A stretch of 64,000 bases of DNA from the NCBI RefSeq assembly GCF_000227465.1, contig NC_016047.1, positions 3,514,857 through 3,578,856 on the forward strand, read 5' to 3'. Under the pieces are notes generated by a model. That model searched no databases. It worked only from the letters and a program-made list of their open reading frames with translations, and was not told the origin of the DNA. Made by a program: the position numbers and the translations under genes. How positions within the stretch are numbered: the first letter of the stretch is position 1; each line of letters begins with the position of its first letter. Of the stretch, positions 1 to 64,000 are shown piece by piece. The DNA comes from Bacillus spizizenii TU-B-10 (GTDB lineage: Bacteria; Bacillota; Bacilli; Bacillales; Bacillaceae).

Positions 1-903
1 TCCTTGAGCAGCACCGTCTTCATTCATTTTTTTCAATAGCATTCTCGCACAGGCTTCCCCCATTTCTACAACAGGCTGTCTGACCGTAGTCAACCGGGGC
101 GAGGAAATGCGATCAAGAAAAACACCGTCATTCCCGGTCACCGCAACGTCTTCCGGAATTCGTTTTCCAAGCGATTGCGCCGCACGAATGACGCCGAGCG
201 CGATTCGATCGGATGCGCAGACAAATGCGGCCTGGTTATCCAGGGATTTCAGCACTTCTCTTGCAAGGCATTCACTTTTCTTAGAACTATTGTCGATCCG
301 ATACAGATTCGTTTTTCTAAAACTTTCATTCATCGCCCGAATATAGCCCTGTTCTCTTGAACGTTCAAAAGGCTCATCTAAATCGATGCCAAAAAAGACA
401 ACTTCCCGCTCCCCCAGTCCCATAACATGGCGGGTTGCCATAAAAGTGCCTTTCTCGTTATTTACATCGATAAAGTCATAGCCCATTTCATTTTGCCCAA
501 ATACGACCAGCGGTTTTTCAAAAGCTTTGATCACACCTTCAAAATCGGTCTTTCTCAACCCGGTGGCAATAATGCCGTCGCATTGGCCAATATTGAGAGA
601 GTTTCTTGTCACAAGCTGCAGAGCATAATGATTGCGATCCAGCTCCCGGCTGATTCCGGTCAGCAGGTTCATGTAATATGGTTCAGTCGTATCCATTTCC
701 TCAAGAATCAACAGTTTGACAACCTGTGTTCTGTTTTGCACAAGCGCTCTCGCCGCATAATTAGGGATGTAATTCAGCTCTTTCATCGCAGAATGAACAA
801 GCTTTTTCAATTCATCTGTCACCGTCTCAGGATGATTGATCACTCGTGATACCGTCATTTTCGAAACATTTGCTTTTTTTGCCACATCTGACAATGTTGC
901 CAT
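1..903 (-). CDS. mdxR: LacI-family maltodextrin utilisation regulator MdxR (YvdE), C-terminus cut by window edge
   Basis: A LacI/GalR-type repressor-regulator begins on the minus strand and runs off the left edge with about 300 residues visible. The N-terminus has the LacI helix-turn-helix (ATLSDVAKKANVSKMTVSRV), followed by the periplasmic-binding-protein-like effector core (VVFGQNEMGYDFIDVNNE and AFVCASDRIALG regions). The last visible residues (MNEDGAAQG) lie close to the expected end. An in-frame ATG at 909 is only 3 bases from the GGAGG, whereas the ATG at 903 is 9 bases away, so 903 is chosen. By synteny with B. subtilis this is yvdE/mdxR, the regulator of maltodextrin uptake and breakdown. 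The mdx operon itself would lie outside the window to the left. Identity rests on order and sequence recalled from memory. Confidence 0.88.
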   Translation of the reverse strand, partial: MATLSDVAKKANVSKMTVSRVINHPETVTDELKKLVHSAMKELNYIPNYAARALVQNRTQVVKLLILEEMDTTEPYYMNLLTGISRELDRNHYALQLVTRNSLNIGQCDGIIATGLRKTDFEGVIKAFEKPLVVFGQNEMGYDFIDVNNEKGTFMATRHVMGLGEREVVFFGIDLDEPFERSREQGYIRAMNESFRKTNLYRIDNSSKKSECLAREVLKSLDNQAAFVCASDRIALGVIRAAQSLGKRIPEDVAVTGNDGVFLDRISSPRLTTVRQPVVEMGEACARMLLKKMNEDGAAQG

Positions 904-992
904 TTTCATCCCCCTCCTTACCTGTGCTTATTATCCAAACTAGTGAAAAAGTCCTTTATTACTGCTAAATACGATGCAGGCAAAAGAGAAGT

Positions 993-1021
993 AAAAAAGA
1001 GATTTCCCTTAAGGAAATCTC
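993..1021 (-). terminator. Rho-independent terminator downstream of yvdD
   Basis: On the minus strand a 9-bp stem (GAGATTTCC / GGAAATCTC) with a 5-nt loop is followed by six T residues. It lies about 105 bases past the yvdD stop and before mdxR, so it should separate the two minus-strand units. Confidence 0.8.
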
Positions 1022-1126
1022 ACTTTGTTAAAAAAACTCGATTTTTAATGAATTCTCTGCCCGGCAATAGACCAAATACGCTAGGTGGCGGACTCATTCT
1101 CTCCTCTTCCACGTGAAAGTCTCTTT

Positions 1127-1702
1127 TTAAATTTCTGTCCACTTTTTCTCTAAAATCGGATAAGAGTAGTTCTGCATTTGCTCAATTAACTCATCCGGCC
1201 GCGACGAGCTGTGGATCAGTTTTAGATGAGAATCGTTAGAAAATCCTTCTTGAATGCTGTATTTGACCATTTTCATCATTGGTTCAAAATATCCGTTGAC
1301 ATTGTACAGTCCGATTGGCTTTTGGTGGATGCCGATCTGCGCCCAACAAAGCACTTCAAATAATTCTTCATATGTACCGAAGCCGCCCGGCATGGCGATA
1401 AAGCCGTCCGCCAGCTCGCTCATTTTGGCTTTTCGTTCATGCATCCCGTTTACTTCAATCAGCTCAGTCAGGTTCTGATGGACAACCTCCCCGCTGAACA
1501 AGCCGCTCGGCATGACCCCGATTGCAGTTCCGCCGTTTTCCATAATCGCATCAGCAATCGCGCCCATCAAGCCTACGCGGGAACCCCCATAGACAAGGCC
1601 GATTCCCTGCTCAGCCATATACGCTCCAAGCTCTGCCGCTTTTCGTTTATACGCTTCATTCCCCCCCGGGTTTGAGCCCGCAAATACACAAATGGTTTTC
1701 AT
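1127..1702 (-). CDS. yvdD: YvdD, LOG-family cytokinin-activating-type phosphoribohydrolase
   Basis: A 191-residue protein of the LOG (LONELY GUY) / TIGR00730 family. These enzymes release the base from nucleoside 5'-monophosphates, and plant and actinobacterial members activate cytokinins. The family signature PGGFGTYEE (residues 105-113) and the preceding GMHERKAKM motif (from about 87) are both present, with a Rossmann-like start VFAGSNPGG. An 11-codon longer reading is open, but GGAG lies 9 bases before the ATG at 1702, and the length fits the family. The bacterial role is not settled; nucleotide salvage or housekeeping is a guess. It is divergent from yvdC and ends before its own terminator. 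Confidence 0.9.
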
Positions 1703-1819
1703 CTTTGTCATCTCCGTATCTATATATCGTATCAAACATTCAAAAATACACTATATATTGTCCCATCTTCATGTGATAATATCAATATGAAATACATAAA
1801 GAATGCAGGAGTGATGATG

Positions 1820-2140
1820 GTGCAGCTGGCTGATGCAGAAAAATGGATGAAAGAGTTTTACGAAAAAAGAGGCTGGACAGAATACGGACCGTTTATTCGA
1901 GTCGGCTTTTTAATGGAGGAAGCCGGAGAGCTGGCCCGGGCTGTCAGGGCATATGAGATCGGCAGAGACCGGCCGGATGAGAAGGAATCGACACGAGCTG
2001 AGCAAAAACAAGAATTGATTGAAGAAATGGGAGATGTCATCGGAAATATCGCCATTCTTGCTGATATGTACGGAGTTTCTTTAGAAGACGTGATGAAAGC
2101 CCACCAAGAAAAACTGACCAAACGATTTGAGCATGCATAA
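1820..2140 (+). CDS. yvdC: YvdC, MazG-like nucleotide pyrophosphohydrolase family protein
   Basis: A 106-residue all-alpha protein resembling the MazG / dUTPase-like NTP pyrophosphohydrolase superfamily. The acidic repeats EEAGELARA and EEMGDVIGN are spaced like the metal-binding ExxE...ExxD motif of that family. A GGAG at 1808-1811 is followed by possible starts ATG 1814, ATG 1817 and GTG 1820. The GTG has the best spacing (8 bases), so it is chosen, but the two ATGs cannot be excluded. Substrate is unknown; a house-cleaning role on aberrant nucleotides is inferred from the fold. It converges with yvdB across a shared terminator. Confidence 0.82.
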   Translation: MQLADAEKWMKEFYEKRGWTEYGPFIRVGFLMEEAGELARAVRAYEIGRDRPDEKESTRAEQKQELIEEMGDVIGNIAILADMYGVSLEDVMKAHQEKLTKRFEHA

Positions 2141-2168
2141 AAAAGCGGCCGCAATGGCCGCTTTTTTT
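2139..2168. terminator. Bidirectional terminator between convergent yvdC and yvdB
   Basis: A stem AGCGGCC/GGCCGCT with loop GCAAT is flanked by A6 on the left and T7 on the right, so it can serve both the plus-strand yvdC and the minus-strand yvdB transcripts. The yvdB stop codon is at its edge. Confidence 0.85.
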
Positions 2169-3759
2169 AACCTGTGATTTCATCATGGTGATCAAAGAAA
2201 TGCTGCTTCCCTATTTTGTGAAATAGGCCTGTTTTATGCAGCAGCTCCTTCGGCTGCGATTGCAGTCCTACAATCATCAGCTTTCCATTGTGGCGTTTAA
2301 TTCTGTTCATAACATTCCCAAGCACTGCTTCAGCCGACGTATCCATGTAGTGCACCTTATTCATGAGCAGGATAAGGGTCTTCGGCTTTTTCTGTACATG
2401 CTCCAGCAATGAAGATTCAAGGGAATCAATTGATCCGAAAAACAGCGGCCCTTCTATGGCATACATGCTGACAGATGGATCTTCTCTCTTCGCCAGAACA
2501 GGATGCGATTCCTGATTGTGGATGCGGGTCGCTTCGCTCATTCTTCTGATAAAGAACACAAATGCGAGCAGCAAGCCGGTTGCCACACCGACGATTAAGT
2601 CAAACAGAACCGTTAGCGCAAAAGTCGCTGCCAAAATAAAGGAATCAGCGTTTTTCAGTCTCAGCATGTTTGCGACTTCCTTGCGCTCACTCATATTCCA
2701 TGCGACAACCATGAGAATCGGCGCCATACTGGCAAGCGGCACATGAGATGCATAAGGCGCGAATACGAGCAAGACAAGAAGAACGACTACACCGTGAACG
2801 ACGCCGGAAACAGGAGAAACCGCTCCGTTTTTAATATTGGTTGCCGTTCTGGCGATCGCTCCTGTTGCCGGGATTCCGCCGAACAGCGGCGCAGCCATAT
2901 TCGCAATCCCCTGGCCGACAAGCTCCTTGTTGCTGTCATGCTTTGAGCCCTTCATGTTATCAGCGACCATTGCGGACAAAATGGACTCAAGGCCGCCAAG
3001 AAGCGCGATGACAAGCGCTGCCGGAAACAGCATAACCATTTTATCCAATGTAAGCTCAGGAAACTGAAATTCCGGCAAATGGCGAGGAATTTCTCCATAA
3101 GTTGACCCGATCGTTGCCATGCGGTCAGGGAAAAACACAACCGCGACCAGTGTGGAAATCAGAAGCGCCAATAAAGCGCCCGGTACTTTAGGCATCACTT
3201 TGGCAGATACAAGCAAAATGACAAGCCCGATCACTGCTGTCAAAATGGCATACACGTTAAAGGTGCCGAGCTTCTGTGCGATTTCAAACATGTTGTGATG
3301 AAAGTTCTCATGTTTTTCAACATTTCTTAAACCGAGAAAATTAGCGATTTGCTCAGTAAAGATCAGCACGGCAATTCCGGCTGTAAAACCGACGATAACA
3401 GGTTTCGGCACGAATTTCATTATTTTTCCGAGCTTAAACAGCCCGAACAGCACCAGCATCACCCCTGCCATAAACCCTGCAATCAGCAGGTTCTCCAAGC
3501 CGTACTGTATCACAATGCCAAATAGAATCGGGACAAAGGCGCCTGTCGGACCGCCAATTTGATATTTGGATCCCCCAAACAAAGAAATACAAATCCCTGC
3601 CACAACAACAGTGTACAGCCCGTATTCAGGCTCGACTCCCGAGGCAATGGCAAACGCCATCCCTAAAGGAATTGCCACGACACCTACTACGATACCTGCA
3701 ATCAGGTCTTTCTGAAATTTCTGCAAATTGTATCCCTTGAATCTCCCTGAGAATCGCAT
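2167..3759 (-). CDS. yvdB: YvdB, SulP/SLC26-family anion transporter with STAS domain
   Basis: A 530-residue membrane transporter. The N-terminal ~400 residues are a chain of hydrophobic segments with the SulP features GIVVGVVAIPLGMAFAIASG and GGPTGAFVPI. A soluble C-terminal STAS domain starts near residue 430 and contains LILLMNKVHYMDTSAEAVL. Family members carry sulfate, bicarbonate or other anions. GGGAGG lies 11 bases before the ATG. The gene follows yvdA (beta-carbonic anhydrase) by 18 bases in the same orientation, so bicarbonate is the most attractive substrate. That assignment is inference from neighbourhood; sulfate remains possible. Confidence 0.88.
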   Translation of the reverse strand: MRFSGRFKGYNLQKFQKDLIAGIVVGVVAIPLGMAFAIASGVEPEYGLYTVVVAGICISLFGGSKYQIGGPTGAFVPILFGIVIQYGLENLLIAGFMAGVMLVLFGLFKLGKIMKFVPKPVIVGFTAGIAVLIFTEQIANFLGLRNVEKHENFHHNMFEIAQKLGTFNVYAILTAVIGLVILLVSAKVMPKVPGALLALLISTLVAVVFFPDRMATIGSTYGEIPRHLPEFQFPELTLDKMVMLFPAALVIALLGGLESILSAMVADNMKGSKHDSNKELVGQGIANMAAPLFGGIPATGAIARTATNIKNGAVSPVSGVVHGVVVLLVLLVFAPYASHVPLASMAPILMVVAWNMSERKEVANMLRLKNADSFILAATFALTVLFDLIVGVATGLLLAFVFFIRRMSEATRIHNQESHPVLAKREDPSVSMYAIEGPLFFGSIDSLESSLLEHVQKKPKTLILLMNKVHYMDTSAEAVLGNVMNRIKRHNGKLMIVGLQSQPKELLHKTGLFHKIGKQHFFDHHDEITG

Positions 3760-3777
3760 ATTTTGTTATAACCTCCC

Positions 3778-4371
3778 TTATGAATTTGTGTTTATGAGCT
3801 CAGTTTCATAACCGTTAATGACGACATCAAGTTTTCCTGTTTCAGGGTGAATGACAAGCCCGTGCACCGGCACCTTTTTCGGCAGCAGCGGATGATTCTT
3901 GATCATATTCACACTGTGGGAAACGCTTTCTTCTACGCTGTGAAAGCCGGTCAGCCATGATTTCAAATCGAGTCCGGCGCTCGACAGCAAATTCAGGCAG
4001 CTTTCTTCCACTCCGCGTTCCTTTGCTTTCTCGAGAATCGAAGTTGCATTTAATCCTGACATCCCGCACTCATGGTGACCGACAATGCACACCTCTTCAG
4101 CCTGCAATTCATAAATCGCAACCAGTATGCTTCGCATCACGCTTCCAAATGGGTGAGAAACGATGGCTCCCGCGTTTTTTACAATTTTAGCATCACCGTT
4201 TTTAAGCCCCATTGCTTGCGGAAGAAGTTCTGTGAGCCGTGTATCCATACAGGTGACAATGACGAGCTTTTTTGAAGGAAATTTTGTCGTTTTGTACGGT
4301 TCATACTTCTTCTCTCTGACAAACCGCTGATTGTGTTCCAAAATTGATGTTAAAGAAACCATTTGATTCAT
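3778..4371 (-). CDS. yvdA: YvdA, beta-class carbonic anhydrase
   Basis: A 197-residue zinc enzyme for reversible CO2 hydration. The beta-class zinc ligands and catalytic dyad are present: CMDTRL (Cys41, Asp43, Arg45) and GHHECG (His99, Cys102). The longest form is given. A GGGAG directly abuts this ATG with no spacer, so the second Met (ATG at 4362, spacing 9) is the likelier translational start. It is first in a two-gene unit with the SulP transporter yvdB, which suggests joint handling of bicarbonate. Confidence 0.9.
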   Translation of the reverse strand: MNQMVSLTSILEHNQRFVREKKYEPYKTTKFPSKKLVIVTCMDTRLTELLPQAMGLKNGDAKIVKNAGAIVSHPFGSVMRSILVAIYELQAEEVCIVGHHECGMSGLNATSILEKAKERGVEESCLNLLSSAGLDLKSWLTGFHSVEESVSHSVNMIKNHPLLPKKVPVHGLVIHPETGKLDVVINGYETELINTNS

Positions 4372-5742
<1,371 letters not shown>

Positions 5743-5743
5743 A

Positions 5744-5775
5744 CAAAAATCCGGTCTGATCCAGACCGGATTTTA
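5744..5775. terminator. Bidirectional terminator between yvcT and psdB
   Basis: A 10-bp perfect stem (ATCCGGTCTG / CAGACCGGAT) with a 3-nt loop, A-rich on the left and T-rich on the right, sits between two convergent genes. Confidence 0.88.
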
Positions 5776-5777
5776 TA

Positions 5778-7718
5778 TTACATATGCTGAAGAACAGCAC
5801 GCTTATAAATATGGCGGGTGACGATATAATAAACAGCCTGGAACACAAAATAAATGAAGATGACAATCACAGCCTCAAGAAATAAGTTGGAATTCAGCAT
5901 GTTGCTTAACGCTGCATACGCAAAACCGGCGTGAATTGTGCCCGCGATAAATGGGATGAAGAACAAAAATCCAATTTGCTTTCCTAGGATGGAGTGAATC
6001 TCTTTGTCCGTAATCCCCATTCTCTTTAATGCTAAAACTTGGACTCTCGTATCTTCTATTTCCGTAAACATCCGCAAGTACAGCATGCTTCCTTGCACGA
6101 TAAAAAACAGCACGCTGACAAACAGACCGATAAACAGCATTAATGCGACTCCCTGCTTCACAATTTGAAAATTAGGAGCACGCGTTTGAAAATCAGATGT
6201 ATGTTCCTTCGGCACCATATTTCCAAGCTTTTCAGAGACATCTACCGTCTCCTGCCAATGCTCAAGCTCATAACCTACCACTCTCATCTGTTCCTTCAGC
6301 GGCACTTCCTGAGTAAGGCTGTCAAAGCTGTTTTCGCTGACGACTAATAAACGGCTGACTCCTTCAACTGACATCAATATCCCTTTGTTTTGCTGCTTTT
6401 TCATGACGTAGGAAAGTGTTTTCCCTGACTTCATATGAAATGCTGCTTTTTCCCCTTCACCAAATGTATCTTTTACCATCATTTGAAACGGAACATTAAT
6501 AAACGCTTCATTTTCTTGTAAATGAATAACAGGGAAACCTTTTTCCTTTGCGACTTGATTATAAATTTTCTCTGAAATCAGCAAAGCCTCCGCTTCCGCT
6601 TTCCTGTTTCCATACGGCAAGTCTGATTGAAAAGTGACAGGAATCCCTGTGGCATCCACCTTATACTTGATATTAGCATCAGCTTTTTTCAATGTATTCT
6701 CAGCCGTCTCAGGCTTCATAACCTGAAAGCTGGAAGCGTCTTTTTCTACCCAGGCGACAGATTGAGGAATGCTTTGCTCCTCCTGTCTTTCTAAATCAGC
6801 ATAAAACATATAGATAACACCTGTAGCGGTTAAAATGACCGCTGTAATGATAGAAGTTAAAAACAGCATGCGTGCATGATCCTTCAACCTGAATATCATG
6901 TTGGAACGGACAATGATATTCGTTCCTTTATAAAAGCTGTGTTTCTTTCTGTACAGCATGCGGAAAAACGCCACACTGCTTTGTGTAAAAAAGAAATACG
7001 TCCCAATTAACACTAAAATCAAAATCGGAAAGACACGAAATACCATATCAATTGCATTCGCTGTGGCAGACAGATAATAACCGCCAGCCAGACACAGCAA
7101 AGACAGCACAGTGAGCCATTTCGAATAGGCCGGCAAGCTTTTCGGCTTTTGAGCCGATTTAATCAGCTCAATGATTTCCAGCTTGCGAATCCGTGCCAGT
7201 GATAAAATGAGCAGCGTCTGAAACAGGATGAGAAAGCCCACAGCTGTCATCACAAACGCTTTCGGCACAATGACAAACGAGATCGGCACCTTCACGCTGA
7301 GCATCCAAGTCATGATCATAAAAAACAGTTTTGAAAATAACAGCCCTGCTCCAATGCCGGCAGCAATCGCCGCTAGAGAAATGAGTGACTGCTCATAATA
7401 AATCATCTTGCGGAGCTGCTGCTTTGATGTTCCGAACAGCGTCAGCAGCCCAAACTCTTTCTTTCTCGCCTGCAAAAATGCTGAATTCGAATATGAAATA
7501 AAAAATATACAAAATACAATGATGACGACAAGGGCTGCGCTCAAGCACGTTTTGACAAGGCTTCCGCCATATACATTGTCTTCATTGACATCTGGATGAA
7601 AAATAAAAGATGTGAAGACAAAAAACACCGAAACGGCAAATACACAGCTAAGAAAGTAGGCGACATATCGTTGCAGATTCCCAAGAATGTTTTTACGGGC
7701 GATGGTTCTCAAATTCAT
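5778..7718 (-). CDS. psdB: PsdB (YvcS), ABC transporter permease for lantibiotic detoxification
   Basis: A 646-residue BceB-type permease with FtsX-like membrane parts. An N-terminal helix is followed by a group of helices up to about residue 300. A large extracellular domain of about 200 residues (from YADLERQEEQSIPQSVAW onward) comes next, and then a C-terminal helical block. That big loop is the peptide-sensing part in BceAB-type transporters. GGAGG lies 8 bases before the ATG at 7718; a longer in-frame extension lacks a ribosome-binding site. The start lies inside the 3' end of psdA, so the two are translationally coupled. With PsdA it should remove lipid II-binding lantibiotics such as nisin from the membrane and signal to PsdS (known for B. 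subtilis YvcRS). Confidence 0.92.
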   Translation of the reverse strand: MNLRTIARKNILGNLQRYVAYFLSCVFAVSVFFVFTSFIFHPDVNEDNVYGGSLVKTCLSAALVVIIVFCIFFISYSNSAFLQARKKEFGLLTLFGTSKQQLRKMIYYEQSLISLAAIAAGIGAGLLFSKLFFMIMTWMLSVKVPISFVIVPKAFVMTAVGFLILFQTLLILSLARIRKLEIIELIKSAQKPKSLPAYSKWLTVLSLLCLAGGYYLSATANAIDMVFRVFPILILVLIGTYFFFTQSSVAFFRMLYRKKHSFYKGTNIIVRSNMIFRLKDHARMLFLTSIITAVILTATGVIYMFYADLERQEEQSIPQSVAWVEKDASSFQVMKPETAENTLKKADANIKYKVDATGIPVTFQSDLPYGNRKAEAEALLISEKIYNQVAKEKGFPVIHLQENEAFINVPFQMMVKDTFGEGEKAAFHMKSGKTLSYVMKKQQNKGILMSVEGVSRLLVVSENSFDSLTQEVPLKEQMRVVGYELEHWQETVDVSEKLGNMVPKEHTSDFQTRAPNFQIVKQGVALMLFIGLFVSVLFFIVQGSMLYLRMFTEIEDTRVQVLALKRMGITDKEIHSILGKQIGFLFFIPFIAGTIHAGFAYAALSNMLNSNLFLEAVIVIFIYFVFQAVYYIVTRHIYKRAVLQHM

Positions 7719-8472
7719 GAAAATCGCCTCCCAACACACTCAAGGTATCCAGTATACTTTGATAAAACACCTGCTGGTTTGACCCTCTATGAATCTCTGA
7801 AAAGAAACGTCCGTCTTTAATAAACACAATCCGTTTACAGAAGCTTGCCGCTGTGGCATCATGCGTGACCAATAAAATTGTCGCTTCCTTTTCTTCATTC
7901 AGCTGAGCCAGCGTGTTCATCACTTGCTTAGCCGATTTTGAATCAAGGTTTCCCGTCGGTTCATCGGCAAGAATGAGCGCCGGATTGTGAATAATCGCTC
8001 TGGCACAGGCCGCGCGCTGCTGCTGCCCGCCCGATACCTCATATGTCCGGTGGTCAAGAATATGCTTGATTTGCAGCGTATCCGCCAGTTCTCCCAAGCG
8101 GGCTTCCATTTCTCTCAGCTTTACCTTGTCCAATGCGAGCGGCAAGAGAATATTTTCCCGAATCGTCAGCGTATCAAGCAGATTAAAATCCTGAAAGACG
8201 AAGCCGAGTTCTCTTCTGCGAAACAGAGCCAGGTCTTGATCCTTTAACGTTTTCGGCTGAATGCCGTTAATCATCATCTCGCCCTGGGTCGGTTTATCAA
8301 TGGTGGCCAGCAAATTCAGGAGCGTGGTTTTTCCGCTTCCCGACGGCCCCATAATCCCGACAAATTCTCCTTTCGTTACATTGAGATCAAAGTCGCTGAG
8401 CGCTTGGTATGATATCGTTCCTTTATTTGAATAGTACGTTTTTGACAGGTTCGTTGTTTGTAACACGTTCAT
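7693..8472 (-). CDS. psdA: PsdA (YvcR), ABC transporter ATP-binding protein
   Basis: A 259-residue ATPase of the MacB/LolD-like ABC family. It has Walker A GPSGSGKTT (about residues 42-50), the Q-loop FVFQDFNLLDTLT, the signature VSGGQQQRAA, Walker B LILADEPTGNLDS and the switch His in LLVTHD. It pairs with permease PsdB, whose start overlaps its last 26 bases. AAGGAGGAG lies at proper spacing before the ATG. It is transcribed downstream of psdRS, but a separate PsdR-dependent promoter appears to lie in front of it. Confidence 0.93.
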   Translation of the reverse strand: MNVLQTTNLSKTYYSNKGTISYQALSDFDLNVTKGEFVGIMGPSGSGKTTLLNLLATIDKPTQGEMMINGIQPKTLKDQDLALFRRRELGFVFQDFNLLDTLTIRENILLPLALDKVKLREMEARLGELADTLQIKHILDHRTYEVSGGQQQRAACARAIIHNPALILADEPTGNLDSKSAKQVMNTLAQLNEEKEATILLVTHDATAASFCKRIVFIKDGRFFSEIHRGSNQQVFYQSILDTLSVLGGDFHEFENHRP

Positions 8473-8494
8473 GTTCTGCTCCTCCTTTTTCTTT

Positions 8495-8568
8495 ATTATA
8501 AAAAGGAAGTCAGCAGCCTCCCATCGAACTTTCTTTCAATTCCGCTCCCCAACCTTACAATGCTGTCA
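8495..8568 (-). promoter_or_regulatory. Probable PsdR-activated psdAB promoter with BceR-type box
   Basis: A box TGACA-N4-TGTAA (minus strand, 8568-8555) fits the TNACA-N4-TGTAA consensus I know for BceR-like regulators. It overlaps the psdS stop codon. A perfect -10 TATAAT lies at 8500-8495, 23 bases before the psdA start, but the correctly spaced -35 (TGGGAG) is poor, as expected for an activated promoter. Confidence 0.6.
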
Positions 8569-9625
8569 CATTCATTAAGGTGTCACTTGAAAACACGATG
8601 GTCATCACAGTGCCAGCCCCTTCTTTTGATTCCGCATACAGCTGATGGCCAAGCCTGCTGCACACCTGTTTTGCTAAATAAAGGCCCATTCCCGTTGCCT
8701 CTGTCATGCTTCGTCCGTTTTCCCCGGTAAAAAACGCATCAAAAATCCGCGGCAGATCCTGCGGCGGTATGCCGATGCCTTCATCAGCAATCGATAAGCG
8801 CGTTTCATGTCCCTCTGTTTCAATCCGGATTGTAATATGGTCTCCCTCACCTTGCTTTGAGTATTTTAAGGCATTGAAAAGGATTTGCTCGACAACAAAG
8901 GAAAGCCATTTTTGATCACTTGAAATCTGAACGGTGTTTGGCGGCACATGTAATTTTGGGAAAAGGCGCCGTTTGATAAACTGCCGTTTTTCCTGATTAA
9001 TAAGTGAACGGACAAGCTCGGTTACATCAAAGGTTTGCGGCCTTACATCAAACGCAAATTCCTCCAGCCGGGCCGTTTGCAGCATCATATCAAGACCATG
9101 GCGAAACCTCTCATTTTCATCCTCCAGCTCCTCTAAAAACGTCGGAAAAGAAGAAGAGGTTCCATTTTTTCCTTCTTGAATCATTAAGGAAATGACAGAT
9201 ACCGGGGTTTTCATATGGTGGACCCATTGATTGGTGAAGGTATAATGCTGTTTTTGCTGATTGTTATATTGTAAGAGCCTGCCTTCGTATTGCTGCCCGA
9301 GTGCGTTGATCATTTTCGTCCAAAGCGCCTGCTCTCGTGTTCTTGGCTTTCGGGCTTTCAAAGACTGGCCGATGTCATTCGAAGAAGGCGCTTGTTCTGC
9401 AAGCTTTTTGACATAAGCCAGAAAGGAAAATTGCCGTACGTAATCAGCAGCAAAACCGGCAGCTAAAAGAACACCAGGCAAGACCCACATGTATATCATA
9501 TTTTCTGCAGGAGGTTCTGCGCCGCTCTCTATGATGCTTAAATACGCAATCAGCGTGGCAGCTCCTATCCCTAATAATGCAAATAGAATAATAGCGAAGC
9601 GGTCGATGAGATAAGTCTTTAACAC
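8555..9625 (-). CDS. psdS: PsdS (YvcQ), intramembrane-sensing histidine kinase
   Basis: A 356-residue sensor kinase with two N-terminal membrane helices (about 10-32 and 44-62) and almost no extracellular loop, the hallmark of BceS-type kinases that sense through their ABC transporter. The phospho-acceptor region [10 protein letters not shown] places the active His at about 137. The ATPase part has the N-box ([11 protein letters not shown]), the G1 box DEGIGIPP and the G2 region GMGLYLAKQ. It overlaps the end of psdR by 7 bases. It should phosphorylate PsdR when PsdAB engages nisin- or gallidermin-like peptides. Confidence 0.92.
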
Positions 9626-10332
9626 TCCGGTTCATCCTTCCGATTGACTTGAAATTGATAGCCTTGTCCTCTTATCGTTGAAATGCAATCTTTCAGTCCG
9701 GCATTCTCCAGTTTTTTCCGCAGCCGATTGACATTGACCGTTAGCGTATTATCATCGACAAAATCAACGTCATCCCATAACGCCTCCAATAATTCATCAC
9801 GGGAGACGATTTTTTTATGCTCCCTCACGAAAATCGATAGAAGCTGAAATTCTTTTTGTGAAAACAAGATGCGGGTGCTGTTCCACTCGGCCTCATTCTG
9901 ATCAGGATAAATCGTCAGCCCGCCAAGCTCAACTATTCTTGATTCCTGTGACAAAGAAGGCGAGTATTCACCATATGTGCGGCGCAGGACGCTTTTGATT
10001 TTGGCCATCACTACCTCTAAATGGAACGGCTTGGTGATATAATCATCGCCGCCATTTTCAATCGCCATTACCTGATTCAGCTCATCGGTCCGCGCTGATA
10101 TAAAGATAATCGGCGCATTAGAAATGGTACGGATTTGCCTGCACCAATAAAACCCGTCAAAAAAAGGCAGATTGATATCAAGCAGCACCAGATCCGGCTT
10201 CATTTCCGCAAACTCCAATTTTATATCATTCAGCTGTTCAGCAATTTTCACTTCATATCCGTATTTTTGAAGATGCCCGCCCAACAAAGCAGCAATCCGC
10301 TCATCATCTTCCACAAGCAAAATTCGATACAC
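9619..10332 (-). CDS. psdR: PsdR (YvcP), OmpR-family response regulator
   Basis: A 237-residue two-domain regulator. The receiver domain (1-120) has acidic pocket residues VEDD and phospho-acceptor Asp52 in [11 protein letters not shown]. The DNA-binding domain is OmpR-type winged helix ([12 protein letters not shown] ... VNRLRKKLE ... IRGQGYQF). The start is GTG, with GGGGG six bases upstream. It is the first gene of the psdRS-psdAB module, and its target box appears to be the one in front of psdA. Confidence 0.93.
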
Positions 10333-10478
10333 GTTGATCCCCCTTATATGTACATCACGATGATTTTTCTAGAAGATTCCAAAATTATTATAGCATGTGC
10401 GGAATAGTAAATCGGTCTTTTTCTTTTTGTTATGATAGAATGATAAAGGTAAAATTTTCATAATAGGCAGGTGTCGTG

Positions 10479-10688
10479 ATGAAGAAAAGCATGCTGTTTC
10501 TGGCAATTACGTCAATTCTTTCAGCATGTCAGCCCAACTATACCGGGAAATACATAGAAATTGGGGATACGCTAACTGACTATACCAAAGAGTGCTTTAA
10601 AGAGAATGAAATTCCTTATAAATACGAAAAGGGAAAACTGTATATCCCAGAAGATGCATTTGATGCAGCAATCTACACTTGCTCATAA
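10479..10688 (+). CDS. Small predicted lipoprotein, function unknown
   Basis: A 69-residue protein with a lipoprotein signal peptide: basic MKKS, a hydrophobic stretch, then the lipobox LSAC with Cys17 as lipidation site. The mature part is only about 53 residues and is rich in charged and aromatic residues. It carries two further cysteines (in KECFKEN and at the end, YTCS), which may pair. An AGGTG lies 5 bases before the ATG; a GTG one codon upstream is too close. It is divergent from psdR and ends at a strong terminator facing yvcN. I do not recognise a family. Its position next to an envelope-peptide sensing system is suggestive only. Confidence 0.68.
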   Translation: MKKSMLFLAITSILSACQPNYTGKYIEIGDTLTDYTKECFKENEIPYKYEKGKLYIPEDAFDAAIYTCS

Positions 10689-10720
10689 GAAAAAGCTTGC
10701 AGACATGCTGCAAGCTTTTC
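10689..10720. terminator. Bidirectional terminator between the small lipoprotein gene and yvcN
   Basis: A 12-bp perfect stem (AAAAGCTTGCAG / CTGCAAGCTTTT) with loop ACATG separates two convergent genes. It ends the yvcI-rapZ-glmR-whiA-crh-yvcN operon on the minus strand. Confidence 0.88.
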
Positions 10721-10723
10721 ACG

Positions 10724-11479
10724 TTACAAAAAATGAGTATTTAATTTCTCTTCAAACTCTGAAGGGCCGATGTCACTTTTTTGGCCTTTACCGCCGTTTT
10801 CATGAATGGTGAAATGGCGGCCTGACATGACCATCCGTCCGTTCGGTGTCAGCTTTGAGGCAAGCAGTGATTTGTTAAAAGGAGATTTTTCATGAGAATG
10901 AATCATGTCCTTCATGTCATCTAAATCACCGGCATTGCTCTCTTCAAGGGTAAAGGCGTAACCGATTTGCCAGCCTTCCCCTTTGTCCATTAACAGAACA
11001 TGGCTGCCCTTTTCTGTCTCTTCTTCTTTGATTCGGAATGAACCAACAGATGATTGTACCGTTTCTCCAGAAAGCGGTATCGGCTGGAGCGCCAGGTTGA
11101 TGCCGAAGCCGATATCAACGATATACTCGCCTTTTCCCGCAGACAGCAATACAGCAGCATGCGTTCTGTCTAACGCCCACTCTTCTTGTTTTCCGGCATA
11201 AACTGTTCCCCGAATGAGCTTCACCTGAAACCCGGCCTCACGCAAAACAAAATAAAGGAAGCCATTTAAATCGTAGCAAAGGCCGCCGTGCTGTTCTTTG
11301 ACCAGGCGGCGCCACAGATCTTCTTTTGTTACCTTATAATTCTCTTTTGCGAGTACGGCGCGGTTTTCAAATGGAAAACGGTATGCCATTGCTTTGAGAA
11401 AAAGGGGGAGATCGCCGAAGCTGACATGGTCTTTCTCCCAGCCGATTTTCTGAAAGCATTCTTTTAGAAAGTCATTCAT
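10724..11479 (-). CDS. yvcN: YvcN, arylamine N-acetyltransferase-like protein
   Basis: A 251-residue protein of the arylamine N-acetyltransferase (NAT) family. The cysteine-protease-like triad is intact: Cys68 in GGLCYDLN, His107 in THAAVLL and Asp122 in VDIGFG. Such enzymes move acetyl groups from acetyl-CoA to aromatic amines and hydrazines. AGGTGA precedes the ATG. It is last in the operon after crh. Its natural substrate is unknown and no functional tie to the upstream genes is evident. Confidence 0.88.
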   Translation of the reverse strand: MNDFLKECFQKIGWEKDHVSFGDLPLFLKAMAYRFPFENRAVLAKENYKVTKEDLWRRLVKEQHGGLCYDLNGFLYFVLREAGFQVKLIRGTVYAGKQEEWALDRTHAAVLLSAGKGEYIVDIGFGINLALQPIPLSGETVQSSVGSFRIKEEETEKGSHVLLMDKGEGWQIGYAFTLEESNAGDLDDMKDMIHSHEKSPFNKSLLASKLTPNGRMVMSGRHFTIHENGGKGQKSDIGPSEFEEKLNTHFL

Positions 11480-11489
11480 CTTTTATCAC

Positions 11490-11747
11490 CTAAACTTCTT
11501 CTTGAACGTAAGCAGCCAGCTTTTCAAGCGCTTCTTGTTCGTCTTCTCCCTGGGCAATCAAGGTAACCTCAGTGCCTGTGCTTACCGCAAGACTCATCAG
11601 CCCCATGATGCTTTTTGCGTTTACTTTTTTCCCATCCTTCTCAAGAAACACATCTGACGTAAACCGGTTTGCCTCTTGTACAAACAAAGCAGCAGGACGC
11701 GCCTGCAGTCCTGTCTTTAATCGAACTTCCACTTTCTGTTGAACCAT
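11490..11747 (-). CDS. crh: Crh, catabolite repression HPr-like protein
   Basis: An 85-residue HPr paralogue. The regulatory Ser46 is present (NAKSIMGL), but position 15 is Gln (KTGLQARPA) instead of the HPr phosphocarrier His15, the defining difference of Crh. It therefore cannot relay phosphate for sugar uptake. It is phosphorylated on Ser46 by HPrK, whose gene is in this window, and acts as a CcpA corepressor. It lies between whiA and yvcN in the operon. Confidence 0.97.
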   Translation of the reverse strand: MVQQKVEVRLKTGLQARPAALFVQEANRFTSDVFLEKDGKKVNAKSIMGLMSLAVSTGTEVTLIAQGEDEQEALEKLAAYVQEEV

Positions 11748-11770
11748 AAGATCTCCCCTTTTCTTTACGG

Positions 11771-12721
11771 TTATTTTAAAGTGACGGTTTGCCCTGTCCG
11801 CAGCTGTTCTGCGATTTCGTCAAGTTTTCTCAGCCTGTGATTGATCCCTGATTTGCTGATTTTCCCGCTTGCTACCATTTCCCCCAGCTCTTTCAGCGTC
11901 ACTTCCTGATAATCAATTCGCAGCTGCGCGATTTCCCGAAGTTTTTCAGGAAGCGCATCCAGGCCGATTCTTTCATCGATGTATTTAATATTCTCCACCT
12001 GTCTGAGCGAAGCGCCGATCGTTTTGTTTAAGTTGGCTGTTTCACAATTGACGAGGCGGTTGACCGAATTTCTCATATCCCTGACGATTCTGACATCCTC
12101 AAATCGCAGAAGCGAATTGTGGGCGCCGATCACGTTCAGAAACTCAGTAATCTTTTCCGCCTCTTTTAGATAGGTGATATAGCCTTTTTTCCGTTCGAGC
12201 GTTTTACTGTTTAATTGAAACTCATTTAACAGGTCGCATAATGAATCGTTATGCTCCTTATAAAGAGAGAAGATTTCTAAATGATACGAGGAGGTTTCCG
12301 GGTTATTGACCGAACCTCCTGCCAAAAATGCCCCTCTCATATAAGAACGCTTGCAGCATCTCTTTTTGACCAGCTCTTTCGAAATACTTCGTTCAAACAC
12401 AAAATTCTCCCCAAGTATTTTTAAATCCTCTAAGATTGCTTTTGCATTTTCTGAAAAACGCACAATATAGACGTTATTCTTTTTCAGCCGCATTTTCTTT
12501 CTGACCAGCAGCTCGACCGACACATCATATTGTTTTTTCAGCAATGTATAGATGCGGCGGGCAATCGCCGCATTTTCGGTTTGAACATCAAGTACGAGAT
12601 GGCGGTTTGTAAATGATAATGCTCCGTTCATCCGGATAAGCGCCGACAGCTCTGCGTTAATGCAGCAGTCTTTCACTTCCAGATTCGTTAATTCTTTTTT
12701 TGTTTCTGATGCAAATGACAT
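11771..12721 (-). CDS. whiA: WhiA (YvcL), sporulation/division-associated DNA-binding protein
   Basis: A 316-residue protein of the WhiA family: an N-terminal degenerate LAGLIDADG homing-endonuclease-like region ([21 protein letters not shown]) and a C-terminal helix-turn-helix ([26 protein letters not shown]). In B. subtilis it affects cell division and chromosome segregation rather than sporulation. The yvcI-rapZ-glmR-whiA-crh order is widely conserved in Firmicutes. Confidence 0.95.
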
Positions 12722-12742
12722 ATAGCCACCTCATTTCTGGCT

Positions 12743-13696
12743 TCATTCTTTTAGTAAATCGACAAGAAGAGAGGCCACTTTATGTGTATCGTGACGAATT
12801 ACGTCATTTTTATACGTTACGATTTGATCTCTGATGACTTCAAGCCCCATTGCTTTCAGCTCCTCGATATCAAAATCAACAGGACGCGCCGATTCCATTT
12901 CGTACTTACGTTTTATTTCGTCAGGAATGTCTTCGCTGTTCACTAATATCGTATCAATAAAACCACAGCCCATATGCTGATTGAGCGCTTTCACATGATC
13001 AGCTGCGGTGTAATGGATTGTTTCGCCGGGCTGAGTCATTACGTTGCAAATGTATACTTTTTTCGCTGGCGCCTTCACCACTTCTTCCCCGATTTTCGGG
13101 ACGAGCAAATTGGGAAGAATGCTTGTATAGAGGCTTCCCGGACCGATAATAATCAAATCCGCTTCCCTGATCACGTCTATCGTTTCCGGCAGCGGATCAA
13201 TATGTTCAGGCGTGAGGAAAACACGCTTAATGCGCTGTCCGGACGCCGGGATCGTGGACTCGCCTGAAACCACGCGGCCGTCTTCCATCTCAGCATGCAG
13301 AACGACACTGGCATTGGCAGCTGGCAAAACCTTTCCTCTTACATTCAGCACCTTGCTCATTTCTGTGACAGCGTGAAAAAAATCACCGGTTATATTTGTC
13401 ATCGCTGCCAAAATCAAATTCCCGAGAGAATGGCCTGTTAAGTCATTCCCCTTATTGAAGCGGTGCTGAAAGAGATCTTCAACAAGCGGCTCCACATCGG
13501 ATAAAGCGGCAAGCACATTTCTGATGTCTCCGGGAGGCGGAATTTTCAGTTCATCCCGCAGACGGCCAGAGCTTCCCCCATCATCGGCAACTGTCACAAT
13601 GGCCGTAATGTCAACAGGTTTATGCTTTAAGCCCCGAAGCAATACAGAAAGACCCGTACCACCGCCAAAGATTGCAATTTTCGGCTTTTGTCCCAT
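12743..13696 (-). CDS. glmR: GlmR (YvcK), UDP-GlcNAc-binding regulator of carbon partitioning to cell wall
   Basis: A 317-residue YvcK/CofD-like protein with nucleotide-binding start IAIFGGGTGLSVLLRGL and the conserved TVADDGGSSGRLR and PPPGDIRN motifs. Known in B. subtilis to bind UDP-GlcNAc and stimulate GlmS, steering carbon into peptidoglycan precursors under gluconeogenic growth. The ATG at 13696 follows the rapZ stop by one base, which is typical coupling. An in-frame ATG at 13738 inside rapZ has no good ribosome-binding site. Confidence 0.94.
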   Translation of the reverse strand: MGQKPKIAIFGGGTGLSVLLRGLKHKPVDITAIVTVADDGGSSGRLRDELKIPPPGDIRNVLAALSDVEPLVEDLFQHRFNKGNDLTGHSLGNLILAAMTNITGDFFHAVTEMSKVLNVRGKVLPAANASVVLHAEMEDGRVVSGESTIPASGQRIKRVFLTPEHIDPLPETIDVIREADLIIIGPGSLYTSILPNLLVPKIGEEVVKAPAKKVYICNVMTQPGETIHYTAADHVKALNQHMGCGFIDTILVNSEDIPDEIKRKYEMESARPVDFDIEELKAMGLEVIRDQIVTYKNDVIRHDTHKVASLLVDLLKE

Positions 13697-13697
13697 C

Positions 13698-14585
13698 TTA
13701 TTTCCGGCTTCTCTTTTCAATGTCCCGGTGAGTAACATGAGTATAGTAATCCTTTTTGAAATAACCAGCTAAATTCTCGGCAAGTGTCACAGAGCGGTGC
13801 TGGCCCCCTGTGCAGCCGATTGCAATGACGACCTGGCTTTTTCCTTCTCTTTTGTAAGATGGAAGCATAAAGCTCAGCAAATCGATTAATTTTTCATTGA
13901 ACTTTTGCGTTTCATTCCACTTCATGACGTAAGAGGAAACCTCTTCATCCTTGCCAGTCAGCGGCCTCATGCTTTCGATATAGTAAGGATTCGGCAAAAA
14001 TCTGACATCAAAGACGAGATCTGCGTCAATCGGAATACCGTATTTAAAACCAAATGACATGACATTCACGGTAAATGTCTCTCCTTGGTTTGACGCAAAG
14101 TGCTTTACGATTTTTTCGCGTAAATCACGCGGCTTCATGTCTGACGTATCGTAAATGATTTGAGAGCGGCCTTTTAATTCCTCAAGAAGCTCACGTTCCA
14201 GCGCGATGCCTTCAAGCGGCAGGCCCGTCACTGCCAGAGGATGCGAACGTCTCGTTTCTTTATATCTCGTGACAAGAATGGAATCCTTCGCGTCCAAGAA
14301 TAAAATTCGCGGGGTAATCCACGGATTTTCCGCCATTTCATCCAGTGCTTCAATTAGCCGGTCAAAAAATTCACGGCCGCGCAAATCCATCACAAGCGCA
14401 ACCTTGCTCATTTTTGAATTTGATTCCTTCATCAGCTCTAAAAATTTCGGAAGCAATGAAGGCGGAAGATTATCGACGCAGAAATAGCCGAGATCTTCAA
14501 AGCTTTGAATAGCGACAGTTTTCCCCGCTCCCGACATTCCGGTTATAATGACAAGCTGAATATCATGTGATTCACTAACACTCAT
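13698..14585 (-). CDS. rapZ: RapZ-type nucleotide-binding protein YvcJ
   Basis: A 295-residue P-loop protein with Walker [11 protein letters not shown] near residue 15, a Walker B-like region around VALVMDLRG, and the C-terminal RapZ motif [11 protein letters not shown]. In E. coli RapZ controls GlmS levels through small RNAs. In B. subtilis YvcJ binds and hydrolyses GTP and influences competence; its RNA role is less clear. GGGGGGAG precedes the ATG. It is second in the operon, next to glmR, which also touches glucosamine-6-phosphate synthesis. Confidence 0.93.
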
Positions 14586-14609
14586 CTTTCTCCCCCCTGA
14601 CTTGTCTTT

Positions 14610-15077
14610 CTATTTGATATGCTGCGGGTCTAAACGATAACTGAGCAGCTCAAAATCCGGTGTATACGTAAATGTGCCGTGCAGCAGCCCTTGTCCCTTC
14701 ATCATAAAATCAAGGATATGGCCGTCTCCCGGCGCCATAGGCAGGTTTTGAATGTCATTGACATCGTGCCACTGCAGCTTGCCTTCCTCTGATTCAGCTA
14801 CATTTTGCCCTGTATAAGAATCAGCGACAAACGTAAACATCATCCACTCAGAGACAATGTGGTCACCGTCTTTAATAATAAAGGTAAAAACGCCTTTTAA
14901 CTGAGGATTTATGATATAGATACCAGTCTCTTCTCTGTACTCTCTGATGACGGAGTCTCTGACTGATTCTCCGCTCTCCATCTTGCCTCCCGGTGCGACC
15001 CACCAGCCGCGTCTCGGCTTTTGAAGCAGAAGGACTTTGTCATCCGTCTGAAGCACACAATTTGTCACTCTTTGCAA
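14610..15077 (-). CDS. yvcI: YvcI, Nudix hydrolase
   Basis: A 155-residue Nudix (MutT-like) hydrolase. The Nudix box GX5EX7REUXEEXGU is complete (it begins GGKMESGE and ends REYREETGI). These enzymes hydrolyse nucleoside diphosphates linked to another group. Weak RNA pyrophosphohydrolase (RppH-like) activity has been discussed for Bacillus Nudix proteins, but substrate cannot be read here. The start is TTG at 15077, six bases after AGGTGA; no in-frame ATG precedes it before a stop. It is first in its operon. Confidence 0.9.
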   Translation of the reverse strand: MQRVTNCVLQTDDKVLLLQKPRRGWWVAPGGKMESGESVRDSVIREYREETGIYIINPQLKGVFTFIIKDGDHIVSEWMMFTFVADSYTGQNVAESEEGKLQWHDVNDIQNLPMAPGDGHILDFMMKGQGLLHGTFTYTPDFELLSYRLDPQHIK

Positions 15078-15117
15078 GTACGTTCACCTAACCTTCTCGT
15101 CCTGTCATCGTCTCTTT

Positions 15118-15146
15118 ATTATACCGCTTCAAGATGCCTCCCACAA
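15118..15146 (-). promoter_or_regulatory. Probable sigma-A promoter of the yvcI-rapZ-glmR-whiA-crh-yvcN operon
   Basis: A perfect -10 TATAAT (15123-15118) is preceded at exactly 17 bp by TTGTGG (15146-15141), about 40 bases upstream of the yvcI start. The rest of the 330-base gap to trxB holds the trxB terminator and nothing else recognised. Confidence 0.6.
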
Positions 15147-15243
15147 TGAAGAGACATTGACAATCTTTTCTTCTATTTTACAGCATATTCATTTCTTAGT
15201 TCAGGTGATTTGCTGTAACAGGCATCCGTCTTTTATTTTTGGA

Positions 15244-15278
15244 CAAAAAAAGGACACGGATAACTGGAGAATCCGTGC
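15244..15278 (-). terminator. Terminator downstream of trxB
   Basis: On the minus strand, arms CACGGAT and ATCCGTG enclose a 9-nt loop and are followed by seven T residues, 130 bases after the trxB stop. The plus-strand side has no T-run, so it serves trxB only. Confidence 0.75.
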
Positions 15279-15406
15279 CAAAAAAGTGTATTCATTATAA
15301 AAAGGGGGTCAATTACTTTATTAATCATAACCGAAAAGCATTACACAACTGTTACAGCGGAATTAAAACCCAGTAACGTAATGTGAAACTCGTATGACAG
15401 CCCTTT

Positions 15407-16369
<963 letters not shown>

Positions 16370-16530
16370 TTAAACCATCTTTTCAAGTTTGGGCTCTTTC
16401 TTATATGATAAGAATCCCCATCAAACCTATTCCTTACCCATATCCTATAAAATCTCATGGTGATACGCTATTTTTTTGCTCACTTTTTTTCTCATCACGA
16501 TTAAATGTATTGTAAACGGGTATACATGTT

Positions 16531-16563
16531 AATAAAGAAAGAGCCTTCTGTTCAGAGAAGGCC
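16531..16563 (-). terminator. Probable terminator downstream of cwlO
   Basis: A 7-bp stem (GCCTTCT/AGAAGGC) with a 6-nt loop is followed on the minus strand by an interrupted T-rich tail (TCTTTCTTTATT), 14 bases past the cwlO stop. Confidence 0.6.
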
Positions 16564-16576
16564 CTTGTCTTATTTA

Positions 16577-17989
16577 TTATTGAACAACACGTCTTACAAC
16601 GCCTTTAAATGCTTTTTTCCAGTAAACGTTGCTCATAGAGTCAACAGATACACCGTGAGATGTATTGTCGTTTAGGAAAGTACCGTTTCCTAAGTAGATT
16701 CCTACGTGTCCGTTTGTTTTGTAAGTGTCAAAGAACACAAGGTCTCCACGTTTCATTTCGGACGCGCTGACAGCTTGTCCTCTGCCAACTAACGTATCAG
16801 TTGTTGTTCCGCCGACAGGTCCAAGGTTCACACCTGCAGAAGCGTATGCCCAGCGTACGAATGATGAGCAGTCAAAAATACGGTTGTTGATATCAGACTG
16901 AGTGCGTCCGCCGCCAAATTTGTACGGGGATTGTCCTACAATGCTTGAACCAACGCTGATCGCGCCTTCAATTCCGCCGGAGTTGCTGATAACAGTGCCG
17001 CCTGAATTGCTGTTTGAGCTGCTGCTCTTCTTAGAAGATGATCCGTTAGACGAACTATTTGACGAACCCTTAGAAGAGTTATCTGAAGAGTCATTATCAG
17101 ATGAGCTTGCTTTTGCTGATTCAGTTGTAGCCGTTTGGCTGTCATCTGTTTGTGTTTCATCAGATGCTTTTTGTGCTTCTTCCTGCTTTTTGATCAAAGC
17201 AGCCGCTGCTTCTTGTTCTTTTTTGATGCGTGCTTGCTCAGCTTCAGTATCTGCTTTTTGATTTGCAAGTTTAGACGCTTCTGATTTTAATTCAGAAATC
17301 GCGGCAGCCGTTTTCTTCTGGCTTGCTTTTGCTTCGTCGAAAAGCTTGTCTTTTTCATCAAGCTGTTTATCAAGGTCTTTTTGCATTGTTTCTAATTTAG
17401 CCAATGCAGCTTGAACTTCTTTCAGCTTATTATTCAAATCCGCTTCAGAATCTTCAAGCTTCGCTTTATCCTGCTCTTGCTGCTTGATTAAATCTTTGTC
17501 TGCATCCACAATAGATGAAACCGCAGTGGCGCGAGAGATAAAATCACCAAAGCTTGTTGATCCTAAAAGGACATCTATGTACCCTTGAGATCCGCCGCTT
17601 TCCTGTAAAGAACGAACGCGTTTTTTCAGGATTTCATTGCGTTTTTCAATGCGGGCTTCTGTCTCTTTAATCTCTTTTTTCAGTTTTTTGATTTCTTCTT
17701 TTGTTTTATCGTTTTCTTCTTTTTTATCTTCGATCTTGTTGCTTGTATCAAGCGCCTTAGCGTTAATGTCTTTCAGTTCTTTTTCAATCTTTGTTTGGTT
17801 CTCCTGAAGCTCAGTTAATTCTTTTTCCTTTGCTTCAATACTGGAAGCAACCTCAGATTGCTTGCTTTCGATTTTTTGTTTCTTTTCATCTAATGTTTCC
17901 GCCGATGCAGTTTTACTTGTAAATGGGATCAAAAAACTGCTTGTCCCGATGACGGAAGCCAAACCAAGTGTCAATAAACTCTTTCTCAC
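16577..17989 (-). CDS. cwlO: CwlO (YvcE), D,L-endopeptidase of cell elongation
   Basis: A 470-residue secreted peptidoglycan hydrolase. A Sec signal peptide with cleavage near ASAE (about residue 30) precedes two long coiled-coil blocks rich in Glu/Lys (about 30-240). A Ser/Asn-rich linker (about 290-340) follows, and then a C-terminal NlpC/P60 domain. Catalytic Cys is in FDCSSFVRW and His in NGHVGIYLG. CwlO cuts the D-Glu-mDAP bond and is activated by FtsEX at the membrane; it is redundant with LytE for growth. The start is GTG after GGGAGG. A long leader precedes it (separate entry). Confidence 0.95.
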
Positions 17990-18228
17990 TTTTTATATCC
18001 TCCCTTTTACTGTGAACCTGTTCTCATTTGGAATTGTATTTTGAACATCAAGTTTCGTTCCTCATACTCTACGAGGAATGATGGTCGTTTATGGTTAATT
18101 ATTCTGTGCATCTCTTATTCTGGTTGTATAGCGTTTATTTCACATCATATGTAAAAAACACTAATTCCTTATGTACGAGAATCATTATACCATCAAGTTT
18201 CGACAAATTAGCGATAAATTTTATTACA
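17990..18228 (-). promoter_or_regulatory. cwlO promoter, partial WalR box and long 5' leader
   Basis: The -10 TATAAT is at 18189-18184, giving a start point near 18177 and a leader of about 187 nt, which fits the long unstable leader I remember for B. subtilis cwlO. The -35 is poor. Upstream, TGTAAT (18228-18223) could be one half of a WalR site (TGTWAH-N5-TGTWAH); the second half, TTATCG, is weak. No gene lies in this 380-base gap. Confidence 0.6.
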
Positions 18229-18328
18229 TTTGTGTTTCAAACAGATGTCAAGTCGCGCATCATCTGTCATTTTTCTTAAACGAGTAAAAAAACTGTCGAT
18301 ATTATTTTCTTAATATAATCTATCAAAC

Positions 18329-18360
18329 GAAAAAAGAGTCGATTCTACAAATCGACTCTT
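18329..18360 (-). terminator. Terminator downstream of yvcD
   Basis: An 11-bp perfect stem (AAGAGTCGATT / AATCGACTCTT) with loop CTACA is followed on the minus strand by a T-run, 10 bases after the yvcD stop. Confidence 0.88.
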
Positions 18361-18369
18361 CAAAATATT

Positions 18370-19824
18370 TTATTCTAGAATATCATCAATATATTTCATA
18401 TATTTCGTCAAAGTTGCCGGAGAGATGCCGAATCGGGCCGCTGTGTCTTTTTTCGTGTCATGCTTGCCGTGGGCTTCTTTCCAAATATAACAGATCGCCG
18501 CTGCCCAGCCCCTCTCATTTTTCAACGGAGCGGCTGCACGGATTTGCTGGATGACATGGAATACCCAGCAGCTCATGACTTCTGTTTTCATCTCTTCTTT
18601 TTCAGCTTGCTCTAATAATTTGACGGTTTGATAAGCAAAAAGTGCATCCTCTGTTACGTCAGCAGCCGCGGAATCTCCATTCAACAGCAGCTTAACAAAA
18701 TGATTTTCGAAAGGAGCGGTAATTCTCTTTGAGCGTATCACCGCTTCAAGATGCTCCGTTTCTCCCTTTGTGCTGCTGATATAATAGGCTGCGAGACGCT
18801 GTTCCACAGATGAAGGAAGAGCTTCCCTCCGCTCAATCCAGGGAGCCGGGCGGTCTTCTCCGGGATATTGCGACTCGACTTTTCTCCAGATCGTCTCGGC
18901 AAAGTCGGTATGGCCCGTAAAATAAGCGGAGCACGAGAGCCAGTAAAAGAATGTATCGTCACCTTCAAAACCGGTTTTATATAATGATTTGAGCCATTTA
19001 TATCCGATCTCGTAACGGCCGACAAGCGCCAAAGTGGCCCCCAGTTTATAGCGCTGTTCCAACAGCATCGGATATACATTAGAAAGCTGATCACTCAATT
19101 CCGCCACTTTTTCGTCTTCTCTTTCATAATAGTAGAAAACAAGAAGATTGCATAAGGCGTGAAGATTTCCTTCATTATGAGAAAGCACTTCATAAGCGGT
19201 TTGCTTCGCTTTTACAACGTTTCCTGAATAGAAATAGGCAAGCGCCAGATTGTTGTATGCTGACCAAAGCTCCGGATATTCTGCTGTGATTTCCTCAAGC
19301 GCCGCAACTGCTTCAGCAAGCTGGCCGCTTTCCAGCAATGACTTTGCCCGATCCTGTTTCATCAGCAGTTCATCCTGATCATACAACGAATCCTCAATGC
19401 CGTCGTCTCCTAAATCGAGCAAATCAAGCAGACTATCGTTTTCTTCGGCGAACTCACCGTCCGGGTCCGCATCTGAATAAGCGGCCGCTTCTTTATAAGC
19501 TTCTTGAAAGAGCCCCAGATGGGCGAAGTTATTCGCTTTAAAGTAATGGCACTCCGGCATTTCGTCCTCCAGATTTGCCATGATATAATCAAGAAGATCG
19601 TTCGACTCTTGATACTGGCCCATTTCTGAATAAATGACCGCAAGCTGCGATAGCATCTCTGAATCCTCCGGCTCCAAGTGAACCGCGCGCTGAATCAGTT
19701 TGCTTGCCCGTTTCAGATTGCGCTCTTTATACGCTTTCAAGCCTTTATGAAAAAAATATTGTCCATCTTGAAGCAGCTGGACAATTTGTGCGTGATTTTT
19801 ATGTTCAGAAGTGTGTTTTCCCAC
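18370..19824 (-). CDS. yvcD: YvcD, TPR-repeat protein with C-terminal HTH-like segment
   Basis: A 484-residue cytoplasmic protein without signal or membrane segment. Tetratricopeptide-like repeats fill about residues 10-280 (for example ASKLIQRAVHLEPEDSEMLS and ELWSAYNNLALAYFYSGNVV). The last 30 residues, KDTAARFGISPATLTKYMKY and onward, look like a helix-turn-helix, which is unusual for a TPR scaffold and may bind DNA or RNA. The start is GTG after GGAGGG. Function is unknown; the neighbours cwlO and bmrA are separate transcription units. Confidence 0.85.
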   Translation of the reverse strand: MGKHTSEHKNHAQIVQLLQDGQYFFHKGLKAYKERNLKRASKLIQRAVHLEPEDSEMLSQLAVIYSEMGQYQESNDLLDYIMANLEDEMPECHYFKANNFAHLGLFQEAYKEAAAYSDADPDGEFAEENDSLLDLLDLGDDGIEDSLYDQDELLMKQDRAKSLLESGQLAEAVAALEEITAEYPELWSAYNNLALAYFYSGNVVKAKQTAYEVLSHNEGNLHALCNLLVFYYYEREDEKVAELSDQLSNVYPMLLEQRYKLGATLALVGRYEIGYKWLKSLYKTGFEGDDTFFYWLSCSAYFTGHTDFAETIWRKVESQYPGEDRPAPWIERREALPSSVEQRLAAYYISSTKGETEHLEAVIRSKRITAPFENHFVKLLLNGDSAAADVTEDALFAYQTVKLLEQAEKEEMKTEVMSCWVFHVIQQIRAAAPLKNERGWAAAICYIWKEAHGKHDTKKDTAARFGISPATLTKYMKYIDDILE

Positions 19825-19948
19825 AACTACCCTCCGTTTTATACAATATTACCGTCAGTAGTATACCATAAATCATAAGCCCCTCAATAGTTCAAAAGGA
19901 AGGATTGGGAAAATCCCTCCGCTTTTTACTGGCTGATTCGACCAAAAT

Positions 19949-21718
19949 TTACCCGGCTTTGTTTTCTAAATCTGCATTCATTTTCAGCTGTTGTTCAGCA
20001 AAATCCCTATATAGATCATGGGAAGCCATTAATTCATGATGTGTTCCACGCCCGGTAATTTCTCCTTTTTCAACAAACAAAAGCTGGTCCGCGTCTACAA
20101 CAGTAGATAAGCGGTGGGCGATGACAATCGTTGTGCGGCCCTCCATCAGCACCTCCAGTGCCTGCTGAACTGATTTTTCAGATTGGCTGTCGAGGCTTGA
20201 GGTGGCTTCATCGAGCATAAGAATGCTCGGATCACGAAGAAGCGCTCTCGCAATCGCGATTCTCTGTCTTTGTCCGCCTGACAGCATAATGCCGCGTTCG
20301 CCCACCTCTGTATCAAGCTGATTCGGCAGCTCCTTTATAAAATTGAGCGCATATGCCATCTCCGCGGCTTTTTCGATCTCGGCATCTGTAACATCACGTT
20401 CTAACCCGTAGCAAATATTTTCTCTGATTGTTCCTGACATTAATGGGCTTTCCTGTGATACATACCCGATGTGCTCCCGCCACGATTCAAGCGAGTAAGT
20501 ATCAACTGGATCGTCCCCCAGCCGGATGGCCCCTGCAGTCGGAGTATAGAAACGTTCAAGCAACTTAAACAGCGTCGTTTTCCCGCCGCCGCTCGGGCCG
20601 ACAATCGCTGTTACTTTTCCTGCTTCAATGACAGCGCTGATCTCTTTCAAGATCAGCTGATCAGGCTTATATCCAAAAGACACACGATCAAGCTGAATAG
20701 GCAAATGCGCGTTTTCGATTTGTTTTCCTGTGACTGTATCTTCCTCTTCCTCTGCTAAAATCTCAATCATTCGTTCTGTTGCGCCAATTGATTTTTGGAG
20801 CTGTGTGAAGAACGTGGTAATCTGGCCCATCGGCATAATAATTTGAAACAAATATAAAATAAAAGCCACGAGCGCTCCGGCGGTGAGCTCACCTGATGAC
20901 ACCTGCATGCCGCCGTATCCGATAACTGCCACAAGCGCCGCCATTAACACGAGTGAGATGAGCGGGCCGACAAGCGACTGAACCTTTGCTTCACGCACTC
21001 CAAGTTTAAATAATGAAGAAATCCCCATCTTCCCGCGCCCATATTCGACATCCTCCGCATTTGAAGCCTTGACGAGTCTGATTTCCGGAAGAATTTGATT
21101 CAGCAAGCCTGTAAAACGGGCTGTTTCATCTTGCGTTTCCCGGGAAATGGAGAACATCTTCCGGCCAATCGGTATTAAAATAAGAGCTGCCAGCGGAACG
21201 ACAACTAACACAAGCAGTGTCAGCTTCCAATTCATAATAAACAAGATTGTCAGTGATCCAATAACAGAAATGATCCCTGTAATAAATCCGCTGATATGGG
21301 TTGTAATCAGTTCTTTGACCACCATCGTATCATTCGTTACACGGCTGACTGTTTCTCCTGAAGCGTTTGTATCGAAATAAGAGACAGGGAGCTTAATTAA
21401 TTTCTTCCATAATAAATCCCGCAGTCCGGAGATGATTTTTTGCCCATTATAGTTAAGCGCATAGGTGGCATAAGCGCTTAAACCGGCCTGAACGAAAAAA
21501 ACTAGCGTGATCAGCCCGATTTGCGTGCCTGACAGATTTGACATGGAAAATCCGTCGACAAGCTGCTTCGTTAATAATGGAATCAGCAGGCTGACCAGCG
21601 TGGTCACAATACTGAGGGCCAGCGCAAAGGCAAGCTTTCCATAAGAAGGATTGGTCTTCTTTACTAATGCAAAAAAGGGTTTCAATTTACTTTTAGATTT
21701 TTGTTGCTTGGTTGGCAT
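19949..21718 (-). CDS. bmrA: BmrA (YvcC), homodimeric ABC multidrug exporter
   Basis: A 589-residue half-transporter: a six-helix membrane domain (about 30-320) fused to an ATPase domain. Motifs are Walker [10 protein letters not shown], the signature [16 protein letters not shown], Walker B plus catalytic Glu [13 protein letters not shown] and the H-switch VIAHRLST. BmrA exports Hoechst 33342, doxorubicin and, physiologically, cervimycin C. AGGAGGAAACATAT precedes the ATG. It is monocistronic, after the yvcA-yvcB-yvzA terminator. Confidence 0.95.
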
Positions 21719-21843
21719 ATATGTTTCCTCCTGTTTCAGCGTTCAGAAAGGTGAAATGGCATAGCAAAAGGATGATTTTTACTCTTTCTCAATCATATCA
21801 ATGGAGAGAGACTTTTTCAGTATATTTTTGCCGTGATGAAAAT

Positions 21844-21880
21844 AAAAATCTCCCACTCATTGTTTGAATAGGAGATTTTT
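21844..21880. terminator. Terminator downstream of yvzA
   Basis: A 10-bp stem (AAAAATCTCC / GGAGATTTTT) with a 17-nt loop ends the yvcA-yvcB-yvzA unit on the minus strand just before the bmrA promoter region. It is A-rich and T-rich on both flanks. Confidence 0.75.
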
Positions 21881-21884
21881 TATA

Positions 21885-22244
21885 TTAGACACCTTTAACA
21901 GGCTTCTTTTTTCTGTAAGTCAATGTCACATCCTGCTTTCGCAGGTCTTCAATCATCATTTTGTACCGGTCAACTTTTGCAGTATGTTCTTCTTTTATCA
22001 TTTGAAGTGCAGCTTTTCGTTTTTCGCTTTTTGATTCAAGCTCTTCTTTTATTTTTTTTACAATCAACCCTTTTTGTCCTTTAATTTCCTCTTTTAGCGA
22101 AGACTCAAATTTCTTTGTCAGGCTTAGAATGTCGTTGATTGGTTTATTGAGGTTGCCTGCTTTCCCCTTCATTTCGTCTTGGGTAAGAAACATATAGGTG
22201 GTTGATACAATTTCTGTTTCACTTTCTGAAAATAAGGAAGTCAC
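21885..22244 (-). CDS. yvzA: YvzA-like small coiled-coil protein of the yvcAB operon
   Basis: A 119-residue soluble protein with no signal peptide. From about residue 35 to 110 it is a continuous Lys/Glu-rich helix (KKFESSLKEEIKGQKGLIV and onward), probably a coiled coil. The start is GTG, overlapping the yvcB stop by four bases (GTGA), with GGAGG ten bases upstream, so it is coupled to yvcB. By position it corresponds to yvzA in B. subtilis (from memory). No known family is recognised. It may be a partner or chaperone of the YvcB hydrolase-like protein, a guess from the tight coupling. Confidence 0.72.
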   Translation of the reverse strand: MTSLFSESETEIVSTTYMFLTQDEMKGKAGNLNKPINDILSLTKKFESSLKEEIKGQKGLIVKKIKEELESKSEKRKAALQMIKEEHTAKVDRYKMMIEDLRKQDVTLTYRKKKPVKGV

Positions 22245-24163
22245 TCTTCATATTCCTCCTTGGGCTGAAAATCAAATAACTGAGAAATCATTTCTTCTTT
22301 TTCAAACAACTTTTCAATACTCTCGCGGATATTTTTGATGAAATCTCTTTTTTCTGTTGCCTGTTTTTTTAATTCAGCAACAATTCCATCATTAGCAGGG
22401 AGCGCACCTGTGTGGAACGATTCATGAACTGAGATATTCTCCAATTTATCGAATGTGTGGCTGAAACCGGCTGCAAGCCGGAATTGAAGATCGAAGGCAT
22501 AATGCGAAGGATTTTCTTCCATATGATGAATAGCCGTGATGATCGCCTGTTTTTTATCTATGAAGTCTTCATCGATTTCCTGACTGTAAACCTTCTGGTA
22601 CTGAGAAATCGCATCTTCCATATCTTCAACGAGCTTCATACCGTTTTGATAGATTCTGACAGCGGATGAGAGATTGACTTTAATCGTTTCTCCCGAGCCG
22701 CTCTTTCCTGTAAAGTAAATATCGGAGCCTTTATAGCTGAATCCTTTTTCCTTTGATAACGCGTTCAGCATTTGAACGATGCTGTGGCCGTCGACGATGA
22801 GTTTTAATGCGTCTTTTGTTTCTGTGTCGAGTGTTTCTAATGCCGCCTTTAATTCTTTAACACTGCCTACTAACTCACAGACATAATAAACAATTGCAAC
22901 TACATTATTAGTAGAAAGTGCGTATTTTAACTGTTGATATTGAATTTCTATATCGCTTATCTTATTATTAACAATTTTCAACTGTTTTTTGATACTCTTC
23001 TTTTGTGTCTCATCAATATACCCATTCTCTTTAAGCTGATCCACAAATGTCCCGCTATTATTCAAGATAGTATGAAAGAATTTAATAAAGGCCGGCATTT
23101 TTTCCCCGATATTTTTAACCATTACCTGTATATCACCAAACCGGTCTTTCACTATTTTCCCTTTCGCCACATTTCCATCAGCACTAAATATACTGCCGAC
23201 AAGCTCTGCATCTATCCCAGTTGAAGCCATGACAAATCCGTTTAGCCCACCTTTTTTATAGTCATCCGAATACTTTCGCAAAAAGGTTTGGATAGAGCGG
23301 ACTTCCTCATCAGGAATCTTATCTATAATGCTTCTGATTCCTTTGACATCCGTGTTTGTATCTTTCATCTTTACATTGCCAAATGTAATAAAATCAGCCT
23401 TTCCGCTAACGCCATAAAGCGGGTCATCTTTGGAGATGCGTTGGGTGATGTTTGCTGTTACGCCTTTGTCATTGTAGTATTTGGTGATTGCTTTTTTTAG
23501 CTGTTCTCGTGGGAGCTCTTTAAGTTCTTGACGACTAAGTTCATATTTGTTCAATAGAAAATCCACCAATTTTCTATCAGCTAATAATAGTTGGTCGATA
23601 TTTATTTGTGCTCCATTTACACCATATACTTCATCAAATTCTCCATCAATTAACTGGGCTAATACTTGGTTATTATTAGCAAGAGAATGTCCTAACGCAA
23701 ATGTTCTCAATTCCTCGGAATTACCTGCTTTTTTCTTTGAGGTCTGTACAAACTCTCTGGTAGCTCTGTATTGGTTATCATCAATACCTAAAAACAAACC
23801 AAAGAAATTATAAGACCAATCTGCGTTATCAGCACTCCCCTCAGAAATAATATGAAGCTGCTCTATATCATTATTCTTATCCTTTATATAAATTGCTGTA
23901 CCATCATAACCAGAATCTTTAATATGTTTATCTATGTTCTTATTTTCTTGAATAAGTTCATGTGAAGTATATATATCTATTTCTCTCGGAAGTTCAGAGT
24001 TTGTTTCTTCTTTATAAATCCTCCGTACTTCAGCTATAAACTCTTCCTTGGCTTTTTTTACTTTTTCCAGATTGTCCGATGCAAACTTTTCTTTATAGGC
24101 ATACTCTAAATTAATTAAACGGAGCTTTACATTTTCATTTCCGAAAACATTCTTATTGTCCAT
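22241..24163 (-). CDS. yvcB: YvcB, lipase-like (DUF6792-type) protein with long helical C-terminal part
   Basis: A 640-residue protein. The N-terminal half resembles an alpha/beta-hydrolase of the class 3 lipase kind: a beta-strand region GTAIYIKDK, then DWSYNFFGLFLG, then the nucleophile elbow GHSLA (residues 158-162, Ser160). The second half is mostly helical with coiled-coil character (about 375-600). No signal peptide is seen. GGAGGG precedes the ATG, which overlaps the end of yvcA by 11 bases. The gene is called yvcB by synteny and its function is unproven. The layout of a lipase-like head with a long helical body, next to a lipoprotein, would suit a surface-targeted or secreted effector, but that is inference. 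I am unsure of the domain name. Confidence 0.75.
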   Translation of the reverse strand: MDNKNVFGNENVKLRLINLEYAYKEKFASDNLEKVKKAKEEFIAEVRRIYKEETNSELPREIDIYTSHELIQENKNIDKHIKDSGYDGTAIYIKDKNNDIEQLHIISEGSADNADWSYNFFGLFLGIDDNQYRATREFVQTSKKKAGNSEELRTFALGHSLANNNQVLAQLIDGEFDEVYGVNGAQINIDQLLLADRKLVDFLLNKYELSRQELKELPREQLKKAITKYYNDKGVTANITQRISKDDPLYGVSGKADFITFGNVKMKDTNTDVKGIRSIIDKIPDEEVRSIQTFLRKYSDDYKKGGLNGFVMASTGIDAELVGSIFSADGNVAKGKIVKDRFGDIQVMVKNIGEKMPAFIKFFHTILNNSGTFVDQLKENGYIDETQKKSIKKQLKIVNNKISDIEIQYQQLKYALSTNNVVAIVYYVCELVGSVKELKAALETLDTETKDALKLIVDGHSIVQMLNALSKEKGFSYKGSDIYFTGKSGSGETIKVNLSSAVRIYQNGMKLVEDMEDAISQYQKVYSQEIDEDFIDKKQAIITAIHHMEENPSHYAFDLQFRLAAGFSHTFDKLENISVHESFHTGALPANDGIVAELKKQATEKRDFIKNIRESIEKLFEKEEMISQLFDFQPKEEYEE

Positions 24164-24887
24164 CTCTACCCTCCTTCTTATTTCCTAAAAAGGTGATAGA
24201 ATTAATTAGAGTATCAGTTCTTTCTCTTGCTTGATCTTCATTCAAGGTACAGGGTTTATCATCTTTTTTACAACGAACTATAAAAGAATATACTATTCCC
24301 AGGTACTCTTCATCACTGGATTTTATATATCCAAAATAACGAAAGGAATAATTGTATTTACGATCACTGTTTTTAAAAGTGCTTTTTTTTGATGCTGTAT
24401 AGACTGTTTTCCCATCAGCTTTTTCTTTCTTAAAATTTCCTTTGTAACCATTCTCATTACTAATTTGGTGCAGCATTGTCTCTGGATTATTAATAAAAGA
24501 AGATTTGCTATAGTAACTAATTTGTGCATCTAAAAGTATATTTGATTTTTCATTATAGCTTTGAAACCCTATCGATTCGCTATTCTTTCCATTTGATGTA
24601 GAATAATCAGGAAGATACTCCCCATCCTCCGGAAACAACATCCTAAATCCTTTCGACTTAGACTCAAGCAAATAATACCCGGGCTCCTCTTCTTTTGTTG
24701 ACACCATGTACTCTCTCGTTTTTTCGTCCTGAAACGCAGGAACTTGCGGCAGGTCTTTTGGATCCATATCTTTTGGTTTTACGGCTTCTGTATTGTCATT
24801 TTTGGTGTTTTTATCATTGTCGTTCATACTGCATCCTCCTGTCAGGGCAAGTAATAAGCTGAAGCAAATAAAGATGATCTTTTTCAT
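24153..24887 (-). CDS. yvcA: YvcA, lipoprotein linked to complex colony development
   Basis: A 244-residue predicted lipoprotein with signal MKKIIFICFSLLLALTGGCS, lipobox LTGGC. A charged linker rich in Asn/Asp/Lys is followed by a beta-rich domain (GFRMLFPEDGEYLPDYSTS and following). GGAGG precedes the ATG. In B. subtilis yvcA is known to be needed for complex colony architecture and depends on DegU and Spo0A. It heads the yvcA-yvcB-yvzA unit. The upstream gap of about 220 bases holds its promoter and the his operon terminator; no clear DegU or Spo0A site could be assigned. Confidence 0.85.
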   Translation of the reverse strand: MKKIIFICFSLLLALTGGCSMNDNDKNTKNDNTEAVKPKDMDPKDLPQVPAFQDEKTREYMVSTKEEEPGYYLLESKSKGFRMLFPEDGEYLPDYSTSNGKNSESIGFQSYNEKSNILLDAQISYYSKSSFINNPETMLHQISNENGYKGNFKKEKADGKTVYTASKKSTFKNSDRKYNYSFRYFGYIKSSDEEYLGIVYSFIVRCKKDDKPCTLNEDQARERTDTLINSITFLGNKKEGRDGQ

Positions 24888-25107
24888 TACGAACCTCCAC
24901 GGGTATTGTGAGAATAGTATTCTATTTTTACTCTAAAAATAATTCTATTGACCTGGTTAATGAGTGATTAATTTATCCTTTTCCATGTTACAACATGGCG
25001 GAATTTGGATAAATAGGAAATCCGACTTGGTTTTACTCTCCTTTTATTAACTAATCATGCAAAACACCTTATGCACACCTAAATACCTATTACTTTTTTC
25101 ACAAAAC

Positions 25108-25136
25108 AAAAAGAGCCGTATGATAACGGCTCTTTA
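25108..25136 (-). terminator. Terminator of the his operon
   Basis: A 10-bp stem (AAAGAGCCGT / ACGGCTCTTT) with a 6-nt loop is followed on the minus strand by T-rich sequence right after the hisI stop. Confidence 0.88.
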
Positions 25137-25139
25137 CTC

Positions 25140-25763
25140 TTATTTTTCAGAATGTCGTTTCTTCAATACGTCAAGCACATCATCCAGCGGCAGTGCTTGT
25201 TCTCTGAGCAGGACAAGCAGGTGATACAGCAGGTCTGCCGCTTCCCATTTGAGTTCCTCGTGGTCTCGGTTTTTCGCGGCGATGATGACTTCGGATGCTT
25301 CTTCTCCAACTTTTTTCAAAATCTTATCGACGCCTTCTCGGAAAAGGTAAGTGGTGTAAGCTCCTTCAGGCATTTCCGCTTGGCGTTCCGCGATAACGCG
25401 CTCCAGCTCGTTAATGATGTCGAATCGGCCCGCAGCCTGTTCTTCTGTTTGTTCCTTTGTAAAACAGCTGTAGCTGCCAGTGTGGCATGCCGGTCCGGAC
25501 GGTTCTACGAGCACGATCAGCGCGTCTTGGTCGCAGTCATACCGAATACCCTTAACGGCTTGCGTGTTCCCTGAGGTTTCTCCTTTATGCCATAACGCTT
25601 GGCGTGAGCGGCTGTAAAACCATGTTTCCTTCGTTTCTAGCGTTTTTTCGTACGATTCCTTGTTCATATAGGCAAGTGTCAGCACTTCTTTGCTTGCCGC
25701 ATCCTGCACGATGGCAGGAATTAATCCATCCTCATTAAAACGCAGTTCATCTGCCTGTTTCAT
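25140..25763 (-). CDS. hisI: HisI (HisIE), bifunctional phosphoribosyl-AMP cyclohydrolase / phosphoribosyl-ATP pyrophosphatase
   Basis: A 207-residue fusion enzyme for steps 2 and 3 of histidine synthesis. The N-terminal cyclohydrolase part (1-115) has the zinc/metal motif [12 protein letters not shown] and the cysteines in [12 protein letters not shown]. The C-terminal pyrophosphatase part (from about 115) has the MazG-like [13 protein letters not shown] and [14 protein letters not shown] motifs. Last gene of the operon; its start overlaps the hisF stop by four bases. Confidence 0.96.
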
Positions 25764-26518
25764 CTCACATTCACCCCGTGCTCTTTCAAGTATGATTTCA
25801 CTTCTTTCATTGATGTTTCTTTATAATGAAAAATAGAGGCGGCCAGCGCAGCGTCGGCTTCTCCTTTTGTAAAAGCCTCAAGCATATGCTGCGCGTTTCC
25901 CGCTCCTCCCGAGGCGATAACAGGTACGGGGACAGTTTCAGAAACAAGCTTTGTCAGCCTGTGATCAAAGCCTTTTTTCTCACCGTCAGAGTCCATGCTT
26001 GTCAGCAATATTTCTCCTGCGCCGCGTTTGACGCCTTCTTTTGCCCATGCTGTGACTTCCCAATCTGTTTTCTTTCTGCCGCCGTGCGTGTAGACCTTAT
26101 ATGTGCCAGATTCCTGGTCATACTTGGCATCGATGGCAAGTACGATGCATTGCGAACCGAAAAACTCGGCTCCTTCCGTAATCAGCTCAGGCCGGAGAAC
26201 AGCTGCCGTGTTCACAGAAACTTTATCTGCGCCGGCACGCAGAATCGTTTTCATATCGCTGAGCTGATTGATGCCGCCGCCGACTGTAAACGGAATCGCA
26301 AGCTTCGCGGCAACCTGCTCCACCACGTCAACCATCGTTTTTCGTCCTTCATGCGAGGCGGAAATATCGAGAAAAACCAGTTCATCCGCGCCTTCTTGGT
26401 CATACACTTCCGCCAATTCAACAGGGTCACCGGCATCTTTTAATTCGAGAAATTGAATTCCTTTGACAACGCGTCCTTCTTTGACATCAAGACATAGAAT
26501 AATCCGTTTTGTGATCAT
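25760..26518 (-). CDS. hisF: HisF, imidazole glycerol phosphate synthase cyclase subunit
   Basis: A 252-residue (beta/alpha)8 barrel that uses ammonia from HisH to make imidazole glycerol phosphate and AICAR. Catalytic Asp residues are in [14 protein letters not shown] (residue 11) and [13 protein letters not shown] (about 130). Phosphate-binding loops TVGGGI and VIASGGAG are present. It overlaps hisA and hisI by four bases on either side. Confidence 0.97.
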
Positions 26519-27252
26519 TTGCGTTTCACCCTTTCAAGCGCCTCGTTCAGCGTAAACTGATTGGTATACAGCGCTTTTCCGATGATCGCTCCAGAAACGC
26601 CGTCCGCCTGACAGCGGGCGAGGGCTTCGAGATCCGCGACGGAACTGACTCCGCCGGAAGCAATCACAGATTTCCCCGTTTCCTTAGCAAGCTCGACCGT
26701 GCTTTCAATATTGGGGCCTGACAGCATTCCGTCTGTCGCAATGTCAGTAAAAATAAAAACTTCAGCTCCTTCATTGGCAAGCTCTTTGCCTAGTTCAGCT
26801 GCCTTAAGGGTTGATGTTTCCAGCCATCCCTCAGTTGAAACAAAGCCGTTTCTCGCGTCCAGTCCGATTGCAATTTTCTCGCCATATTGTTTCAGCATTT
26901 TTTTTACAAACGGAGGGTTAGAAACAGCTGAACTTCCCAGGATTACTCGATCGACTCCTGCTGATAAGTATTCATAGACGTCACTTTCGGAACGGATCCC
27001 GCCGCCGATTTCCACTTTCAGATCCAGCTTTTGCGAAATTTCGATCACATGACGGTCATTTACTCTTTTTCCTTCTTTTGCGCCGTCAAGATCAACGAGA
27101 TGGATCCATTCGGCACCCTCACTCGCAAATAACGAGGCCATGTCGTATGGTGAATCGCCGTATATCGTTTCCTTACTATAATCTCCTTGAACAAGGCGGA
27201 CACATTTGCCGTTTCTCATATCAATTGCCGGATATAATGTAAAAGCACTCAT
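26515..27252 (-). CDS. hisA: HisA, ProFAR isomerase
   Basis: A 245-residue (beta/alpha)8 isomerase, paralogous to HisF. Catalytic Asp8 is in [14 protein letters not shown] and the second Asp in [14 protein letters not shown] (about residue 130). Phosphate loops VEIGGGIR and VIASGGVSS are seen. It opens the ring of the first ribose moiety in the fourth step of the pathway. Four-base overlaps link it to hisH and hisF. Confidence 0.97.
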
Positions 27253-27887
27253 TTTTTCACCTTCTGTTCTGCTGCCATTTTCGTGAATTGGGTTAGGATG
27301 GACATTCCGACCGTGCTGCTTTTTTCCGGATGAAATTGGGCGCCGAAGACGTTCCCTTTTCCGACTACAGCAGGCACTCGCACACCATAATCAGCGCTTG
27401 CCAGAAGCGCGTTCTCCTCCATCCCGTCAATATAATACGAATGCACGAAATAAGCGTAGCCTTCTTCTGTTTCAGCCAGCAGCGGAGATTCGTTATGAAA
27501 GGAAAGGCGATTCCAGCCCATATGCGGAACCTTCAGCTTGTTTCCTTCCTCATCTTCTGCTTTCAGTCTGACTGCTTTTCCTTTTAACAGCCCAAGGCCT
27601 GACGCGGTCCCGTTTTCTTCGCTTTGATCAAATAAAAGCTGCATGCCGAGGCAGATCCCGATAAGCAGTCTTCCTTCTGAGACCATATCGCGAATCAATT
27701 GATCGAGCTTCGCGTTGTGCAAATTGTCCATCGCGTCTCCAAATGAACCGACTCCCGGCAAAATGAAGGCATCAGCTTCTTTCAGCTCCTCCGGCTTTTC
27801 AGAAACAAAATACGGCACGCCGACACGCTCAAGCGCCTTTGAGACACTGTATAAATTGCCCATTCCGTAATCTATCACGCCGATCAT
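27249..27887 (-). CDS. hisH: HisH, glutamine amidotransferase subunit of IGP synthase
   Basis: A 212-residue class I glutaminase that supplies ammonia to HisF. The nucleophile is Cys in [10 protein letters not shown] (about residue 80); the His/Glu pair is in [11 protein letters not shown] (about 187-189). The N-terminus [11 protein letters not shown] is typical. It follows hisB directly: the hisB stop and the hisH start codon are adjacent. Confidence 0.97.
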
Positions 27888-28472
27888 TTACAGCATCCCT
27901 TTCGTTGATGGTATCCCTTTAACACGCGGATCGATCGTAGTCGCTTCATCAAGCGCACGTCCAAGCGCTTTAAAAACAGCTTCAATCATATGGTGGGTGT
28001 TTGTGCCATAATGAACGATGACGTGCAGGTTCATCCGTGCTTCAAGCGCCAGCTTCCACAAAAATTCATGTACAAGCTCCGTATCGAATGTGCCGACTTT
28101 AGATGATGGGAAGTCTGCGCGCATTTCCAAGTGCGGCCGATTGCTTAAATCTATGACGACTTGAGCAAGCGCCTCGTCCATCGGCACAAACGCCGATCCG
28201 TAGCGTTTGATTCCTTTTTTATCGCCCAAAGCTTCTAGCAGCGCCTGCCCTAAGCAGATGCCGATATCCTCAGTCGTGTGGTGATCATCTATATCAACAT
28301 CGCCTTTTGCGTTAATCGAAAGATCGAATTGCCCGTGTTTCGTGAATAAATCCAGCATATGCGTCATAAACGGTACGTCTGTTTTGATATCAACTTGTCC
28401 CTCACCGTCTATTGCGAATGCCAGCTCAATATCTGTTTCGTTTGTTTTTCTTGCGCGTTCCGCTTTTCTCAT
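27888..28472 (-). CDS. hisB: HisB, imidazoleglycerol-phosphate dehydratase
   Basis: A 194-residue manganese enzyme of the monofunctional type found in Gram-positives and plants, without the phosphatase part of E. coli HisB. The two repeated metal motifs are seen: [10 protein letters not shown] / [16 protein letters not shown] and [14 protein letters not shown] / [14 protein letters not shown]. Four-base overlap with the upstream hisD. Confidence 0.97.
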
Positions 28473-29752
28473 TTTGAATTCCTCCGTTCTCTCGCTTCGA
28501 TTGATCTGGCATGGGCTTCTAATCCTTCAAGTCTGGCAAAAGCCGCGATGCTTTCGGCATGTTCTTCAAAGGCTGATTGGCTGTAAGAAATAATGCTCGA
28601 TTTCTTTTGAAAATCCGTTACGTTTAATGGACTTGAAAATCTCGCTGTCCCATTTGTCGGAAGCACGTGATTCGGTCCGGCAAAATAATCTCCGACAGGC
28701 TCAGGGCTATATCTGCCTAGGAAAATTGCACCCGCATGTTTGATTCTGCCAAGCAAAGCTTCGGGAGACTGTGTGATGATTTCTAAATGCTCCGGTGCAA
28801 GCGTATTGACAGTGTCAATCGCTTCATCCATTGTTTCCGCCACATAGATACAACCGTAATCACTCACTGAAGCGTCCGCTATTTCTCTTCGCGGCAAGGT
28901 TTTCAGCCGCTCCTTCACCTCTGCTGAAACCGCCTCGGCCAGCTCCATGGAATCTGTGACAAACACACACGAACTGAGCTTATCGTGTTCCGCCTGTGAC
29001 AGCAGGTCGGCTGCAATTTCGCTCGGAATCGCTGTTTCATCAGCCAGCACAACGATTTCACTCGGTCCGGCAATCATATCAATATCGACATCGCCGAATA
29101 CCTCTCGTTTGGCCAGCGCGACATAAATGTTTCCCGGACCTGTGATTTTGTCTACCGGCTCAATGGTTTCGGTTCCGTACGCCAGCGCCGCAACCGCCTG
29201 AGCGCCGCCCATTTTGTAAATATCTTTTATGCCCAGCTCAGCAGCAGCGACTAAAACCCCTGGAGATAGCTGTCCGTCTCTTCCCGGAGGCGTCACAAGA
29301 ACGATTCTATCCACACCGGCTGTCAGCGCCGGAATGACATTCATCAAAACAGATGAAGGATATGCAGCCGTTCCCCCTGGCACATATACGCCGGCGGAAT
29401 CAAGCGCCGTCACTTTCTGCCCCAGCATTGTGCCGTCCTTTCTGTGATAAAACCATGAGGATTGCAGCTGTCTTTCATGATATTCCCTAATATTTTCGAT
29501 TGCCTGCCTAATCACCTGAAGCAGCTGTGAATCCAGTAAGGTGTATGCTTCCTCAATTTCTTCTTTTGTGACCAGCGGGCTGTCTATTTCGATGCCGTCA
29601 AATCTCGCCGTATAGCTGCGGACCGCCTGATCACCGTTTGCTTTGACATCTTCAATAATAGATCGAACCGCTTTTCTTTGCTCTTCCGTTCCGGCATCTA
29701 TGGACCGCTTCAGAGAAAGCCGTTCAGCGCCGCTGATGGTTTTGATCTTCAT
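28469..29752 (-). CDS. hisD: HisD, histidinol dehydrogenase
   Basis: A 427-residue zinc enzyme catalysing the last two oxidation steps to histidine. Conserved segments are [14 protein letters not shown], the NAD region [43 protein letters not shown], and the catalytic TLAPEHLEI and [20 protein letters not shown] with the active-site Glu/His. Overlaps hisG and hisB by four bases each. Confidence 0.97.
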
Positions 29753-30390
29753 TTTGCCGTTTCTCCTTCCACTACGAGAGATAAGCGGGATGCCATTTCG
29801 TCAATCACATCGTCTTTCATGCGATAGCTTACCGGGTTGACGATAAATCGGGAAGTAATGTCGCAAATGTGCTCTGTTTCAACAAGCCCGTTTTCTCTCA
29901 GCGTCTGTCCCGTGGAAACGATGTCCACAATTCGGTCCGCAAGCCCAATAAGCGGTGCCAGCTCAATTGAACCGTTGAGCTTAATGATTTCGACTTGTTC
30001 TCCCTGCTCTCTGAAATAACTGGAAGCCACATTCGGATACTTTGTCGCGATCCTTGGCGCTACGCCGCTCCAGTCTGTATTCGGAAGTCCGGCGACTGCC
30101 AAGTGGCATTTGCTGATGTTCAAATCCAGCACCTCATACACATCGCGTTCCTCCTCCAGCATGACATCCTTGCCTGCAATTCCGACGTCTGCCACGCCAT
30201 GCTCCACATATGTGGTCACGTCCATCGGCTTAGCTAATATAAAACGGAGATTTTCCTCAGGCACATCGATGATCAGTTTTCTCGAGTCGTCAAACTCCTC
30301 AGGGAGCTTGTAGCCAGCCTGCCGCAGCAGCCCTGCCGCTTCTTCAAATATCCGGCCCTTTGGCATCGCCATTGTGAGTAACTTACCCAT
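29749..30390 (-). CDS. hisG: HisG, short-form ATP phosphoribosyltransferase catalytic subunit
   Basis: A 213-residue short HisG, lacking the C-terminal allosteric domain; this form needs the HisZ partner, encoded next to it. Seen are [26 protein letters not shown] and the PRPP-binding [13 protein letters not shown]. The ATG at 30390 follows AAGGAAG and overlaps the end of hisZ by eight bases; a longer reading starting inside hisZ has no ribosome-binding site. It carries out the committed first step. Confidence 0.96.
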
Positions 30391-31558
30391 TTTGCTCTTC
30401 CTTTCTGGCACCGATAAAATAGGTGACGTTTGCAAAAGATTTTGTCATCTGATCGATATTTTCAATTCCCGATAAATCTTGAAGAACCACTTTGTTCCCT
30501 TTCATACGTTCTTCATTCGCATAAGCGATGGCTTGCGCCCGCTGCTCTTTGCTGAAAATAACAGCGTCAATGTCACAAGGTTCGTCTTTCAAATGAAGCG
30601 CTTCAATCAGCCGGTCGATCCGAAGCCCGAAGCCAGTTGCAGGCGCGGGTGAATCAAAATGACCCAGAAGCTTGTTATAACGGCCGCCGCTTCCAATGAC
30701 AAAGCCGACATTTTCGGCGTACACTTCAATTAAAATCCCTGTGTAATAGCTCATGTGGCTAACCATATTCAGATCAAGGCGGACATTTTCCGTACATCCG
30801 TAATCCTCAAGAATGTCCCACAGCGCCTTCAGCTCATCAACCACGCTTTTTCCTTGTGCAGAATCGACGATTTCCTCAGCACGTCCGCAAACTTCTATGC
30901 CGCCCCGCAGTTCAAGAAGCTCAAGCAGCCTGCTTTTATCAATGGAGGAAAGCGGGAGAGACTTGACATGTTCTCTGTAGCCGACGTAGTTCTTCTCGTA
31001 TAAAAACCTCCGCAGCACATCAGCGCGTTCAACGTTTCCGAGTACCTCAACAAACAGGGCATCCGCAATACCGGCGTGGCCGATGGCAATTTTAAAGGAA
31101 GCAAGCCCGGCGCTTTTTAACGCACCGATTACTAATGCAATGACCTCCGCATCAGCGCTTGTCGTGCCGTCACCGATTAATTCCACTCCGACCTGCTCGA
31201 ATTCGGCGGGACGTCCGCCTTCGCGTTCCTGAGCCCTGAATACATTTGCCGCATAGCCGACTCTGAGCGGATGATCGTGTTTCAGAAGCTTTGATGCCGC
31301 CACCCTTGCAATCGGTCCTGTCATATCTGGGCGAAGCACCAATGTCTTGCCGTCCTGATCAAGAAGCTTAAACAGCTGCTGCTCTTCAATCGCTGACTGT
31401 ACGCCAACGGTATCGTAAAACTCCAGTGTCGGCGTTTCCATAAATTGATATCCCCATTTATCTATCAAATCGGTTAACGATTGTCTCACCTTTTTTTTCG
31501 TTTCGTATAAACCGGGCAGTGTATCTCTCATGCCGTGCGGTTTCTCAAACATAAACAT
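30383..31558 (-). CDS. hisZ: HisZ, regulatory subunit of ATP phosphoribosyltransferase
   Basis: A 391-residue paralogue of histidyl-tRNA synthetase. It keeps class II fold motifs ([64 protein letters not shown]). It lacks the C-terminal anticodon domain of true HisRS and acts with HisG to confer activity and histidine feedback. The ATG at 31558 lies 11 bases after GGAGG. First gene of the his operon; a weak promoter-like region (TTGATT, 17 bp, TAACAT) lies in the 200-base gap to yvpB. Confidence 0.95.
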
Positions 31559-31768
31559 CAACCCGAGCACCTCCGTTGCATTGTTTGAAGGAAAATTCCG
31601 AATCCTTTAGTTCGCTAATATGATAATATGTTAGCAGATGAAAGAATGAAAATCAATGCTTAACTTCAGTCAAGATATTTTTAGTTCAGATATCCTCCTC
31701 CCAATTATGAAAAAATCATGAATAAATGATTAAAGGTACGTAATATCTCAAATTCTTTATGTTTGGCA

Positions 31769-31777
31769 TGCTATAAT
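31769..31777 (+). promoter_or_regulatory. Extended -10 promoter element of yvpB
   Basis: TGC-TATAAT (TG motif plus a perfect -10) lies 31 bases before the yvpB start. The -35 (CAAATT at 17 bp) is poor, which the extended -10 would compensate. Confidence 0.5.
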
Positions 31778-31807
31778 ACAAATCAAATAGAGAACAAGGA
31801 GATAAAG

Positions 31808-32560
31808 ATGAAAACACTGCGAACTCTATGTGTACTGATCATTCTTTCAGGCGTTATTTTTTTCGGACTTAAAATAGATGCAAAAGATATAGATATTCCT
31901 TTTTTGAACAGCCTTAAAAAAGTGGTTTCTGATAGCAATACGGGCACAGCCGCGAACAGCAAAAAGGAGCTGAAGGGAAGCGCAGAACCACTGGATGTCG
32001 TCCTTTACAATCAGATGGACGCGCCTCGGCTCTATAATGGCTGTGAAGTAACAAGTCTTGCGATGGTGCTGAATTACGCGGGATACAGCGTGACAAAAAA
32101 CACACTGGCTAACCAGATAGCCACAGTGCCTTTGACATACAGCAGCGGATTAAAAGGTGATCCGAATGACGGATTTGTCGGGGATATGGCGAATGGACCG
32201 GGTCTCGGTGTCTATCATGGACCGATCTATCAGCTGGCGAAAACCTATGCCGGAGACAAAGTGTCTGACCTGACTGGAAAAAGCATTTCTGCTGTTTATG
32301 AACAGCTTGAGAAAGGCAATCCTGTTTGGGTCATCACAACCTCCAACTTTACGCCAGTTGACAACATGCAGACATGGAAAACACCAAACGGAACGATTGA
32401 CATTACGTACAGTGAACACAGCGTCGCCGTCACGGGATATGATGCAAAATATGTCTATCTCAATGATCCGTATGGCTATAAAAACAGAAAAACCGACAGA
32501 GCCAGCTTTGAAAAAGCGTGGGAACAGATGGGCAGCCAGGCCGTTGTGATTCAAAAGTAA
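31808..32560 (+). CDS. yvpB: YvpB, exported C39-like peptidase-family protein
   Basis: A 250-residue protein with an N-terminal hydrophobic segment (about 6-20) that is a signal peptide or membrane anchor. A papain-like C39_2 domain follows from about residue 60. The likely nucleophile is Cys in YNGCEVTSLAM; His lies in YSEHSVAVTGYD and the Asn/Asp in YVYLNDPYG. AAGGAG precedes the ATG at 31808; upstream in-frame starts lack a Shine-Dalgarno. Substrate is unknown; bacteriocin-leader or wall peptide cleavage is possible from the fold. Divergent from the his operon. Confidence 0.88.
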   Translation: MKTLRTLCVLIILSGVIFFGLKIDAKDIDIPFLNSLKKVVSDSNTGTAANSKKELKGSAEPLDVVLYNQMDAPRLYNGCEVTSLAMVLNYAGYSVTKNTLANQIATVPLTYSSGLKGDPNDGFVGDMANGPGLGVYHGPIYQLAKTYAGDKVSDLTGKSISAVYEQLEKGNPVWVITTSNFTPVDNMQTWKTPNGTIDITYSEHSVAVTGYDAKYVYLNDPYGYKNRKTDRASFEKAWEQMGSQAVVIQK

Positions 32561-32730
32561 ACAGCTGACAACCGTTCGTTTTCACAATAGTATGCTCTAT
32601 CCTGAGCAAATACGACAATATTCACGCTTTTTGTTTCAATCGGTAATATCGATTCATTTTCCAGTTACCATCCAACATTATCTTTACTTTCAGGCTGTCT
32701 GTTTTTATGATTAAAGCAGATTCAGCCTTG

Positions 32731-32805
32731 CCCCGATCTATGTGAGAGAAGCCGGCGCAAGACGCTGAAGCTTCTCTTACAAAAATTAAAGCGATCCGGG
32801 GAGGA
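32731..32805 (+). promoter_or_regulatory. Predicted stem-loop in the pelC leader overlapping the Shine-Dalgarno
   Basis: CCCCGATC at 32731-32738 can pair with GATC-C-GGGG at 32793-32801. An 11-bp inner stem (GTGAGAGAAGC 32742-32752 with GCTTCTCTTAC 32770-32780) and a short GCG/CGC tip complete the structure. The outer arm covers the first part of the ribosome-binding site GGGGAGGA (32798-32805). No T-run follows, so it is not a terminator. Confidence 0.5.
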
Positions 32806-32813
32806 TTTTATCA

Positions 32814-33478
32814 TTGAAAAAAATCGTGTCTATCCTATTTATGTTCAGTTTGGTTATGGGTTTCAGCCAGTTTCAGTCATCAACTGCTTTTGCAGCTGAC
32901 AAAGTGGTGCACGAAACAATTATCGTACCAAAAAATACAACATATGACGGGAAGGGACAGCGGTTTGTAGCAGGGAAAGAATTAGGTGACGGAAGCCAGT
33001 CCGAAAATCAGGAACCTGTTTTTCGTGTAGAGGATGGAGCAACTCTGAAAAATGTGGTGCTCGGCACACCTGCTGCTGATGGCGTGCACACTTATGGAAA
33101 CGTTAACATTCAGAATGTGAAGTGGGAAGATGTTGGCGAGGATGCGTTAACGGTGAAGAAGGAAGGAAAAGTGACCATCGACGGCGGCTCTGCCCAAAAA
33201 GCGTCAGATAAGATTTTCCAAATCAATAAAGCCAGCACATTCACAGTGAAAAACTTCACTGCGGACACTGGCGGAAAGTTCATTAGACAGCTTGGCGGTT
33301 CAACCTTCCACGTTGATGTGATCATTGACAAGTGCACCATCACGAACATGAAAGAAGCGATATCCGGACAGACAGCAAAACAAGCACGGTTAGAATGACA
33401 AATACACGCTACTCCAATGTCGGCCAAAAATGGATTGGCGTTCAGCATATTTACGAAAACAATAATACTCAATTTTGA
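32814..33478 (+). pseudogene. pelC: Secreted pectate lyase PelC (YvpA), broken by a one-base frameshift near the 3' end
   Basis: A pectate lyase of polysaccharide lyase family 3 (PelC/YvpA), which cleaves polygalacturonate outside the cell. The start is TTG at 32814, nine bases after GGAGG, with a Sec signal ending at AFAADKVV. The frame follows the known protein through [10 protein letters not shown], then reads [11 protein letters not shown] and stops at 33398. The expected ending ([20 protein letters not shown] and on to NNNTQF) is intact in the next frame from 33365 to 33478. A one-base loss in GATATCCGG (I expect GATATTCCGG) restores a 221-residue protein. As written, the last ~37 residues are lost and the enzyme is probably inactive, unless this is a sequencing error. 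Confidence 0.85.
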
Positions 33479-33481
33479 ATA

Positions 33482-33520
33482 TAAAAAAAGTCCGCTGATG
33501 TTTATTCAGCGGGCTTTTTC
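33482..33520. terminator. Bidirectional terminator between pelC and yvoF
   Basis: A long stem (AAAAAGTCCGCTGA / TCAGCGGGCTTTTT) with a 7-nt loop between convergent genes. The yvoF stop codon (33502-33504) lies in its loop. Confidence 0.88.
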
Positions 33521-34020
33521 CATCTTTCTTGCAATTCTTCCTTTGTATAGATGATCCTCATCGGATTTCCGCCGACAAAAGCCCCGGCAGGCACATCTTT
33601 ATGGACAAGTGTTCCGGCGGACACAACTGCGCCATCCCCTATTTCCACACCGGGCAGAATAGTCGTGTTGGCACCGATCATCACTTCGTCTCCGATCAGG
33701 ACTTTGCCGATCCGGTATTCTTGAATCAAATACTCATGGGCCAAAATGGTCGTATTGTACCCGATGATTGTATTTGTTCCGACTGAGATCTTTTCCGGAA
33801 ACATAATATCCGGCATCACCATGAGGGCAAAGGAAGTCTGCTTTCCAACCTTCATCCGCAGAAATGTACGGTACAGCCAGTTTTTCATCCCTATAAACGG
33901 TGTATATCTCGCAATTTGAATGACAATAAAATTTTTGACAACCTTTAAAAAAGGCACCGTTTGATAGACATGCCATAGTGAGTTAGCCCCCGAGACCGGA
34001 TGACGATCTGTTTTTCTCAC
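33502..34020 (-). CDS. yvoF: YvoF, hexapeptide-repeat O-acetyltransferase
   Basis: A 172-residue acyltransferase of the left-handed beta-helix family (maltose/galactoside O-acetyltransferase type). Hexapeptide repeats run through IIGYNTTILAHEYLI, VMIGANTTILPGVEIGDGAVV and SAGTLVHKDVPAGAFVGG. These enzymes use acetyl-CoA; the acceptor is unknown. The start is GTG, four bases beyond the ppaX stop, with GGAG inside the end of ppaX. Last gene of the hprK-lgt-yvoD-ppaX-yvoF operon. Confidence 0.88.
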   Translation of the reverse strand: MRKTDRHPVSGANSLWHVYQTVPFLKVVKNFIVIQIARYTPFIGMKNWLYRTFLRMKVGKQTSFALMVMPDIMFPEKISVGTNTIIGYNTTILAHEYLIQEYRIGKVLIGDEVMIGANTTILPGVEIGDGAVVSAGTLVHKDVPAGAFVGGNPMRIIYTKEELQERWKKPAE

Positions 34021-34023
34021 AGA

Positions 34024-34674
34024 TTACTTCACTCCAACGATTTGTAATAGATCACTCATTTTCTCAAGCATATAATCAGGCTCATGCTTCGCCAGTGTTT
34101 CCGGCCCTTTAATCGTCCATGCGACTCCAGCCGTTTTTGTCCCGGCGTTTTTCCCTGACAGCACATCATGGTAATTATCTCCGACCATAATGGCTTCCGC
34201 CGGCTCGCTTCCCAGCTGTTTCAGCGCTAAAAGCACAGGCTCGGGATCAGGCTTTGCCATCGTCACATCATCAAGGGTAACGACCGTTTCAAAGAATTCG
34301 CCGATTCCCGTCAGCTTGAGGCCCATATTGACAGTATCTCTTAATTTCGTTGTCACAATCCCTAATTTAAAGCCGGCTTTTTTTAATGCATCCAGGGTTT
34401 CATACACCGTTTCATATTCAGTCACGAGTGTATCATGCATGTCATGATTGTACGCTCTGTACATGGCGATCATATCATCGCATTTATCAGCGTCCATCGA
34501 GGAGAATGTGTCAAAAAGAGACGGCCCGATAAACGCAAGAACGTCTTCTCGTTTATACTTGCTCGGGTAATAATGCTCCAGTGTATGCAAAAAGGACGCG
34601 ATAATTAATTCATTCGTATTAATAAGAGTTCCGTCTAAATCAAACAGAATCGTCGTTACTCGTTTGTCACTCAT
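34024..34674 (-). CDS. ppaX: PpaX (HprP/YvoE), pyrophosphatase
   Basis: A 216-residue HAD-family phosphatase. Motif I is [12 protein letters not shown], motif II lies in GIVTTK and motif III/IV in [12 protein letters not shown] and MVGDNYHDV. PpaX hydrolyses the pyrophosphate released when HPrK dephosphorylates P-Ser-HPr by phosphorolysis, pulling that reaction forward. This fits its place in the hprK operon. AAGGAAG precedes the ATG at 34674, whose ATGA overlaps the yvoD stop; an earlier in-frame start lies inside yvoD without a ribosome-binding site. Confidence 0.94.
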
Positions 34675-35609
34675 ATTGCTTCCTTTCCAACCGCTGAGGG
34701 TTTCCATTTTTTCCATGTGTGCGCAATAGCCATTGTCAGCAGCACTGCGGTGGTGACACGAATCAGAAGAAGAGGCCAGACCGGTATGCCGAGCGGAATA
34801 AAGACAAGTGTATCTTCCACCACCGCGTGGCAGGCAACGAGAAAAATAAATGCCAATGTCATATCCCGTCTGCTCACGCCGTCGTCCTCGACAGCTTTGA
34901 TCATAACACCCGCTCCGTAGGCCAGACCGATCGTCAGTCCCGCCACCATTGTCATGGACGTATTTTTATTCATGCCAAGCAGCTGCGTAAACGGAGACAG
35001 CCACCTCGAAAACCGATGCAGCCAGCCTAAATCTCTTAAAAACTGAATGATGATCATCAGCGGGATCACTATTGCCGCCAGCTGCAAAATACCAAGTCCA
35101 GCTTTCGTTAAAGCTTCGGCCAGCATTGCCAGCCAGCCGTCAGGGGCCGCACTCTTCGCGGTGATAAAACCGTACTGCGCCGTTTCCTGTCCGCCATGCC
35201 AGATGAGGTTGATGACGATCGCTGACACAGCGGCCAAACCGATGCGCACCGCCAAAATAACGCCAATTCTGATACCAACCTTTGCGGCAACTGTCGATTC
35301 GATAATCAAGTTATGACAGAATGAAAGCATTACAGCTAAAATAAAGACTTCCTTCACAGATAAATCCAATGTCAAAATTCCGGCAATTCCTGCATACAGA
35401 TTCAGCATATTTCCCAGTACAAGCGGAATGGCCGCTTCACCCGAAAGCCCGAACAGGCCCATAACTGGTGTGATCAGCCGTACAAGCCAATCCATGACAG
35501 GTGTATGCTGAAGCAAAGTGACCAATAGTGTTACCGGGAAAATGACTTTACCGAGTGTCCATGTTGTTTGAAGCCCCGCCGTTAGACCGGCCATAAAGAT
35601 CTTCTTCAT
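34671..35609 (-). CDS. yvoD: YvoD, membrane protein of the nucleoside-recognition (Gate) type
   Basis: A 312-residue integral membrane protein with about eight hydrophobic segments and two related Gate-like regions ([20 protein letters not shown] ... and [20 protein letters not shown] ...), as in SpmA/SpmB and nucleoside-recognition proteins. GGGGG precedes the ATG. It sits between lgt and ppaX in a conserved operon. Its transport or signalling role is unknown. Confidence 0.85.
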
Positions 35610-35632
35610 CCCTCATCCCCCTTTGTTGACGT

Positions 35633-36442
35633 CTACTCTGCGTACCGCTCCTTCGAGTATCCCTTGACGCGTCTGAAGATGATGGCTGCCACAGCCAAAA
35701 CAATCAATACGATTGAAATCACCTGAGCGATGCGAAGTGCATCAGTCAGCATTAAGCTGTCAGTCCGCATTCCTTCAATAAAGTATCGTCCGATTGAATA
35801 CCAAATGATATAGATCAAGAACATCTCGCCTCTACGCAAATTTGCTTTGCGCAAGAACAGCAAAATGATGACGCCGACAAAGCTCCATAGTGATTCATAT
35901 AAAAAAGTAGGGTGATAATATTGTCCATCAATGTACATTTGATTGATAATAAATTCAGGCAGGTGCAGGCTTTCTAAAAAGGCTCTGCTGACTGCCTCAC
36001 CGTGCGCTTCCTGATTCATGAAGTTTCCCCAGCGGCCGATCGCCTGGCCGAGTAAAATGCTTGGCGCGGCAATATCCGCAAGCTTCCAGAACGAAAGGTT
36101 TTTCACTCTCGAAAACACATAACCTGTTAAAATGGCGCCGATCAATCCGCCGTGAATGGCAATGCCGCCTTTCCAAATCTTAATGATTTCTCCGGGATGT
36201 GCCGCATAATAATCCCATTCAAATGCAACGTAATAAATTCGTGCGCAAATAATCGCAATCGGAATGGCAAACAGGACAAGATCGATAAACGTATCTTTCT
36301 GCAGCCCCCGTTTCTCACTTTCCCTCATCGCAATCCAAAGCCCAAGCAAAGCGCCGAGACCGATAATGATTCCGTACCAATGGACGGCCAACGGCCCTAG
36401 CTGAAACGCTATCGGATTAAGTGGTTCTATCGCTTCATTCAT
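35633..36442 (-). CDS. lgt: Lgt, prolipoprotein diacylglyceryl transferase
   Basis: A 269-residue membrane enzyme that adds diacylglycerol from phosphatidylglycerol to the lipobox cysteine of prolipoproteins. The Lgt signature [13 protein letters not shown] is complete, and the [12 protein letters not shown] and IHGGLIGA segments are typical. It would act on the YvcA and 69-residue lipoproteins of this window. AGGAG precedes the ATG. It lies directly after hprK, as in other Bacilli. Confidence 0.96.
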
Positions 36443-36455
36443 TTAACGCCAACTC

Positions 36456-37388
36456 CTATTCGTCTTGTTCACTGTCTTCAATGACATCCGCCAGCTTATT
36501 GGTAAATTGCTCAGCGGCGTTCAGCCCCATCCGCTTCAATCTGAAGTTCATTGCTGCCACTTCGATGATGACTGCGAGATTTCGGCCCGGACGGACAGGA
36601 ATCGTCAGTTTTGTAATTTCTGTATCAATGATTTTCATGGTTTCTTCCTCAAGCCCGAGACGGTCGTATTGCTTGCCCTGCTCCCAAAGTTCAAGATTCA
36701 TGACAATCGTAATCCGTTTATTGCTTCTGACCGCACCGGCACCAAACAGCGTCATCACGTTGATAATGCCAAGCCCTCTGATTTCAAGGAGATGCTCAAT
36801 TAATTCAGGAGCGTTTCCGACAAGGGTATCCTGATCTTCCTGCCGAATTTCAACACAATCATCGGCGACAAGGCGGTGCCCCCTTTTCACAAGCTCCAGC
36901 GCGGTTTCACTTTTCCCGACGCCGCTCTTTCCTGTGATCAATACGCCGACACCGTATATATCCACAAGCACACCGTGAATGGCTGTGGTTGGCGCAAGTC
37001 TGCTCTCAAGGAAGTTGGTCAACCGGCTTGACAGCCTTGTCGTTTTCAGCGGCGATCTGAGGACAGGCACGCCGTTTTTCTCAGAAGCGTCAATCAGCTC
37101 CTGCGGGATAGGCATATCTCTAGAAAGAATAATAGCTGGTGTTACATCCGTGCACAGAGAATCCATTCGCTGCTTTTTATCCTCTTCCGGCAGCTGTTCA
37201 AAGAAAGAAAGCTCCGTTTTTCCGAGAAGCTGCACGCGCTCTCTCGGGTAATATGTAAAATATCCGGCAATTTCAATGCCTGGTCTTGATAAGTCACTCA
37301 TTGTAATCGGGCGGTTAACTCCTTCTTCTCCGCTGATTAATTCCAAATTGAACTGTTCCATTACGTCTTTTGTGCGAACCTTTGCCAC
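36456..37388 (-). CDS. hprK: HPrK, HPr(Ser) kinase/phosphorylase
   Basis: A 310-residue bifunctional enzyme that phosphorylates Ser46 of HPr and Crh with ATP or PPi and reverses this by phosphorolysis. The P-loop GKSGVGKSE is at about 152-160. The catalytic loop is LVADDCVEI and the family signature region is [17 protein letters not shown]. The start is GTG after AGGAGG. First gene of its operon, divergent from nagA. It is the central sensor of carbon catabolite repression, with crh and ppaX also in this window. Confidence 0.97.
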
Positions 37389-37501
37389 GATATGTTCCTC
37401 CTGTTCCGGGCTGCCCCGAGCTTGCTCACAATAATTTCATTTTATCACTTTCGGGCTTGAACCTAAAACAGATTTTATAAAAGACAGGAAAACGCCTTAG
37501 C

Positions 37502-37513
37502 TGGTCTAGATCA
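37502..37513 (+). promoter_or_regulatory. NagR operator (dre site) upstream of nagAB
   Basis: TGGTCTAGATCA is a near-palindrome (10 of 12 positions symmetric) and matches the GntR/NagR-type TGGTCTAGACCA site known for nagAB. It lies 57 bases before nagA, and a -10-like TAAAAT (37530-37535) follows it, so repressor binding would block the promoter. Confidence 0.75.
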
Positions 37514-37569
37514 CTAGTCTGAAAAGGGGTAAAATAAATGTATTCATATTCCAGAAAGGCGGATCACCT

Positions 37570-38760
37570 ATGGCAGAAAGTCTTCTTATCAAAGGCATCG
37601 CGATCGTGACAGAAAACGAAGTAATCAAAAATGGCTATGTCGGAATCAATGAAGGAAAAATCAGCACAATCTCAACAGAACGTCCTAAAGAGTCTTATTC
37701 AAAAGAGATTCAAGCACCGGCAGATTCCGTTTTGCTTCCCGGGATGATTGACATTCATATTCACGGCGGCTATGGCGCAGATACAATGGATTCAAGCTTT
37801 TCAGCCCTCGACACCATGTCGTCAAGGCTGCCCGAAGAAGGCACGACGAGCTTTTTGGCAACAACGATTACTCAGGAACATGGGCACATTTCTCAAGCTT
37901 TGGTAAATGCAAAAGATTGGAAAGCAGCTGAGGAATCCTCTTTATTAGGTGCGGAACTGCTCGGCATTCATTTAGAGGGCCCCTTTGTTTCACCTAAAAG
38001 AGCCGGGGCGCAGCCAAAGGAATGGATCAGGCCTTCGGATGTTGCGCTTTTCAAAAAGTGGCAGCAGGAGGCGGGCGGACTGATCAAAATTGTCACACTC
38101 GCGCCCGAAGAGGACCAGCATTTTGAACTAATCCGCTATTTGAAAGACGAATCGATTATCGCGTCGATGGGGCACACAGATGCCGACTCCGCATTACTGT
38201 CGGAGGCCGCGAAAGCAGGCGCGAGCCATATGACCCATCTTTACAACGCGATGAGCCCGTTTCATCACCGAGAGCCCGGAGTGATCGGAACGGCACTTGC
38301 CCATGATGGGTTTATGGCAGAGCTTATTGCCGACGGCATCCACTCCCATCCTTTAGCGGCAAAGCTTGCTTTCTTGGCAAAAGGCAGCACCAAGCTCATT
38401 TTAATTACCGATTCAATGAGGGCAAAAGGCCTGAAAGACGGCGTATATGAGTTCGGCGGCCAAAGTGTGACGGTAAGAGGAAAAACAGCTCTTCTTTCAG
38501 ACGGAACACTTGCCGGTTCGATCCTCAAAATGAACGAAGGCGCACGGCATATGCGTGAGTTTACAAATTGTTCTTGGACGGATATAGCTAATATAACTTC
38601 TGCAAACGCGGCCAAACAGCTGGGCATCTTTGACCGAAAAGGCAGTGTGACAGAGGGAAAAGATGCGGATCTTGTCATTGTCAGCAGTGATTGCGAGGTG
38701 ATTCTCACCATTTGCCGCGGAAACATTGCATTTATATCCAAGGAGGCTGACCAGATATGA
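37570..38760 (+). CDS. nagA: NagA, N-acetylglucosamine-6-phosphate deacetylase
   Basis: A 396-residue amidohydrolase that removes acetate from GlcNAc-6-phosphate. Metal and active-site motifs are DIHIHGGYG, the metal Glu in GIHLEGPFVSPKRAGAQ, SMGHTDADS, MTHLYNAMSP and the catalytic Asp in LILITDSMRAKG. AAAGGCGG precedes the ATG. Its last codons overlap the nagB start (ATGA). Controlled by NagR at the upstream operator. Confidence 0.96.
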   Translation: MAESLLIKGIAIVTENEVIKNGYVGINEGKISTISTERPKESYSKEIQAPADSVLLPGMIDIHIHGGYGADTMDSSFSALDTMSSRLPEEGTTSFLATTITQEHGHISQALVNAKDWKAAEESSLLGAELLGIHLEGPFVSPKRAGAQPKEWIRPSDVALFKKWQQEAGGLIKIVTLAPEEDQHFELIRYLKDESIIASMGHTDADSALLSEAAKAGASHMTHLYNAMSPFHHREPGVIGTALAHDGFMAELIADGIHSHPLAAKLAFLAKGSTKLILITDSMRAKGLKDGVYEFGGQSVTVRGKTALLSDGTLAGSILKMNEGARHMREFTNCSWTDIANITSANAAKQLGIFDRKGSVTEGKDADLVIVSSDCEVILTICRGNIAFISKEADQI

Positions 38761-39485
38761 AAGTAATAGAATGTCAAACATATGAAGAGCTAAGCCAAAA
38801 AGCAGCCAAAATAGCGGCAGACACAATCAAGGAAAAACCTGACGCCGTTCTCGGTTTAGCGACAGGCGGCACACCGGAAGGCACGTATCGCGAGCTGATC
38901 CGCCTGCACCAAACTGAGAATCTCTCATTTCAAAACGTCACCACGGTTAATTTGGATGAATACGCCGGACTTTCAAGCGATGACCCGAACAGCTATCACT
39001 TCTATATGAATCATCGTTTTTTTCAGCATATCGATAGCCTTCCAAACCGGCATTTTATCCCGAATGGAAATGCAGACGACCTGGAAGCCGAATGCAGACG
39101 GTACGAACAAGTAGTCGAATCCCTCGGCGGCACTGACATTCAGCTTCTCGGCATCGGCCGAAACGGACATATCGGCTTTAACGAACCGGGAACGCCTTTC
39201 AAGTCGCGGACACACGTTGTGACCTTAAATGAACAAACCCGCCAGGCGAATGCCAGATATTTTCCTTCAATAGACAGTGTGCCAAAAAAAGCGCTCACAA
39301 TGGGAATCCAGACGATTCTCACAAGCAAGCGCATTCTGCTGCTTATTTCCGGCAAAAGCAAGGCAGAAGCAGTGAAAAAGCTGTTAGAAGGAGACATAAG
39401 TGAAGATTTCCCTGCATCTGCTTTGCACCTGCATTCCGATGTAACGGTTTTGATTGATCGTGAAGCAGCGGCATTAAGACCTTGA
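38757..39485 (+). CDS. nagB: NagB (NagBA), glucosamine-6-phosphate deaminase
   Basis: A 242-residue isomerase-deaminase turning GlcN-6-P into fructose-6-P and ammonia. Conserved segments are LGLATGGTPEGTYREL, VTTVNLDEYAGL with the catalytic Asp, and LLGIGRNGHIGFNEPG with the catalytic His. It lacks the C-terminal allosteric extension of E. coli NagB. Coupled to nagA by a four-base overlap. Its activity opposes GlmS, which GlmR stimulates. Confidence 0.96.
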   Translation: MKVIECQTYEELSQKAAKIAADTIKEKPDAVLGLATGGTPEGTYRELIRLHQTENLSFQNVTTVNLDEYAGLSSDDPNSYHFYMNHRFFQHIDSLPNRHFIPNGNADDLEAECRRYEQVVESLGGTDIQLLGIGRNGHIGFNEPGTPFKSRTHVVTLNEQTRQANARYFPSIDSVPKKALTMGIQTILTSKRILLLISGKSKAEAVKKLLEGDISEDFPASALHLHSDVTVLIDREAAALRP

Positions 39486-39502
39486 AAGGAACATGCTGAC
39501 TT

Positions 39503-40234
39503 ATGAAGATCGATAAACAATCGCCTATTCCGATTTATTATCAGATTATGGAACAATTAAAAGCGCAAATAAAGAGCGGAGAGCTGCTGCCGGATATGCC
39601 TCTTCCCTCTGAGCGTGAATATGCCGAACAATTTGGGATCAGCCGGATGACGGTTCGCCAGGCTCTTTCTAATTTAGTCAATGAAGGCTTTCTCTATCGC
39701 CTTAAAGGGCGGGGAACCTTTGTCAGCAAGCCAAAAATGGAACAAGCACTCCAAGGGCTGACAAGCTTTACCGAGGATATGAAAAGCCGCGGGATGACAC
39801 CGGGCAGCAGGCTCATTGACTACAAGCTTATTGATTCAACGGAGGGGCTCGCCGCTATATTAGGTTGCGGGCACCCCTCCCCTATCCATCAAGTCACTCG
39901 GGTGCGACTGGCAAATGATATTCCGATGGCGATCGAATCCTCGCATATTCCGTTTGAGCTTGCGGGTGAATTAAATGAATCGCATTTTCAGTCTTCGATT
40001 TACGAGCATATTGAAAGGTACAACAGCATACCGATTTCCAGTGCAAAACAGGAGCTTGAACCAAGCGCTGCAACATCTCAAGAAGCAAGCATTCTCGGCA
40101 TTCAAAAGGGGGCGCCTGTCCTGTTAATCAAACGAACAACATATTTACAGAACGGAACTGCTTTTGAACATGCCAAATCTGTATACAGAGGCGACCGTTA
40201 TACATTTGTCCACTATATGGATCGGCTTTCATAA
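39503..40234 (+). CDS. nagR: NagR (YvoA), GntR/HutC-family repressor of GlcNAc use
   Basis: A 243-residue regulator: an N-terminal GntR winged helix (LPSEREYAEQFGISRMTVRQ) and a C-terminal UTRA effector domain (from about 85), which binds glucosamine-6-phosphate or GlcNAc-6-phosphate. It represses nagAB and the nagP uptake gene. Third gene of nagA-nagB-nagR, so it is autoregulated through the upstream operator. AAAGGA precedes the ATG with a rather long spacer of 12 bases. Confidence 0.95.
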   Translation: MKIDKQSPIPIYYQIMEQLKAQIKSGELLPDMPLPSEREYAEQFGISRMTVRQALSNLVNEGFLYRLKGRGTFVSKPKMEQALQGLTSFTEDMKSRGMTPGSRLIDYKLIDSTEGLAAILGCGHPSPIHQVTRVRLANDIPMAIESSHIPFELAGELNESHFQSSIYEHIERYNSIPISSAKQELEPSAATSQEASILGIQKGAPVLLIKRTTYLQNGTAFEHAKSVYRGDRYTFVHYMDRLS

Positions 40235-40237
40235 AAA

Positions 40238-40265
40238 AACCTCCAATCCTTTTTAAGGATTGGAG
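40238..40265 (-). terminator. Terminator of yvnB, overlapping its last codons
   Basis: An 11-bp stem (CTCCAATCCTT / AAGGATTGGAG) with loop TTT is followed by T7 on the minus strand. The yvnB stop (40253-40255) and its last three codons are inside the hairpin, so a terminating ribosome could affect folding. The plus-strand side has no T-run. Confidence 0.85.
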
Positions 40266-43200
40266 ACATGGCGAAAATCTAACTGGTCTGGCGCCGGACG
40301 ATATGTCTCTTTTTTCGTCTTGAACTTCCAGATCGGTGATTTCGTTTTGCCGTTAAAACTGTCTTCTACAATGATGTACCAATAATAAACAGAATGCGGC
40401 TCGAGATGATCCCAGCGGAATTCAGCAGTATCCCCGCTCTTTACTTGCTCCCGTTTTCCGAGCTCTTCATTGGTATATACATTACACTCAAAATAATCGG
40501 TTTCCACCTTTTTGATCCTCGGCTTCAAATCAAGCGAAAGAGAAAACTCATCCTTGTCACCGTGGGTATCCGCATCATAGTAGTTTTTATCTTGTAAATG
40601 CGGAGAGTACGTCGACACATGCACCATATCATTCGCCTGGTCAAATTGCAGCAAACGCAAATACCCTTGCCCGCCTTCTGGCCCGCCCTGATAATCGGCC
40701 AGCATTTGATGCACGAGGCGATCCGGTTTTCCATCACCATCATCATCAAGCTCATCAGTTTTTCTCATCGCACTATGATAATGTCCGCTTAACACCATCA
40801 CGACATTCGGATTCGTCTTCACGACTTTTTTAAATATTTTCTCTCCGATCGGGCTTCTGTTTCCGCTGACCAGCAAATACTCATGAAAAGCTAAAACAGC
40901 CATCCGGTCAGGGTGCTTCTTCAGTACCTGATTCATCCATGCGATGTCTTCATTGGTAATGCCCCATCCCATGTATAGCATGATGTAATCATTGCCGTTG
41001 CTTGAAATCAGGTCGTAATGCCCTCGGTTATTTTTATAGGAACCGCCATAATGCAATTTTTTATCAAAACGATCACTGCCAAAGTATTTGCCAAACGCCC
41101 TGTAGGAGCCGTCCTTATGCCCGACATCGTGGTTACCGGCCAGCACGCCGTAAGGAATCCCGCTTTTATCCAGAACGGACATTGACCGATTCGCGTTTTT
41201 CCACTGTCTGATATCAGCTGAATCATCTACAATATCACCCGTGTGAAACACATATTTGATATTGAGTTGCTTTTGATTATCTTTTATCCATGCAGTTTGT
41301 TTATCAAAAATATGCGGATAGCTTTCGGCGTAATACTGTGTATCGGACATCCAGACAAATGTGTACATATCCTTCGCAGGAGGAATTTCATCCTGTACGA
41401 TCACATTCATCTTCGACTTCCGTACAAAATCGGAGGCGATCACAGACGCCTTCAGCATAAACGGTTTGTCATTCTTTGCAACAAAGCTGTCAACCGGCTG
41501 CCACTCGTTTGTCCGATAATTCCAAACATACATCGTCACCTTTCTCCCCGGCAAAGAACTTCCCTTCCAGACTGCTTCCGCCAAGTCATTCTCATCAACT
41601 GACGGATCAACCGCCACTTCAAAGCGATGATAAGGGAAAAGTTCCTTCTTTTCTGTCGATACTGTTTTTCCGTCAGCAGCAGATACCCTCTCCAATTCTT
41701 TATTCGTAAATGGGGTCTCGCTTTCCGGCACAAAGCTTTTCGGCGGCTCAGTCAGTGACGCATGCTTGAATATTTTCACATTGTTTCGCGCTGTATATTG
41801 AAATCCTCTATAAAAAGCGACATCCATGGCGTCATTCGTCGGATCCTTCACCCGCACAGAAAGCTTAGCCCTATGCGTGTCGGCTTCGCTGTCTATGACC
41901 TCCGGCTGATCTGGATGCTCTCGTTCTGTTTTAAACGTCCGCTCAATGACTGTTTTATTGCCCGCGAGATCCGTTGCTGTCACTTTTAGCGAATGTTTTC
42001 CCGGCAAAAGTTCAGAAGATGACGTATGGTATGGGAGTGTAATGCTTTCACCATCTAAAGACGCCTTCACTTCCTCAATTTTGCTCCATTTATCATACAT
42101 ATCCGCCTGCAGGATGAGGTTTCCTTTGTACGTTTGTCCCTCGGTGATATTCGGCTCAATGTGAGGCCCTGAATTATCTACCCGCACAACCAAGCTTACA
42201 TTTTCCTTGCCGTCGCTCGCTTGAATATGGTGAACCCCTTCAGAAAGCTTTGATGTATCCCACTCCAGCAGCTGTGACGTAAACAGTCCGTCAGGCAGAT
42301 TGAATTGAAATTGCCAGCTTTTATTCGAGCGCTGATTATCTCCAATAAAGAGTTCCTTCTCAGGAGAAACCCTCTGATCCCTGATCACCGTACCATCCGA
42401 TAACACCAGTCGGGCGTTTTTGACTAAGAAATCATCACGGTTTTCAGCCGTATCAAACGGCGATACCTTTGAACCTGATCGTATCGTAATATGCTGCAGC
42501 TGCTTCCCTTTGCGAAGCAGCGTCTCCGGCAATGGAACAGAATAGGTGCGGTATTTATTTGTCGTATCATCGAACACCTTTAATACTTTGCCTTCCATCG
42601 TTACCGCGTTTTTAAAGTAAAGATTCGTTTTTCTCGTATCGAACGCAAAATACACTTCTTTTTCCATAGCGGGCTCTGTCACTTGTTTTTTTCCGTCAAT
42701 CCACAGCCTAATGCTGTCAGTGCGCCCGTCTGTCGTCGCTTTTAGAAACTGAGTTCCCGATAGCGTATCTCTGTTTTCAATATTCATCCGCAAACCGTGC
42801 GACTTGCTTGTTTGTTTAATATCAATCATTTTGACCGGGGTTCTTGCTTCATTGATCCCGTCCCCTGCAGTCACGTAATACTCAAGCTGATCCTTCCCGA
42901 TCAGTTCAGGCGAATACACAATATAATGATAGAGATTGTCGTTGCGGTCTTTTTCAGCGAAAATGCGCTTAAACGGTTTGTTTTCATCTGTCCGATAGTA
43001 GAAAGCCGCCGTTTTCACAAGACTGCGATCCCGTATGTCAGCACGCAGCTCAATGCTTTCAGCAGGACGGACAGGCTTGCGGTCAGTCAAATCCTCAATG
43101 ACTGGTTTTTCTTTATCAAGCTTGATTTTTCGTTTCTGCTCAGGCACCTGCGCCTGTAATACAGTTCCGGGGGACGGATTCTTTTCTCCGATTGAAATAT

Positions 43201-44122
43201 TGAGAAGTTCTGCGGTACCGTCCATCGGATACTTGTAAAGCACAGACGACAGCCGGCGCAGCGCATGTTTCCGATAATGTGCAACCGAAATATCTTTTCC
43301 TGTATTCGTTGATATCACGGCTGCACGCGGTCTGGTATTGGCCATGCCCTCTGTCTCTTCTATCACCGCAAGATTTTTCCCTTCCGTTAATTGTGTCTGA
43401 TAATATCGATTGAAATCCTCCGCCGTCAATTCTGGATGTCCGGCAGGCTTCAGCCAAAACACAAACGTTTCACCGGATGGAATCGTGATCTTTTTTTCCG
43501 GTCTCCAAATCAGATCGGAGTCAGGCCCTTCTTTCGGATAGCGGTAACGGATGTGATAGTCTTTAAAATCAATCGTTCTGTCAGTCGTATTATAAATCTC
43601 AATAAATTCATAACCGTCTGCACGTCCAATGTTCTTTGTATCAACCGCTAGTTCTGTGATCAGAAGCTCCGGGATATGGGCAAGATCAGCCTGATATCCT
43701 TCGAGCTTCAGTTTCTTCATCTCCGACTCGACCCGCTGCTTCCCATTGGAAACCACAATGTAATACTCAAGCTCGCTGTTCCAAATCAATCGTTTCGGAA
43801 TTTGCGCGAAAAACTTGCGGACCGCTCCAGGTGTCGGATCCATCGGCACCATTTTGTAGCCCAGCTCATTACTTTGTTTATAAAACAGAAAGGCAGAAAA
43901 TGCTTGATACTCATTGTCACGCACTTGAGCCTCAATCATCAGATTGCTTTTCATTTCAGCTTTCACATCGATTTGAGGAGGATTTTCAAGCAAGGGTATG
44001 TAATGAGGCGTTTGGAATGGTTCCTGATTTATAACAGGAAAAGCTTTCGGTTCATGATGGCCGCCAGACAAAACTGAAAGAAAAGACAAGAATAAAGAAG
44101 CAATAACAGTGTATTTCCTCAT
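40253..44122 (-). CDS. yvnB: YvnB, large secreted metallophosphoesterase with lamin-tail domain
   Basis: A 1289-residue exported protein. The N-terminal signal is MRKYTVIASLFLSFLSVLSG. A lamin-tail-like domain (about 150-260) includes YEFIEIYNTTDRTIDFKDYH. Several Ig-like/fibronectin-like beta modules follow (about 320-800). A calcineurin-type phosphoesterase lies at about 920-1180, with metal motifs WMSDTQ, HTGDIVDD, AGNHDVGH, FHEYLL and SGHYHSA. A final fibronectin-like segment ends the protein. GGAGG lies 7 bases before the ATG at 44122. Probably an extracellular phosphodiesterase; substrate unknown. No sortase motif or membrane anchor is seen at the C-terminus. Confidence 0.9.
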   Translation of the reverse strand: MRKYTVIASLFLSFLSVLSGGHHEPKAFPVINQEPFQTPHYIPLLENPPQIDVKAEMKSNLMIEAQVRDNEYQAFSAFLFYKQSNELGYKMVPMDPTPGAVRKFFAQIPKRLIWNSELEYYIVVSNGKQRVESEMKKLKLEGYQADLAHIPELLITELAVDTKNIGRADGYEFIEIYNTTDRTIDFKDYHIRYRYPKEGPDSDLIWRPEKKITIPSGETFVFWLKPAGHPELTAEDFNRYYQTQLTEGKNLAVIEETEGMANTRPRAAVISTNTGKDISVAHYRKHALRRLSSVLYKYPMDGTAELLNISIGEKNPSPGTVLQAQVPEQKRKIKLDKEKPVIEDLTDRKPVRPAESIELRADIRDRSLVKTAAFYYRTDENKPFKRIFAEKDRNDNLYHYIVYSPELIGKDQLEYYVTAGDGINEARTPVKMIDIKQTSKSHGLRMNIENRDTLSGTQFLKATTDGRTDSIRLWIDGKKQVTEPAMEKEVYFAFDTRKTNLYFKNAVTMEGKVLKVFDDTTNKYRTYSVPLPETLLRKGKQLQHITIRSGSKVSPFDTAENRDDFLVKNARLVLSDGTVIRDQRVSPEKELFIGDNQRSNKSWQFQFNLPDGLFTSQLLEWDTSKLSEGVHHIQASDGKENVSLVVRVDNSGPHIEPNITEGQTYKGNLILQADMYDKWSKIEEVKASLDGESITLPYHTSSSELLPGKHSLKVTATDLAGNKTVIERTFKTEREHPDQPEVIDSEADTHRAKLSVRVKDPTNDAMDVAFYRGFQYTARNNVKIFKHASLTEPPKSFVPESETPFTNKELERVSAADGKTVSTEKKELFPYHRFEVAVDPSVDENDLAEAVWKGSSLPGRKVTMYVWNYRTNEWQPVDSFVAKNDKPFMLKASVIASDFVRKSKMNVIVQDEIPPAKDMYTFVWMSDTQYYAESYPHIFDKQTAWIKDNQKQLNIKYVFHTGDIVDDSADIRQWKNANRSMSVLDKSGIPYGVLAGNHDVGHKDGSYRAFGKYFGSDRFDKKLHYGGSYKNNRGHYDLISSNGNDYIMLYMGWGITNEDIAWMNQVLKKHPDRMAVLAFHEYLLVSGNRSPIGEKIFKKVVKTNPNVVMVLSGHYHSAMRKTDELDDDGDGKPDRLVHQMLADYQGGPEGGQGYLRLLQFDQANDMVHVSTYSPHLQDKNYYDADTHGDKDEFSLSLDLKPRIKKVETDYFECNVYTNEELGKREQVKSGDTAEFRWDHLEPHSVYYWYIIVEDSFNGKTKSPIWKFKTKKETYRPAPDQLDFRHVSNP

Positions 44123-44249
44123 CAAAACACCTCCCTTTTCATGTATTTTGCGTCTGAACAGGGAAGCTTATGAGTTCATTTTTGTGCATAAAGAACAAAA
44201 AAGCGTCTGCCTCTTGAAGATTCCACTATTACCCAGTAAACTAAGGATA

Positions 44250-44263
44250 GTTAACCAGTTAAC
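44250..44263 (+). promoter_or_regulatory. Operator-like palindrome upstream of yvnA
   Basis: GTTAAC-CA-GTTAAC lies 24 bases before the yvnA start. It has the same half-site spacing as the PchR boxes near pchR (GTTTAC-NN-GTAAAC) and is a candidate autoregulatory site for the MarR-type protein YvnA. Confidence 0.5.
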
Positions 44264-44286
44264 AATTAAATCAGAGAGGCAAATTG

Positions 44287-44760
44287 ATGGACAACAGTAT
44301 TCATGATGAATTAATTCAAGCTATACAACAATTCGCTTTAAAAAGGGATAAACGTGTCATGCAAAAGGTACAGATACCATCCCGCGACATGTCCTCAGAA
44401 CATCTCGAACATCTCAGAAAAGAATGGACATTGACCCAGCTTCACATTGTTTCCTGTATACATACCAGCCAAAATGTGAACAACAGCTTCTTAGCATCCC
44501 GCTTACATATTTCAAAAGCCGCTGTTTCAAAAGCAGTTCAAGCTTTGTTGAAACACAATATCATCACAGTGACAAAAAAGCCCGGCAACAAAAAAGAAAT
44601 TTTTTATACGCTAACTGAAAGCGGCAGAGAACTGGCGGCATTACATGAACAGCTTCATGAGAAAGCAAAGGAGCAATACAAACAGCTCTTCAATGAATTT
44701 TCAATTGATGATTTAAAAACAGTGACTGCGTTTTTCAACTTGTGGGTAAAACATATGTAA
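44287..44760 (+). CDS. yvnA: YvnA, MarR-family transcriptional regulator
   Basis: A 157-residue winged-helix regulator. The recognition region is SFLASRLHISKAAVSKAVQALLKHNII, and the wing includes KKPGNKKEIFYTLTESG. Long N- and C-terminal helices form the dimer interface. AGAGG lies 7 bases before the ATG at 44287; an in-frame TTG one codon earlier is less favoured. It is a clear paralogue of PchR, encoded 3 kb away. It converges with cypX, which suggests an input into pulcherrimin control. Confidence 0.9.
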   Translation: MDNSIHDELIQAIQQFALKRDKRVMQKVQIPSRDMSSEHLEHLRKEWTLTQLHIVSCIHTSQNVNNSFLASRLHISKAAVSKAVQALLKHNIITVTKKPGNKKEIFYTLTESGRELAALHEQLHEKAKEQYKQLFNEFSIDDLKTVTAFFNLWVKHM

Positions 44761-44791
44761 AAAAAGCCTCCCCCGCATGGGAGAGACCTTT
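44758..44791 (-). terminator. Terminator of yvmC-cypX
   Basis: On the minus strand a GC-rich stem around CTCCC/GGGAG is followed by GGC and T7. It begins at the yvnA stop, so on the plus strand it abuts the convergent gene. Confidence 0.7.
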
Positions 44792-44800
44792 GAAATCTTA

Positions 44801-46018
44801 TTACGCCCTGTCAAACGCAACGTGAAGTGAGACAGGTCCGCGTGTATACAGACCGGACTCAGCATAACGAAAACCTTCCTCTAATCTGATATTCCGCATC
44901 TTATCCAGCACAATATTGGCTACAATCTCGATTTCGGTTTTGGCAAAAGCTGCTCCTACACAGTTATGGATGCCTGATCCGAAAGCGAGATGCCGGGCGG
45001 CGCCGCTAAAAGCGCTCTTGATGCCGAGATCTTCCCGATGAATATAAAACACGTCAGGACGTTCAAACGCTTCAGGGTCCCGGTTAGCCGCTCCGATCAT
45101 ACAAAAAACAATCGTATCTTTTTTGATTTCCATACCGCCGACCACCGTATCTTGGGACAGCTGCCGCGGAATCAGCTGAACCGGCGGTTTATACCGCAAC
45201 GTCTCCGCAATGGCTCTTGGCACTAACGAACGGTCAGCCAAAACATCATTCATCTGCTCGGGATTGTTGAGCAAATGATAAATCATCAGTGCCAGCGTCT
45301 TATCTGCCGGTTCCGTTGCGGCTAACAGCACATTGAGTATCAGTGCCAGTATATCCTTGTCCGACATCGCCATGCCTTCATATTCAGAAGTACATAGGAT
45401 GGAAATTAAATCAGATCCCGGATTGACGCGGCGTTCTTCGATGACCGGCATCAAGTATTGAGAAAGCTGTTCGCTGCACCATAAAGAATGCGCCCGCGCT
45501 TCTGGAGTCTGAGAGATACTCGTAATAAAATCGGCAACCCCGCTGTGCCACTCAGCGATTTTTTCATGATCTCTTTTATCCAGCCCGAGCATGTCCATCG
45601 TGACACACACTGCAAACGTCTTTCCAAAATCATTGACGAGATCGATTCTTCCTCTTTCAAGATAAGGTGCTAACAAGTTTTCTGCATTTTGTTTAATCAA
45701 TGGAGACAGATGATCCAATGCGTCCCCTACAAAGCTTCTCACTACAATTCTTCTTTTAGCGGAGTGTTCTTTCCCATGCATTTGGGCCAGCACAGGGCCG
45801 CGCATGACCGGTTCAGCACGCTGAACAAGTGATTTTGTCGTGAAAATATCAGGATGCTGAAGGATATAGCGGACATCGTGATAGCGGCTGATAAAATAGC
45901 TGTCTATCGACTCTTCATAATGAACAGGATCTTCCTCCCGCAGCTGTGAAAAATAAGCATATGGATTTTCTTGAAATTGATCAGAAAGCACGCTAAACAA
46001 TTTAATGGATTGATTCAT
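44801..46018 (-). CDS. cypX: CypX (CYP134A1), cytochrome P450 forming pulcherriminic acid
   Basis: A 405-residue P450 that oxidises cyclo(Leu-Leu) to pulcherriminic acid, whose iron chelate is the red pigment pulcherrimin. The heme-binding segment is FGSGIHNCVGAAFAK with the Cys ligand at about 353. The ExxR motif is in ETLRYKPP, and the I-helix region is LLAATEPADKTLAL. The ATG at 46018 lies 5 bases after GGGGGAG; a six-codon extension has no separate site. It follows yvmC by 14 bases. Confidence 0.95.
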   Translation of the reverse strand: MNQSIKLFSVLSDQFQENPYAYFSQLREEDPVHYEESIDSYFISRYHDVRYILQHPDIFTTKSLVQRAEPVMRGPVLAQMHGKEHSAKRRIVVRSFVGDALDHLSPLIKQNAENLLAPYLERGRIDLVNDFGKTFAVCVTMDMLGLDKRDHEKIAEWHSGVADFITSISQTPEARAHSLWCSEQLSQYLMPVIEERRVNPGSDLISILCTSEYEGMAMSDKDILALILNVLLAATEPADKTLALMIYHLLNNPEQMNDVLADRSLVPRAIAETLRYKPPVQLIPRQLSQDTVVGGMEIKKDTIVFCMIGAANRDPEAFERPDVFYIHREDLGIKSAFSGAARHLAFGSGIHNCVGAAFAKTEIEIVANIVLDKMRNIRLEEGFRYAESGLYTRGPVSLHVAFDRA

Positions 46019-46032
46019 GTTAACTCCCCCTA

Positions 46033-46779
46033 TCATCCTTCAGATGTGATCCGTGTTTCAGAAAGCATCTGCGCCATTTCTTGCACAATGAGATACCCTT
46101 GATTCGGCCGCATACGAATAGAAAATTCATGGTTACTGATCTTCTCACCCAGCTTCCACGGACGATGATAAGCAAGGAGCGTCTCTTCCACCTCAAGAAT
46201 ATCCGGAGCTCCGATAAAAAACGGCAGCTCAGCAATGACATATTCCACAGCCAAATTCAGCATATCCTCACTGACTTCTTCCATCATCAAACTGATTCCG
46301 CGTGCACGCCCGATAATCGCTTCATGAGACATGTCCAAACAAGCATGCCGAAAATGTGGCTGCTCAAAAAACGCATGTTCAACTTCTTGTCTCATCAGCT
46401 GATAGGCTTTGTTTTCCGTGAAATCAGAAAATGTATGAATCGCCTTCGTGTCCCCGCCATGAGCCGCAAGAGCCCTTTCTGCAAATCTCCTGTTTCGCGA
46501 TACCTCTTTCCTTACCTTTCGTTCAGCCTTGCCTCTGGGAGTGCCGAGCGCTTCAAGAAGGTTAGCCGCCTCATGCCCCGCAAGCAAAACGGAAACGCTT
46601 TTAAATTCAGCTGTCGCCCATCCAATCAATCTGTAAATATAATCTTCAGAAAACCTGCTGTTAAATGGGCTGATCCCCACCAAAACATGCTGGCGCCGTT
46701 CAAATATTTCTCTGCAATTTTGTGTCAGTGGCTCAGCAGTAAAATCTATAGGCTTTCTTTCCGTCGCCATTTCGGTCAT
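46033..46779 (-). CDS. yvmC: YvmC, cyclodipeptide synthase, cyclo(Leu-Leu) forming
   Basis: A 248-residue tRNA-dependent cyclodipeptide synthase with a class I aminoacyl-tRNA synthetase-like fold. It uses two Leu-tRNAs. The covalent nucleophile is the Ser in [11 protein letters not shown] (residue 37). The conserved Tyr and Glu are in [12 protein letters not shown], and a basic [12 protein letters not shown] patch probably binds tRNA. GGGG lies 8 bases before the ATG at 46779; the GTG three codons upstream overlaps it. The first 20 residues differ from my memory of strain 168, while the core is close to it. Confidence 0.94.
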
Positions 46780-46940
46780 CTCATTCACCCCTAAAAAACT
46801 TATCCCGCTTTAAGTCATCACCCTCATAAAGAATTGGAACAACTGGCACAACTGAACAAGACGAATGGCAGGCAGCACTTAAAGTTACCAAGCGAATTAT
46901 GTTAAGATTCAAACTTCTATGTTCATTTTTCAAGGTGCAT

Positions 46941-46970
46941 ATCATAATTAATGTTTACTAGTAAACATTA
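46941..46970 (-). promoter_or_regulatory. yvmC promoter with perfect palindromic PchR-type box
   Basis: A perfect 22-base palindrome at 46949-46970 has core GTTTAC-TA-GTAAAC. The minus-strand -10 TATGAT (46946-46941) lies just beside it, so the box covers the -35/spacer region and bound repressor would block polymerase. The 438-base gap between yvmC and pchR holds this box, two boxes near pchR and AT-rich sequence, and no gene. Confidence 0.7.
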
Positions 46971-47143
46971 GTCATTTTATCCCTTATTCCTCTACCCGTC
47001 AATATAATCTGTACCCAAATATTTGAAAATAAATGTAAATGTCACATTTTTCACACACTTTTTACACTCATATTCAGCATGACACAACACCAAATAAAGC
47101 TTAAACACCAGCAATTGACAACGAAAACAAGAAAAGATAAAAT

Positions 47144-47196
47144 AATATTGTTCACCGGTAAACAATATTGTTTATTGTTTCATCGTAAACTATTAT
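47144..47196 (+). promoter_or_regulatory. pchR promoter with two PchR-type boxes
   Basis: Box A (47144-47169) is a 26-base near-perfect palindrome, 12 of 13 pairs, with core GTTCAC-CG-GTAAAC. Box B (47177-47190) is GTTTCA-TC-GTAAAC. A promoter TTGTTT (47168-47173), 17 bp, TATTAT (47191-47196) places box B exactly in the spacer, indicating autorepression. Confidence 0.65.
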
Positions 47197-47217
47197 TCCT
47201 AAGAAAGAAGGTAGCCT

Positions 47218-47727
47218 ATGTCTGATTTGACGAAGCAGATGATATACGACATATATGTGAGACTGCTGCACCTTAATGAACAAAAAGCGAATACTTCACT
47301 TCAGCAATTTTTTAAGGAGGCCGCAGAGGAGGATGTGATCGATATCCCTAAAAACATGACAAGCATTCATGTCATTGACTGTATCGGCCAGCATGAACCC
47401 ATTAACAATGCGGGAATCGCCAGAAAAATGAACTTATCGAAAGCGAATGTAACGAAAATCAGCACAAAACTGATCAAGGAAGAATTCATTAACAGCTATC
47501 AGCTGACAGATAACAAAAAAGAAGTGTATTTCAAATTAACTCGTAAAGGCAGACGGATTTTCGACTTGCATGAGAAATTGCATAAAAAAAAGGAGCTGGC
47601 TTTTTACCAATTCCTCGATTCATTTTCACAAGACGAACAAAATGCTGTATTGAAATTTCTAGAGCAGCTGACATCTACACTTGAAGCAGAACAAAACGAT
47701 GAGACTCCGGACAAACCTGTAAAGTAA
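47218..47727 (+). CDS. pchR: PchR (YvmB), MarR-family repressor of pulcherrimin genes
   Basis: A 169-residue MarR regulator with helix-turn-helix NAGIARKMNLSKANVTKIST and wing region QLTDNKKEVYFKLTRKG. In B. subtilis it represses yvmC-cypX and its own yvmBA unit. Matching operator boxes occur on both sides of the intergenic region. GAAGGT precedes the ATG. It is cotranscribed with the transporter yvmA 21 bases downstream. Confidence 0.94.
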   Translation: MSDLTKQMIYDIYVRLLHLNEQKANTSLQQFFKEAAEEDVIDIPKNMTSIHVIDCIGQHEPINNAGIARKMNLSKANVTKISTKLIKEEFINSYQLTDNKKEVYFKLTRKGRRIFDLHEKLHKKKELAFYQFLDSFSQDEQNAVLKFLEQLTSTLEAEQNDETPDKPVK

Positions 47728-47748
47728 ACAAAAAGGCGGTGTACACTT

Positions 47749-48960
47749 ATGACTCAAACAAAATCAAAGGCGGTATTGATCTTATACATTGTTTGCTTCA
47801 GCGCATTTTTTGCATCTTTAAGCCAAAACATTTATTCACCTATTATCCCGATTATTAAAGAATCATTCCATGTTTCCGCAGCAATGGTAAACCTGTCAGT
47901 CTCAGTTTTTATGATTGTGACAGCGATTATGCAAATTATATTAGGGACCATCATCGATTTTAAAGGCGAGCGGTTTGTCTTGATTGCCGGAATTATGGCA
48001 ACGGCAGCTGCCAGCATCGGCTGTGCGGTAACCACTGACTTTACTTTATTTCTGATATTCAGAATGATACAGGCTGCGGGATCTGCAGCACTGCCTCTTA
48101 TTGCTGCCACAACGATCGGACAGCTGTTTACAGGCAGTGACCGCGGGAGTGCAATGGGAACATATCAAATGCTCCTGTCCGCCGCGCCGGCTATCGCACC
48201 CGTTCTCGGGGGATTCATAGGCGGAGCAGCCGGGTACGAAGGGATCTTTTGGATGCTTACGGCCATCTCTGTCGTTATGCTGGTGACAAACAGCATCATC
48301 TTTCCTAAGGACTCTCCCGCTGGATCTAAGCAGCAAGCCCAAGGCAATGTGTTCGCTCATTACAAATCAATATTTACAAATCGAACAGGAAACGTCATTT
48401 TGACCTTAAGTTTTGTCCTCTTTTTCATTTATTTTGCGGTGATCGTCTACCTCCCGATATTGCTGACGGAGCACTATCATATTGATGTGAGCATAGCAGG
48501 ATTGTTATATTTGCCACTGGCGCTAAGCACGATTGCCGGTACGTTTCTGTTTAAAAAAATACAGGCAAAAATCGCGCTGAGCACCTTGTTTATCGGCAGC
48601 AATGTAATCGCAGCCTGCAGTATCATGTTGTTCGCCGTTACACATTCCGTTTCTCTCATTCTCATGGCTCTCACACTGGCACTGTTTGGCATCTCGATGG
48701 GGGTCATCCCTCCCTTGTACTCCACAATGATCACCAATGAATTTGAACACAATAGAGGGAGTGCAATCGGAGTTTTTAACTTTATCAGATATACAGGCAT
48801 GGCGGCAGGTCCGATGATATCCGCCTATCTGCTCACACTGATGCCGTCTGCCATGTCCTTTGGACTCTTAGGCCTTATATTTGCCGCATTGAGCTTTTGC
48901 CTTCTGCCGCAAATGTATCCGCCGCAGAAGCGCGTAAAACAAAAAAAACACCACATGTAA
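47749..48960 (+). CDS. yvmA: YvmA, MFS exporter of the pulcherrimin cluster
   Basis: A 403-residue major facilitator with 12 predicted helices, of the drug:H+ antiporter type. It shows motif A-like [14 protein letters not shown] after helix 2 and motif C-like [17 protein letters not shown] in helix 5. AAGGCGGTG precedes the ATG. Its operon with pchR and the facing yvmC-cypX genes make it the likely exporter of pulcherriminic acid. Confidence 0.92.
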
Positions 48961-48992
48961 AAAAAGCTGCCTTCTGTATGGCAGCTTTTTTT
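48958..48992. terminator. Bidirectional terminator between yvmA and yvlD
   Basis: An 11-bp perfect stem (AAAAAGCTGCC / GGCAGCTTTTT) with an 8-nt loop separates convergent genes, A-run left and T-run right. Confidence 0.9.
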
Positions 48993-49350
48993 ATTTCTTT
49001 CGCAGCGGCTCTAAAATGCCTTTTTGAATCAGCAAGTGGAACACCGACAGGATAACAGATGCCCATATCGCTGTGCCGAAGCCGTCAATTTGAAAACTGT
49101 CACCCATAATGGACGCGGTCATCATCAGGGTGATGGCGTTAATCACAAACAAGAAGAGACCAAGCGTCACCATCGTGACCGGCAGTGTAAAGATAATCAA
49201 AAGCGGTTTAATCAGCACGTTTAAGATCGATAAAATGAGACTGGCGATAATCGCTGCCCCAATGCTGCTAACATGAATGGAGTCAATGTATCCATCAATG
49301 ACGATTAATAACAATGCATTTACCAAAATGCTGACTGCCCATTTTACCAT
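48991..49350 (-). CDS. yvlD: YvlD, small phage-holin-IV-like membrane protein
   Basis: A 119-residue protein made of four predicted helices (WAVSILVNALLLIVIDGYI, GAAIIASLILSILNVLI, TLPVTMVTLGLFLFVINAI, WASVILSVFHLLI), matching the small 'phage holin family 4' membrane proteins. Last gene of the sigma-W operon yvlABCD. It probably contributes to envelope-stress tolerance; mechanism unknown. Confidence 0.88.
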   Translation of the reverse strand: MVKWAVSILVNALLLIVIDGYIDSIHVSSIGAAIIASLILSILNVLIKPLLIIFTLPVTMVTLGLFLFVINAITLMMTASIMGDSFQIDGFGTAIWASVILSVFHLLIQKGILEPLRKK

Positions 49351-49351
49351 G

Positions 49352-49549
49352 TCATTTCATATCCCTTTCTGACGGGACGATAAAAATCCAAATGATATAA
49401 ATGAGCAAAACAGGGAAAACACTTGTCATAATAGCTAGGATGACAGTTATGACTCTGAGGAGTGATGCATCCCAATTGAAATATTCCGCGAGACCTCCGA
49501 TGACACCGGCCATTTTCTTGTTTTTTTCTGAACGATAAAGCCTATTCAT
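49352..49549 (-). CDS. yvlC: YvlC, PspC-domain membrane protein
   Basis: A 65-residue PspC-like protein: the conserved head YRSEKNKKMAGVIGGLAEYF is followed by one or two helices (LLRVITVILAIMTSVFPVLL ...). PspC proteins take part in phage-shock/envelope-stress responses. It starts 4 bases past the yvlB stop and ends one base before the yvlD start. Confidence 0.9.
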   Translation of the reverse strand: MNRLYRSEKNKKMAGVIGGLAEYFNWDASLLRVITVILAIMTSVFPVLLIYIIWIFIVPSERDMK

Positions 49550-49553
49550 TTGA

Positions 49554-50651
49554 TCACCTCTGTGAGTACTTTAGTTTGATGGTGCCTGTTAATGATTCTG
49601 AGAAGACGGTGATGTTTTGATCATGTGCCTGATTTGAAGTGAACAACATTTCTTTTTGAATGGTATCATTTTTTTCTTTCAGCATCTCAACATCCATTAA
49701 TTCATGGGACAACGAACCAAGATTGCTTTTTAGCTCTGCCTTCACTGCAAGATCGTCCGGAATCGAAAGCTCCACATTTCCAGTTGTTGTTTTGGTATAA
49801 ATGGAGCGGCAGTCAGAGTCTGTTACGTGAATCGCAATATTTCCGTTAAAGCTTTGAACGTCAATGGATTCGCTTCTCCCACGGAGATCGATCAATCCGT
49901 TAATGGTTTCCGCTTCTATCGTGCCACAGCTGTGGCTGGCAAGCTTAATTTGCCCGTTGGCCGTTTCGGCTGTGGCTTTTTCGGCTGTTAAATGCGAGAA
50001 CGACAGCACGCCGTTTGTCGTTTTCGCCGAGAACTCTTTTACATGTAAATGTTCCCCTCTGACCGGACCATTAAACAGCTTCACCCGAATCTTATCATAC
50101 TCCTTCTGAGGAATATATAAAGTCACATTGGTTTTCATTGTTTTCTTCTCAGTACGGATAAAAAACTTATTTCCTTTGATTTCACATTCAATATGCTGAA
50201 GAAATGCATGTCTCGCCGCATCCTGACTGTCAGCGCGATATACCTTCGCCTGGCATTCCGCTCTGATATCCTCGTCTTCCCAAGGGACGATATTCACGCT
50301 GCCGTTGGCAATTTGAAGCTCAACACTGGAGAAGTCAGTATCTTTAAATTGAAAAATGTGCTGAACATCATACGCATGGCCAAAGTTCAAATCAAGGTCA
50401 ACTTCCTTGACCTTTTTCACAGCGGAATCAATCCAATCAAACAGCTTGGCTCCTAAAGACGGCTTGCTGCTTTCTTTTTTTTCTGCTGTAAACGGCTCTT
50501 CCTCGTCATGTACATGAACTGAGAGCGCTGTGATTTTTTCTTCTTTTTCCTTGTAGTCGCTGTCAAGTTTTTCAATCAGTGTCAAAGCCTCTTGTGCTGT
50601 AAGCTTTCCTTCCTCAACAAGCTTAAGGATTCGTTCCTTTTCTTGCTTCAT
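49554..50651 (-). CDS. yvlB: YvlB, DUF4097-type beta-helical protein with SHOCT-like N-terminus
   Basis: A 365-residue protein. The first 30 residues (KERILKLVEEGKLTAQEALT) resemble the short helical SHOCT-like module, and a charged linker follows. From about residue 105 there is a repetitive beta-strand domain of DUF4097 type (VNIVPWEDEDIRAECQAKVY, TTNGVLSFSHLTAEK, TANGQIKLASHSCGTIEAET). No signal peptide or membrane helix is seen. Found with PspC proteins in envelope-stress operons. Confidence 0.88.
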   Translation of the reverse strand: MKQEKERILKLVEEGKLTAQEALTLIEKLDSDYKEKEEKITALSVHVHDEEEPFTAEKKESSKPSLGAKLFDWIDSAVKKVKEVDLDLNFGHAYDVQHIFQFKDTDFSSVELQIANGSVNIVPWEDEDIRAECQAKVYRADSQDAARHAFLQHIECEIKGNKFFIRTEKKTMKTNVTLYIPQKEYDKIRVKLFNGPVRGEHLHVKEFSAKTTNGVLSFSHLTAEKATAETANGQIKLASHSCGTIEAETINGLIDLRGRSESIDVQSFNGNIAIHVTDSDCRSIYTKTTTGNVELSIPDDLAVKAELKSNLGSLSHELMDVEMLKEKNDTIQKEMLFTSNQAHDQNITVFSESLTGTIKLKYSQR

Positions 50652-50675
50652 GACGATCTCCTCCCCATTGTCTAC

Positions 50676-51002
50676 TTATGCTGCACGCAGCACCTTAATG
50701 CCCTGAATCACATTCCAAATCATAATGCCAATAACAACTAAGAAATAAATAACTGCTCCCCCAATGATCACAAATACAGGCAGCAGGCTGTCTCCATCAA
50801 TGGCAATGGCTCCGCCCAGAAAAGCGATAAAAAGGACCAGCCAGCCGGCAAAAGGAACAATGTGAGAAATAAGAGAACGTATCGCATGGCGTTTTGTTTC
50901 TTTCTCATCTACAACAAAATAAGCGACAATCGGCACAATGATTGGCGCAATGAACACACTGAAATAGCAAAGTGATGCAATAATAGCTTGATTACGGTTC
51001 AA
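50676..51002 (-). CDS. yvlA: YvlA, DUF4870-like small membrane protein
   Basis: A 108-residue membrane protein with three predicted helices (IIASLCYFSVFIAPIIVPIV, HIVPFAGWLVLFIAFLGG, VFVIIGGAVIYFLVVIGIMI), like DUF4870/YvlA proteins. The start is TTG at 51002, 11 bases after GGAG; an ATG nearby is out of frame and upstream in-frame codons overlap the Shine-Dalgarno. First gene of yvlABCD, behind a consensus sigma-W promoter. Confidence 0.85.
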   Translation of the reverse strand: MNRNQAIIASLCYFSVFIAPIIVPIVAYFVVDEKETKRHAIRSLISHIVPFAGWLVLFIAFLGGAIAIDGDSLLPVFVIIGGAVIYFLVVIGIMIWNVIQGIKVLRAA

Positions 51003-51067
51003 TTCATTCCACACTCCTATTGTGAATTTTACCCATGACAAAAGATCAGGGACGTTTTACTTATATA

Positions 51068-51093
51068 TACGTTTAAAACGTCAGCAGGTTTCA
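51068..51093 (-). promoter_or_regulatory. Sigma-W promoter of yvlABCD
   Basis: TGAAAC (51093-51088), 16 bp, CGTA (51071-51068) matches the ECF sigma-W consensus exactly and lies about 65 bases before yvlA. This agrees with the known sigma-W dependence of yvlABCD. Confidence 0.88.
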
Positions 51094-51221
51094 AATTCAT
51101 TCTTTAGACATGCTCCGATTTACGGAAATTGGATTTTAAAAAGTTTTAGAAGTAGAATCTTCCGGCTGTACCGATTACAATATGTAAAAAGCTTACGGCA
51201 ATCAAGGAGGCTGGACAAGCA

Positions 51222-51452
51222 ATGGAGAAAGACCCCAGTGACTATACAGTAACACAGGAATCGGTGTTAAAGCTGATTCGTGAACAAAAAAGAATGAATC
51301 GTGAAATGATCGCTGAGCTTGAACAGATCCACGGACCTCTTCCGATCTCTCACGATATTCAATACATAAAAGTACTGCTTGACAGCAGCAACACGCATAT
51401 CGTTCAAGATTTAATGAGTGTAAGTAAGCAGCTGTATAAGAAGACTTTGTAA
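51222..51452 (+). CDS. yvkN: YvkN, small conserved protein of unknown function
   Basis: A 76-residue soluble, mostly helical protein ([20 protein letters not shown] ...). AAGGAGG lies 11 bases before the ATG. It lies alone between yvlA and the flagellin gene. The name comes from synteny; no domain is recognised and no function is offered. Confidence 0.75.
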
Positions 51453-51571
51453 TTGCGGAAAAAGTTGCATTCATTATAACTGAAATCAAGCTAAAGGTTA
51501 GATGACAATATCTTGCCTTTTTTGTTTTAAAGAAACAAGTGACTCCCTGGCTGTCACACAATGATTGTAAC

Positions 51572-51618
51572 AAAAAAAGCCTGCCGGCATATCCAACTAA
51601 TGGACCTGTCGGCAAGCT
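51572..51618 (-). terminator. Terminator of the flagellin gene
   Basis: On the minus strand a long imperfect stem from AGCTTGCCGACAGGTCC to GGATATGCCGGCAGGCT with loop ATTAGTT is followed by T7, 33 bases past the stop codon. Confidence 0.82.
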
Positions 51619-51650
51619 GTAACTATCAGAAATAGATAGCCGTTCAGAAA

Positions 51651-52475
51651 TTAACGTAATAATTGAAGTACGTTTTGCGGCTGTTGGTTCGCTTGAGCAA
51701 GCATAGCTTGAGAAGCTTGAGAAAGAATGTTGTTCTTTGTGAACTCGCTCATTTCTTTAGCCATGTCAACGTCACGGATACGAGACTCAGCAGCTGTCAA
51801 GTTTTCACTAGATGCGCCTAAGTTGTTGATAGTGTGCTCTAGACGGTTTTGTACCGCACCGAGTTTAGCACGTTGTTTTGACACATTGTTGATTGCAGTA
51901 TCAATACTTTCAAGTTGAGTATCAAAAGGAGTAGTAGCAAAATCTTTTACATTAAGTGTGTCTACTCCTAAAGCATTTGCTGACATGCTATCAATGTTAA
52001 CTGTAAGCTGTTGGCCAGCATTTGCACCAATTTGGAAAGTGAAACCATCAGTTTCAGTTCCATCTAATAACTTTTTGCCGTTGAACTCAGTACGATTTGA
52101 AATGCCGTCAATTTCTTCAATAAGTGCATCCATTTCATCTTTAATTGCACCAAGATCTTCTGCTTGCTGTGTACCTGTGTTTCCTGCTTGAACTGTAAGT
52201 TCACGCATACGTTGAAGGATCGCATGAGTTTCAGTCAATGCACCCTCAGCTGTTTGGATAAGAGAGATTCCGTCTTGAGAGTTTTTAGAAGCCATTTCTA
52301 AACCTCTGATTTGTCCTCTCATTTTTTCAGAGATCGCAAGACCTGCTGCGTCATCTCCCGCTCGGTTGATACGAAGGCCTGAAGAAAGTTTCTCCATGTT
52401 CTTTTGTGCTGCACCGTTGTTTGAAGATAAACGGTTCAGTGTGTTAAGTGCTGCGATATTGTGGTTAATTCTCAT
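51651..52475 (-). CDS. yvzB: Full-length second flagellin (yvzB locus), Hag-like
   Basis: A 274-residue flagellin. Both polymerisation domains are intact: the N-terminal D0/D1 (MRINHNIAALNTLNRLSSNN, SGLRINRAGDDAAGLAISEK, RMRELTVQAGNTGTQ) and the C-terminal D1/D0 (VQNRLEHTINNLGASSENLT to QQPQNVLQLLR). The central variable part is short, so it is smaller than Hag (304 residues in strain 168, from memory). In 168 this locus, yvzB, is as I recall only a 3' remnant. The ATG at 52475 lies 10 bases after GGAGG; an upstream extension has no site. A sigma-D promoter and a structured leader precede it, so it looks functional. Main hag lies elsewhere in B. subtilis. Confidence 0.88.
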   Translation of the reverse strand: MRINHNIAALNTLNRLSSNNGAAQKNMEKLSSGLRINRAGDDAAGLAISEKMRGQIRGLEMASKNSQDGISLIQTAEGALTETHAILQRMRELTVQAGNTGTQQAEDLGAIKDEMDALIEEIDGISNRTEFNGKKLLDGTETDGFTFQIGANAGQQLTVNIDSMSANALGVDTLNVKDFATTPFDTQLESIDTAINNVSKQRAKLGAVQNRLEHTINNLGASSENLTAAESRIRDVDMAKEMSEFTKNNILSQASQAMLAQANQQPQNVLQLLR

Positions 52476-52485
52476 GTGTAAAATA

Positions 52486-52535
52486 CCTCCATGTGTATTT
52501 GTTTTTGAAATCAAAGACTTCCTTTTCTTTGATTT
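52486..52535 (-). promoter_or_regulatory. Flagellin leader hairpin with GGA loop next to Shine-Dalgarno; candidate CsrA sites
   Basis: A perfect 10-bp stem (AAATCAAAGA / TCTTTGATTT on the minus strand, 52535-52508) exposes loop AAAGGAAG. A second GGA lies in the Shine-Dalgarno ATGGAGGT at 52492-52485. In B. subtilis hag, CsrA binds a GGA-loop hairpin and a site over the Shine-Dalgarno. The arrangement is the same but the sequence differs. Confidence 0.55.
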
Positions 52536-52662
52536 CTGGCGTATGAGATCCCAGTAAAGCTTCTAACTTATGTAGATCCGGTTATTGATTAAGGATAGAT
52601 TCAAATCCCTTAATAGGACTTTTTTGCTTAATATGGAAAACATCATCCGCCTTTCAATTCAT

Positions 52663-52689
52663 TTATCGGTAGCACTTTGTAAATGTTTA
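52663..52689 (-). promoter_or_regulatory. Sigma-D (flagellar) promoter of the second flagellin gene
   Basis: CTAAA with TAAA at 52689-52686, 15 bp, then ACCGATAA (52670-52663), compared with TAAA-N15-GCCGATAT: six of eight -10 bases match. The implied leader is about 180 nt. The rest of the 352-base gap to uvrA holds the uvrA terminator. Confidence 0.72.
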
Positions 52690-52757
52690 GGCATTTTCCC
52701 AAAGAAATTTTCCCCATTTTAAAAAGACTATTCTAAACTATCACACAAAAACCCTAA

Positions 52758-52804
52758 AGAAAAAGCTTGCCTGCTAAGCCCGAGGATGGACTTGCTGACA
52801 AGCT
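52758..52804 (-). terminator. Terminator of uvrBA
   Basis: A long imperfect stem from AGCTTGTCAGCAAGTCC to GGGCTTAGCAGGCAAGCT, followed by TTTTCTTT on the minus strand, 24 bases past the uvrA stop. It resembles the flagellin terminator in sequence. Confidence 0.8.
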
Positions 52805-52827
52805 GAATTCCCTCTGAAAAGAGGATT

Positions 52828-55701
52828 TTAAGATGTTGCCGTTTCTTTCGCTTCCAAGAGCGATGTCATGCGTTTTTTGTCACGCTCCATAACAGGCTTC
52901 AAATAACGGCCTGTATACGATTCTTCCACTTCAGTGATTTCCTCAGGCGTTCCTGACGCGACAATGGTTCCGCCTCCGGCTCCGCCTTCTGGCCCCAGAT
53001 CGACAATGTAATCCGCCGTCTTAATGATATCAAGATTGTGCTCAATGACGAGTACTGTATCTCCATTGTCAACCAAACGCTGAAGCACGACAAGGAGTCT
53101 GGCGATGTCGTCGACGTGCAAACCTGTCGTCGGCTCGTCTAAAATGTAGAGCGTACGCCCAGTTGAGCGTTTGTGCAGCTCTGATGCAAGCTTCACACGC
53201 TGCGCTTCTCCGCCCGACAAGGTTGTCGCTGGCTGACCGAGCGTAATATAACCTAAGCCAACATCAAAAAGAGTTTGGAGCTTACGCTTGATTTTCGGGA
53301 TATTTTCAAAGAAAGAAAGAGCATCTTCAACCGTCATATCAAGCACATCAGAGATGCTTTTTCCTTTGTACGTCACTTCAAGCGTTTCACGGTTATAGCG
53401 TTTGCCGTGGCACACCTCGCACGGAACATACACGTCAGGAAGGAAGTGCATTTCAATTTTAATAATCCCGTCTCCGCGGCAGGCTTCACAGCGCCCGCCC
53501 TTCACGTTAAAGCTGAAGCGGCCTTTTTTATAACCGCGGACCTTCGCTTCATTTGTCTGCGCGAATACATCTCGAATGTCATCAAACACACCGGTGTATG
53601 TCGCAGGGTTGGATCTCGGCGTTCTTCCAATTGGCGCCTGATCAATATCAATGACTTTGTCTAAATGATCCAAACCTTTAATCTCTTTATGGCTGCCGGG
53701 CTTCGCCTTCGCTTTATGAAGCTTTTGCGCCAGCGCCTTATGCAAAATTTCATTGACGAGAGTACTCTTTCCTGAGCCGGAAACCCCTGTAACCGCTGTG
53801 AACGTTCCAAGCGGGAACTTGGCATTCACTTTTTTCAGGTTGTTTTCTGCAGCGCCTTTAATTTCAATGTAACGGCCGTCCGGCTTTCTTCTTTCAGGAG
53901 GCAATGGGATGAACTTTTTCCCTGATAAATAGCTGCCCGTTAATGAATTTGGATCTTCCATCACTTCTTCCGGCGTACCCGCAGCCATCACCTGACCGCC
54001 GTGAATGCCGGCACCAGGTCCAATATCTATTAAATAATCGGCTGCCATCATCGTGTCCTCATCGTGTTCGACAACAATCAGCGTGTTCCCAAGGTCTCTC
54101 ATATTTTTCAGAGCGCTGATCAAGCGGTCGTTATCACGCTGATGCAGGCCGATAGACGGTTCATCTAAAATATAAAGCACACCGGATAAGCGCGAGCCGA
54201 TTTGCGTTGCCAGCCTGATGCGCTGCGCCTCTCCCCCGGACAATGTTCCCGCTGCCCTGCTCAATGTCAGGTAATCAAGGCCGACTTTGTCCAGAAAGCT
54301 TAAACGCTCCACAATTTCACGCAAGATCAAATTGGCAATCTGCATATCCTTCTCAGAAAGGGTAAGACCTTTGAAGAAAGCAAGTGCGTCGGCTACAGAC
54401 TGCTCGGTAATTTTTCCGATGTGGCGGCCGTCAATCAGTACGGCAAGCGCCTCTTTCTTTAACCGATAGCCTTTGCATGTCGGACAAGACTTCTGAGACA
54501 TATACTGCTCCATTTGCTCACGGATGAAATCAGAGCCTGTCTCCTTATACCGTCTTTCAATATTGCGCAATACGCCTTCAAATTGAATTTCGCCTTCACG
54601 GATTTGCCCAAAATCATTTTCGTAACGGAAATAAATCAGGTCGTCTCCGCTGCCGTACAGCACTTTATCCAGCTGATGCTGCGGCAGATCTTTTACTGGC
54701 ACGTCCATATCAATCCCATAATGGGTGCAGACCGCCTCAAGAAGCTGCGGATAATACTGTGAACTGATCGGTGTCCAAGGGGCGACCGCATTCTCCTTTA
54801 ATGACAAATCTTGATTGGGGATGACGAGATCCGCATCCACTTCAAGCTTCATTCCGAGACCGTCACATGTCGGACACGCTCCGAACGGGCTATTGAACGA
54901 AAACAGCCGCGGCTCAAGCTCACCGATTGAAAAACCACAGTGCGGGCAGGCATGATGCTCACTAAACATCAGCTCTTCCTCACCGATGACATCAATCATG
55001 ACCCGCCCTTCACCTAAACGAAGCGCCGTTTCCAATGAATCTGACAGACGGGCCGCCACACCTTCTTTCACCACAATCCGGTCAATGACAACCTCAATCG
55101 AATGCTTTTTATTCTTTTCTAATTCAATATCATCAGAAAGCTCAGCCATTTCGCCGTCAATTCTGACTCTGACATAACCTTGTTTTCTGATCTGGTCAAG
55201 GACTTTGACATGGGCGCCTTTACGGCCCGATACGATCGGGGCCAGCACCTGAAGCTTCGTCCGTTCCGGGTATTCCAGAATTCTGTCGACCATTTGCTCG
55301 ATGGTCTGCGATGTAATCTCAATTCCGTGCTCCGGACAATGAGGCTTCCCTACTCTCGCATACAAAAGACGCAGATAATCATAAATTTCAGTTACCGTAC
55401 CGACAGTAGACCTCGGATTGCGGCTCGTGGTTTTCTGGTCGATGCTGATGGCGGGAGACAGCCCCTCAATCGCATCGACATCCGGCTTATCCATCTGTCC
55501 TAAAAACTGGCGGGCATAGGCAGACAATGACTCGACATACCGTCTCTGCCCTTCTGCATATATGGTATCAAAGGCAAGGGAGGATTTCCCTGATCCGGAC
55601 AAACCAGTAACAACGACAAGCTGATCTCTTGGAATCGTTACATCGATATTTTTCAGGTTATGCGCCCGGGCTCCCTTCACCTCTATCCGATCCATAGCCA
55701 T
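52828..55701 (-). CDS. uvrA: UvrA, excinuclease ABC subunit A
   Basis: A 957-residue DNA-damage sensor with two ABC ATPase modules. Walker A motifs are GLSGSGKSS (about 34) and GVSGSGKST (about 640); signatures [12 protein letters not shown] and [12 protein letters not shown]; Walker [14 protein letters not shown] and [13 protein letters not shown]. Zinc-binding cysteines are in CPHCGF...CPTC, CPTC near residue 410 and CEACRGDG...CEVC. It loads UvrB on damaged DNA. It starts 7 bases after the uvrB stop and is SOS-controlled through the uvrB promoter. Confidence 0.98.
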
Positions 55702-55708
55702 TTGTTCA

Positions 55709-57694
55709 TCATCCTTCCGCTTTTAGCTCTAAAAGTAAATCGCGAAGCTCCGCGGCTCTTTCAAAATCAAGCGCCTTGGCTGCTTCCTTCATTTCGTGCT
55801 CCATCTGTTCAACGACTTTCTGGCGTTCTTTCTTCGTCATTTTCGACAGCTTCGGCGCGGCTTTTGTTTTGTATTCCGCTTTATCCTCAGCTGCTACTGT
55901 GGCACGAATGACATCGCGAATCTCTTTATTTATCGTTTTTGGCGTAATGCCGTGCTCTTCGTTAAACCGCTCCTGCTGCTCGCGGCGGCGTTTTGTTTCA
56001 TTAATCGCAATTTCCATAGACTTCGTCATTTTATCTGCGTACATAATGACGCGGCCTTCTGAGTTTCTTGCTGCCCGTCCGATGGTCTGGATCAGCGAAC
56101 GCTCAGAACGAAGGAAGCCTTCCTTATCCGCATCCAAAATCGCAACGAGAGATACTTCAGGAATGTCGAGCCCTTCCCTCAGCAGGTTGATGCCGATAAG
56201 CACATCATGCTTGCCGAGACGCAGATCACGGATAATTTCAATCCGTTCAAGCGTCTTAATCTCTGAATGCAGATAGTTTACTTTAATGCCGATTTCCTTT
56301 AAATAATCGGTCAGGTCTTCTGACATTTTTTTCGTCAGGGTTGTCACGAGCACCCGTTCATTCCGCTCAATCCTTGCTTGAATTTCACCGATCAAATCAT
56401 CAATCTGGCCTTCAATCGGACGCACATCAATCAGCGGGTCAAGAAGCCCTGTCGGACGGATGATCTGCTCGACCATTTCATCCGTGTGCTCAATCTCATA
56501 CGGCCCTGGCGTTGCTGATACATACACGATATTGTGCATATGCTTTTCAAACTCTTCAAAACGGAGCGGACGGTTATCAAGCGCTGACGGAAGCCGAAAA
56601 CCGTGATCCACGAGTACCTGTTTCCGCGCCTGGTCTCCGTTAAACATGCCGCGCACCTGAGGAATTGTCACATGCGACTCATCCACCACGATCATAAAAT
56701 CGTCAGGAAAATAATCAAGAAGCGTATACGGTGTTGAACCCGGAGGCCGAAGCGTCAAATGTCTTGAATAGTTTTCAATGCCGGAGCAGAAACCCATTTC
56801 CCGCATCATTTCAAGATCATATCTTGTCCGCTGCTCTAAACGCTGCGCTTCAAGCAGCTTGCCGTTTTCATGCATGACCTTCAGCTGCTCCTCAAGCTCT
56901 TTCTCGATATTTTGAATCGCTTTCTCCATTTTCTCGGCCCGCGTTACGAAGTGGGATGCCGGGAAAATCGCGACATGATCACGGTCGCCGAGAATTTCTC
57001 CTGTCAAGGCATCCACTTCTCGGATCCGCTCGATTTCATCTCCGAAAAACTCGACTCTGATACAGTGTTCATCACGGGATGCCGGGAAGATTTCCACTAC
57101 ATCTCCGCGCACACGAAATGTACCGCGCTGAAAGTCGATATCGTTGCGGGCATATTGGATGTCTACAAGCTTTCTGAGCAGCTCGTTGCGCTCAATTTCC
57201 ATTTCAGACCGCAGTGACACGACCATTTCCCGGTATTCTTCAGGCGAACCGAGACCATATATACAAGACACACTCGCAATAATAATGACATCTCTCCGCT
57301 CAAACAGAGACGATGTTGCGGAGTGTCTTAATTTATCTATTTCATCATTAATACTTGCGTCTTTCTCTATAAACGTATCCGTTTGAGGCACATACGCCTC
57401 CGGCTGATAATAATCATAGTAGCTGACAAAATACTCGACAGCGTTGTTCGGAAAAAATTCCTTGAACTCACTGTAAAGCTGTCCGGCGAGGGTTTTGTTA
57501 TGGGCAATGACAAGCGTCGGCTTATTGACTTCTTTAATCAAATTGGACACCGTAAATGTTTTGCCCGTTCCTGTCGCCCCCAGCAGAGTCTGATGCTTCT
57601 TGCCCTCCTGAATTCCTTTTACAAGTTTTTCAATGGCTTTCGGCTGATCTCCCTGGGGCTGATATTTCGAGACTAACTCAAAGCGATCTTTCAC
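55709..57694 (-). CDS. uvrB: UvrB, excinuclease ABC subunit B
   Basis: A 661-residue helicase-like repair protein. Walker A is [12 protein letters not shown] (about 39-50). The damage-probing beta-hairpin is [20 protein letters not shown] (about 90-110). Helicase motifs include [18 protein letters not shown] and [17 protein letters not shown]-terminal UVR motif ([20 protein letters not shown]) binds UvrC/UvrA. The start is GTG after GGAGG. First gene of uvrBA behind a perfect LexA box. Confidence 0.98.
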
Positions 57695-57772
57695 AAAATA
57701 AGCCTCCGTTTCTTTAACGAAATCTTCCTATAGATATAGTAACACAATGGAATGCAAAATCACTAAAAATAC

Positions 57773-57786
57773 GAACTAAAGTTCGG
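57773..57786. promoter_or_regulatory. LexA (DinR) box controlling uvrBA
   Basis: CGAAC-TAAA-GTTCG is a perfect match to the B. subtilis SOS box CGAAC-N4-GTTCG, 79 bases before the uvrB start codon. Confidence 0.92.
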
Positions 57787-57817
57787 TGGTTTTTTATTTC
57801 CAGCTGTTTTCGTGTAT

Positions 57818-57849
57818 AAAAAACCTGCTTTTAAAACGTAAAAGCAGGA
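57818..57849 (-). terminator. Terminator of csbA
   Basis: A 10-bp stem (CCTGCTTTTA / TAAAAGCAGG) with a 5-nt loop and a T6 tail on the minus strand, between csbA and the uvrB promoter. Confidence 0.85.
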
Positions 57850-57878
57850 ATTCAGTCTTTATATTCATTATGTCCGAT

Positions 57879-58109
57879 TTATTCTTCTTTTTTCTCAGCA
57901 GCTTTTTTGGCCATATACAGCCCGCCAGCCACAAGAGACACAACATCCAATCCTACAATAAAATACGTTTCTGTATAGCCTTTTAAATAAGAGGCAAACA
58001 GCAATGCAGCTGTTAGAGCGATCGCCACATAATGATTAAAGGTGACTCTTGTAAAAAGAACAACGAGCATAAAAGGGAAAAACAATGCAAAAACGGCTTT
58101 TGTAATCAA
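57879..58109 (-). CDS. csbA: CsbA, sigma-B-controlled small membrane protein
   Basis: A 76-residue protein with three hydrophobic segments (AVFALFFPFMLVVLFTRV, VAIALTAALLFASYLKG, YFIVGLDVVSLVAGGLY) and a charged tail AAEKKEE. Two tandem TTG codons are available; 58109 has the better spacing, seven bases after AGGAGG. Known as a general-stress gene in B. subtilis; the molecular role is unknown. Confidence 0.9.
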   Translation of the reverse strand: MITKAVFALFFPFMLVVLFTRVTFNHYVAIALTAALLFASYLKGYTETYFIVGLDVVSLVAGGLYMAKKAAEKKEE

Positions 58110-58201
58110 CAAAAACCCTCCTCAGGGATTCTTCATCTGATCTGATTATAGTAAAAAATGAAGAATCGGACAATCGTGCAATCGTTCCCTCTTTCTACAC
58201 C

Positions 58202-58229
58202 ATACCCTTTTTCAGCCAAAATCAATCAC
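58202..58229 (-). promoter_or_regulatory. Probable sigma-B promoter of csbA
   Basis: GGGTAT at 58207-58202 on the minus strand matches the sigma-B -10. The -35 region (around TGATTG, 15 bp upstream) is a poor match to GTTTAA. Known sigma-B control of csbA supports the call. Confidence 0.55.
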
Positions 58230-58302
58230 TATATTTGCGCTTTGGTCCCGGTCAATAGAAACATCAATAGATCAAACAATGATAAATAATAGAATGGAAT
58301 GA

Positions 58303-58331
58303 TTCACAAGATAAACAAGCAGAGTTATATA
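58303..58331 (+). promoter_or_regulatory. Possible sigma-A promoter for the broken secreted-protein gene
   Basis: TTCACA (58303-58308), 17 bp, TATATA (58326-58331), about 55 bases before the start codon at 58387. Confidence 0.4.
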
Positions 58332-58386
58332 GTATGGTTGTAGATCTGGCCAGTTCAACAAAAAAATGGACAGGGAGTGGACAAAT

Positions 58387-58721
58387 ATGAAGTTCAAGTT
58401 CGTTACATATGTTTCAACAGCAGCTGTACTCCCCGGTCTCCTTATAGCATCACAACCCGCTTTTGCAATCACAAATCTAGCTGATGATAAAAGTTCAGCC
58501 CTCGAAGTTCTTCCCGATAATCATTATAGATGGAAGCTCCAGACGGCTGCCGATGAAGAATGGTTCCTTTGGACAATTGTTATCCAAACTGAAGATCATG
58601 GCCAAGGAGGAACTTACTCTCGATTAAGAAGTCCGGAGAACGTGTGTATATGAGGCTGAAATCCCATGATGGCGACTACAGCACAATAAGCAACTATGAT
58701 TTCACTTATTCCATAAAGTAA
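58387..58721 (+). pseudogene. Small secreted protein gene disrupted by a frameshift; family not recognised
   Basis: An ATG at 58387 with GGGAGTG 7 bases upstream begins a protein with a clear Sec signal: MKFKF, a hydrophobic core, and cleavage after AFA near residue 27. The first frame reads through GGTYSRLRS and stops at 58653. The next frame has no stop from 58593 to its end at 58721 and encodes a coherent ending, GERVYMRLKSHDGDYSTISN then YDFTYSIK. Loss of one base between about 58621 and 58645 would explain this and restore about 111 residues. A strong terminator follows. I do not recognise the family; secreted small proteins of this size include bacteriocins and surface proteins, but nothing decides between these. 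Confidence 0.6.
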
Positions 58722-58743
58722 GAACATATATGAATTTACATGA

Positions 58744-58776
58744 GTGCCGCTGTTCCAATCAGCGGCACTTTTTTTA
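58744..58776 (+). terminator. Terminator after the broken secreted-protein gene
   Basis: A 9-bp GC-rich stem (GTGCCGCTG / CAGCGGCAC) with a 7-nt loop, followed by T7 on the plus strand, 22 bases past the restored stop codon. Between it and yvkC lies only the yvkC promoter/operator. Confidence 0.9.
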
Positions 58777-58901
58777 TTAAAGCATGCCCGCCGCCAGATT
58801 CCGAGAATATAAGAAAAATAGGCATACAGCACCAGCCTGGCCCCATTTTTCATGATAATCTAACTAACTTAACTATTCATTTTATTTAGGGCTTTCTGCG
58901 T

Positions 58902-58954
58902 TTGACAGCATTTTCCTGAAAACCTACAATTGAATGATAGTGTCTACTATCATT
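58902..58954 (+). promoter_or_regulatory. Consensus sigma-A promoter with overlapping operator palindrome, yvkCBA
   Basis: TTGACA (58902-58907), exactly 17 bp, TACAAT (58925-58930). From 58933 to 58954 runs a perfect inverted repeat AATGATAGT-GTCT-ACTATCATT, spanning the expected start point near 58937. This is the classical place for a repressor, presumably the TetR-type YvkB encoded in the same operon. Read as RNA it could also be a weak attenuator, since Ts follow. Confidence 0.72.
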
Positions 58955-59024
58955 TTTTAAACACAGGCTCCGTCATAAAAAGACTAGAGAGAAAAACAAA
59001 ATGAAGGAAAGAGGGGTTTCAAAT

Positions 59025-61520
59025 ATGTATTCTGTAATATTTCGCCAAGCAGAAGAGTCCAGCCAGCTTGCTGGAGCAAAAGGCATGAACTTGATTAAAT
59101 TGACCAAACACGGTCTTCCTGTTCCGGACGGGTTTATTATTCAGACGAATGCGCTCGCCCGTTTTATGGAGGATAACCAGCTTCATGAAACTAGCGAAAA
59201 CATCGAAAGCGGGATCATCGCCGGAACGTTTTCTGAAGAACTGAAACATGAGCTGACAAGTTCCTTCTACAAGCTGAGAGAATCATACCAATCCGTTGCC
59301 GTGCGTTCTTCATCTGCCTCAGAAGATTTAGAAGGCGCTTCATTCGCGGGTCAATATGAAACCTACTTAAATATTAAAACAGAGGAAGAGTTTCTCACTA
59401 AAGTGAAAGAATGCTGGGCCTCATTTTTCTCTGGCCGAGTCAGCAGCTATAAGAAAAAAATGAATAACCAAATCGCAGAGCCATTAATGGGAGTTGTCGT
59501 TCAGGGCCTGATCGATTCAGAGGTATCAGGTGTTATTTTCAGCCGTAATCCTGTTACCCATGATGATAGAGAGCTATTAATCAGCGCCAGCTATGGTTTG
59601 GGGGAAGCTGTCGTTTCGGGAAGTGTCACCCCAGACACATTTATAGTCAATAAATCTTCGTTTGAAATTCAGAAAGAAATAGGTGCAAAGGAAATCTATA
59701 TGGAGTCTGCAGCAGAAGGAATCACAGAAAAAGAAACGAGCGAAGATATGCGCAGCCGTTTTTGCCTTGCAGATGAACAAGTAATTGAACTGACTGAAAT
59801 CACGAAAAAAACCGAAGACCTGTACGGATATCCAGTCGATATAGAATTCGGAATCGCTGATCATCAAGTATACCTTCTGCAGGCCCGCCCGATTACAACC
59901 ATTGATCAGGACAAAAAGGAAGCAGAAGAAGAACGCAGCTTCATGATTACAGACGCTGATATGAATGATTTCTGGCTCAACATGGAGTCAAATATTGAAG
60001 GTCCGGTGAGCCCGTTATTTTCATCCTTGATCGTACCGGCATTGGAGTATGGCTTAAAGAAGAGCATGCAAAAGTTTCCGATTGGTGTTGTTGTTGACGA
60101 AGTAAAACTTTATCGCGGGCACATTTATTCCAAAAACCAAGGCGGACAACAGCCACCTTCTAAAGACTGCGGCAAAGAGCTTTTTCCAATATTATCGGAG
60201 CGTATGTATGACATCATCAATCACACATACCTCCCATTTTATATAACGCTTGACCAGCTCACACAAACTGAGCATACTGCAGAAAGTGCACTAGATGCTT
60301 TTCAAAAATTAAAGGCTTTTTATCTCACGGCTTATGAGGAGCACTTCAATATCGTTTTTCCGCAAGTTCTTCTAACAAACAAATTGCAAGCGATGTACCA
60401 ACATATTCAAGGAGAATCCCAAAACGCTCATTTTTACGAGATGCTGACAGGCAAAATGAACAAATCACTGGAAACAGACCGCCGCCTGTGGCTATTTTCT
60501 GTTGAAGTTCAGGAAAACCCGAATCTGCTGTCCATTTTTGAAAACACCAAGCCGGAACAGCTGCAGGAAAAAATGGAACAAACAGATGAGGGCAGACACT
60601 TCCTGAAGAACCTCCTTGAATTTTTACAGGAATACGGATGGCGATCTGTAAAGAGCCATGATCTGATTCAAGAGACCTGGGCAGAAAATCCGTATTATGC
60701 CCTTGCCAATATTCAAAATTATGTCCGCAATGGCTATCATTTTGACAATGAATTTCAGAAAACGAAAGAAAAACGAGAGAAATTATACAATGAATTCTTG
60801 GAAAACATAAATGATCCCGATTTGCGGAAAGAATTTGACCGTTATTATCAGTGGACGTTGAACTCTGCAAATATAAAGGATGATCATCACTTTTATATTG
60901 ACGCCATGCTGGATGCCAAGGCGAGAGTCTTTTTGCTTAAGGTAGGTGAATTGCTGGCGGAAAACGGTGTCATTCAAAATCGTGAAGACCTTTGGTTCTT
61001 ATATGATGATGAAGTGGAAAACGCGCTTCTTCACCCTGTATCCCTGCAAGAAAAGGCTGAAAAACGCAGACAGACCTTTCACGAGTATGAACTTGCTCAA
61101 GCCCCTGCCTATCTCGGCACTCCGACAAAAGAACAGCTCAAAGCTGCAGAAGAAATTGTCGGCGCTGTGATAGAGGATGAAAAAAACACGGAGAATCATA
61201 TTTTTGGCATTGCTGCATCAAGCGGCATTGCAACAGGTCCGGTCAAAATCATTCGGGACGCCAGTGAATTTTCTCAATTCGAGCCTGGGGATGTCCTCGT
61301 TTGCAAAATGACCACACCGCTATGGACCAGCCTGTTCCAAGACGCAAAAGCAATTATTACAGATACAGGCGGCATTTTGTCTCACGCTGCAATCATTGCT
61401 CGCGAATACGGCATTCCCGCCGTTCTCGGCACACGTACAGCAACGGAAAGACTTCGGGACGGTGACATCATCACTGTTGATGGAAGCAACGGCAAAATCA
61501 CAGTTGTCAGCCGGGCCTGA
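59025..61520 (+). CDS. yvkC: YvkC, dikinase-type phosphotransferase with rifampin-phosphotransferase-like domain order
   Basis: An 831-residue protein. The N-terminal ATP-grasp domain (1-300) has GAKGMNLIKLTKHGLPVPDGF, the AVRSSSASEDLEGASFAGQY motif and PVDIEFGIADHQVYLLQARPI. A middle helical domain (about 320-720) resembles no known PEP-binding barrel. A C-terminal swivelling phosphohistidine domain has His787 in DTGGILSHAAIIAREYGI. True PEP synthases carry the His domain in the middle and a PEP barrel at the end. The order here matches rifampin phosphotransferases, though the His is in SHA rather than THG. The start at 59025 is 8 bases after GGGG. Substrate is unproven. First gene of yvkCBA. 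Confidence 0.85.
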   Translation: MYSVIFRQAEESSQLAGAKGMNLIKLTKHGLPVPDGFIIQTNALARFMEDNQLHETSENIESGIIAGTFSEELKHELTSSFYKLRESYQSVAVRSSSASEDLEGASFAGQYETYLNIKTEEEFLTKVKECWASFFSGRVSSYKKKMNNQIAEPLMGVVVQGLIDSEVSGVIFSRNPVTHDDRELLISASYGLGEAVVSGSVTPDTFIVNKSSFEIQKEIGAKEIYMESAAEGITEKETSEDMRSRFCLADEQVIELTEITKKTEDLYGYPVDIEFGIADHQVYLLQARPITTIDQDKKEAEEERSFMITDADMNDFWLNMESNIEGPVSPLFSSLIVPALEYGLKKSMQKFPIGVVVDEVKLYRGHIYSKNQGGQQPPSKDCGKELFPILSERMYDIINHTYLPFYITLDQLTQTEHTAESALDAFQKLKAFYLTAYEEHFNIVFPQVLLTNKLQAMYQHIQGESQNAHFYEMLTGKMNKSLETDRRLWLFSVEVQENPNLLSIFENTKPEQLQEKMEQTDEGRHFLKNLLEFLQEYGWRSVKSHDLIQETWAENPYYALANIQNYVRNGYHFDNEFQKTKEKREKLYNEFLENINDPDLRKEFDRYYQWTLNSANIKDDHHFYIDAMLDAKARVFLLKVGELLAENGVIQNREDLWFLYDDEVENALLHPVSLQEKAEKRRQTFHEYELAQAPAYLGTPTKEQLKAAEEIVGAVIEDEKNTENHIFGIAASSGIATGPVKIIRDASEFSQFEPGDVLVCKMTTPLWTSLFQDAKAIITDTGGILSHAAIIAREYGIPAVLGTRTATERLRDGDIITVDGSNGKITVVSRA

Positions 61521-61596
61521 TGCGTCCTCCCTCTTTCTTATACAAGCGGGGCAGGTGTATACTTGTCCTGCCAGTATATTCGTGAGGTGAAACGTA

Positions 61597-62160
61597 TTGA
61601 GACCGACAAACAAGAGAATCCTTGACGCTGCCATGCAGCTGCTTGTCAAAAAAGGATATCGCGCAACGACTACAAAAGAAATTGCAGAAAAAGCAAATGT
61701 AAGTGAAGCGACGATTTTCAGGAATTTTAAAAACAAACAGGGACTAGTCGAGGCTTTGCTTTCTCAGCATTCTCCAAACAGAAGCAGCATTCTGGAACAA
61801 ACTGAAGGCGATTTGTACAAAGACCTGCTTCATATCGGAACCTGTCTCTTAGAGGAGCTGGAACATAGAAAAGATATCATTAAAATCAGCTTTCGTGAAC
61901 CGGCCATGTTTCAAGATGTCATCAACCACGTAACAGAATATCCCCAATCTATGAAACAGCTATTGGTTGATTATCTCAAAACAATGGGTGAAAAAGGGGT
62001 TATTCAGACAGGAAATGAAGCGGAGCATGCCGACGTGTTTATGTCGATTATTTTCGGTTATTTTATTCACCGTCTCCATTTAGGAGACCGGGTGATTTCA
62101 ATGCCCCAGGAAAAAATGCTGGAGCATAGCACAGCTCTATTTGTCAAAGGAATTTCGTGA
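61597..62160 (+). CDS. yvkB: YvkB, TetR-family regulator
   Basis: A 187-residue TetR-type repressor. The N-terminal helix-turn-helix is KKGYRATTTKEIAEKANVSE and ATIFRNFKNKQGLVEALL; the C-terminal helices form a ligand pocket. The start is TTG, with GAGGTGA about seven bases upstream. It sits between yvkC and yvkA on the same strand, so it probably autoregulates the operon at the palindrome before yvkC. Confidence 0.9.
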   Translation: MRPTNKRILDAAMQLLVKKGYRATTTKEIAEKANVSEATIFRNFKNKQGLVEALLSQHSPNRSSILEQTEGDLYKDLLHIGTCLLEELEHRKDIIKISFREPAMFQDVINHVTEYPQSMKQLLVDYLKTMGEKGVIQTGNEAEHADVFMSIIFGYFIHRLHLGDRVISMPQEKMLEHSTALFVKGIS

Positions 62161-62194
62161 TGAACTCCTTGGCATAACAAAAAGGAGGATCCCA

Positions 62195-63529
62195 ATGAGT
62201 TCAAGAAAAGAATGGGCGCTGATCGTCTCGCTATTATTAGGGGCCATCCTGGTTCCCATTAACTCCACGATGATCGCGGTCGCGCTCTCATCTATATCCC
62301 ATACGTATAACGAGTCCATCGCCAGCATCACTTGGGTGGTTACCGTTTATTTAATCGTGATGGCAGTCACACAGCCGATTGCCGGAAAACTTGGTGACAT
62401 GTACGGTAATAAAACCATGTACTTATGGGGCGTCGGCCTTTTTCTAATCGCGTCCTTAGGCTGCGCACTCTCACCGAGCCTGCTGCTGTTGATTGTCTTT
62501 CGGGCATTGCAGGCTGTCGGCGGCGCACTGCTTACGCCAAACAGCATTGCCATTATCCGTCACGTTGTTTCTGAAAAACGCCTTCCGAAGGTGTTTGGAT
62601 TTTTTGGACTTGGCGCAGGACTTGGGGCAGCACTCGGGCCATTTATTGGCTCTATACTGATTGACAGCTTCAGCTGGCATTCGATTTTTTGGGTCAACAT
62701 CCCATTTCTCGCCATTGCTTTATTTACGGCATTAACCATGTTCCCTCAATATAAAGAAAATAAATCTGACGCGCCACTGGATATTATCGGCTCTGTCTTG
62801 CTTGCAGGCAGCATCGTTTCGATTATCCTGCTGACGAAAAACGAGGCTTCATGGGGCTATGCGGTATACAGTGTATCGATACTTCTTTTTGTCCCGCTTT
62901 TTTTCAGAAGAGAAAAACGCACACAGCACCCAATCATTGATTTTACTCTGTTTAAAAGCTCAACATTTACAAATGCCAATCTATCAGTCTTATTAAGCAA
63001 TCTGATGATGTATGCCGTCTTATTGATCATGCCGTTATTCATGACGAGCCAATTTGGGCTTAATACGTCTAACAGCGGCATGGCGCTCTCTGTATTTTCG
63101 ATATTCATGTCGGCCAGCAACTGGGTCGGCGCCCAGCTCCATCACAAATGGGGAGCAAAAAAAATCATTTTTCTTTCATTTGCCATGATGGCTGGAGCGA
63201 ATCTATTATTTTTGCTGTTAAGCAGCTCACATTCCGTCTTGTTCCTTATGCTCTCTCTTATCCTGGGCGGGCTCGCGTCCGGAGTCGGCCTGACCAGCAT
63301 GCAGGTGTCTTCCCTTGCCACAGTAGACCCCGGCATGTCAGGAGTGGCGTCTGGTATTTTCTCGACCTTCCGTTATTTCGGAAGCATCATTTCATCAGCC
63401 TTAATCGGCCTGATTTCGGGATATCACACCTTATTTATGATTCTCTTTGCTGTATCCATTATTGGCGTTTTTGTTTCATTAGGCATCAAATCTGATGAAA
63501 CGGCACGGATGGAAAAAAACTCAGCATAA
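62195..63529 (+). CDS. yvkA: YvkA, MFS multidrug exporter (DHA2/14-helix type)
   Basis: A 444-residue major facilitator: a first helix with VPINSTMIAVALSSIS, motif A-like GKLGDMYGNKTMYLWG, and motif C-like GLGAGLGAALGPFIGS. These are features of drug:H+ antiporters. AAGGAGG lies 6 bases before the ATG at 62195; an earlier in-frame start overlaps the end of yvkB and has no ribosome-binding site. With a TetR regulator and a kinase-like enzyme this looks like a detoxification operon. Confidence 0.9.
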   Translation: MSSRKEWALIVSLLLGAILVPINSTMIAVALSSISHTYNESIASITWVVTVYLIVMAVTQPIAGKLGDMYGNKTMYLWGVGLFLIASLGCALSPSLLLLIVFRALQAVGGALLTPNSIAIIRHVVSEKRLPKVFGFFGLGAGLGAALGPFIGSILIDSFSWHSIFWVNIPFLAIALFTALTMFPQYKENKSDAPLDIIGSVLLAGSIVSIILLTKNEASWGYAVYSVSILLFVPLFFRREKRTQHPIIDFTLFKSSTFTNANLSVLLSNLMMYAVLLIMPLFMTSQFGLNTSNSGMALSVFSIFMSASNWVGAQLHHKWGAKKIIFLSFAMMAGANLLFLLLSSSHSVLFLMLSLILGGLASGVGLTSMQVSSLATVDPGMSGVASGIFSTFRYFGSIISSALIGLISGYHTLFMILFAVSIIGVFVSLGIKSDETARMEKNSA

Positions 63530-63535
63530 CACAAA

Positions 63536-63579
63536 ACAGCCCGGCACCACATCTTCTCGCGGTGCCGGGCTGTCTTTTA
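63536..63579. terminator. Bidirectional terminator between yvkA and minJ
   Basis: A 13-bp perfect stem (ACAGCCCGGCACC / GGTGCCGGGCTGT) with a 12-nt loop between convergent genes, followed by CTTTTA on the plus strand; the minus-strand tail is weaker (TTTTG). Confidence 0.82.
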
Positions 63580-64000
63580 TGATCCGGACAAAGCGGCTGC
63601 TTCGTCTTCACGGTCATCCTTTACGAAAAGGATACCCAATTCATGATGTTCTCCCTCATAAGAAGCTCGCTGATCAAAACGAATTTCTCCATTCAAACCG
63701 ATAATTTCAAGCTTCACATATGCACGGTTATGCTGGAGCGCTTCATAAAAATCAGAAACATTCTTAACCGGTATGCCATTAACTTTCGTAATGATTTCCC
63801 CGATTTTCAATTCCAGATCCTCAGCAGGTGTGTTTGGTATAATCCCAAGCACCATTAAGCCCTGATCACGTTTCGAGAAATAAAACGGAGCCGCGTTATC
63901 ATTCACCCTTTGCTTAATGGACAGAAAAATACGTCCTAAAACAGCCACACAGACGGCTGCACCCGCAAGCGGCGTCCACAGTAAGCTCGCTGCACCGAGA
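63577..64000 (-). CDS. minJ: MinJ (YvjD), C-terminal PDZ part, cut by window edge
   Basis: The visible 140 residues are the end of a membrane protein. A last helix (WTPLAGAAVCVAVLGRIFLS) is followed by a PDZ domain (GLMVLGIIPNTPAEDLELK, GEIITKVNGIPVKNVSDF, VKLEIIGLNGEIRF). This matches the C-terminus of MinJ, the topological factor bridging DivIVA and MinD at the cell pole and septum. The frame stays open to the window edge. Identity rests on synteny and the helix-PDZ layout. Confidence 0.88.
   Translation of the reverse strand, partial: LGAASLLWTPLAGAAVCVAVLGRIFLSIKQRVNDNAAPFYFSKRDQGLMVLGIIPNTPAEDLELKIGEIITKVNGIPVKNVSDFYEALQHNRAYVKLEIIGLNGEIRFDQRASYEGEHHELGILFVKDDREDEAAALSGS

Follow-up and report, generated by a model that had tools for sequence, protein, structure and literature searches.

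We have found that Bacillus spizizenii TU-B-10 carries, in addition to hag, an intact second flagellin gene at the yvzB locus, here called flaB (51651..52475, minus strand; coordinates are those of the window, the whole stretch of 64,000 nucleotides that was analysed). On present evidence flaB is probably a working, CsrA-controlled second filament flagellin, which would have had a single entry at the site between uvrA and yvkN. Within the listings and passages covered by a literature search, with most subscription journals outside its reach, neither an intact flaB at the site nor a second flagellin for the clade had been described earlier.

The gene starts with ATG and encodes a product of 274 residues, which is covered over the whole profile by both Flagellin_N (1.3e-48) and Flagellin_C (9.8e-35) of Pfam, and both terminal helical regions are complete by this profile match. 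The host genome (4,207,222 bp, one contig) gave three Flagellin_N matches, which are flaB, hag (3594782-3595204) and a gene at 3597127-3597525 that we take to be FlgL-like. As hag occupies a separate locus about 28 kb away, flaB is not hag itself, and the proposal of the initial annotation that an intact 274-residue second flagellin with both conserved ends is encoded here was borne out. FlaB is identical to the Hag of the same genome (279 residues) at 228 of 271 aligned residues (84%), including 71 of residues 1-72 and all of the C-terminal 60. It was reported that residues 1-72 of Hag are enough to bind FliW, and that Hag Q297 and R304 matter for swarming and filament formation, their change impairing swarming (PMC6070490); their counterparts in FlaB, Q267 and R274, are kept. 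The same annotation had described both conserved ends and a short central domain. The first part stands, but since the central region aligns as the variable part of a Hag-like protein, and such proteins were described as consisting of D0 and D1 only in the part of a paper on a close W23 flagellin that is available (PMC5247705), it does not count as an additional domain of its own. AlphaFold2, run on FlaB with three sequences only, gave the expected helical topology at low confidence (mean pLDDT 60.2), and solved structures exist for close homologues as judged by sequence.

The genome of 4,215,606 bp that we take to be that of B. subtilis strain 168 was searched by tblastn and showed, at the uvrA-yvkN site, homology to FlaB residues 69-274 only, in frame from about residue 92, with roughly the first 91 residues absent. 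The flagellin sequence there begins within about 30 bases of the uvrA terminator, and the promoter, leader and start codon of flaB are absent from the 168 site. Over the central region the remnant has 93% identity to FlaB (100 residues), compared with only 68% over 74 residues for the Hag of 168 itself, and it carries a non-conservative change in a C-terminal stretch that is invariant in the other copies. Thus flaB and the 168 remnant share both the chromosomal site and the class of central region, and the 93% central identity marks yvzB of 168 as an orthologue of flaB rather than a fragment of hag. That 168 has no intact gene at this place, and that its fragment is a decayed second flagellin which lost its 5' part, had both been suggested by the initial annotation, and comparison of the sequences supports this reading of yvzB well. 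In a derivative of 168 the expression course of yvzB was unlike that of other flagellar genes (PMC10458515), as expected if the promoter had been lost. A hag probe detected a short band in clpC and hag mutants that was suggested by the authors to be possibly yvzB (PMC4793158), and yvzB of 168 also appears in one line of a table (PMC3862929); these three sources were available in part.

To place the gene among its relatives, the neighbouring yvlB was located in 44 Bacillus genomes, one per species, and the interval between uvrA and yvlB was read in 31 of them; the YvlB of the other 13 is 60-63% identical. Among the 31, six have an intact flaB (TU-B-10, G005, B. inaquosorum G011, G036, B. tequilensis G038 and G039), one has it split over contigs, one (168) is truncated, and 23 have no flagellin between uvrA and yvlB. 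The split copy is that of Bacillus sp. SKDU12 (G014), where one contig has the N-terminal part next to uvrA and another has the C-terminal part next to yvkN. These eight carriers and Bacillus sp. N13C7 are the nine genomes of the subtilis clade, in each of which YvlB reaches 95% identity or more to that of TU-B-10 (over 141 unmasked residues in the case of 168). With flaB intact in six of the nine and split by contig ends in a seventh, the view that the intact copy is peculiar to the lineage of TU-B-10 had to be given up, as it is common to most of the clade. The site of N13C7 is empty and resembles the empty sites of B. halotolerans (G009) and B. mojavensis (G015), although the gene tree groups this genome with B. 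inaquosorum at 98% support. The backbone of that species tree, for which segments of eight genes were concatenated, is weak, with some node supports of 26, 48, 64 and 68, and therefore only strongly supported pairs were used. Absence in N13C7 and truncation in 168 mean that the gene is dispensable.

The flanks of the site are conserved across genomes and are formed on the left by an ORF that is presumably uvrA (52828..55701, minus strand) and on the right by one that we take to be a yvkN-like gene (51222..51452, plus strand). When the filled sites were compared by eye they had a common order, in which there come, one after another, the terminator hairpin of uvrA, a second repeat that is terminator-like, the promoter, flaB and its own terminator. 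The second repeat, an inverted repeat after uvrA on the left side of the insertion (52760..52805, minus strand), is by eye like the repeat after flaB. The latter is a putative intrinsic terminator (51572..51618, minus strand), to which the single match of a consensus scan corresponds, about one match being expected by chance. We infer that the pattern of site states is best explained by one insertion event, after which some copies were truncated, lost or replaced.

A sigma-D-like promoter, TAAA-N15-ACCGATAA, lies upstream of flaB at 52663..52689 (minus strand) and was found in the same place in all seven carriers with upstream sequence. The carrier promoters start 193-218 nt before the start codon and read TAAA-N15-(A/G)(C/T)CGATA(A/T), with TAAA-N15-GCCGATAT in G036 and G039 and with TGAA, which the pattern used across the seven also admits, in B. 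tequilensis (G038). By sequence match they fit the sigma-D type, whose consensus we take to be TAAA-N14-16-GCCGATAT, G038 departing from it at -35. A loose form of the pattern is not rare in the window (three matches, 0.58 expected), so it is the conserved position that carries the argument for a promoter. Two pairs of weak inverted repeats were also seen in the flaB region, one of which (14 nt, 86%) encloses the promoter; this was taken for chance.

Between promoter and gene lies a predicted leader hairpin with an 11-bp stem and the loop AAAGGAAG (52507..52536, minus strand), which holds the upstream CsrA-like site and is present in 7/7 carriers, with all 77 pair cells standard. Only 0-4 of 1000 shuffled leaders equal it, compared with 10-167 of 1000 for the hairpins of hag, the known case (the leader of G005 entered this test at 105 nt, a later motif having been matched, which leaves its hairpin unaffected). 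Three stem pairs changed on one side and none on both sides among the seven carriers, and thus the pairing is indistinguishable from plain sequence constraint. The second site, ACATGGAGGT (52485..52494, minus strand), covers the Shine-Dalgarno GGAGG (52486-52490), is invariant in 10/10 columns over the seven carriers, and is called CsrA-like by the consensus that we assume for CsrA. The hairpin ends 27-32 nt before the ATG in the flaB leaders and the last GGA stands at 13-15, whereas in 13 hag leaders the hairpin, of 5-7 bp, ends at 28-30 nt and the last GGA stands at 11 or 14. The flaB leader thus follows a plan like that of hag, with one GGA in the loop and one over the Shine-Dalgarno sequence at hag-like spacing. 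The hairpin (27 of 30 columns invariant) and the Shine-Dalgarno site are its best conserved parts, compared with 53 of 136 invariant columns in the stretch from promoter to hairpin. When flaB leaders were aligned with the hag leaders of their own genomes, 296, 11 and 29 of 500 shuffles reached the score (TU-B-10, G036 and G011, respectively), and outside the ribosome-binding stretch there is little similarity between the two leaders. Conversion by hag therefore does not explain the conservation of the hairpin and the Shine-Dalgarno site.

It has been reported that the hag leader of B. subtilis has two sites to which CsrA binds and that FliW relieves this control (PMC6070490, PMC6529632, both available in part), and the arrangement of the flaB leader strongly suggests that flaB too would be under CsrA control. 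Rfam gave no match above threshold in the leader of flaB or of the hag of the same genome. A weak full-length match to cow-rumen-4 RNA (RF02948) at 52480-52537 on the minus strand missed the threshold (25.6 vs 48.5 bits; E 0.16 and 0.024 depending on the stretch searched). This family is typed as sRNA in Rfam; in its consensus the loop of one hairpin contains AAGGA and the next hairpin contains AGGAGG, so that it may itself be a CsrA-type mRNA leader.

From these elements the following course may be proposed. The gene would have entered the uvrA-yvkN site on a single occasion, in the ancestor of the B. subtilis clade or close to it, as the shared position and the junctions seen by eye suggest. 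RNA polymerase carrying sigma-D most likely transcribes it alongside hag, and CsrA, binding at the GGA of the loop and that of the Shine-Dalgarno site, would block its translation until the export of flagellin frees FliW, which would then remove CsrA and allow flaB to be translated. As the FliW-binding N-terminus and the FliS- and FlhA-binding C-terminus are kept, export of FlaB and its assembly together with Hag would be expected, and the resulting filament would be mixed and would display a second surface loop. A two-flagellin filament or a switch of antigens had been raised as possibilities by the initial annotation. In 168 the promoter, the leader and about the N-terminal third were lost, leaving yvzB, and this step can be read directly from the site.

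Flagellin genes were also found outside the chromosomal loci. One is present on each of five Bacillus plasmids about 200 kb in size (NZ_CP114067.1, 7816-8941, here L117, and L118 to L121), directly after a CsrA-family gene in the four regions that were read, with PF02599 above its cut-off in all four. By eye, a sigma-D-like promoter precedes the csrA-flagellin pair, and the promoter and ribosome-binding stretches of the module resemble those of flaB. The B. halotolerans plasmid (204 kb) has genes for terminase, major capsid, ParM and recA, and hence looks like a phage-plasmid. The same csrA-flagellin pair, with a CsrA 89% identical, lies on contig 29 of B. tequilensis (11789-12923), and in Bacillus phage EZ-2018a a flagellin follows a 67-residue frame whose CsrA match is just below the cut-off (24.7 vs 27 bits). 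The plasmid and phage findings suggest phage-borne remodelling of flagellin in Bacillus with CsrA as a switch. In G019, a genome of another Bacillus group, a flagellin match lies 31 bases beyond the end of a distant CsrA-like frame (27% identity; contig 11, 12697-12897). SKDU12 has one more flagellin gene, which begins some 0.3 kb behind hag and is cut by the contig end (L068, 6507-6725); by eye it is preceded by a sigma-D-like promoter of its own and has a hairpin with GGA in its leader, and its other end may be the C-terminal flagellin piece with which contig 11 begins (L123, 1-513).

It is conceivable that flaB itself came from such a source, as a phage-plasmid module of csrA and flagellin behind a sigma-D-like promoter which has since lost csrA. 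This origin, which is compatible with a working second flagellin, we had held to be improbable and now rate as a tentative, still rather unlikely possibility, the change being due to the alignment of leaders. Besides the occurrence of csrA-flagellin modules on four of the five plasmids, local alignment of the flaB leader with the B. halotolerans module beat 500/500 mononucleotide shuffles, the aligned stretch being the ribosome-binding end in TU-B-10 and the promoter end in G011, and the leader of the cell's own hag aligns worse with flaB's, at the shuffle counts given above. Nevertheless, the matched stretches are short and include the promoter and Shine-Dalgarno motifs themselves, each alignment spans one end of the leader only, no remnant of csrA was found between the promoter and Shine-Dalgarno stretches of the flaB leader, and the neighbours of the site are uvrA and yvkN.

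Constraint on flaB and its likeness to hag were assessed from substitutions and silent sites. For the N part, pairwise dN/dS among the six intact flaB copies was 0.02-0.18 (hag, 0-0.17), and for the C part it was 0-0.51 (hag, 0.04-0.32); in the central region of flaB it was 0.09-0.22 among TU-B-10, G005 and G036. In permutations over the six genomes with intact flaB, third positions were slightly more alike in flaB-hag pairs of the same genome than in mismatched pairs, both in the N part (85.0 vs 82.4%, 3/720 permutations) and in the central (44.2 vs 41.8%, 7/720) and C parts (88.3 vs 85.9%, 39/720). The run test on silent sites detected no conversion tract between flaB and hag in TU-B-10 (p = 0.35), and the lowest value among the six own pairs, p = 0.01 in G038, does not survive correction for six tests. 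With no tract, and with C-terminal third positions of flaB and hag in TU-B-10 agreeing at only 73%, the near-identical C-terminus reflects mostly selection on the protein. The gene conversion with hag that the initial annotation had thought possible is thus seen as a slight signal across the clade but not as a tract in this genome. Two of these results count against a functional second flagellin, namely that dN/dS of the C part reaches higher in flaB than in hag, and that weak homogenisation with hag could preserve the ends without selection on flaB.

Among flagellins of different loci and species the median identity of central third positions is 44% (325 pairs). The matrices for the run test and for the 73% agreement in TU-B-10 were built without G032H, G003H, G027X and the partial G014H1, and the 325-pair and later third-position matrices without G014H1 and G032H. 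Of 112 third positions in the central region, 109 are the same in the flaB of B. inaquosorum and the hag of B. halotolerans, at a baseline of 77.8% (p = 3.6e-9, about 1e-6 when corrected for 325 pairs), which is one clear case, as far as sequence can tell, of exchange of a central region between species and loci. The central region of the N13C7 hag (L067) matches that of the B. halotolerans phage-plasmid flagellin at 115 of 124 third positions, which points to a transfer of sequence between the phage-plasmid and a chromosome, and in enterobacteria the surface regions of flagellin are known to recombine (PMC7018530, available in part). It might be argued that flaB is mainly a reservoir, whose central segments are swapped with hag within and between species and which serves as a donor of filament surfaces rather than as an expressed product. 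The B. inaquosorum case and the slightly greater likeness of own pairs are in keeping with this, but it is only one clear exchange among six intact copies, TU-B-10 has no significant tract, and the promoter-like site, structured leader and terminator-like site that are kept would not be needed by a silent donor, so that we regard a mere reservoir as decidedly unlikely. Least likely of all is a non-functional paralogue in slow decay that gene conversion keeps like hag, with 168 and N13C7 showing the endpoint, for although truncation in the one, absence in the other and the weak homogenisation agree with it, there are six intact copies of low dN/dS, also in the central region that is unlike hag, and the hairpin and Shine-Dalgarno site are the best conserved parts of a leader that is little like that of hag.

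If flaB is a working second flagellin, it would provide a second natural CsrA target for comparison and would explain yvzB. B. subtilis serves as the model organism for flagellin homeostasis and is credited with a single flagellin, and the strain used may be one that has lost the second. Hag, FliW and the CsrA dimer were reported to occur near 1:1:1 (PMC6529632), a balance that would need to be re-read for the sister species if they run two flagellins through the Hag-FliW-CsrA circuit. A wider view, which is possible but in our judgement somewhat unlikely, would make 168 a secondary single-flagellin strain of a clade that ancestrally had two flagellins in one Hag-FliW-CsrA circuit, the second with an independently built CsrA hairpin leader, and would regard the filament surface as a cassette circulating among hag, the yvzB locus and phage-plasmid flagellins with their own CsrA. 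The pair of flaB and hag would also lend itself, in harmless laboratory bacteria, to studies of the reasons for variation in filament surfaces, among which phage attachment or kin recognition are possible.

One of the closest known relatives of flaB is yvzB of 168, which has the same site and central region but is without the promoter, the leader and about the first 91 residues, and has the C-terminal change described above. Hag of B. subtilis (PDB 6GOW, 5WJT-5WJZ) is likewise a short flagellin, the Hag of 168 being identical to FlaB at 230 of 274 aligned residues, and its CsrA-controlled leader has, like that of flaB, a GGA in a hairpin loop and another in the Shine-Dalgarno sequence; hag differs from flaB in its locus, in a leader of little similarity and in the central region. 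The flagellin of B. spizizenii W23 in PDB 5GY2 (residues 54-230) is identical to FlaB in 160 of 177 alignment columns, and its sequence HAILQRMRELT is found in five of the six intact flaB copies as well as in the hag of B. halotolerans and of SKDU12. The legend to this structure gives the strain and not the locus (PMC5247705), and the protein could be the product of W23 hag or of W23 flaB. The TldR-fliC and CsrA-linked phage-encoded flagellins resemble flaB in being alternative flagellins with a CsrA motif in a leader stem-loop, but the TldR-fliC systems, as far as the available part of their description goes, have an RNA-guided regulator (PMC13418256); the neighbours of flaB are uvrA and yvkN. 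The kind is already known, several bacteria having multiple flagellins, some of them under CsrA, and flaB adds one to their number.
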